Part shown: in pieces, positions 1 through 22,638 of the stretch
Layout: every line of letters begins with the position of its first letter
How positions within the stretch are numbered: position 1 is the stretch's first letter
Source: a virus
Length of the DNA stretch: 22,638 nt
Direction: 5' to 3' (one strand)
Virus record (IMG/VR): IMGVR_UViG_3300037847_001659
Location: 790 to 23,427 of that record
Notes under the pieces: model-generated
Databases searched by the model: none
What the model saw: the letters and a program-made list of their open reading frames with translations, nothing else
What the model was told of the DNA's origin: nothing
Position numbers and translations under genes: made by a program

Positions 1-148
1 ATTCTTTAACTTCTTCTTGAACTTCTTCTTGTGGTTGAGGTTCTTGAAAAAATAAACCATCATCAGCAGATACAAATTGTTTTTGGTCTTGCTTATGCCA
101 TTCCTTTTTAGCGTTATAAGGATTAGCGTCTTTCGCTTGTGTTGCCAT
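1..148 (-). CDS. Acidic structural/scaffold-like protein, N-terminal part only
   Basis: The gene starts at ATG 148-146 on the minus strand and runs off the window, so only the first 49 residues are visible. It begins MATQAKDANPYNAKKEWHKQ and becomes rich in Gln and Glu after residue 34. A good ribosome binding site (GGAGT) lies 5-6 nt before the start. It follows the portal and the 235-aa acidic protein in the same direction. In many tailed phages a scaffolding protein and the major capsid protein follow the portal, and a soluble acidic Gln/Glu-rich N-terminus would suit a scaffold. That role is inference from position and composition only; no domain is recognised. Confidence 0.6.
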   Translation of the reverse strand, partial: MATQAKDANPYNAKKEWHKQDQKQFVSADDGLFFQEPQPQEEVQEEVKE

Positions 149-173
149 ATCTTACTCCTACTCAGGGCTTTCT

Positions 174-212
174 AAACAAAGTAGCTGCTTATGCGCATAG
201 CAGGGTTTGTTT
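174..212. other. Inverted repeat / hairpin in leader of the gene at 148
   Basis: AAACAAA (174-180) is complementary to TTTGTTT (206-212). Inside lie CTGC (185-188) and GCAG (200-203) around the palindrome TATGCGCATA (190-199). In minus-strand RNA it sits 26 nt upstream of the start at 148 and has no U tract behind it, so it looks more like a leader or processing hairpin than a terminator for that strand. In the plus direction it is followed by TT, which would suit a weak terminator for antisense transcripts. Confidence 0.4.
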
Positions 213-242
213 TTGTAAAGGTAGCCTTTCGGTTAATGTTGT

Positions 243-276
243 GATAAAGGGCTTAGTAAACTAAGGTAGCTTTATC
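243..276. other. Two-step hairpin directly after the 235-aa gene
   Basis: GATAAAG (243-249) pairs with CTTTATC (270-276), and inside it CTTAG (252-256) pairs with CTAAG (261-265) around a 4-nt loop. In the minus direction it begins 2 nt after the stop codon at 279-281. There is no U-rich tail on that strand. It could be a transcript 3'-end stabiliser, an attenuator or an RNase III site. The whole 149-278 gap holds this and the neighbouring hairpin but no gene that I can support. Confidence 0.4.
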
Positions 277-278
277 GT

Positions 279-986
279 TTATTGCATACGAGGGTTTACA
301 GACATCATACCTTTTTTGATTTCATCTTCAGCTATATCTTCATCAATAGGCTTTCCAAATCTATCTACTTTAGGTTTTTCTTCTACTTCACCACCCATCT
401 GCATATCCTGTCTCATAGCATCTGCTTCAGCTTCAGCATCTTCCATCATACTTTGTAATCTGTCCGCGCCTATTTGCTCTGTAGCTTTTGCTGTAAAGAC
501 AAACTCACCATCCGATAACCGTGCAGGTATCGAATCGGAGACTCCAGAACCTGGGCCTTCAACTGGCCCTGATCCTGCGAATTCCATAGCTGTATCCATA
601 ACTTTATCAAACATTACGCTTAGTTCTGGATCAGCTTCTAATTTAGTCATTAATGTTGTTTCTTCTTCTGGAGATAAAGATTGATCTATAATAAAATCTA
701 AATATTCATCTTCCATTTGTTCGTCAGGCATCATATCCTGTTCTTGCTCTTTCATCATAGGCTCTTCTTTTGTAGGCATCATCATAGCCATTTGAGTGTC
801 TATGTCTCCGCCTTCTTCATAGCCCATTCGCTCTACAACCTCTGGAGCAACTTTTCTTAGAGCTTCTATTCCCTTACCACCTTCTTTCATACCATATCTT
901 TTGTTCTTGTCTTTTTCTTCTACAACAGGAGCTACAGATACAGCTACTCCAACAATCTTTTTATCTTTTTTATTTTTCTTTGCCAT
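279..986 (-). CDS. Acidic virion-associated protein with DSIPARLSDGEFV motif
   Basis: This is a 235-aa protein. The first ~12 residues are very basic (MAKKNKKDKKIVG); the middle is strongly acidic and Met/Glu-rich (residues ~60-125). A GPGSGVSDSIPARLSDGEFV segment falls near residues 142-163. Motifs of the type 'GxGSGxSDxIPAxLSDGEFV' recur in phage tail and head-associated proteins, including some tape-measure ends, but they do not define a biochemical role. The gene lies just behind the portal and its overprinted partner (stop at 989, start at 986), so co-expression with head genes is expected. The start is an ATG with a moderate AAGGT site. A capsid-assembly or internal head protein is possible; the precise function is unknown. 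Confidence 0.75.
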   Translation of the reverse strand: MAKKNKKDKKIVGVAVSVAPVVEEKDKNKRYGMKEGGKGIEALRKVAPEVVERMGYEEGGDIDTQMAMMMPTKEEPMMKEQEQDMMPDEQMEDEYLDFIIDQSLSPEEETTLMTKLEADPELSVMFDKVMDTAMEFAGSGPVEGPGSGVSDSIPARLSDGEFVFTAKATEQIGADRLQSMMEDAEAEADAMRQDMQMGGEVEEKPKVDRFGKPIDEDIAEDEIKKGMMSVNPRMQ

Positions 987-988
987 AA

Positions 989-1213
989 TTACCTTATATA
1001 ACTTAATACTTGTTTAACTGTACTACGAAGTTGGATTAATCGTTCCAGAGAATTGATCCTCCCCTGGCTGCGGTATATTTCCAGTTCCGATGTTGCCACC
1101 GCCAGTACCTGTAACTCCAAGTTCTTGAGGTGCTTGAGGTACTCCTCCAGCTCCTTCCATTGTTTGTGGTTCACTAGAGAGTTGAGCTTCTTCGCCTGTG
1201 TTTTGTCCAGCAT
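989..1213 (-). CDS. Small helical protein overprinted on the portal 3' end
   Basis: This 74-aa frame (MLDKTQAKKLNSLVNHKQWK...) starts at ATG 1213 inside the portal gene and ends 34 nt beyond the portal stop, 2 nt before the next gene. About 190 nt are read in both frames. The product looks like a genuine compact amphipathic-helix protein rich in Leu, Lys and Glu, ending in a QGRINSLERLIQLRSTV segment. Phages often carry a short helical gene of this style after the portal. The portal's own C-terminus here is Gly/Pro/Asn/Gln-rich and looks unconstrained, as expected where a second frame is under selection. The ribosome binding site is weak (AGGTATGCAAA before ATG). Function unknown; it fills what would otherwise be a small gap in a close-packed operon. 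Confidence 0.65.
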   Translation of the reverse strand: MLDKTQAKKLNSLVNHKQWKELEEYLKHLKNLELQVLAVATSELEIYRSQGRINSLERLIQLRSTVKQVLSYIR

Positions 1214-3218
1214 TTTGCATACCTATTATTTGAGCCATAATAGCTGCTTCTTCAGGATCGTTGAGTATTTCATCAGGATCTAAATCTAAGCTATAGGCTA
1301 GTTCACTTATTAACTTAGAAATTTTAACAAAAGGAGCAATAGCAGGGCTTTGTGCAGTTTGTAAGAACATAGTTAATCTTTGTGATCTTACTTCTTTCTG
1401 CATAAGACTGTTTGTTCCAGAAGCATTTATTTCTAAATCGCCTTTAACATCCATATCACCTTCAAAGAACTGCATGTTCCATTGAAAGTAAGCTTCCCCC
1501 AAAGGCTTCAATAAAAAGTCATCTAGGTTTTTAACAACAGTTTTAATATTTAAACTCGCTGCACCTAATAGCATTGACATTCCAGAAGCTGTCCTTGTCA
1601 TACTCTGAACACCTGTTTGTCCGTGCGAGTATGATGGTATTCCTGTTTGTTCATCTGCAAGTTGTCTAAACTTGTCAAACATCATCATATTTTCATTAGA
1701 TGTGTTTGGAAACTTTAATCCGTGTATTGCTTGTCCGGGCATCCCTGCTTGTCTGCGGAATATTTTTCCCGGATATATCTCCATTGACTGTCCGCCTACT
1801 AAAGCAGACTCATCAATATCAAAGACTACAGAGCCTGATAGAGCTAAGTTATCTACTGCCATTCTTGCGTGACCATTCATCACTTGTTGGCTATCGTCCA
1901 TATTCTCAGCTACACCGATACCAAAAAAGTTGTAAGGGTTTCTTTCGTATGGAAAAGCGTGATAAGGAATACGATAAGGAGTAAATGGGTTTATTACTGC
2001 TCGTAATAATTTATTACCAGTTATCCAAGCATTTATCTGTACTTCATCTAAATCATCAATATCATCAGGGAGATCAATGCCTACTTCTCTAGCATACTCC
2101 GCATCCATTATTCCCCAATATTCTAGAACTTCGTAGTTCCCTTGATAGTCTTCACTACCTCTGGAATCATCTTTTAATTTACTTTCAAAATCTTTTTCTT
2201 CGTAGTTAGGCCCCATTTGTAGACAATCTCTAATTGCATCTTCATCAAAGTAAGGCATGTTGCGTAGCTGTCTAAGCTGACTACGATTCATTTTATGGCG
2301 GTGTATTACAAACTCACACTCTTCCATATTAGTTGCTGCAGGATCAGGATAAAAATCCCAACAACTTACAAATTCTATTCTAGGTACTCTAACTTCTAAA
2401 GGATTATATTTTCTTTCACCTTCTTCCGTTTCTTCCCACTTATGTAACTTTTTATTAAAATTAAAAGGCCCTTTAACAAGACCTGTGCCTAACATAGCAG
2501 ATTCTAATAAAGCGTTTCTTATTTCGGAAGATCCACTCGATTCTTCTATTTGATCGTGGATAAGTTTTTCCATTCTTCTTGCAGCTTTTTGTGCAGGATT
2601 TAATTCTAACTTACTAGGATCAGGGCTATATCCTTCCACTAGCATATCGTCAGCTTGATCTTCTACAGAGTCTGTGAAGATTCCTTTACCAAAAGTAGCT
2701 CCAGCTTTTAGAGTTCTACCGTCTCCTTCGTATCCTACATCATAAGGATTTTCTTCTTGAGGAGGATCTTCTAAACGATTACCTATGTTATCAGGAAGAG
2801 ATGTTTCCATTCCCGGTTGTGGATTAGCTGTATCTAAATGCGCTGCTCCAAATTCACCTTCAGGGATTTTAGTTTCTGTAACACCTATAGGAAACTTACC
2901 AGTTCCAAATATAACATCTACAAGCTGACCAAATGCAGCAAGTACTTTTGTTTTTGTAACCTTTACAAATATTCTAGACTTTTCAGACTCTCTAAACTTA
3001 ACAGAGTTGCTATACATTCCACGATAGTTTTCATATGCTCTTAACCATCTGCGCTCATCCATATCTCTTTTGTCTTCGGCTTGAGCAAATCTAGATTTTA
3101 TTATTCCTACTAGATTAGATTGTTGATCTTCTTCAAGTTTTAAAATACTGCCTGTTTCGCCTTCGACTTCTTCGTAGATGTTATCAGCGTTTAAAAATGT
3201 ATTTTCTTTTTCTGCCAT
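1023..3218 (-). CDS. Portal protein (P22-like length)
   Basis: This 731-aa protein would form the dodecameric ring at the head vertex through which DNA is packaged and released and to which the tail joins. The call rests on position directly after the terminase large subunit (ATG 3 nt past that stop), on length close to P22-type portals, and on typical segments: an N-terminal helical start with VFVKVTKTKVLAAFGQLVD-like residues near 85-105, a CWDFYPDP sequence, a YHAFPYERNP stretch, and TGIPSYSHGQTGVQSMTRTA ahead of GMSMLLGAAS. These last segments match the conserved wing/stem region of phage portals. Residues ~665-731 are Gly/Pro/Gln/Asn-rich and overlap the gene at 989-1213. Confidence in a portal is high; the exact family is inferred. 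Confidence 0.88.
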   Translation of the reverse strand: MAEKENTFLNADNIYEEVEGETGSILKLEEDQQSNLVGIIKSRFAQAEDKRDMDERRWLRAYENYRGMYSNSVKFRESEKSRIFVKVTKTKVLAAFGQLVDVIFGTGKFPIGVTETKIPEGEFGAAHLDTANPQPGMETSLPDNIGNRLEDPPQEENPYDVGYEGDGRTLKAGATFGKGIFTDSVEDQADDMLVEGYSPDPSKLELNPAQKAARRMEKLIHDQIEESSGSSEIRNALLESAMLGTGLVKGPFNFNKKLHKWEETEEGERKYNPLEVRVPRIEFVSCWDFYPDPAATNMEECEFVIHRHKMNRSQLRQLRNMPYFDEDAIRDCLQMGPNYEEKDFESKLKDDSRGSEDYQGNYEVLEYWGIMDAEYAREVGIDLPDDIDDLDEVQINAWITGNKLLRAVINPFTPYRIPYHAFPYERNPYNFFGIGVAENMDDSQQVMNGHARMAVDNLALSGSVVFDIDESALVGGQSMEIYPGKIFRRQAGMPGQAIHGLKFPNTSNENMMMFDKFRQLADEQTGIPSYSHGQTGVQSMTRTASGMSMLLGAASLNIKTVVKNLDDFLLKPLGEAYFQWNMQFFEGDMDVKGDLEINASGTNSLMQKEVRSQRLTMFLQTAQSPAIAPFVKISKLISELAYSLDLDPDEILNDPEEAAIMAQIIGMQNAGQNTGEEAQLSSEPQTMEGAGGVPQAPQELGVTGTGGGNIGTGNIPQPGEDQFSGTINPTS

Positions 3219-3221
3219 TTA

Positions 3222-4865
3222 CTAATATCCAAATGTTGAGTCTGACGGTTTATAAATATCACTTTGTATTCTTAACCTTCTGTCATACGGATGATCAACT
3301 CTTGGTCTGCTCATTAATAAATAACGTAGCGCATCATAAGCGTGATCAGAAGCCTTAGTATCTACATCTTCTGAATTAGTTTTAGATAATGGAATACCTT
3401 GTAACTCTCTAATTAAATTAGTACAACTACTTACAATCTGTAGTCTTGGTCTTCCTTCGTGTCGCTTTCTTAAATGTTCGTGTATCTGAACTTTACCTGC
3501 AACTCTGTTTTTATCTGCCCTTCTTAACTTATGACCTGCATTGACAAGTGTTTCTCCAATAGTAGGCCCTGAATAACCTGTTCTAGCCCATGCAGCAGTA
3601 TCTAATACTCCTGGTATAGACTTAACTTCACTTTCTTCCATATATGTTATTTTATCAGCTAACGCTTTCCCTGTAAGACCTTTCTGGTAGAGTTCTCTAT
3701 ATATTATGATGGTCTTGTCTTCGGGATCAACGGCAGCCCATAAACAACAACTTTCTGCGGCATATCCATAATCTATGCCTTTTATTCTTTCCCACCAAGA
3801 CGGTATTTCAAAAGGAGCTATAATATGTGTTTCTCTTTCAAACTCTGCAAACGCTGCTCCCTCTGCAATATCCCAATTACCTTCAAGTAACTGTTTGCGT
3901 TGAACAGCAGGAAGCGAGTTAAGCATCCTTTCATATTCACCATCTTCAGCTAGATAAGGGTTATCCTGTAATCTAGCAGGGATAAATTTTCTTGTAAGTC
4001 CATCGTGTCCTATAAAAGCTTTATTAGACTCCGATGGCAATACATATCTTTTCTTTACCCAATGCGCACCCACTCCACCTGGGTTTGCTGTACATCTAAG
4101 ATAAGTTTTAAGATTAGGATCTGTAGTTCTTAATCTAGACGCTAGATAGTTCCAACCAAACTCTGTTGGAAGGTGTGTTATCTCATCAAAGCCTATCCAA
4201 CTGTATGCTTGTCCTTGATAACGATAAACATCCGAGTCTCTTTCTAAGAATCCAAACTCTATCTTTGCTCCGCTAGGAAAGTTCCAGAGTTTTTCTACTT
4301 CTTTAAACTTTGCTCCTTTAAAAGCTTTAGGATAAAGTTCTCTCGACTTATCTATTAATTCTCTTAATTCAGGCATTGACCTTCTAAGAATCAACGCTCT
4401 GTGTACTGGAATGTGGCAAGATCTTAAAGGATCTATTAGCATTGCATAGCTTTTACCGCCACCAGCAGCTCCACCATATAAGACATCCTTTTCTGGTGCA
4501 GCTAAAAAATCTTTCTGTGGCCCTTCGTTGGGCATAAACTCAACATAAGAACCTGTGTCATCTAAATGTTTTTGTATAGCATCTGGTAATTGTTTACTTT
4601 CTGCTTCAGTAATAACATTAGATGTTAAAACTTTTTTACTTTTATCTAACTCTTTTTCTGCTTTTTTTAAAGATCTCCGCAACTTTGTTACTTTAGAGTT
4701 CTTTTTCTTTAAAGCCTTCTGAGCATGTAACGCTGCTCTAACGTCTGATAACTCAGAATTTTTTGGTCTACCACGTTTTTTTTGTGGAGTTCCGTCCTTC
4801 TTTAGTATATAGTTCCCTTGAGCATCTGTCAAGTATTTATTTGGATTTTTTTCCCAATCTTCCAT
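3222..4865 (-). CDS. terL: Terminase large subunit (packaging ATPase-nuclease)
   Basis: This 547-aa protein pumps DNA into the prohead and cuts it. The Walker A motif is GGAAGGGKS (residues 131-139), with K138 as the catalytic lysine. Walker B is WIGFDEITH (223-231). The RNase H-like nuclease domain starts with GIDYGYA (363-369), with D365 as a likely metal ligand, followed by D422 (LDTAAWAR) and the C-terminal SDHAYDALRY (506-515). The first ~100 residues are an unusual highly charged extension with a KKRGRPKNS sequence, which has the core of an AT-hook DNA-binding motif, followed by a Lys-rich coiled-coil-like stretch. The start is ATG 4865 and overlaps the preceding gene by 29 nt. The portal follows after TAG-TAA-ATG. 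Confidence 0.95.
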   Translation of the reverse strand: MEDWEKNPNKYLTDAQGNYILKKDGTPQKKRGRPKNSELSDVRAALHAQKALKKKNSKVTKLRRSLKKAEKELDKSKKVLTSNVITEAESKQLPDAIQKHLDDTGSYVEFMPNEGPQKDFLAAPEKDVLYGGAAGGGKSYAMLIDPLRSCHIPVHRALILRRSMPELRELIDKSRELYPKAFKGAKFKEVEKLWNFPSGAKIEFGFLERDSDVYRYQGQAYSWIGFDEITHLPTEFGWNYLASRLRTTDPNLKTYLRCTANPGGVGAHWVKKRYVLPSESNKAFIGHDGLTRKFIPARLQDNPYLAEDGEYERMLNSLPAVQRKQLLEGNWDIAEGAAFAEFERETHIIAPFEIPSWWERIKGIDYGYAAESCCLWAAVDPEDKTIIIYRELYQKGLTGKALADKITYMEESEVKSIPGVLDTAAWARTGYSGPTIGETLVNAGHKLRRADKNRVAGKVQIHEHLRKRHEGRPRLQIVSSCTNLIRELQGIPLSKTNSEDVDTKASDHAYDALRYLLMSRPRVDHPYDRRLRIQSDIYKPSDSTFGY

Positions 4866-5148
4866 ATACTTTATCTACATGTTTCTTTAAGCCCATACGA
4901 CTGATCTTTCTGCCTGTCTCAGCTTCTAACCAATCGACTCCAATACCTAGACTTATTTCATCTTTATTTACAGCTTCTGCAACCTCTTTAAGTACACTAA
5001 GTTCAGAAGGTATAGGTTTTAAGTAACCATCAACAGGAGACAACTCATAACCAAAAGGCACAGTAGAAGAGGTTCGTCTGACATATTCATCTGGAATTAA
5101 CATACCCATATCTTTTAGTTGCATAAACAATCCGCCAAGACTACTCAC
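4837..5148 (-). CDS. HTH-containing protein upstream of terL
   Basis: This protein is about 103 aa. The C-terminal part (LGIGVDWLEAETGRKISRMG...) looks like a helix-turn-helix of the kind seen in recombinase and phage DNA-binding domains. The N-terminus (SSLGGLFMQLKDMGMLIPDE) resembles conserved marine-phage proteins found next to terL. I chose GTG 5148 because AAGG lies 7 nt before it; GTG 5151 and ATG 5124 are alternatives. The gene overlaps both the previous stop (5145) and the start of terL (4865). A DNA-recognition accessory to the terminase is a reasonable inference, but the protein at 6744-7181 is the better small-subunit candidate. Confidence 0.75.
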   Translation of the reverse strand: MSSLGGLFMQLKDMGMLIPDEYVRRTSSTVPFGYELSPVDGYLKPIPSELSVLKEVAEAVNKDEISLGIGVDWLEAETGRKISRMGLKKHVDKVYGRLGKKSK

Positions 5149-5432
5149 CACTTAACCTTATGCGACCAGTATCTTGCGCTTAGTTTACTAGGATTAGCGT
5201 CCTGTGCATTATGTCTTGCATAGTAACTTCTTTTTCTAGCTTTATCTTTTTTACTCTTTGGATTCTTCCCTGCTCCTTTTACTCCTTGTTGGCCAAAGCG
5301 AATAGTTTTTATTTTATCTCCAACTTTAGCTACAACCACATGTGATTTAGTAGGATGATTAGGAGTACGTTTTGGTTTATTAAAACCAGATACTCCTGCT
5401 CTAGCAAGTCTTGGATCTCTTTTTTTAGCCAT
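5145..5432 (-). CDS. Basic conserved phage protein ending in SARYWSHKVKW
   Basis: This 95-aa protein is rich in Lys and Arg. It contains KIKTIRFGQQGVKGAG near residues 40-55, then RKRSYYARHNAQ, and ends KLSARYWSHKVKW. I recognise this architecture as a small protein conserved among marine phages, always of unknown function. Its start at 5432 overlaps the stop of the upstream gene by one base and its stop overlaps the next start. The high charge suggests nucleic-acid binding, and its place just before the terminase suggests a role in DNA packaging or head assembly, both inferred. Confidence 0.8.
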   Translation of the reverse strand: MAKKRDPRLARAGVSGFNKPKRTPNHPTKSHVVVAKVGDKIKTIRFGQQGVKGAGKNPKSKKDKARKRSYYARHNAQDANPSKLSARYWSHKVKW

Positions 5433-5689
5433 TATTTCTTTTTCCTTTTTTTGCTTTTCTTCTTATGCAGTCCGTGTCTAGCGTGTTGCTTCCCTGCAGC
5501 AGTTGCAGCTCTTTTCTTTTTATTAGCCGCTGCTAGTTTTCTTCTACCTGCAGCAGTAGATTTAAGTTTTTTAATCTTGGCAGAAGGAGCATATACCTCT
5601 CCAGTTTCAGAAGACTTCTTACCGCTTGGAGTTCTCCATTTCTGTTTAGTCCATTTTTTAAGACTTCTTTGACTTTTTTTTAGTGCCAT
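5432..5689 (-). CDS. Highly basic small protein, DUF5872-like
   Basis: The product is 85 aa with roughly 35-40% Lys+Arg. The N-terminus (SLKKWTKQKWRTPSGKKSS) resembles the 'LxKWTKQxWRTKSG' start of the DUF5872 family as I remember it. The C-terminus is a Lys-rich tail (HKKKSKKRKKK). Start ATG 5689 has AAGGA 6-7 nt upstream. Its reading frame overlaps the previous gene by 32 nt. It may bind DNA; the function is unknown. Confidence 0.75.
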   Translation of the reverse strand: MALKKSQRSLKKWTKQKWRTPSGKKSSETGEVYAPSAKIKKLKSTAAGRRKLAAANKKKRAATAAGKQHARHGLHKKKSKKRKKK

Positions 5690-5957
5690 GCTTTTTCCTT
5701 ATTGCTTCTTTACCTTTCTTAGCGATCAAAGCTTGTTGAGGTTTACCTGCAACTTTAGCTCTTTGTTCAAGAACAGTAAGTATTTGTATTTTTCTAGCAA
5801 AGGGTTTCTTTATACGCTTTACTTTAGCAACAGTAGCTCTTGCATCTTTTACAGTTGCAAACTTAATACTGACAGTATCTTTAGGATTTTCATCCGTATA
5901 TAATCTTCTGCCACTACCTTTAGGTTTTTTACCTGTACCTTTTTTTGGATCAGGCAT
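5658..5957 (-). CDS. Basic conserved phage protein (KPKGSGRRLYTDENPKD)
   Basis: This 99-aa protein begins with a Gly/Lys-rich leader and KPKGSGRRLYTDENPKDTVS. A helical region (ATVKDARATVAKVKRI...KIQILTVLEQRAKV) follows, and it ends in a Lys-rich tail. The central segment is one I associate with small marine-phage proteins of unknown role. The gene overlaps its upstream neighbour by 8 nt and its downstream neighbour by 32 nt. Nucleic-acid binding is plausible from the charge alone. Confidence 0.75.
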   Translation of the reverse strand: MPDPKKGTGKKPKGSGRRLYTDENPKDTVSIKFATVKDARATVAKVKRIKKPFARKIQILTVLEQRAKVAGKPQQALIAKKGKEAIRKKHGTKKKSKKS

Positions 5958-6126
5958 TTTTCTTTGCTTTTTTCTTTGCAGTTTTACTTAACTGATTAAA
6001 GTGATAAAGTCTTTTACTTGTTTTAGTATGAGTCTTATTGGAATGTAACTCACCATTAGGCATTTTATGTGTGTTACCTTTAAACTCAGTACCATCTCTA
6101 AAGTAATGTTTAACTCCTTTAGCCAT
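5950..6126 (-). CDS. 58-aa basic protein (MAKGVKHYFRDGTEFKGNTH)
   Basis: Translated directly from the minus strand: ATG 6126 to TGA 5952-5950, 58 aa. It starts MAKGVKHYFRDGTEFKGNTH, contains NGELHSNKTHTKTSKRLYHF, and ends in AKKKAKKNA. The composition (His, Lys, Thr) and the compact overlap with both neighbours (ATG next to the upstream stop at 6126-6128, TGA overlapping the ATG at 5957) support a real gene. It resembles a small protein that recurs in pelagiphage-like genomes. Function unknown. Confidence 0.75.
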   Translation of the reverse strand: MAKGVKHYFRDGTEFKGNTHKMPNGELHSNKTHTKTSKRLYHFNQLSKTAKKKAKKNA

Positions 6127-6320
6127 TACATCTTCTCCATATCTTGTATTGATTTGTAATCAACTGCTCCACCGCCCATCATTTTCTTACGCTTTGAGCC
6201 ATACATACCTCCGCCCATCATCTTCTTGCGTTTAGAACCGTACATTCCACCGCCCATCATTTTTTCTCGTTTTTTCGGTCTGCCTTTTTGACTACCGTAT
6301 GTACCTTTTCCCATTGGCAT
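6126..6320 (-). CDS. Gly/Met/Lys repeat protein
   Basis: This 64-aa protein begins MPMGKGTYGSQKGRPKKREK and then carries tandem copies of a 13-residue unit, KRKKMMGGGMYGS, at about residues 20-50, ending in VDYKSIQDMEKM. The two complete repeats differ at the third base of 8 of 13 codons and are identical in protein, so the repeat is kept by selection and is not a recent duplication. Lys clusters alternating with a flexible Met-Gly-Tyr segment suggest a nucleic-acid- or protein-contacting tether. A GRPKK sequence (AT-hook-like) lies near residue 13. It shares its stop base with the next ATG. Confidence 0.75.
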   Translation of the reverse strand: MPMGKGTYGSQKGRPKKREKMMGGGMYGSKRKKMMGGGMYGSKRKKMMGGGAVDYKSIQDMEKM

Positions 6321-6514
6321 TATTTGTACCCTCCACCTTTTGCTTTGTATTGTTTAGCTAACATCTGAGCTTTCCTGGCACTCCATTGTCCGGGACGACC
6401 ACCTTTAGAACCTGCTTTGATTCTTTCAAACAATCTTTTTCTCATAGTAGGCTTAGTGTAGTTACCTGCTTTGTTGACTGTTGATTTCTTCTTTTTACTT
6501 CTTTTGACGGCCAT
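6320..6514 (-). CDS. Basic conserved phage protein (GQWSARKAQMLAKQYKAKGG)
   Basis: The product is 64 aa: MAVKRSKKKKSTVNKAGNYT, then TMRKRLFERIKAGSKGGRPG, then QWSARKAQMLAKQYKAKGG and GYK. I recognise the C-terminal half as a strongly conserved small protein of marine phages. It is very basic and lacks acidic residues apart from one Glu. It overlaps the upstream 46-aa gene by 20 nt and ends one base into the next start. It probably binds nucleic acid, by composition only. Confidence 0.8.
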   Translation of the reverse strand: MAVKRSKKKKSTVNKAGNYTKPTMRKRLFERIKAGSKGGRPGQWSARKAQMLAKQYKAKGGGYK

Positions 6515-6635
6515 ACTTCCTCATTTGCGAAAACGCTTCCTTATATTTTAGCTGTTCTTTACGTTGTTTAAAGTTATACTTCTGTTGTTTCTTTGCTTGT
6601 CTTTTAAACAGACTGTCTCTACCTTTACTTCTCAT
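6495..6635 (-). CDS. 46-aa basic helical protein
   Basis: Translated directly: ATG 6635 to TAA 6497-6495 gives 46 aa, starting MRSKGRDSLFKRQAKKQQKY and ending SQMRKYGRQKK. About half the residues are Lys, Arg or Gln, so a single basic helix is likely. The start codon lies inside an ATGA overlap with the membrane-peptide gene (TGA 6634-6632), indicating translational coupling. No family is recognised. Confidence 0.65.
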   Translation of the reverse strand: MRSKGRDSLFKRQAKKQQKYNFKQRKEQLKYKEAFSQMRKYGRQKK

Positions 6636-6739
6636 AGAGGCATTTTAGATCTAATTTTTTCCCATAGTTCAGGTTTCTTTCTTTTTATTACAACTGCAGC
6701 AACTACAATTACAAATAAAGATATGATTAGAAAATCCAT
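6632..6739 (-). CDS. 35-aa single-pass membrane peptide
   Basis: Translated directly: ATG 6739 to TGA 6634-6632, 35 aa, starting MDFLIISLFVIVVAAVVIKR and followed by KKPELWEKIRSKMPL. Residues 3-18 form one hydrophobic helix; the rest is short and basic, so an N-out/C-in topology is likely. A strong ribosome binding site (GAGG) precedes the ATG. It lies between the terS-like gene (stop 6744) and the basic-protein run. Small single-pass phage peptides can be holins, antiholins or inner-membrane regulators. I see no endolysin beside it, so I do not assign lysis. Confidence 0.7.
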   Translation of the reverse strand: MDFLIISLFVIVVAAVVIKRKKPELWEKIRSKMPL

Positions 6740-6743
6740 AGTA

Positions 6744-7181
6744 TTATTCCTCTTGTTCAATAACAGTATAATGCTCTTGATCTATTTCAATGGGAGCTTT
6801 ATCTGGCATTAAGAAGATACCTCCCCCTACGTTATGGTTCACATCAACCTTATCTACCTTCGATACACCTACTCTATCAAGTAAAGTGGTGGCAGCTGCA
6901 AGTTTATTATTAGCTTGAACTACTGGCCTCTTAGACTCCATAATCTCTACGAGCTTGAAAGCTGCTTTAGGAGCTGATGTGGCTAGTACTTCTTTAGTTA
7001 GCTCCAGTATTTCAGACTTCAAACTCTTAACAACATGGTGATGCGGAGAAGAATAACCAGCAAGTTCTGCTGCTTTCTTTGCATCCCCTTGAGTTTCTAC
7101 GAGATGTTTAAGAAAAGACTGTTGTTTTTCTGTTAGTTCTCGTTTTCTCTCTGTTTTTTCTATGTTATTTAAAACTGCCAT
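6744..7181 (-). CDS. terS: Terminase small-subunit-like protein
   Basis: This 145-aa protein starts at ATG 7181 (MAVLNNIEKTERKRELTEKQ). The N-terminal LTEKQQSFLKHLVE...GDAKKAAELAGYSS is the helix-turn-helix typical of small terminases, which recognise phage DNA for packaging. It is followed by helical oligomerisation-like segments (LELTKEVLATSAPKAAFKLV, LAAATTLLDRVGV). A longer frame reaches 7241, but its extra 20 residues fall across the promoter's -10 and -35 boxes, so I prefer ATG 7181. It is the first gene of the minus-strand operon. The promoter -10 box ends only 8 nt from the ATG, so the mRNA may be leaderless. Confidence 0.8.
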   Translation of the reverse strand: MAVLNNIEKTERKRELTEKQQSFLKHLVETQGDAKKAAELAGYSSPHHHVVKSLKSEILELTKEVLATSAPKAAFKLVEIMESKRPVVQANNKLAAATTLLDRVGVSKVDKVDVNHNVGGGIFLMPDKAPIEIDQEHYTVIEQEE

Positions 7182-7189
7182 AGTAGAAT

Positions 7190-7217
7190 AGTATATAGTC
7201 CCCTGCAGATTTGTCAA
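7190..7217 (-). promoter_or_regulatory. Sigma-70 promoter for the packaging/structural operon
   Basis: On the minus strand there is TTGACA (7217-7212), a 16-bp spacer, and TATACT (7195-7190). The -35 box is a perfect consensus and the -10 has 5 of 6 matches. The predicted start point (about 7184-7182) falls right at the ATG at 7181, so the first mRNA would have almost no leader. The flanks CTTGACAA and ACTATATACTA are shared with the plus-strand promoter. Confidence 0.75.
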
Positions 7218-7234
7218 GTTTTTTACGATAATGC

Positions 7235-7263
7235 TTGACAAGTGGCAATCTGAACTATATACT
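7235..7263 (+). promoter_or_regulatory. Divergent sigma-70 promoter for the plus-strand arm
   Basis: TTGACA (7235-7240), a 17-bp spacer, and TATACT (7258-7263) make a near-perfect host-type promoter. Its -35 faces the -35 of the minus-strand promoter, 17 bp apart, giving the inverted repeat TTGTCAAG (7211-7218) / CTTGACAA (7234-7241). Transcripts would start near 7270 and cross more than 900 nt before the first clear plus-strand gene at 8185. Confidence 0.75.
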
Positions 7264-7443
7264 AAAGTAATCCAAACCCCCAGGGTTGCATTAGTATATC
7301 CCCCACCTATTCCCCATAGACTATATAGCTCTTTAGAGTCTTTAGAGACTAAGGAGACTCGCGTTGAATTTTTATAGTAACTGGTTTATACCCTAAATTT
7401 CCCCAAAATGTATGAGTATTGTATATATATAGGGAGGGGTGGC

Positions 7444-7575
7444 ATGGTCTCCTGCGTCCCCATAGATCTTCATAGACTCAAGAGCAGAACTAATGCCCTC
7501 GTAAACTCGGAAGACTCTTTATCCTGTAGGAACTTCATAGTCTTTGAAGATCTAAGGAGGCCCAGGAGAACATAA
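7444..7575 (+). CDS. Candidate 43-aa ORF in the control region (doubtful)
   Basis: ATG 7444 to TAA 7573-7575 gives 43 aa (MVSCVPIDLHRLKSRTNALV...). An AGGGAGGGG sequence lies 5 nt before the ATG and would be a strong ribosome binding site. Against it: the product is poor in Lys, rich in Ser, Arg and Cys, and unlike its neighbours, and the frame runs through several AGACT repeats. It might be a leader peptide or a chance ORF. Confidence 0.25.
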   Translation: MVSCVPIDLHRLKSRTNALVNSEDSLSCRNFIVFEDLRRPRRT

Positions 7576-7602
7576 ACACCCCGAATAAAGAAACTAATCT
7601 AG

Positions 7603-7630
7603 TTGACAGGGAAATAAGAGACTGTAAAGT
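7603..7630 (+). promoter_or_regulatory. Possible weak internal promoter
   Basis: TTGACA (7603-7608), 16 bp, then TAAAGT (7625-7630). The -35 is perfect and the -10 has 4 of 6 matches. The region between also forms part of a bulged hairpin (GGGAA...TTCCC, 7609-7640). It could start a transcript covering the structured elements at 7816-7995. Confidence 0.3.
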
Positions 7631-7815
7631 GTCTATTCCCTACTCGAAACTCAACAGACTCCGAAGACTTAACAGGGCTAGATTACCCTTATAGATAACC
7701 TATCTATTTGATTTACCTACCATTTCCCCATCATCTCATTTCATACTACTGTATCTGCAAAGTAAGTTTAGCGGGGTGGTAATTTATTATTTTTTATTAT
7801 TAAAATTAGCGACAA

Positions 7816-7918
7816 AATCTGGGTGTAATTTGTGGGTAACTTTGTAGAGCTAATCAGCGAGAATGGGATTCTCAAAAATCCCAGTTGAGCTTTAGCGATT
7901 AAAGTTATCCATCAGATT
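7816..7918. ncRNA. Nested long-range stem structure (RNA element or origin hairpin)
   Basis: Three nested complementary arms close on a hairpin: AATCTG (7816-7821) with CAGATT (7913-7918); GGGTAACTTT (7834-7843) with AAAGTTATCC (7901-7910), nine pairs plus one G-U; and AATC (7852-7855) with GATT (7897-7900). Inside are two competing hairpins: GAGAAT/ATTCTC (7859-7873) and TGGGATT/AATCCCA (7864-7883), which share bases and cannot form together. No known riboswitch family is recognised. Since a plus-strand promoter lies upstream, it may be transcribed as a leader or small RNA; as DNA it could be a cruciform. Confidence 0.5.
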
Positions 7919-7931
7919 ATGCCAAGAAATA

Positions 7932-7995
7932 AATAATGCTCTGAGTCTGCAAAGACGAAAGAGTAACCGAAGTCTGCAAAGACGAGGGCATTATT
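7932..7995. ncRNA. Closed stem with two identical GCAA-loop hairpins
   Basis: AATAATGC (7932-7939) and GCATTATT (7988-7995) are perfectly complementary and enclose two copies of AGTCTGCAAAGACGA (starting 7944 and 7971). Each copy folds as GTCT-GCAA-AGAC, a 4-bp stem with a GNRA tetraloop. The result is a three-way-junction-like shape. A run of eight T follows at 8015-8022. It may be a second domain of the element at 7816-7918. Confidence 0.5.
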
Positions 7996-8128
7996 CCGAG
8001 CGATAGCGAGAAAATTTTTTTTCTTAAATATGAAAATATTTCTTGACTTCCCCTGGAAAATGTGTCTGTTGGTCTTTCGTTTGTCACAAATATATATAAA
8101 TAAATCTATATTTTATATATGATTATGC

Positions 8129-8158
8129 TTGTACTCAGTCACAAAAATAAGCTATACT
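8129..8158 (+). promoter_or_regulatory. Promoter with shared TTGYACTCAGTCACAA element
   Basis: TTGTAC (8129-8134), 18 bp, then TATACT (8153-8158), 27 nt before the ATG at 8185. The 16-bp sequence covering the -35 and the start of the spacer (8129-8144) recurs with one change at 11046-11061, also directly upstream of a gene. Such a repeat across -35 and spacer could be an operator or an activator site. Confidence 0.55.
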
Positions 8159-8184
8159 ATTAAATATATTTAAGGGGGTTTAAG

Positions 8185-8322
8185 ATGGCATCAAGAAAAA
8201 ATAAAGTAGCAATACCATTTTATAATAAACATCTTGGAACTTGGAGAAAGCGAACAGCAGAAAGGAAAGTCCGAGCAGAATCCAAAAAAATTATTAGAAA
8301 CGAAACAAAGGATTTAAAATGA
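8185..8322 (+). CDS. 45-aa basic protein, first gene of the plus-strand arm
   Basis: Translated directly: ATG 8185 to TGA 8320-8322, 45 aa, starting MASRKNKVAIPFYNKHLGTW and ending IIRNETKDLK. A strong purine-rich site (AAGGGGG) precedes the start. The stop overlaps the next ATG as ATGA. It is rich in Lys and Arg with one conserved-looking aromatic patch (PFYNKHLGTW). Its position just behind an early-type promoter would suit a host-takeover peptide, but that is only inference. No family is recognised. Confidence 0.65.
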   Translation: MASRKNKVAIPFYNKHLGTWRKRTAERKVRAESKKIIRNETKDLK

Positions 8323-8585
8323 TAAAAATTAATAATAAGCGTATGCAAAAAGTAATTGAATCTAGAATTGAAGAATCAGCTAGAACAATATCAAGATTAA
8401 TAAATGTTATAAATAAAAAACTTATAACAATGACAGAAAAAGAAATAATGGATATTGTAAATACAGAGGCCGGGCATCAGCATAAAAATTTAATTAAAGA
8501 TTTTGCAGTTTATAAAAATAAAATAAAAGAAGAATTTATTAGAGATAAAGCATTAAAATTATATTTATTAAAGGAGGATAAATAA
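8319..8585 (+). CDS. 88-aa Lys-rich helical protein, unknown
   Basis: It starts MIKINNKRMQKVIESRIEES and is almost entirely Lys, Ile, Glu and Asn, predicted helical throughout, with no Cys and no recognisable motif. It overlaps the previous gene by ATGA and the next by TAATG, so all three are probably translated together. Codon use is very AT-rich, more so than the replication genes. Confidence 0.65.
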   Translation: MIKINNKRMQKVIESRIEESARTISRLINVINKKLITMTEKEIMDIVNTEAGHQHKNLIKDFAVYKNKIKEEFIRDKALKLYLLKEDK

Positions 8586-8962
8586 TGCTTGAATATACAG
8601 AAAACTTTTTTGATTATACAATCAACATCTACTCACAAACACCAGATGAAGATTTTATTTACTTTTATAATCTTTCAGAAGGAGATCAAATTTTATGGAG
8701 TGAATTTGAGCCAATAGAAAGCAAGGGAAAATATCGATATGAAATTATATATAACAATATGATTTTAGAATCAGATGATATTGCGATGGGAGATGAACAT
8801 TCTGCATTGACTAACGCAAGATGGGATATTTTCACAACATATAAAAAAGCAATAACAGATGAAAAGAAACTAGAAAAAATATATAACTCTATATATAAAC
8901 TTCCTTTTGATCGTGATGGGTGGACAGATTTGCAATATGTGGAGATATTAAATGAGATTTAA
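8585..8962 (+). CDS. 125-aa acidic protein, unknown
   Basis: It starts MLEYTENFFDYTINIYSQTP, has many Tyr, Asp and Glu residues, and shows an alternating pattern (YRYEIIYNNMILESDDI) suggesting beta strands near residues 49-66. A GGAGG site lies 6 nt before the ATG. No family is recognised. Acidic small proteins in phage early regions often act as DNA mimics or inhibitors of host enzymes; nothing specific supports that here. Confidence 0.65.
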   Translation: MLEYTENFFDYTINIYSQTPDEDFIYFYNLSEGDQILWSEFEPIESKGKYRYEIIYNNMILESDDIAMGDEHSALTNARWDIFTTYKKAITDEKKLEKIYNSIYKLPFDRDGWTDLQYVEILNEI

Positions 8963-9131
8963 AAAAGCAAACATAAAAAGAGTATTTGATAACGCAGAGC
9001 GACAAGGACACGATAGGAAAAAATTAATCTATATTAACTCGGCTCGTCTTGTAGACTATTTTTTCCACAAAGAAACCAAGCAAGAAATACAAGTAAAAAA
9101 TATATCTTTCAACAACACATGGAGTTTATAA
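8952..9131 (+). CDS. 59-aa basic protein, unknown
   Basis: Translated directly: ATG 8952 to TAA 9129-9131, starting MRFKKANIKRVFDNAERQGH and ending KNISFNNTWSL. It overlaps the previous gene by 11 nt, and GGAG is present 8-9 nt before the ATG. The N-terminal half is basic and helical; the middle (KLIYINSARLVDYFF) is more hydrophobic. No family is recognised. Confidence 0.6.
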   Translation: MRFKKANIKRVFDNAERQGHDRKKLIYINSARLVDYFFHKETKQEIQVKNISFNNTWSL

Positions 9132-9133
9132 AA

Positions 9134-9286
9134 ATGCCCAATAAATTAGATCAAGAATATAGAAAACTAGAAATAGAAAGTCTAATTATTGCTCACAAGA
9201 GAGGGGTAATGAGCAGACTACAATTAATTAAATACTTAAAAGATATGGGGATACTGCCAAGAAACTTGAAGATGGGAGGGAAGTAA
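9134..9286 (+). CDS. 50-aa helical protein, unknown
   Basis: Translated directly: ATG 9134 to TAA 9284-9286, starting MPNKLDQEYRKLEIESLIIA and ending LPRNLKMGGK. The in-frame ATG at 9119 is possible, but GGAG at 9121-9124 is well placed for 9134. Its 3' end carries one copy of the 23-bp repeat that recurs in the next gene in a different frame. Two short helices (residues 5-20 and 25-39) are likely. Confidence 0.6.
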   Translation: MPNKLDQEYRKLEIESLIIAHKRGVMSRLQLIKYLKDMGILPRNLKMGGK

Positions 9287-9353
9287 TATGTCTGATGAAC
9301 TAATAGCGAAAATTATAGAAATTGGCGGTTGGGATACTGCCAAGAAACTCGAA
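9248..9353 (+). repeat. 23-bp direct repeat read in two different frames
   Basis: Positions 9248-9270 and 9331-9353 match at 22 of 23 bases (core GGGATACTGCCAAGAAACT). In the first gene it encodes GILPRNLK; in the second it encodes WDTAKKLE. Because the frames differ, the similarity cannot come from protein homology and points to a DNA-level duplication or shared DNA site. Confidence 0.7.
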
Positions 9354-9443
9354 CAAAGAATGAGAGAAGAACAAGAACTTAAAAACCAACAACAGCACCA
9401 AGCAGATTATGAGGAGGGGTTGCTAGATGAAATCCAATTTTGA
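9288..9443 (+). CDS. 51-aa acidic helical protein, unknown
   Basis: Translated directly: ATG 9288 to TGA 9441-9443, starting MSDELIAKIIEIGGWDTAKK and continuing with LEQRMREEQELKNQQQHQAD. It is a Gln/Glu-rich helix after residue 16. The ATG lies 1 nt after the previous stop, with GGGAGGG upstream. It overlaps the next gene by 17 nt. The WDTAKKLE stretch is encoded by the second copy of the 23-bp repeat. No family is recognised. Confidence 0.6.
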   Translation: MSDELIAKIIEIGGWDTAKKLEQRMREEQELKNQQQHQADYEEGLLDEIQF

Positions 9444-9618
9444 TAAATACGATTTTTTATACTTGCTCAATATGTTTTATAAAATGGTTGATCGTATTGG
9501 GTATGATGACGCAATCTCATTTATGGAAAAAGTTTATCCGACTTGGGAGTATCATTGGGAAGATGTAATGTTAGCTTATGATTATGAATATAATAATTTG
9601 AAGAGGGGGGTTGAGTAA
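9427..9618 (+). CDS. 63-aa acidic aromatic protein, unknown
   Basis: It starts MKSNFDKYDFLYLLNMFYKM and is rich in Tyr, Asp, Glu and Trp (PTWEYHWEDVMLAYDYEY). It starts after GAGGAGGGG and shares its stop base with the following ATG (TAATG). Predicted mainly helical. No family is recognised. Confidence 0.6.
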   Translation: MKSNFDKYDFLYLLNMFYKMVDRIGYDDAISFMEKVYPTWEYHWEDVMLAYDYEYNNLKRGVE

Positions 9619-9755
9619 TGCCAGATTTATATGAAAGTTTTTGTGATGAATGTCCTGAATGTGAAGAAGAAATGATAAGCAGTAAAAGTGGCGATTGGTA
9701 CTACTGCGAAGAATGTGACAAAGATTATTTTCATACAGATTTAATAACAGTCTAA
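9618..9755 (+). CDS. 45-aa zinc-ribbon protein
   Basis: Translated directly: ATG 9618 to TAA 9753-9755, starting MPDLYESFCDECPECEEEMI and ending EECDKDYFHTDLITV. Cys pairs CDEC/CPEC and CEEC, 15-18 residues apart, form a typical treble-clef or zinc-ribbon spacing, so one zinc ion is probably bound. It is otherwise acidic, which argues against direct DNA binding and suggests a protein partner. It is coupled to the gene before it by TAATG. Confidence 0.65.
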   Translation: MPDLYESFCDECPECEEEMISSKSGDWYYCEECDKDYFHTDLITV

Positions 9756-9770
9756 CGGAGGATTGAACGA

Positions 9771-9935
9771 ATGTACTCACCAGATGATATAAACGAAATG
9801 ATGAATGAAATCACTTATGAAAAAGCGTATGAGATAGCAACAAAACTTCATCCAGATTTAGAAGAAAGGAACGCGCCAAAATTTGATAAATTCGTTGAAG
9901 AAATCTACCACCAAATTTGGGAGCAATACGAATGA
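9771..9935 (+). CDS. 54-aa acidic helical protein, unknown
   Basis: Translated directly: ATG 9771 to TGA 9933-9935, starting MYSPDDINEMMNEITYEKAY and ending EEIYHQIWEQYE. It is acidic and helical. The ribosome binding site (ACGGAGG) is separated from the ATG by a TTGAACGA copy. The stop overlaps the next ATG. No family is recognised. Confidence 0.6.
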   Translation: MYSPDDINEMMNEITYEKAYEIATKLHPDLEERNAPKFDKFVEEIYHQIWEQYE

Positions 9936-10141
9936 ACACAGAACTACAAAATATGGTTGAACTTTTAATAGAATATAAAATCCCCAAAAAAAATGAAACA
10001 TTAGAAAATGTATATGATTGGATTGATTATTATATAAATGTTAAACACGCAGATTTTTTAATCTGTTTAGATTGTGAAGATTATTTAGAATCCTGTTGTT
10101 GTAATTGTGCTTGGGGTGGAGGTAATCCAGATTATGATTAA
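9932..10141 (+). CDS. 69-aa Cys-rich acidic protein
   Basis: Starting at ATG 9932 (MNTELQNMVELLIEYKIPKK), it has an acidic helical N-terminal half and a C-terminal Cys cluster, CLDCEDYLESCCCNCAW, with six Cys in 15 residues, ending GGGNPDYD. The cluster could bind zinc. An upstream in-frame TTG at 9917 exists, but GGGAG 8 nt before ATG 9932 and the ATGA overlap favour the ATG. It overlaps the GP88-like gene by 8 nt, and both are Cys-rich, so a functional link is possible but unproven. Confidence 0.65.
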   Translation: MNTELQNMVELLIEYKIPKKNETLENVYDWIDYYINVKHADFLICLDCEDYLESCCCNCAWGGGNPDYD

Positions 10142-10808
10142 AATATCTAACACTAAAAAAATGGGGAGTATCTTTTCTTGGTCTACTCAAGCGGGACATC
10201 CAAGCGAGGGCGGAAGTTGTCCCGCGTCATTCGATAGTAAAGGAAATTATGTAGACGCGTGTAAGGGTTGTTATGCCAGAGAAGGGAACTATAGATTCTC
10301 AAATGTAAAAAAAGTTAGGCAACATAATCAGGAAGACTGGAAGAGAAAAAACTTTGCAGATGAAATGATAGAATATATAGATTTGAACTGCAGATATTTC
10401 AGGTGGTTTGATAGTGGCGATATGTACCATTTAAAACTAGCTGAAAAAATTTATGAGATATGCAAGGCGACTCCACATTGTAAGCATTGGATTCCTACCA
10501 GACAATACAAATTCCCAAAGTTTGATAATGTGATTGAACGATTGAACGCATTGCCAAATGTCGTTGTTAGATTCTCTTCTGATTCTGTAGTTGGTCACAC
10601 AGTCACAGGAAAAAACACTAGCACCATTGCGCCAAACTTCCATATCAAATCTTTGCCTAAATCATTTATGAAATGCAACGCTCAAGATCAAGAAGGACAA
10701 TGTAAATCTTGCAGACATTGTTGGGATAAGAAAATCAAAGTTGTTGTTTATCCTTCGCATGGTCAGAGAATAAGAACAGTATTAAGAGAGAGAGGTTTAA
10801 CACAATGA
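10134..10808 (+). CDS. GP88-like Cys-rich phage protein
   Basis: This 224-aa protein starts at ATG 10134 (MIKISNTKKMGSIFSWSTQA), with GGAGG 12 nt upstream. It has CPASF, then ACKGCYAREGNYRF, then RWFDSGDMYHLKLAEKIYEI, WIPTRQYKFP, VVVRFSSDSVVG, and a C-terminal Cys cluster CNAQDQEGQCKSCRHCW. The CKxCYA, R(W/H)xDSGD and TR(Q/S) pattern matches the phage 'gene product 88' family, a relative of DUF5131-type proteins, as I remember it. Their biochemical activity is not established; the Cys sets could hold an Fe-S cluster or zinc. Its stop overlaps the next ATG (ATGA). The nearby methyltransferase hints at DNA or nucleotide modification, but that is speculation. Confidence 0.7.
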   Translation: MIKISNTKKMGSIFSWSTQAGHPSEGGSCPASFDSKGNYVDACKGCYAREGNYRFSNVKKVRQHNQEDWKRKNFADEMIEYIDLNCRYFRWFDSGDMYHLKLAEKIYEICKATPHCKHWIPTRQYKFPKFDNVIERLNALPNVVVRFSSDSVVGHTVTGKNTSTIAPNFHIKSLPKSFMKCNAQDQEGQCKSCRHCWDKKIKVVVYPSHGQRIRTVLRERGLTQ

Positions 10809-11008
10809 AACAATCAAGAAAACCCAAGACAAACAAAGTGTTAGTTACTTATGCTGAACAAAAATCTTGGTATGTGGCAGAGGTTAAAAGCCTATTAAGT
10901 GTTCAGTTTACAGCACAATTTATAGATGAAGATGGCCACCTTCGAACAAGTTTTTATCACTATGCAAATCGTGGCTACGATTGGAAGGACTATGAAAAAC
11001 AGGATTGA
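10805..11008 (+). CDS. 67-aa small basic protein, unknown
   Basis: It starts MKQSRKPKTNKVLVTYAEQK and continues with SWYVAEVKSLLSVQFTAQF. Alternating hydrophobic residues suggest a small beta-sheet domain (strands near 12-17, 22-26, 32-40, 46-52). The ATGA overlap couples it to the GP88-like gene. Its stop codon lies in a TTGAACG copy. No family is recognised. Confidence 0.65.
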   Translation: MKQSRKPKTNKVLVTYAEQKSWYVAEVKSLLSVQFTAQFIDEDGHLRTSFYHYANRGYDWKDYEKQD

Positions 11009-11045
11009 ACGAGGTTGAACGAATGATTGAACGCATAAAATAAAT

Positions 11046-11074
11046 TTGCACTCAGTCACAATTTAAATTAAAAT
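11046..11074 (+). promoter_or_regulatory. Second promoter with the TTGYACTCAGTCACAA element
   Basis: TTGCAC (11046-11051), 17 bp, then TAAAAT (11069-11074), 28 nt before the ATG at 11103. The 16-bp element 11046-11061 matches 8129-8144 at 15 of 16 bases. Distance to the gene is nearly the same at both places. The 11009-11045 leader before it holds two complete TTGAACG copies and the end of a third. Confidence 0.5.
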
Positions 11075-11102
11075 TAACTAATAAAACTAAGGAGATATTA
11101 AA

Positions 11103-11363
11103 ATGCAAATACACGAACTCAGAACAGAAATTTATAACTCTAACTTTTCTATTGACGATTACAACGGATTGATTGATCTTATCCACGACACAATGACATT
11201 GAACGCTAAGTCAAAAATTAATGTGGGTGATGAAGTATGGGTTGTTCAAAAAACTAAACGATCAAAAGGAGTTGTTACTAAAGTTGCAATCAAGAAAGCA
11301 GTTGTTGATATTGAAAACGAAGGTAGCTACAGAGTACCCTTCTCAATGTTGGAGAGAAGATAA
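11103..11363 (+). CDS. 86-aa KOW-like domain protein
   Basis: It starts MQIHELRTEIYNSNFSIDDY and has an N-terminal helical half and a C-terminal KINVGDEVWVVQKTKRSKGV region that reads like a KOW/SH3-type small barrel, ending VPFSMLERR. KOW domains commonly contact RNA or RNA polymerase and ribosome components. Small phage proteins of this shape are common and uncharacterised. GGAG precedes the ATG by 8 nt. It begins a new transcription unit from the promoter at 11046-11074. Confidence 0.65.
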   Translation: MQIHELRTEIYNSNFSIDDYNGLIDLIHDTMTLNAKSKINVGDEVWVVQKTKRSKGVVTKVAIKKAVVDIENEGSYRVPFSMLERR

Positions 11364-11366
11364 ATA

Positions 11367-11522
11367 ATGACTAAAGTAATGACTAAAGTAATTATAGAAT
11401 TAGAGTTTGATAATCTTAAAAATAATTACGAAGTAAATGATTCAGAAGTCTATAATTATTTACAAGAATTAATAGACAATGATTGTTTAACTTATGTAAA
11501 GGAGGAAGTATGGAGGCAATAA
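11367..11522 (+). CDS. 51-aa acidic protein with duplicated start
   Basis: Translated directly: ATG 11367 to TAA 11520-11522. The first 24 nt are an exact tandem repeat of ATGACTAAAGTA, so the protein starts MTKVMTKVIIELEFDNLKNN, and either ATG could be used; both give the same frame, differing by four residues. A GGAG lies 14 nt before the first ATG. The 3' end overlaps the methyltransferase start by 13 nt and contains that gene's ribosome binding site. Acidic, no family recognised. Confidence 0.6.
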   Translation: MTKVMTKVIIELEFDNLKNNYEVNDSEVYNYLQELIDNDCLTYVKEEVWRQ

Positions 11523-12763
11523 ATGTATTCTCATTATTTGATGGAATGTCTTGCGGTCAGTTGGCATTGAAAAAAGCAGGTGTACCAATAGGTATTTACC
11601 ATGCTAGTGAGATTGATAAATGGGCAATCAAAGTAACTAAAAAGAACTTCCCATTCACAATACAAATGGGAGACATAACTAAACTTGAAGACGCTAGATT
11701 AGAAGTCATTAGAAAACACATAGGCATTGATCTTGTTATGGGTGGCTCACCTTGTCAGGGATTTAGTTTTGCAGGAAAGAATTTAAACTTTGAAGATCCC
11801 CGATCTAAACTGTTCTTTGATTTCGTCAGAGTCTTAAAGATTCTCAAGCCAAAATATTTCTTACTTGAAAATGTCCGAATGAAAAAGGAAAGCCAAGATG
11901 TTATCAGCGAGTATCTTGGGGTTGAACCCATAGCTATTAATTCGAACTTAGTGAGCGCACAGAATCGTCACAGACTTTATTGGACTAACATACCTTTTGA
12001 TATGCCTAAAGATAAAGGAATTATACTTGCTGATATTCTAGAGGACGGAGTAACAGACAGAGAGAAATCACATTGCCTTGATGCTAATTACTTTAAGGGT
12101 GGCAATCTTAAAAGTTACTTTGAGAAACACAGAAGGCAATTAGTATTCAATAATGATGTAGCTATTTATCAATTACCAAGAGGATATAATAAAGGCGGAG
12201 TTACTTCTTCATCTGTGGAAAAAGGAAAAACTCCTTCATTAACTTCTTCATCTTGGCAATACAATAATTACCTTGTAAAAAAAGGCGGTGCTATTCGTGG
12301 TCGCTATGATAAAGATGGAAAGATTCAACAACAATTAGAACTCCGACCTGATGATAAAACAAACTCACTTACTACTGTTCAAAAAGATAATGTAGTTGTT
12401 AGCGGTTGTATCCAAGTAGGCGAGGCAGACTTAAAAGGACACGACATAATCAAAAGAGTTTACAGTAGGAAAGGCAAAGCACCAACGCTTACAACAATGG
12501 GTGGTGGTCATAGAGAACCTAAAGTAATTGTTGATGAGTTGACTTGGAGAAAACTAACACCTCTTGAGTGTGAGAGATTGCAAACAGTACCAGACGGATA
12601 CACAGAAGGAGTATCGAATACTCAGAGATATAAAATGTTAGGCAATGGGTGGACTGTAGATGTGGTTGCTCATATTTTGAAAGGCATAAAACAAAAAGAG
12701 AGGAGAGTTTACCAAAAGGATACGGAAGAATACAATGCACTTCCTGTTCGTGGACATTGTTGA
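11510..12763 (+). CDS. dcm: DNA (cytosine-5)-methyltransferase
   Basis: This 417-aa enzyme transfers a methyl group from SAM to C5 of cytosine, probably protecting phage DNA from host restriction or marking it. Motif I is FSLFDGMSCGQLALKKAG (residues 7-24). Motif IV is GGSPCQGFSF, with nucleophile C82. Motif VI is ENVR, with E120. Motif VIII is QNRHRLYW, with R153 and R155. Motifs IX-X are near the C-terminus (LTPLECERLQTVPDGY; KMLGNGWTVDVV). The region between VIII and IX, which carries target recognition, holds three repeats of the type K(T/A)xxLT(T/S) at about residues 240, 283 and 323. ATG 11510 with AAAGGAGG is preferred over an upstream TTG at 11483. Target sequence cannot be read from the protein. 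Confidence 0.93.
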   Translation: MEAINVFSLFDGMSCGQLALKKAGVPIGIYHASEIDKWAIKVTKKNFPFTIQMGDITKLEDARLEVIRKHIGIDLVMGGSPCQGFSFAGKNLNFEDPRSKLFFDFVRVLKILKPKYFLLENVRMKKESQDVISEYLGVEPIAINSNLVSAQNRHRLYWTNIPFDMPKDKGIILADILEDGVTDREKSHCLDANYFKGGNLKSYFEKHRRQLVFNNDVAIYQLPRGYNKGGVTSSSVEKGKTPSLTSSSWQYNNYLVKKGGAIRGRYDKDGKIQQQLELRPDDKTNSLTTVQKDNVVVSGCIQVGEADLKGHDIIKRVYSRKGKAPTLTTMGGGHREPKVIVDELTWRKLTPLECERLQTVPDGYTEGVSNTQRYKMLGNGWTVDVVAHILKGIKQKERRVYQKDTEEYNALPVRGHC

Positions 12764-12782
12764 GGTAAACATAACAGCAGTT

Positions 12783-12817
12783 GGTAGTCTGCTCTATCAA
12801 AACTACCCATAATTTTT
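12783..12817 (+). terminator. Weak terminator-like hairpin after the methyltransferase
   Basis: GGTAGT (12783-12788) pairs with ACTACC (12802-12807) across a 13-nt loop and is followed by CATAATTTTT. The stem is short and not GC-rich, so termination would be partial at best. The 74-nt gap also reads AGCAGTTGGTAG, which looks like a tRNA D-arm but has no matching arms. Confidence 0.3.
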
Positions 12818-12837
12818 AACAACACTAAGGAGTACAA

Positions 12838-13116
12838 ATGAAACTTAAAAAACTACTAGAGATTAATCAGATGTGCGAAGAAAGAAAAGCACCTTTTGAT
12901 ATACAGGAATCTTTTGAATATGAATCATCAAAGGGGGAAAATATAAATATTCTTGATATGGATATTGTTCATTTTGTTAGAGCATTTAAAGTACTTGCAA
13001 GAGATAAAAAAACTTTAAAGCAAGAACTAGGACGAAAAAGCGACAAAGAACTGTATTGGATTTCAAGTAGATTAAACGGATTAGCTAAAGAACTAACGGA
13101 GTATACAGATGAGTAA
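12838..13116 (+). CDS. 92-aa helical protein, unknown
   Basis: It starts MKLKKLLEINQMCEERKAPF and is a mixed-charge helical protein with IDMD-type acidic turns (INILDMDIVHFVRAFKVLA). The C-terminal half (KTLKQELGRKSDKELYWISS) is basic. AAGGAG lies 6-7 nt before the ATG. It overlaps the next gene by 8 nt. No family is recognised. Confidence 0.65.
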   Translation: MKLKKLLEINQMCEERKAPFDIQESFEYESSKGENINILDMDIVHFVRAFKVLARDKKTLKQELGRKSDKELYWISSRLNGLAKELTEYTDE

Positions 13117-13330
13117 ATTAAAAGAATTTAGATTGGAAAGAAGAACTGTCACAATAGAGGAATGTTTTGTTGAGGCAGAGAATTGGGAAGATGCCGAAGA
13201 AATGGGTTATATGGAAGAACAAGATTGGGAATTTTCTCACGATGAAGCAGAGATTTATTCAGAAGAAGTAGATAATGTTGTGAACTTAAATGCAGAAAGA
13301 AATAGGAGAATAGAAAATGGCAAAGCGTGA
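13109..13330 (+). CDS. 73-aa very acidic protein, unknown
   Basis: It starts MSKLKEFRLERRTVTIEECF. The middle is strongly acidic, with Glu, Asp and Trp (AENWEDAEEMGYMEEQDWEF), and the C-terminus is basic. The pattern EENWEDAEEMG is reminiscent of small beta-helix phage proteins with repeated W-E-D-A turns, but no function follows. It overlaps both neighbours (8 and 14 nt). Confidence 0.65.
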   Translation: MSKLKEFRLERRTVTIEECFVEAENWEDAEEMGYMEEQDWEFSHDEAEIYSEEVDNVVNLNAERNRRIENGKA

Positions 13331-13541
13331 ATTACCTTTTGATTGCAGAGTGATAGATACAAAACCTGTTGAAGTAGCCAATAGATTTACTGGTGAAAAA
13401 ATAACAATACCTGCTGATGCTGTTGCAGTTTACGATAGCATTATGGGTGCTGAACTTTTTAATGATTACGATACAATGCGCAAAGGTTTAGATTGGTTTA
13501 TTAAACACGAACCTGATGCGTATATGGTATTACTTGATTGA
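13317..13541 (+). CDS. 74-aa conserved marine-phage protein
   Basis: It starts MAKRELPFDCRVIDTKPVEV and contains RFTGEKITIPADAVAVYDSI, then a helical C-terminus with DYDTMRKGLDWFIKHEPDAY and MVLLD. I recognise the 'RFTGxxxxxPxxxxAVYDxIM...MRxGLDWF' arrangement as widespread in marine phages and of unknown function. The stop TGA lies in a TTGAACG copy. It overlaps the previous gene by 14 nt. Confidence 0.75.
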   Translation: MAKRELPFDCRVIDTKPVEVANRFTGEKITIPADAVAVYDSIMGAELFNDYDTMRKGLDWFIKHEPDAYMVLLD

Positions 13542-13557
13542 ACGAAGGAGAATAGAT

Positions 13558-13704
13558 ATGGAAGAAAAAGAACAAGGTTTTACATTTACTGCGAGTTATA
13601 CAGCAGAAGTAATGGATATAGATGTAGAGAGTGCGAAGGCTTGGTTTGAAAATCATTTAGCTACTGAAAGTAGGCACATAGACTTTGACATAGAGGAGGT
13701 GTAG
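13558..13704 (+). CDS. 48-aa acidic protein, unknown
   Basis: ATG 13558 is preferred to the upstream in-frame ATG at 13516 because AAGGAG is 7 nt before it and the shorter form avoids overlap. The product starts MEEKEQGFTFTASYTAEVMD and continues IDVESAKAWFENHLATESRH. It looks like a small alpha/beta fold. The next gene begins directly after its stop. Confidence 0.65.
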   Translation: MEEKEQGFTFTASYTAEVMDIDVESAKAWFENHLATESRHIDFDIEEV

Positions 13705-13908
13705 ATGAATAAAATAGAAAAGATAGATTTTATCTACGGAGCAATCAAAGGAACGCTATGGGCTATTGAGAATGATGTAAACGAAATGCCAATAGCAGAA
13801 CTTGAATTTGCTATGGAGTTACTTAAAGACTTGAGAGAACCTCTATTCCAGGAATTGAAAAAAGATATTGAAGGTTGGGATAGCATGGCCAGAGCTTTGA
13901 AAAAATGA
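13705..13908 (+). CDS. 67-aa helical protein, unknown
   Basis: It starts MNKIEKIDFIYGAIKGTLWA and is almost entirely helical and amphipathic. The preceding GGAGG lies 6 nt from the ATG and within the previous gene's end. Its stop overlaps the next ATG as ATGA. No family is recognised. Confidence 0.65.
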   Translation: MNKIEKIDFIYGAIKGTLWAIENDVNEMPIAELEFAMELLKDLREPLFQELKKDIEGWDSMARALKK

Positions 13909-14033
13909 AATGCCATAACTGTTCAAAGGTAGCAACAATAAAACATGGAACGCTTGAAGGTTGGATATATTATTGTAGCTCTTGTGAACTCGAAAGAATA
14001 AGGAAAACAAATGCCGACAAAATTAAAACCTAG
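13905..14033 (+). CDS. 42-aa zinc-ribbon protein
   Basis: Translated directly: ATG 13905 to TAG 14031-14033, starting MKCHNCSKVATIKHGTLEGW and continuing IYYCSSCELERIRKTNADKI. Cys pairs CHNC and CSSC, 17 residues apart, form a classic zinc ribbon. It is small and basic at the end, so DNA or RNA binding is possible. It overlaps the previous gene by ATGA and the next by 23 nt. Confidence 0.65.
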   Translation: MKCHNCSKVATIKHGTLEGWIYYCSSCELERIRKTNADKIKT

Positions 14034-14199
14034 TAGCAAAAGCTATGATAGACAAACTAAAAAAACTACTATTAAACATTACTATATTAAAGGAGTATCT
14101 AAAGATGAACTAATAGAACTTTATAATCAAGAAAGAACTAAACCTAAACTTAAAACTAAAATACTGAATGAACTTACTAGAAGGAGTAAAATAAAATGA
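14011..14199 (+). CDS. 62-aa conserved marine-phage protein (MPTKLKPS)
   Basis: It starts MPTKLKPSSKSYDRQTKKTT, then IKHYYIKGVSKDELIELYNQ, and ends LNELTRRSKIK. Proteins beginning 'MPTKLKPSTKxY' and ending 'NELxRRG' are common in marine phages, always uncharacterised; this one is at the short end. Very basic. It overlaps both neighbours. Confidence 0.75.
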   Translation: MPTKLKPSSKSYDRQTKKTTIKHYYIKGVSKDELIELYNQERTKPKLKTKILNELTRRSKIK

Positions 14200-14459
14200 A
14201 GAAGAAAAGAACAGACAGATATGTAATGACTGTGCATAAAGGAGACACTATGGGTGAATACAAACTCGAAGGAGTTAGAAACGCTGTTAAGTTTGTTAAT
14301 AAATATTTATCCAAAAAACTTTATGTAAAACTACATGGACGCTTTGGAGAAAAGAATCCTAATCTACATAAGTACACAAGCCCAAACGGATTTATAAACT
14401 GGCAAGAGTGTAGACTCGAAGATGCAGTTAGATATGATGTATATATTTATGAAAGATAA
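14196..14459 (+). CDS. 87-aa basic protein, unknown
   Basis: It starts MKKKRTDRYVMTVHKGDTMG and looks like a small alpha/beta protein: strand YVMTVHKG, helix VRNAVKFVNKYLSK, strand LYVKLHG, and a C-terminal strand VRYDVYIYER. AGGAG precedes the ATG by 9 nt. It overlaps the next 30-aa membrane ORF by 11 nt. No family is recognised. Confidence 0.65.
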   Translation: MKKKRTDRYVMTVHKGDTMGEYKLEGVRNAVKFVNKYLSKKLYVKLHGRFGEKNPNLHKYTSPNGFINWQECRLEDAVRYDVYIYER

Positions 14460-14541
14460 AGACAAAGAAAATTTTATCAAAGCATTACCATTATCTGTTT
14501 GGATAATATTAATTTTAGGAATTGTGATATGGGGAGTTTGA
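14449..14541 (+). CDS. 30-aa single-pass membrane peptide
   Basis: Translated directly: ATG 14449 to TGA 14539-14541, MKDKDKENFIKALPLSVWII then LILGIVIWGV. A charged N-terminus is followed by one hydrophobic helix to the C-terminus. No clear ribosome binding site is seen, so coupling to the overlapping gene before it would be needed. Its stop codon lies inside the -35 box of the next promoter. It could be a small membrane toxin or regulator, or a chance ORF. Confidence 0.45.
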   Translation: MKDKDKENFIKALPLSVWIILILGIVIWGV

Positions 14542-14567
14542 CAATCCCCTCTCACTTCTTTTATAAT
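14538..14567 (+). promoter_or_regulatory. Consensus sigma-70 promoter before the replication block
   Basis: TTGACA (14538-14543), 18 bp, TATAAT (14562-14567): both hexamers are perfect matches. Predicted transcription start near 14574, 17 nt before the TTG start at 14591 and 7 nt before its GGAG. It likely drives expression of the block from the 99-aa gene through at least the ssDNA-binding protein. Confidence 0.75.
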
Positions 14568-14590
14568 CCTATATAGATCTGGAGAAACTA

Positions 14591-14890
14591 TTGAACGCAA
14601 AGAAAGTTAAAGCATTAAGAAAAAGAATAAAGCCACTACAAGTAGAATGGCTAAAGACTCTGTTAAGCGAAGATGAAGCAGCACAAGTCTCTATAGACAA
14701 TATAGATCAATTAGCACCTACTCAGGATTATTACATGGCTAATCGAACTATGTATCTGTCTTTTATGACTCCCAAATGGATTATGAAATACTTGAAAAAG
14801 TATCCTCATATTAATTCGTTTGCTGAATTGTCTCAGTATTACGAAGATTGGAGAGCAAAGAATAAAGGGAAGTTAAACTGGAACATTTAA
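14591..14890 (+). CDS. 99-aa conserved phage protein with TTG start
   Basis: It starts at TTG 14591 (MNAKKVKALRKRIKPLQVEW), placed 6 nt after GGAG. No ATG lies close by in frame, and the KKVKALRKRIKPLQVEWLKTL start fits a protein family I associate with marine phages. The middle (MANRTMYLSFMTPKWIMKYL) is also typical. Function unknown. The TTG start codon is itself part of a TTGAACG copy and would lower translation relative to ATG. Confidence 0.75.
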   Translation: MNAKKVKALRKRIKPLQVEWLKTLLSEDEAAQVSIDNIDQLAPTQDYYMANRTMYLSFMTPKWIMKYLKKYPHINSFAELSQYYEDWRAKNKGKLNWNI

Positions 14891-14903
14891 CGAAGGAGGT
14901 ATT

Positions 14904-15674
14904 ATGAGAAATAATTTTTTAACAGTTGTAGTAACACTTATTATTGTAGGATTTGGAGCAAATCTTTTTAGCAATCACGTTATAAATAGACTTGAGGACA
15001 ACGAGTTGTCAATCCGCTATGCTAACTCTATGATCTCTGATATAGAAAAATCTATTCAGGAAGTCAGAGCCAGGACAGCACAAGCAATCTCAAGTAATGA
15101 ACTACGGAACGCTTACATAACTATTGAGGACAACAAACGCTTTTTTGAATATGAAGTTAAGATGTCCCGGAAAAGTATCGAAGAGTTTATCTCAAAGTTG
15201 AACGAAGATATGGAAGGGTTGAACGACATGGTAAATAAAAACAATTCTAACAATCAAATCCTAGAAGAAAAATTAAACTTTCTTTTACAGGAGATAGAAC
15301 TTCTTCAACAAACACAGGATATAATTGAAGAGCCGATTGAAACTCCACAGGCTCTGGATACTTTAAGAGGCTCAATGGCTATCGAATCCTATAGAAAAGA
15401 AGAACAATGTGCCTATGAATTAATGTCAGGCGCACAGAATAAAACTTCTGTTATACAGAAAGCAGTAGACAGGGAAAGACGCAGAGGAGATTACACGCTT
15501 GTTGTTTCTTTTGATGTTGATAATGGTACTGCAGTTATATCAAATGTTAATTCAAATAATGCGCCAAATAGATTAGAAAAAGCTGTACAATCGTATGTTT
15601 CTCAGTTAAAATTTGTAGCTAAAGATAGCTTACAATCTAATTGTGAAATGTCTTTCAATTTAAATGTAACATAA
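14904..15674 (+). CDS. Membrane-anchored coiled-coil protein with TonB-C-like end
   Basis: This 256-aa protein has an uncleaved signal anchor (residues 5-21), a long charged coiled-coil region (about 27-145, with Gln/Glu/Leu heptads near 115-140), and a C-terminal domain from about 195 (DYTLVVSFDVDNGTAVISNV ... LEKAVQSYVSQLKF) that reads like the TonB C-terminal fold. Two Cys (169 and 247) could form a disulfide if the C-terminus is periplasmic. TonB proteins link inner-membrane energy to outer-membrane receptors; here no ExbB/ExbD is seen. A perfect AAGGAGGT precedes the ATG. It might be an envelope protein, exclusion factor or spanin-like bridge. The TonB likeness is from pattern only. Confidence 0.6.
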   Translation: MRNNFLTVVVTLIIVGFGANLFSNHVINRLEDNELSIRYANSMISDIEKSIQEVRARTAQAISSNELRNAYITIEDNKRFFEYEVKMSRKSIEEFISKLNEDMEGLNDMVNKNNSNNQILEEKLNFLLQEIELLQQTQDIIEEPIETPQALDTLRGSMAIESYRKEEQCAYELMSGAQNKTSVIQKAVDRERRRGDYTLVVSFDVDNGTAVISNVNSNNAPNRLEKAVQSYVSQLKFVAKDSLQSNCEMSFNLNVT

Positions 15675-15688
15675 ACGAGGTAAAAAAA

Positions 15689-16141
15689 ATGGCAGAAAAT
15701 AATTTTAATCCTGCAAGTGGTGTTGGCGAAGTTACAGGTCGCGCCTATTACGCTAGTGTAACAACTCCAAATACTACCTTTGATCACAAATGGGAAGTTA
15801 ATCTTGTATTAGATGATGAAACTCTAGCTGATTTTGAAAACAGAGGACATCCTGTTAAAGAAAAAGATTACGGTAGATTCGTAAACTTTAAGCGCAATGT
15901 TAATAAGAAAGGTGGCGGACAAAATCCTAGACCAGTTCTTATCAACGAAGACAGGCAACGAGTAGATACACTTCCGAAGATTGGTAATGGCTCAACAGTC
16001 AAAGTCCAATACGGAGAATATTCGTGGGAATACAATGGCAAGTCAGGTAAAGGCAGAGACTTAAAAGCAATACAGCTTATTGACTTGGTAGAGTATGTAG
16101 AGCCTGATGGCGCAGGAATGTATGACGAAGGAGACTTCTAA
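15689..16141 (+). CDS. ssb: Single-stranded DNA-binding protein
   Basis: This 150-aa protein starts MAENNFNPASGVGEVTGRAY. Its beta-rich body with TFDHKWEVNLVLDDETLADF and KYGEYSWEY-like strands suggests an OB fold, and its acidic C-terminal tail (MYDEGDF) is the usual tip by which ssDNA-binding proteins contact polymerase and helicase. It is probably a T7 gp2.5-type functional counterpart, coating ssDNA at the fork and promoting annealing. Position directly before the primase-helicase and polymerase genes supports this. Its stop and the next ATG overlap by one base. Confidence 0.75.
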   Translation: MAENNFNPASGVGEVTGRAYYASVTTPNTTFDHKWEVNLVLDDETLADFENRGHPVKEKDYGRFVNFKRNVNKKGGGQNPRPVLINEDRQRVDTLPKIGNGSTVKVQYGEYSWEYNGKSGKGRDLKAIQLIDLVEYVEPDGAGMYDEGDF

Positions 16142-16395
16142 TGACACAAGAAGATAAACCTTTTATCACTATTGATGATGTGCAGATATTCGTAGAGGAT
16201 CTACCCGAAGAAGCACAAGGAGTTTTTGGCAGAGTTCAAAGACTAAATCAAAAGAAAGTAAACCTAACGCTTGATCTCGAAGAGGTACAAGCAGGGCTAA
16301 ACTATTTTACTAGCAAGATTGTTGATATAGTAAATAGTGATGCTCCAACTACAAAGGAGGAAGCTAACGAAGAAGAAGTGAAATCAAACAAATAA
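16141..16395 (+). CDS. 84-aa acidic protein downstream of ssb
   Basis: It starts MTQEDKPFITIDDVQIFVED and continues LPEEAQGVFGRVQRLNQKKV. A helical hairpin is likely (residues 19-60), followed by a disordered acidic tail. It loosely resembles small phage proteins with a 'LxxEAxxxxxRVxxLNxxxxxLxxxLxxxQ' helix. It is coupled to ssb by TAATG. Function unknown; an ssDNA-binding-protein partner is possible from position only. Confidence 0.65.
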   Translation: MTQEDKPFITIDDVQIFVEDLPEEAQGVFGRVQRLNQKKVNLTLDLEEVQAGLNYFTSKIVDIVNSDAPTTKEEANEEEVKSNK

Positions 16396-16406
16396 TCATC
16401 GTTATC

Positions 16407-16470
16407 CTAGATACCTCATTTAATACTCCTTAGACTCTTGTTTTGGTGAGGTATCTAGACTTTCTTTTAA
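16407..16470 (+). terminator. 12-bp perfect inverted repeat with T-rich end
   Basis: CTAGATACCTCA (16407-16418) and TGAGGTATCTAG (16447-16458) are perfectly complementary over 12 bp with a 28-nt loop, followed by ACTTTCTTTTAA. It lies between the 84-aa gene and the primase-helicase. The T-rich end suggests a terminator or attenuator; the long loop is also typical of an RNase III processing site. Long T7-type phage transcripts are often processed at such hairpins. Confidence 0.55.
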
Positions 16471-16486
16471 ATATTGGGGAACAATA

Positions 16487-18136
16487 ATGACAAGACCAGA
16501 AAGCAAATTTGTAAAACATATTCCATGCGAAGCCTGTGGCAGTAAAGACAACAACACACTATATGATGACGGACACACATATTGTTTTGGTTGTAACAAA
16601 AGAACATCAGGCAAAGAAACAAACAACACCTACACACCTCCAGTAAGCACATTACCTACAGATAAAAATACTTTTCTTTATTCCTATAAAGGCTCATACA
16701 ACGCGCTTGATGATAGGAAGATCAGTCTTAAAACTGCTAAAGCTTTTGGAGTTTTATCTAGCAACAATAAACATGTCTATCCTTACTACAACAATAACGA
16801 AGTAGTCGCTACTAAAACTAGAGAGATTGATACTAAAAGGTTTTACTCAGGCGGTAACTTTGAAGGCACAGGTTTATTTGGAGAACAGTTATATCGAAAC
16901 ACAGGCGGTAAGTATCTTACAATCACAGAAGGAGAGTGTGATGCTATGGCCGTTTATGAAATGTTTGGCGGTAAATGGGCGGTAGTATCTCTCAAGCGCG
17001 GATGCGCCTCTGCTGTAAAAGATATTAGAGAAAGCATAGAGTTTGTAGAGGCTTATGAAAATGTAGTACTTGCATTTGATAATGATGATGCAGGACAAAA
17101 GGCAGCAAGAGAAGTTGCTAGAATATTAAAACCAAACAAAACAAAGATTATGTCTTTTCCTACTGGCTATAAAGATGCTAACGATATGCTCAAGCAAGGC
17201 AAGTATGAAGAGTTTACTAAAGCTTGGTGGGAATCTAAAACATACACACCATCAGGTATCCTAGAGTTATCTAGTAAAAAGAATGATTGGTTACAGCGTG
17301 AAGACAAAGAAAGTATTCCTTATCCGTGGGAAGGCTTGAATAAAAAACTATATGGTATGCGCAAAGGAGAGTTAGTTACTCTTACTGGAGGCACAGGTTT
17401 AGGTAAATCAAGTGTCACTAGAGAACTAGAACATTGGCTAATTAAAAACACTACAGACAATGTAGGCATTGTAGCTCTAGAAGAGAACTGGCTTAGAACT
17501 GCAGATGGAATAGTATCTATCGAAGCTAACGATAGAATCTATTTATCTGAGAAAAGATCTAAATATTCTAATGAAGAACTAGAACAAATGTTTGACAATG
17601 TGATAGAAGATGGTAGAGTATTTATCCATGCTCATCTTGGCGCAACAAATATTGATGAAATATTTTCTAAGTTACGTTACATAATCGTTGGTTGCGAGTG
17701 TGAATGGGTAGTTGTTGATCATCTACACATGCTAGTAAACGTAATGACAGAGGGAGATGAGAGACGAGGAATTGATAGTTTAATGAATCGTCTTAGATCT
17801 CTTGTAGAAGAAACAGGAGTAGGTATGATTCTTGTTTCTCATTTAAGAAGAGCAGCAGGAGAGAAAGGACACGAACAAGGTATCGAAGTATCCCTATCTC
17901 ATTTGAAAGGATCACAAGGAATATCACAGCTTTCTGATTGTGTTATAGCACTTGAAAGAAATCAACAGGCAGATGATCCAGAAGAAGCAAACACAACAAG
18001 GGTAAGAGTTTTAAAGTCTAGATATACAGGGGATACTGGACTTGCTTGTAGCCTACAATATAATTCGGACACAGGAAGACTATATGAAACAGAATCTGAT
18101 TTCTCTCCCCAACAAAATAGCCCATCACCGTTTTAA
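16487..18136 (+). CDS. Primase-helicase, T7 gp4-like
   Basis: This 549-aa protein makes RNA primers and unwinds DNA at the fork. An N-terminal zinc motif uses C14, C17, C33 and C36 (CEAC and CFGC). A TOPRIM primase core has TEGECDAMA (E148) and FDNDDAG (D198, D200). The C-terminal RecA-like helicase has Walker A GGTGLGKSS (K307), Walker B WVVVDHLHM (D411), and LKGSQGISQLSDCVIALERN. Length matches T7 gp4 (566 aa). Start ATG 16487 is preceded by GGGGA. The 3' end is overlapped by the polymerase start for 53 nt. Confidence 0.93.
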   Translation: MTRPESKFVKHIPCEACGSKDNNTLYDDGHTYCFGCNKRTSGKETNNTYTPPVSTLPTDKNTFLYSYKGSYNALDDRKISLKTAKAFGVLSSNNKHVYPYYNNNEVVATKTREIDTKRFYSGGNFEGTGLFGEQLYRNTGGKYLTITEGECDAMAVYEMFGGKWAVVSLKRGCASAVKDIRESIEFVEAYENVVLAFDNDDAGQKAAREVARILKPNKTKIMSFPTGYKDANDMLKQGKYEEFTKAWWESKTYTPSGILELSSKKNDWLQREDKESIPYPWEGLNKKLYGMRKGELVTLTGGTGLGKSSVTRELEHWLIKNTTDNVGIVALEENWLRTADGIVSIEANDRIYLSEKRSKYSNEELEQMFDNVIEDGRVFIHAHLGATNIDEIFSKLRYIIVGCECEWVVVDHLHMLVNVMTEGDERRGIDSLMNRLRSLVEETGVGMILVSHLRRAAGEKGHEQGIEVSLSHLKGSQGISQLSDCVIALERNQQADDPEEANTTRVRVLKSRYTGDTGLACSLQYNSDTGRLYETESDFSPQQNSPSPF

Positions 18137-19877
18137 AAAGGTTATCTTTGATATAGAAACAGAAGGTCTTGAAGGCAACACTATCCATTGTATCGTTGCT
18201 AAAGTTATCGGAGGGGGAACTTATTTGTTCCCTCCTGATAAACTTCAAGAAGGAGCAGACTTAATTGAAAGCGCAGATGTTCTTATTGGACACAACATCA
18301 TAGGCTTTGACATCCCGGTTCTCAAAAAACATTTTGATCTTAACCTTACCAATCACATTGAAGACACTCTTGTTGTCTCTCGATTAGTTAATCCAGTTCT
18401 TACTGGTGGCCACAGTTTAGAAAATTGGGGATACATTCTTTACCCTAATGATGCTGATAAAAGAAAAGCACAGCAGCCTGATAGTTGGGAAGAGTACACA
18501 GAAGAAATGGGAGAGTACTGTATACAGGACGTTGAACTTAATGCAGATGTTTACTATAAGCTATTAGAACAAGTTGAAAACTTTAGCCAGGAATCTATTG
18601 ATCTTGAACACGCAGTTGCCAAGATAGTTAAAGAGCAGGAACAAAACGGATTTATGCTAGATGAAAAGAAAGCTACGCTACTTGCAGCAAAGCTTAATTC
18701 TAAGATGGCAGAGATAGAAAAGAAAGTACACGAAACATTTAAACCTAAATGGGTAGACGATAAATTAGTTACTCCAAAGTTAAGGAAAGATGGTACGCTT
18801 TCTAAAGTAGGATTGACTAATGAGGAAATGGCTAAGTGTCTTAAAACAAATAACTTCAAACCTTTTATGAGGCAGAAGTGGGTTACTTTTAATCTTGGTA
18901 GTCGCAAACAAATCGGAGAATACTTAATTGATTTCGGTTGGAAACCTACCAAGTTTACACCTACCGGGCAGCCTATTGTAGATGAGACTACACTAGAGAA
19001 AGTTAAAGACATACCAGAAGCTACCCTCATTGCAGAGTTTATGATGCTACAGAAAAGAGTAGCACAAGTTTCTTCTTGGCTAGAGTTATCGAAAGAAAGC
19101 AGAGTACATGGCTTTGTTATTTCCAACGGAGCTATCACAGGGAGAATGACGCATAGAAATCCAAACGTAGCCCAAACTCCAAGCTCTACTAAACCTTATG
19201 GTAAAGAATGTAGAGAATGTTGGACAGTACCAGAAGGATACAAGCTAGTAGGAATTGATGCGTCTGGATTAGAATTAAGAGTATTAGCACATTATATGAA
19301 GAACAAGGAGTATGTAAATGAAATCATCAACGGAGATATTCACTCAACAAATCAAAGTCTTGCTGGACTTGGATCACGAAGTCAGGCAAAAACTTTCATC
19401 TACGCTCTCATCTACGGAGCAGGAGATGCTAAAATTGGAAGCGTGGTTGGAGGAAATGCTAAAGCAGGTGCAACACTTAGATCTAGTTTTATCCGCAATC
19501 TACCCTCGCTTGGAAATCTTACAACTGCTGTTGAAAGAGCGGCACAAACAAGAAAGTATGTCAAAGCATTAGACGGTAGAGTAATACATATTAGAAAAGT
19601 TTACTCAGCATTAAACACTTTGTTACAGGGAGGAGGCGCAGTCATTATGAAAACAGCACTTGTTCTCCTGTATAATAAAATAAAAGAATTAAATCTCGAT
19701 GCAAAGTTTGTCGCCAACATACACGACGAATGGCAGATAGAAGTTAGAGAAGACCAAGCAGAGACTGTTGGAAAACTAGGTGTTGAAGCTATACAGGATA
19801 CATCTACTTTATTAAATCTTAATTGTCCTTTAGATGGAGAATACAAGATAGGAGAAAACTGGAGTGAAACGCACTAA
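18084..19877 (+). CDS. DNA polymerase A with 3'-5' exonuclease domain, T7-like
   Basis: This 597-aa replicative polymerase starts at ATG 18084 (MKQNLISLPNKIAHHRFKKV) with GGAAG about 8 nt upstream. The proofreading exonuclease shows FDIETEG (D23, E25), HNIIGFD and YCIQDVELN. The polymerase domain shows motif A GIDASGLELRVLAH (D392), the motif B helix RSQAKTFIYALIYG (K436, Y440, Y444), and motif C IHDEWQ (D548, E549). Y440 aligns with E. coli Pol I position 762; a Tyr there is found in T7 and has been linked to virulent rather than temperate phages. A longer TTG-started form (18042) would overlap more and lacks a good ribosome binding site. It overlaps the next gene by 14 nt. Confidence 0.93.
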   Translation: MKQNLISLPNKIAHHRFKKVIFDIETEGLEGNTIHCIVAKVIGGGTYLFPPDKLQEGADLIESADVLIGHNIIGFDIPVLKKHFDLNLTNHIEDTLVVSRLVNPVLTGGHSLENWGYILYPNDADKRKAQQPDSWEEYTEEMGEYCIQDVELNADVYYKLLEQVENFSQESIDLEHAVAKIVKEQEQNGFMLDEKKATLLAAKLNSKMAEIEKKVHETFKPKWVDDKLVTPKLRKDGTLSKVGLTNEEMAKCLKTNNFKPFMRQKWVTFNLGSRKQIGEYLIDFGWKPTKFTPTGQPIVDETTLEKVKDIPEATLIAEFMMLQKRVAQVSSWLELSKESRVHGFVISNGAITGRMTHRNPNVAQTPSSTKPYGKECRECWTVPEGYKLVGIDASGLELRVLAHYMKNKEYVNEIINGDIHSTNQSLAGLGSRSQAKTFIYALIYGAGDAKIGSVVGGNAKAGATLRSSFIRNLPSLGNLTTAVERAAQTRKYVKALDGRVIHIRKVYSALNTLLQGGGAVIMKTALVLLYNKIKELNLDAKFVANIHDEWQIEVREDQAETVGKLGVEAIQDTSTLLNLNCPLDGEYKIGENWSETH

Positions 19878-20298
19878 TCAATTACATCTCTTTGACTGCA
19901 CTTCTCTTGATGAAGATAGTGATGGACATGTATGTATTAAGTGTGATACTTTTAAAGAGTCTTCTGAGTTTCCTTTTAGAGAGAATGACGGAACTTCTAG
20001 AAGATCTATATGTAGAGAGTGTACAAATAGAAACGGAAAGATTGTACAGGAACTAAGAAAATATAATCCTTTTCCTTGTACTGATGACTATAAATGTCCT
20101 TGTTGTAATAAGACAGAAAAAGAATTAAAAGAATATGGGAGATGGCAGGATCGTTCTGTTTGGGTACTAGACCATAATCACATAACTGAAAAGTTTAGAG
20201 GTTGGATTTGTAATAGTTGTAATAATGCTCTTGGTAGATTTGAAGATAACATTGATACCTTAAAAAGAGTTATCAAATATTTAGAGAAAGACTTATGA
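19864..20298 (+). CDS. Recombination endonuclease VII
   Basis: This 144-aa nuclease starts at GTG 19864 (MKRTNQLHLFDCTSLDEDSD), with GGAG just upstream inside the polymerase gene. The nuclease core has CPCC (residues 78-81), LDHNH (102-106) and FRGWICNSCNNALGRFED (111-128), the His-Me finger and zinc layout of T4 endonuclease VII, which cuts Holliday junctions and other branched DNA. An additional N-terminal Cys set (C24, C27, C50, C53) adds a second likely zinc ribbon, not present in the T4 protein. A GTG start suggests lower expression. It overlaps the following ATG. Confidence 0.88.
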   Translation: MKRTNQLHLFDCTSLDEDSDGHVCIKCDTFKESSEFPFRENDGTSRRSICRECTNRNGKIVQELRKYNPFPCTDDYKCPCCNKTEKELKEYGRWQDRSVWVLDHNHITEKFRGWICNSCNNALGRFEDNIDTLKRVIKYLEKDL

Positions 20299-21071
20299 AA
20301 CCACAGGATAATTTTAGTAAATTTAAATCTGAATCAGGGCATTGGTATACCCAAGAGGGTGAGCCTATGTACACGATTATAGGTGTAAACGGTAAAGAAA
20401 GAAACACAACACTAAGAGATGCAAAGCAATTAGGTTTAGTTCCTTCGGTTACTACCATTATAGGAATGATAGCAAAACCTTCTTTAGAGAACTGGAAGAT
20501 TGAACAAGCTCTTAAATCTGCAATTACTTTAGAGAGATTAGAGGAAGAAAGTTTTAATGCTTTCCTTTATAGATGTAAGAATGATGCTAAGAGTATTGGA
20601 TTAAACGCAGCAAAAGAAGGTACAAAGATACACGCTATGATCGAGAAAGGATTCTTGGGAGGAACTAAATCTAAACCTTATAAGATAATTAAGAAGTGGT
20701 TAGATAAAAACTATCCTAAAGAAAAATGGATAGCAGAAGATTCTTTCTGTGCTAAACAAGGATACGGAGGTAAGATTGATTTGTATTCTGAATCAGGAAT
20801 CTTCATAGACTTTAAAACTAAAAGTAATATTGAAGATAAAGATCCTGCTAAATTAGTATTTGATGATCACGGTATGCAACTCTCAGCTTATGCACAAGGT
20901 TGTAATGTAGAAGATCCTGAAAGAATATCTATATTTATTGATAGAGAAAATATAGAAACAATTAAATTTTTTATATGGGATAAAGAATCTCATTCTAGGC
21001 ATGTTGGTATGTTTAACAGTATTCTTACTTACTGGCAACTTGTTAAGAAGCACGATTCAACAGTTAAGTAA
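20295..21071 (+). CDS. RecB/Cas4-like PD-(D/E)XK nuclease
   Basis: This 258-aa protein has the full set of RecB-family nuclease motifs: H113 (GTKIHAMIE), D162 (GGKIDLY), D172-F-K174 (FIDFKTK), and the QxxxY box (Q195-L-S-A-Y199). The family uses metal ions to degrade DNA from ends. In this gene order it probably replaces the T7 gp6 5'-3' exonuclease, in host DNA breakdown and recombination. The N-terminus (PSVTTIIGMIAKPSLENWKI) is also seen in phage exonucleases. It overlaps the preceding gene by ATGA and shares a base with the next. Confidence 0.85.
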   Translation: MKPQDNFSKFKSESGHWYTQEGEPMYTIIGVNGKERNTTLRDAKQLGLVPSVTTIIGMIAKPSLENWKIEQALKSAITLERLEEESFNAFLYRCKNDAKSIGLNAAKEGTKIHAMIEKGFLGGTKSKPYKIIKKWLDKNYPKEKWIAEDSFCAKQGYGGKIDLYSESGIFIDFKTKSNIEDKDPAKLVFDDHGMQLSAYAQGCNVEDPERISIFIDRENIETIKFFIWDKESHSRHVGMFNSILTYWQLVKKHDSTVK

Positions 21072-21487
21072 TGGCTAGAAGAAAACCAAGAAAAGCTAGA
21101 CCAAAAGAAAAAGGAGTACCTAAAGGATATGACAGTAAGTGGGAACACAGTCTCCACACAGGAGTATTAAAGAATTGGGATCATCATTCAGACTATATTG
21201 AGTACATTGTAAAAAGAAAATATGAACCAGACTTTGTTAAAGATAAAATTATTATAGAGGCAAAGGGAAGATTCTGGGATCACGCAGAGTATAGTAAGTA
21301 TGTATGGATTAGAGAATCGTTACCTGATACAATGGAACTTGTATTCCTTTTTCAGAAACCTTTTTCTCCTATGCCTGGAGCTACCAAAAGGAAAGACGGT
21401 ACTAAAAGAACACACGCTGAATGGGCAGAAGCAAATAATTTTAAATGGTACACAGAAGAAACTTTACCAGAGGAGTTTAAAAAATGA
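21071..21487 (+). CDS. Endonuclease I-like Holliday junction resolvase (T7 gp3-type)
   Basis: This 138-aa protein carries the T7 endonuclease I residues in order and spacing: E25 (SKWEH), D54 (YEPDF), and E63-A-K65 (IIEAKG). The T7 enzyme uses E20, D55, E65 and K67. A HWD/KYVWIRE stretch follows, then KRKDGTKRTHAEWAE. The enzyme cuts branched DNA and helps degrade host DNA. The basic N-terminus (MARRKPRKARPKEK) probably helps DNA binding. It is the second resolvase type in the cluster, after endonuclease VII. Confidence 0.85.
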   Translation: MARRKPRKARPKEKGVPKGYDSKWEHSLHTGVLKNWDHHSDYIEYIVKRKYEPDFVKDKIIIEAKGRFWDHAEYSKYVWIRESLPDTMELVFLFQKPFSPMPGATKRKDGTKRTHAEWAEANNFKWYTEETLPEEFKK

Positions 21488-21768
21488 AGTACAAGTTTAA
21501 TGAAGATAAATCAATAGAAGTTCTTTCTAACTATATAAAGAGTACATACAAAGAACACTATGCTAAAGATAAAAAGTATCAAGCAACAGATATGATCTTT
21601 GATTCAGGATACGGAGAAGGATTTTGTCTAGGCAATATAATGAAGTATGCAATGAGATACAAAAGAAAAGATCAAGGTTATCTCAAAGATATTTTAAAAC
21701 TTATACACTATGCTATTATATTGTATGGTGAAGAAACTAAACGATTAAATGAGGATCCAAGAAAATGA
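21484..21768 (+). CDS. DUF3310-like protein (SaV-like)
   Basis: This 94-aa helical protein has FDSGYGEGFCLGNIMKYAMR and DQGYLKDILKLIHYAIILYG, matching the DUF3310 pattern (F...GNAIKYi.R...K.....DL.KA..Yl). DUF3310 proteins are widespread in phages next to replication and nucleotide genes and have been called nucleotide-kinase-like, though the activity is poorly supported. Here it lies between the resolvase and the ribonucleotide reductase block. ATGA overlaps on both sides. Confidence 0.8.
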   Translation: MKYKFNEDKSIEVLSNYIKSTYKEHYAKDKKYQATDMIFDSGYGEGFCLGNIMKYAMRYKRKDQGYLKDILKLIHYAIILYGEETKRLNEDPRK

Positions 21769-22055
21769 TAGGAAGATTACTATATATGATACCTTTCTTT
21801 GGAATGGTTATAGGAGCATACTTTATGTGGACTCCCGATATTAGAGCAGCAATAATTTTAGCAGGACTTGCTCTAACACAAAGTCTAATATGCTTTTTAT
21901 ATCTTATTGTACAAATTATGGCTAACGGAACTAATGGAACATTAGAAGTAGAGGTAGAGCTTGGTGATGCTCTTATGCCTGTTATCTTCCTTATGTTATC
22001 TTCTATAACATTCTTATTAATAACCACACAACTTGCAGAGGCTTTCGCACTATGA
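21765..22055 (+). CDS. 96-aa three-helix membrane protein
   Basis: It starts MIGRLLYMIPFFGMVIGAYF and has three predicted membrane helices (about residues 4-21, 27-51, 70-90), with an acidic loop between the second and third (LEVEVELGD). A holin is possible by size and topology, but the context (between DUF3310 and ribonucleotide reductase) is not a lysis cassette. It may attach the nucleotide enzymes to the membrane. It overlaps both neighbours by ATGA. Confidence 0.65.
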   Translation: MIGRLLYMIPFFGMVIGAYFMWTPDIRAAIILAGLALTQSLICFLYLIVQIMANGTNGTLEVEVELGDALMPVIFLMLSSITFLLITTQLAEAFAL

Positions 22056-22638
22056 ATACACAACTACCTACTAACTATCAACAGTTTATACATCTGAGCA
22101 GATACGCTAGATGGAATGAAGAGAATCAACGCAGAGAAACATGGGATGAAACTGTATCTCGATACTTTGATTTCTTTGAAAAACATTTAAAAGAAAATCA
22201 TAACCTAAGTAAACCACAGTTCGATGAAACTAGAAAGTACTTAGAGAAAGCTGTACTGTACTTAAACATTATGCCAAGTATGAGAGCATTAATGTCTGCA
22301 GGATTAGCTTTAGAAAAAGATAATGTAGCAGGTTTTAACTGTAGCTATGTTGCTGTAGATAATGTTCGTGCATTTGATGAGACACTTTACATACTTATGT
22401 GTGGTACTGGTGTTGGCTTTAGTGTAGAGCGTCAATATATAAACGAGCTACCAGATCTTCCAGAAGATTTGTTTCCTACAGATACTGTTATTAAAGTAGC
22501 TGATTCTAAAATAGGATGGGCGAAAGCCTACAAAGAGTTGTTATCTTTACTATACTCAGGACAAGTTCCCACATGGGATGTCTCTAACATAAGACCTTAT
22601 GGTGCTAGATTAAAAACATTTGGAGGAAGAGCAAGTGG
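22052..22638 (+). CDS. nrdJ: Ribonucleotide reductase, class II (adenosylcobalamin), 5' part
   Basis: The 195 visible residues begin MNTQLPTNYQQFIHLSRYAR and run off the window. MPSMRALMSAG (residues 74-84), FNCSYVAVDN (95-104, with C97 as a redox-active Cys), and ETLYILMCGTGVGFSVERQY (110-129) match the B12-dependent class II enzymes of virulent phages such as roseophage SIO1 and marine cyanopodoviruses, from memory. The enzyme turns ribonucleotides into deoxyribonucleotides for DNA synthesis and does not need oxygen or a second subunit, but does need cobalamin from the host. The stop of the membrane-protein gene overlaps the ATG. Only the N-terminal portion can be judged. Confidence 0.88.
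   Translation, partial: MNTQLPTNYQQFIHLSRYARWNEENQRRETWDETVSRYFDFFEKHLKENHNLSKPQFDETRKYLEKAVLYLNIMPSMRALMSAGLALEKDNVAGFNCSYVAVDNVRAFDETLYILMCGTGVGFSVERQYINELPDLPEDLFPTDTVIKVADSKIGWAKAYKELLSLLYSGQVPTWDVSNIRPYGARLKTFGGRAS

Follow-up and report, generated by a model that had tools for sequence, protein, structure and literature searches.

Back-to-back promoters at the early-late junction of an HTVC103P-type pelagiphage relative, with a probably leaderless terminase small subunit gene

The window, by which we mean the whole stretch of 22,638 nucleotides analysed, runs from base 790 to base 23427 of a virus record that is 23,427 bases long. Late genes occupy its minus strand below position 7181 and early genes its plus strand above 8185, and the interval 7190-7263 is the point at which the early (+) and late (-) transcription units diverge (Table 1). 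The window TerL is 66-68% identical to that of pelagiphages HTVC115P, HTVC103P and HTVC104P, and at most about 49% identical to that of HTVC033P, HMO-2011 and the CRP phages. TerS ranks the relatives in the same way, with 53-54% identity to HTVC103P, HTVC104P and HTVC115P and no more than 45% to the others. Judged by its nearest TerL and TerS, the phage is a relative of the HTVC103P-type (HMO-2011-like) pelagiphages, and the isolated relatives indicate that the group probably infects SAR11 hosts. The HTVC103P-type group is named in PMC8528129, the accessible part of which remarks on the HMO-2011-like packaging genes. Between terS and terL the window carries 7 small ORFs, mostly lysine-rich (4837-6514, minus strand), and the terS-terL distance differs several-fold across relatives.

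Table 1. Genes and sequence features at and around the junction (window coordinates)
Feature	Position	Strand	Description
Portal gene	1023-3218	-	First large structural gene after the terL promoter
terL, terminase large subunit	3222-4865	-	547 aa
Second late promoter (predicted), in terL codons 12-21	4804-4832	-	TTGACA 4832-4827, 17-nt spacer, TATACT 4809-4804
terS, terminase small subunit	6744-7181	-	145 aa; PHROG terminase small subunit families; ATG start without Shine-Dalgarno
Predicted 5' end of terS mRNA	7181-7184	-	At the ATG or no more than 3 nt before it, from promoter geometry
terS (late) promoter (predicted)	7190-7217	-	-35 TTGACA 7217-7212, 16-nt spacer, -10 TATACT 7195-7190
A/T-rich stretch separating the two -35 boxes	7218-7234	.	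5-56 bp in relatives, changing mostly by 1-2 or 10-11 bp
Early promoter (predicted)	7235-7263	+	-35 TTGACA 7235-7240, 17-nt spacer, -10 TATACT 7258-7263
Early leader without Shine-Dalgarno-bearing ORF	7264-8184	+	About 920 nt; first Shine-Dalgarno-bearing ORF starts at 8185
Conserved leader element	7383-7461	+	TATGGTCTCCTGCC-type end in relatives; candidate packaging or control site

Each of the two junction promoters matches the sigma-70 consensus at 11 of 12 positions. They lie on opposite strands with adjacent -35 boxes and with 16 and 17 nt between -35 and -10, inside the 16-18 nt that belong to the geometry of a divergent sigma-70 pair. The original prediction had described two near-consensus, outward-facing promoters with their -35 boxes 17 bp apart, and had placed the end of the minus-strand -10 box 8 nt before the ATG (7181-7179); both statements agree with the sequence, and CTTGACAA and ACTATATACTA, which it named as common to the two promoters, are indeed present in each. 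The window contains five sites of at least 11/12 in total; dinucleotide shuffles average 1.14 (100 shuffles, of which 4 had four or more such sites). None of 200 shuffles produced two such sites pointing away from each other with their -35 boxes 60 bp or less apart. With boxes, positions and conservation (see below) directly observed, both sites would be expected to act as promoters. Near the expected early 5' end the window also has a GC-rich CCC..GGG inverted repeat (7270-7290, plus strand), similar to that in many relatives; short GC-rich inverted repeats at this place score 5.47 against 4.20 in shuffled sequence and differ among loci.

Conservation was assessed in 80 contigs fetched by TerS similarity alone and 2 isolates, which together with the window gave 83 entries. 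Two entries (L009 and L075) were excluded because the locus is cut by contig ends. Both promoters, one adjoining the terS ATG and the other facing away, were found in all 81 testable entries, so that the arrangement is kept in relatives, as had been put forward for checking. This conservation is decisive over the chance statistics and establishes that the promoter pair is real. Using HTVC115P TerS as query, we gathered two more lineages. In the HTVC115P-type, TATAAT lies 7 nt before the terS ATG in 26 of 26 untruncated loci, and in the HTVC103P-type it lies 6 nt before the ATG, with TTGTCA as the -35 box, in 15 of 15 loci; both sets were read by eye, and in 5 of the 15 the start codon was reassigned from the script's choice. 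The leaderless-type layout is absent in L137-L139 and in CRP-like loci lower in the same list. HTVC103P-type and HMO-2011-type phages resemble the window in how terS, terL and portal are ordered and in the sequences of these genes. Unlike the window, HMO-2011 and most of the CRP phages examined have terS inside an operon, overlapping or abutting the preceding gene, and in the HTVC033P-type loci (16 inspected out of 80 fetched) the promoter is distant, 175-670 nt ahead of terS. Since the layout is present in the window's lineage and in the HTVC115P- and HTVC103P-types, and absent in the HTVC033P-type, HMO-2011 and CRP phages, it is a property of the HTVC103P/115P/window branch. A query independent of terS, the DNA pattern of the leader element, retrieved 45 contigs. 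In 44 of them a terS promoter of the leaderless type lies no more than 700 bp away, and in the remaining one the locus is cut by the contig end.

Transcription usually starts about 7 nt past the -10 box. At the terS promoter this corresponds to position 7183, and the A of the terS ATG is two nucleotides beyond. The distance from -10 box to ATG is 6 nt in 36, 7 nt in 27, 8 nt in 17 and 9 nt in 1 of the 81 entries. At the canonical +1, 53 distinct sequences have A (26), C (21), T (5) or G (1), and a pyrimidine directly precedes the ATG in 44 of them. Shine-Dalgarno sites are in use at other genes of the phage. With an assumed anti-Shine-Dalgarno sequence, the median pairing energy of terS upstream regions is -1.0 kcal/mol (43 distinct sequences), and that of 24 early-strand starts hand-chosen from the ORF list is -7.5 kcal/mol. 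The Shine-Dalgarno sites of the window's terL and portal genes are also weak (-0.5 and -3.1), so that the weak site at terS is a tendency and not a clean split, and weak translation is not unique to terS. A predicted +1 on or within a few nucleotides of the AUG, together with no Shine-Dalgarno sequence, is the combination that characterises a leaderless message. The earlier proposal that the packaging mRNA starts at the ATG or within 3 nt of it thus gains strong support from the conserved 6-9 nt distance, and it is very likely that the terS mRNA is leaderless or nearly so, its exact 5' end being placed by promoter geometry.

It might be argued instead that terS is translated from an upstream TTG (7217 or 7241) on a transcript begun further upstream, the codon at 7241 having been named earlier as the start that would speak against a leaderless message. 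The terS frame of the window is indeed open up to TTG 7241. Against this, reading upstream from the terS ATG to a stop codon or through the 110 bases covered meets no in-frame ATG, GTG or TTG in 21 of the 53 distinct sequences; 19 of the 53 have an in-frame stop between the -35 box and the terS ATG, and TTG 7217 consists of the first bases of the terS -35 box itself. We therefore regard an upstream start as highly improbable.

An exact search for the same boxes revealed a third copy on the minus strand, 33 nt into terL, which the original prediction does not mention. It is found at the same codons in 61 of the 69 entries with a readable terL start (33 nt in; where another start codon was chosen, the offset reads 24 or 48 nt). 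Among 28 nonredundant terL sequences, only 1 of 40 conserved leucine columns uses a single codon, and this is codon 12, a TTG, which makes up 12.7% of leucine codons. The corresponding figures are 1 of 19 for threonine (codon 13), 1 of 15 for isoleucine (codon 20) and 4 of 20 for tyrosine (including codons 11 and 19), with 30 of 352 conserved degenerate columns overall. Leucine 21 is encoded by CTA or CTT and never by TTA, the commonest leucine codon (51%), which would spoil the -10 box. A peptide LTxxxGxYIL is kept in most relatives, and the promoter could be an unused by-product of it. We consider this improbable, since the leucine, threonine and isoleucine codons are frozen solely where the promoter boxes fall, the -10 box persists as TATAAT where the peptide reads SII instead of YIL, and the sister lineages carry a promoter before portal instead. 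HTVC115P- and HTVC103P-type loci have no terL copy but one promoter of 11-12/12 further downstream (22 of 22 scanned), which in three annotated isolates lies just before portal, with 16-20 nt to the annotated portal start where this was checked. Codon usage thus indicates that the putative terL promoter is held by selection on codons. It is missing in 8 of the 69 entries (L041, L042, L054, L058, L075, L073 and the isolates L001 and L002); the six that are not isolates have no 11/12 site downstream of terS within the stretch searched, except one at +4567 in L073.

On the early side, most relatives have 700-1290 nt between terS and the first Shine-Dalgarno-bearing early ORF. As a single strand, the window leader folds far more stably than shuffled sequence (z -5.3 for 7400-7600 and z -8.1 for 7270-8190). 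Within the leader lies a conserved element: in an iterated profile search seeded with the window, 75 of 78 early-side sequences score past 30. Over 44 aligned sequences it has invariant stretches, and the sequence past it diverges. It sits 266-334 bp from the terS ATG (44 contigs) and about 210 bp from the early -35 box. RNAalifold predicted no consensus pair among the 44 aligned elements, and Rfam 15 gave no match to the leader at gathering score, with only weak matches below it, on which grounds the leader was dropped as a known RNA. CTGGTT/AACCAG is enriched 12.5-fold in the leaders (47 occurrences against 3.7 expected) and is present in 30 of 30 tested. From its position beside terS, our guess would be that the element is a terminase recognition site. 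Record ends were set aside as a clue to the packaging cut, because the HTVC115P record begins at an ATG and was probably cut at a gene start by its authors. We also noted a repeated short motif, TCT(A/G)GTTAA, in the leaders of 30 loci. At one place in the element most loci show a run of G and others a run of C, as if by a short inversion. In the HTVC115P (L001) leader, a GC inverted repeat followed by a T run, resembling an intrinsic terminator, was seen by eye about 60-90 nt past the early promoter.

It had further been proposed that one regulator could act on both promoters through their shared repeat. Outside the hexamers, the two promoters have TATATACT in common. Of the distinct sequences, 13 of the 16 from the window's lineage carry these letters on both sides and none of the other 37 do, and the letters recur at the terL promoter. 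Being lineage-specific and recurring there, they look like a promoter variant, and a simple conserved operator was rejected for the same lineage restriction. The repeat is an unlikely basis for common control; common control itself is hinted at by the spacing, which changes in nearly whole turns of the helix.

The distance between the two -35 boxes ranges from 5 to 56 bp across relatives. Its changes were followed between close relatives, taken as disjoint pairs with 80% or more identity in TerS DNA, and a change within 2.1 bp of whole turns was counted as near-integral. In 40 such pairs the gap differs by 1 bp (18 pairs), 2 bp (2), 10 bp (10), 11 bp (8), 13 bp (1) or 22 bp (1), and in none by 3-9 bp. 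Near-integral turns account for 19 of the 20 differences of at least 3 bp, where about 40% would be expected, and for 9 of 10 when distinct transitions are counted manually; these pairs are disjoint yet share history, and are not phylogenetically independent. The distance from the early -35 box to the leader element behaves similarly (15 of 20 near-integral), as compared to 5 of 15 and 2 of 6 in two control stretches beyond the element, each against the same expectation of about 40%. A Rayleigh test on 22 distinct gap values was weak (p = 0.051), and the core regular expression used in that analysis matched HTVC103P- and HTVC115P-type elements poorly. Single alignment gaps did not set the stretch from promoter to element apart from what lies beyond it (Fisher p = 0.23); whole blocks are replaced in many pairs, and only the net spacing is informative. 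Long -35 gaps are built from A-tracts with a 10-bp period. The distances between the -35 boxes could have come about through a habit of slippage by a 10-bp A-tract unit; this would hardly account for the distances from the early -35 box to the element. We had taken the variable -35 distance as proof against joint control and dropped this view after the analysis of close pairs. As judged from these distances, the junction region seems to work as one unit. Since helical phase is kept despite changing distances, it is probably controlled as one DNA-protein assembly.

Two other accounts of the junction were considered. In one, two independent constitutive promoters meet by chance, and the leaderless start is a by-product of compaction with no regulatory meaning. 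Both promoters are near-consensus, they stand at variable distances (5 to 56 bp), such phages have compact genomes, and HTVC033P-type relatives manage with a terS promoter 175-670 nt away, all of which would fit. Yet compaction is not general, as the early side keeps its long leader in most relatives; the spacing changes are phased, and the 6-9 nt between -10 box and ATG is kept in three lineages. We find this account doubtful. Somewhat less probable still, in our estimate, is a single repressor or activator which switches both promoters by binding to the imperfect inverted repeat. The spacers of the two promoters are more alike at their own locus than in shuffled pairings (5.89/12 against 5.22, with 1 of 2000 shuffles as high), helical phase is maintained between the -35 boxes, and the dyad is extended in several long gaps (GTCTTT...AAAGAC beside the -35 boxes). 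These points are set against the lineage restriction of the shared letters and their recurrence at the terL promoter, distances that vary by up to five turns, and the fact that no regulator gene was identified.

The model that we favour, and which we judge rather likely as a whole, combines the divergent junction, a leaderless terS, a bypass promoter, terminase dosage and phased joint control. Two near-consensus host sigma-70 promoters would fire outward from the junction. The late transcript would begin at the terS AUG or within 3 nt of it, and terS would be read from a leaderless or near-leaderless message. A second sigma-70 promoter down the late operon would add portal and capsid transcripts that skip terS and the start of terL. 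With the leaderless start translated weakly and the second promoter bypassing the terminase, the latter would be kept scarce relative to portal and capsid. The promoters and the leader element would be under joint control as a DNA-protein assembly, held by shared bent A-tract-rich DNA or by a wrapping protein. The promoter sequences, their positions and conservation, the codon constraint and the phased spacing are established here; what we infer from them is that the promoters are active, where exactly the messages begin, that the leaderless start is poorly translated, the part played in dosage, and the assembly. In the available part of PMC3017554, acuR, a leaderless first gene in Rhodobacter sphaeroides, is translated far below its operon partners. 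Weak leaderless translation of this kind, together with a promoter that skips terS, makes dosage the simplest joint reading. What speaks against the model is that it places strong host promoters on the late operon, though late genes must stay off early. A bolder version would merge control with the start of packaging: the leader element would be the site that terminase recognises, and the few TerS molecules translated from the leaderless mRNA would gather on it, wrapping the DNA in phase with the two promoters. In this way they would silence the junction and tag the genome for packaging. We regard this version as a long shot; if true, the terminase would both start packaging and serve as the early/late switch.

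Back-to-back promoters are also found in phage lambda, where the start sites of PR and PRM are about 85 bp apart. As is predicted for the junction described here, one of the pair starts at the AUG of a gene for a DNA-binding protein, cI, the message of which, the classical leaderless one among phages, is cited as such in the part of PMC3017554 available to us. In lambda the leaderless gene is the repressor, whereas here it is the terminase, and the leaderless strand is the late one. No conserved lambda-type operator past the promoter boxes was found in the 53 distinct sequences; in view of the phased spacing, a protein may still be bound there. In the accessible text of PMC4351075, mycobacteriophage Corndog (cluster O; promoters PL1/PR2 and PL6) likewise has divergent sigma-70-type promoters that are predicted to be leaderless with +1 at the first codon, and Corndog-type phages likewise have a predicted promoter within a coding region. 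These phages differ in having a mycobacterial host and belonging to another phage family, and the prediction was made in five genomes. Both divergent mRNAs are predicted to be leaderless in Corndog; here this holds for the late one alone, its early counterpart carrying a long leader. The acuR-acuI-dddL operon of Rhodobacter sphaeroides resembles the late operon as an alphaproteobacterial operon headed by a leaderless gene, and differs in being cellular, with one promoter and a known repressor (PMC3017554, as far as available). The present system departs from these cases in four respects: the gene is that of a terminase, the two directions are asymmetric, the spacing is phased, and an embedded promoter is supported at the level of codons.

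In the literature searched, mostly outside subscription journals, neither these promoters nor a leaderless terS is described. The words 'promoter', 'intergenic' and 'non-coding' do not occur in the available part of PMC9038755, which describes HMO-2011-type phages as dominant and broadly distributed in the ocean. The pelagiphage transcriptomes found cover HTVC022P and HTVC027P alone (PMC12753301, available in part). Little is known of gene timing and balance in pelagiphages without their own RNA polymerase, and this layout offers exact places at which to look, namely the predicted leaderless start of the late message, the promoter concealed within the terL coding sequence, and the junction with its spacing in helical phase. 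That the layout is kept in relatives suggests that it matters for the balance of packaging and shell proteins. If the terminase is balanced against the capsid through its start codon and an embedded promoter, the phage would clearly illustrate how selection acts on overlapping codes.

Further promoter-like sequences were observed in the early region. A TTGACA-18-TATAAT promoter is seen at 14538-14567 (plus strand) of the window, shortly upstream of an ORF listed from 14591. In L066, L068, L077, L080 and others, a further consensus promoter, TTGACA-17-TATAAT, lies on the early side 2.2-2.9 kb from terS, and in some loci its -10 box is surrounded by a CCGACAA/TTGTCGG inverted repeat of operator-like appearance.

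Follow-up and report, generated by a model that had tools for sequence, protein, structure and literature searches.

The hairpin that an earlier note had flagged at positions 7816 to 7918 of the window (the whole stretch of 22,638 nucleotides that was analyzed) is one domain of a folded non-coding RNA of about 0.7 to 0.75 kb. On balance, we favor the reading that it represents the 3′ hairpin domain of an independent, trans-acting large structured non-coding RNA, which is apparently undescribed. The earlier note, which had been made from the sequence alone, proposed an unnamed RNA, and this is borne out by the thermodynamics, the compensatory changes, and the absence of an Rfam match and of a conserved open reading frame. 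It recognized a structured element correctly but drew the limits too narrowly, because 7816 to 7918 covers only the 3′ part of a structured, non-coding region on the plus strand that spans about 0.75 kb.

Locus, promoters, and extent of the RNA

HMO-2011-like phages are counted among the abundant phages in the ocean. The window, which comes from an IMG/VR virus record of 23.4 kb, represents a piece of the genome of a marine podovirus of this HMO-2011-like kind. Its portal protein is nearest to that of the Pelagibacter phage HTVC115P (61%), followed by those of other HMO-2011-like podoviruses; marine roseophage members of the group are treated in PMC6918029. The packaging genes terS, terL, and portal are oriented leftwards and the early and replication genes, including primase-helicase and DNA polymerase A, rightwards, with about 1 kb devoid of a conserved reading frame between the ATG of terS (7181) and the first early gene (8185). 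The early region also encodes a GP88-family protein and a C-5 cytosine DNA methylase (10107 to 10808 and 11483 to 12763). The features of the locus are the following.

6744 to 7181, minus strand: terS, small terminase (PHROGs terminase small subunit, E = 1e-6), ATG at 7181
7190 to 7217, minus strand: sigma-70-type promoter of the divergent terS/packaging operon, TTGACA-16-TATACT (11/12 in the consensus scan)
7235 to 7263, plus strand: strong sigma-70-type promoter of the RNA, TTGACA-17-TATACT (11/12 consensus match)
7270 to 8022, plus strand: proposed non-coding RNA, with a 5′ end deduced from the promoter and an uncertain 3′ end (T8 run at 8015 to 8022)
7381 to 7460, plus strand: family-wide conserved module, CTGGTT...TGTATRA...ATATATAGG...TATGGTCTCCTGCC
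7436 to 7582, plus strand: long helix P4, formed by 7436-7475 and 7542-7582 and enclosing an internal loop
7595 to 7685, plus strand: helix P5, 7595-7602 with 7678-7685 (UAAUCUAG/CUAGAUUA)
7818 to 7927, plus strand: P7, the flagged 3′ hairpin domain, in which 7818-7844 pairs with 7900-7927, with inner stems and an apical stem 7864-7870/7877-7883
7931 to 8022, plus strand: variable 3′ tail, stem 7932-7942/7985-7995, two GTCTGCAAAGAC repeats, then the T-run
8129 to 8158, plus strand: candidate early-gene promoter, TTGTAC-18-TATACT, read from the sequence and the alignment, with conserved neighbors
8185 to 8322, plus strand: first early gene, 45 amino acids, no family, no Pfam match

As had been stated in the earlier note, the element has a strong plus-strand promoter before it and the first plus-strand gene after it. 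A plus-strand promoter of the form TTGACA-17-TATAAT, TATACT, or TACAAT was present in 117 of the 118 distinct homologous intergenic regions of the wide family, with terS identities from 54 to 100%. On the opposite strand, the −35 motif of the terS promoter (TTGTCAA as read on the plus strand) was found in 173 of 186 homologous intergenic regions and the −10 motif in 171. The ATG of terS follows the TATACT −10 hexamer by 8 nt (TATACTATTCTACTATG; 7181 to 7195, minus strand), and a −10-like hexamer was located not more than 30 nt from the terS start in 171 of the 186 relatives. Because the −10 site is so close to the start, the mRNA of the packaging operon is probably leaderless or nearly so, as judged from the sequence.

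In most relatives the variable tail gives way to a T-run. No canonical intrinsic terminator hairpin was found on the way from the RNA to the first early gene, so that the 3′ end is only inferred and read-through into the early operon would be possible. The candidate promoter at 8129 to 8158 was not recovered by a stricter scan and is a weak match to the consensus. Between the T-run and this site, an AT-rich stretch at 8040 to 8062 contains repeated TTTCTTGACTYTGCCCYTGG, which occurs at the same place in L089, L095, L097, and L103 and in tandem in L089; it is a possible origin or protein-binding site. In HTVC104P (L164), a hypothetical gp89 (53651 to 53779 of the record, minus strand) is annotated inside the intergenic region, where it runs opposite to the proposed RNA in the 5′ part of the latter; it is probably a spurious open reading frame.

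Fold and compensatory changes

The whole intergenic region (7242 to 8185) folded better than its shuffled versions, with z scores of −8.3 for the plus strand and −4.7 for the minus strand. The structure of the flagged part is far beyond chance, as the earlier note had expected: for 7810 to 7925 the minimum free energy was −46.8 kcal/mol compared to −22.6 ± 3.0 kcal/mol in dinucleotide shuffles (z = −8.07, reached by 0 of 200 shuffles), and 7800 to 8030 gave a z score of −7.79 against dinucleotide shuffles. A coding explanation was rejected: no conserved open reading frame was found across the intergenic regions of the relatives, and their longest open stretches vary in frame, strand, and place.

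Relatives were reached by protein searches of viral contigs with portal and terS, which yielded close and distant ones; a nucleotide search of phage records gave no match. About 20 distinct intergenic regions could be aligned over most of the region, and the pairs were counted in an alignment of 20 sequences (A4), with 59 pairs taken from the inner part of P4, P5, and the 3′ hairpin. The shuffles used for comparison leave the relatedness among the sequences in place. The covariation that the earlier note had suggested looking for was present, with 90.9% standard pairs compared to 84.3% in the shuffles, 90 doubly changed cells compared to 35 ± 5, and a covariation score of 0.217 compared to 0.119; when one strand was slid by one to three columns, pairing fell to 31 to 42%. 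The number of pairs changed on both sides was less extreme (15 compared to 12.6 in shuffles) and the count of “further pair types” fell below the shuffles; the support is therefore drawn from the paired cells, the doubly changed cells, the covariation score, and the slid control. An unbiased scan of all possible helices on a sequence-only alignment, in which no fold was used, placed 7595-7601/7679-7685 of P5 and 7468-7472/7545-7549 of P4 at the top ranks, and both are part of the model. Compensatory changes are therefore above the controls, and the region is, by this comparative measure, a structured non-coding RNA.

In the inner part of P4, 95.8% of the cells are paired, and the pairs 7470-7547, 7471-7546, and 7472-7545 carry compensatory changes. 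The outer part has its arms exchanged as a whole between subclades: they read GGGGUG/CACCCC in the subclade of the window and GUACCCCC/GGGGGUAC in the subclade of L094 to L109, and the outer duplex had a mean energy of −17.0 kcal/mol in the native combinations compared to −4.9 kcal/mol when the arms were cross-paired between subclades. P5 is 91.3% paired, with double changes in three pairs, and cross-pairing between subclades likewise weakened its duplex, from −12.2 to −6.1.

All arms named in the earlier note and both overlapping hairpins are found in the sequence: the outer 6-bp arms (AATCTG at 7816 to 7821 and CAGATT at 7913 to 7918), the 10-bp arms (GGGTAACTTT at 7834 to 7843 and AAAGTTATCC at 7901 to 7910), the short inner pairs, and the hairpins GAGAA/TTCTC (7859 to 7873) and TGGGATT/AATCCCA (7864 to 7883). 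They fared differently in the homologues, which back the 10-bp arm, the apical hairpin 7864-7883, and the inner stem 7849-7853/7892-7896, and in addition a stem 7823-7832/7913-7922 that had not been listed. The outer 6-bp arms compete for the 3′ bases with this better-supported stem and are displaced by it; they were 82% paired in the homologues, with covariation not above that of the shuffles. The hairpin 7859-7873 was paired in 73% of the cells, did not covary, and was lost or broken in many relatives. The proposed two-state switch depends on this hairpin and is therefore not supported; a riboswitch or switch acting in cis is likewise not supported, since the two exclusive structures are not both conserved and the first downstream gene differs between close relatives.

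Two other observations concern the 3′ side of the RNA. In L098 (691 to 855) and L100, two added hairpins, GACTTCgaacaGAAGTC and AAGTCCgtaGGACTT, are situated on the 3′ side of the P7 stem. The tail is swapped among close relatives, with L084 aligning at 95.8% up to 7933 and diverging thereafter, and 7931 to 8012 is a mosaic with two GTCTGCAAAGAC hairpin repeats in the window and other sequence in L084. A perfect 12-nt complement between 7491-7502 and 7982-7993 was discarded as a long-range helix, because inspection of the alignment indicated that it is not kept in L084 or L089.

Distribution among relatives

The conserved module was found in 115 of the 118 distinct intergenic regions, 67 to 327 nt past the −10 motif. 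A profile of the module gave a hit at the expected position and on the expected strand in 183 of 186 loci, and no hit at any other position of these loci; it had been built from 47 family sequences, so that many members match by construction and the informative results are the members outside the building set and the absence of matches elsewhere. Among the cultured phages, the best profile match fell in the same intergenic region for HTVC115P (E = 0.001), HTVC103P (0.12), and HTVC104P (0.36), and the best match in HMO-2011 (E = 1.8) was in its divergent intergenic region; the matches in HTVC103P, HTVC104P, and HMO-2011 are each below significance when taken alone. The candidate helices P2 and P3 inside the 5′ module were paired in the wide family, with covariation not above that of the shuffles. 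The module, conserved in sequence and not by covariation, could thus be a protein-binding DNA site. A motif CTRGTTWAC/CTGGTTAAT is repeated several times per intergenic region in the wide family; in the window it makes up the 5′ arm of P5 and also begins the module.

The helices are distributed less evenly. Strong complementary P4-like partners exist in L094, L109, L110, L114, L117, L125, and L159, and none was found in several wider relatives by an ungapped search within 330 nt, so a uniform P4 across the wide family was rejected. The 3′ domain P7 was seen by covariance model search in one subclade and L110 only: the model (R1), built from ten sequences, found L101 to L109 and L092/L093, all outside the building set, at the corresponding place with E values from 2.5e-13 to 1.1e-6, and L110, also at the corresponding place, at E = 0.005. 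Many intergenic regions of the wide family fold better than shuffles, with plus-strand z scores often between −2.5 and −8; several z scores are near zero, including that of HTVC104P, and in some regions the minus strand scores equal those of the plus strand.

Comparison with known RNAs and weighing of the explanations

The statement of the earlier note that nothing in the arms matches a known riboswitch family agrees with the Rfam search, which yielded no match at the gathering threshold in the window or in 13 relatives and nothing credible at a permissive E ≤ 10 on 7200 to 8200. A search of the open-access literature found no description of this RNA, nor of any other RNA gene in HMO-2011-like phages. 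The lambdoid late leader (“6S”) RNA and the put RNA of HK022 originate from a strong promoter in the control region between phage operons, as the present RNA would, but each of them is a short leader that controls its own operon, whereas here the neighboring gene is not fixed and is preceded by a separate promoter-like site. The pRNA of the phi29 type, about 170 nt in size, is likewise a phage-encoded structured RNA, and the present RNA adjoins the terminase genes; the phage pRNA family had no match in the Rfam search.

Nearest in kind are GOLLD and ROOL, two large ornate RNAs that phages and prophages encode and that assemble into cages consisting of RNA alone (PMC12286853). Membership in either family is rejected, but a resemblance in kind stands. 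ROOL (about 0.66 kb) is similar in size, phage origin, elaborate non-coding fold, and the lack of an obvious cis target, yet the present RNA did not match the Rfam ROOL model at the gathering threshold or at E values up to 10. ROOL is often situated near tRNA islands (PMC12286853); this neighborhood is not obligatory and was not seen here, since ARAGORN identified no tRNA in the window, and the RNA is instead located between terS and the early genes of marine podoviruses. GOLLD (over 0.8 kb), of which marine examples are known (PMC12286853), is also a large phage RNA with one conserved and one variable part. In GOLLD, however, the 3′ region is universal and the 5′ region varies (PMC12286853), which is opposite to the pattern here, with a 5′ to central module in 115 of 118 intergenic regions and a 3′ domain in one subclade; a match to the Rfam GOLLD model was also lacking.

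According to the favored explanation, HMO-2011-like marine podoviruses encode the RNA on the plus strand, in the interval where the promoters of the packaging operon and of the early region stand back to back. Host RNA polymerase would transcribe it from the near-consensus promoter upon entry of the DNA, as a separate unit that may terminate near the T-run at about 8020. The folded RNA would then act in trans, as a scaffold or as a binding partner for a protein, an RNA, or its own copies, instead of controlling one particular downstream gene.

The main rival, which we regard as unlikely, is that the early operon has a long structured 5′ leader acting in cis, for instance, a put-like antitermination element or an attenuator that loads RNA polymerase for the whole early region. 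The RNA shares its strand with the early genes and immediately precedes them, no canonical terminator was found between the two, and a general polymerase-modifying leader needs no particular first gene. A second promoter-like site with conserved surroundings is, however, positioned between the T-run and the first gene, and a size of 0.75 kb with a variable tail is unlike put or nut sites. The first plus-strand open reading frame downstream is moreover freely replaced and a different gene in close relatives, although the RNA and terS are retained, which argues against a cis-acting leader for one gene; the retention of the RNA together with a separate candidate early promoter favors an independent, trans-acting RNA over a leader for a single gene.

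A replication origin, in which the plus-strand transcript serves as a structured pre-primer similar to ColE1 RNA II and enters the AT-rich stretch after 8010, is improbable. The divergent intergenic region coincides with a turn of the GC skew, an AT-rich stretch follows the RNA, and tandem TTTCTTGACT-TGCCC repeats occur in relatives; but divergent transcription alone predicts the skew turn, neither a conserved RNA-DNA hybrid nor a conserved processing site was recognized, and the AT-rich part is highly variable among close relatives. Slightly less probable still is a packaging start (pac or cos) or a packaging RNA, comparable to the phi29 pRNA, that works with the small terminase encoded next to it. 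It would account for terS being always adjacent in the relatives examined, for the conserved sequence module, and for the recurring CTRGTTWAC motifs, but a DNA site would not be expected to show compensatory RNA pairs and a G-U bias, the phage pRNA family is without a match, and the best, sub-threshold match in HMO-2011 is in a divergent intergenic region kilobases away from the terminase gene. The DNA cruciform, which had been offered in the earlier note as the alternative to an RNA, is the least credible explanation. Inverted repeats do exist; nevertheless, the helices are interrupted by bulges and loops, the fold and the P7 model score far higher on the plus strand than on the minus strand (141 compared to 38 bits for the model), and the non-Watson-Crick changes at supported pairs were 65 G-U and 11 A-C. 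This excess of G-U over A-C indicates a plus-strand RNA, and neither a cruciform nor a minus-strand RNA explains it.

More tentatively, a family of large ornate RNAs may exist throughout the HMO-2011-like phages, made at once by the host polymerase from a near-consensus promoter and acting in trans. If so, this would be an ornate-RNA family of its own, perhaps of self-assembling or protein-scaffolding RNAs for host takeover or particle assembly; we know of no earlier ornate-RNA family from pelagiphages. The best matches in cultured pelagiphages, HTVC115P and, weakly, HTVC103P and HTVC104P, are in the same intergenic region, which makes the proposal testable in laboratory phages. That a folded RNA of 0.7 kb behind a strong promoter is kept across the group, while the early gene next to it is exchanged, points to a core function overlooked by gene annotation.
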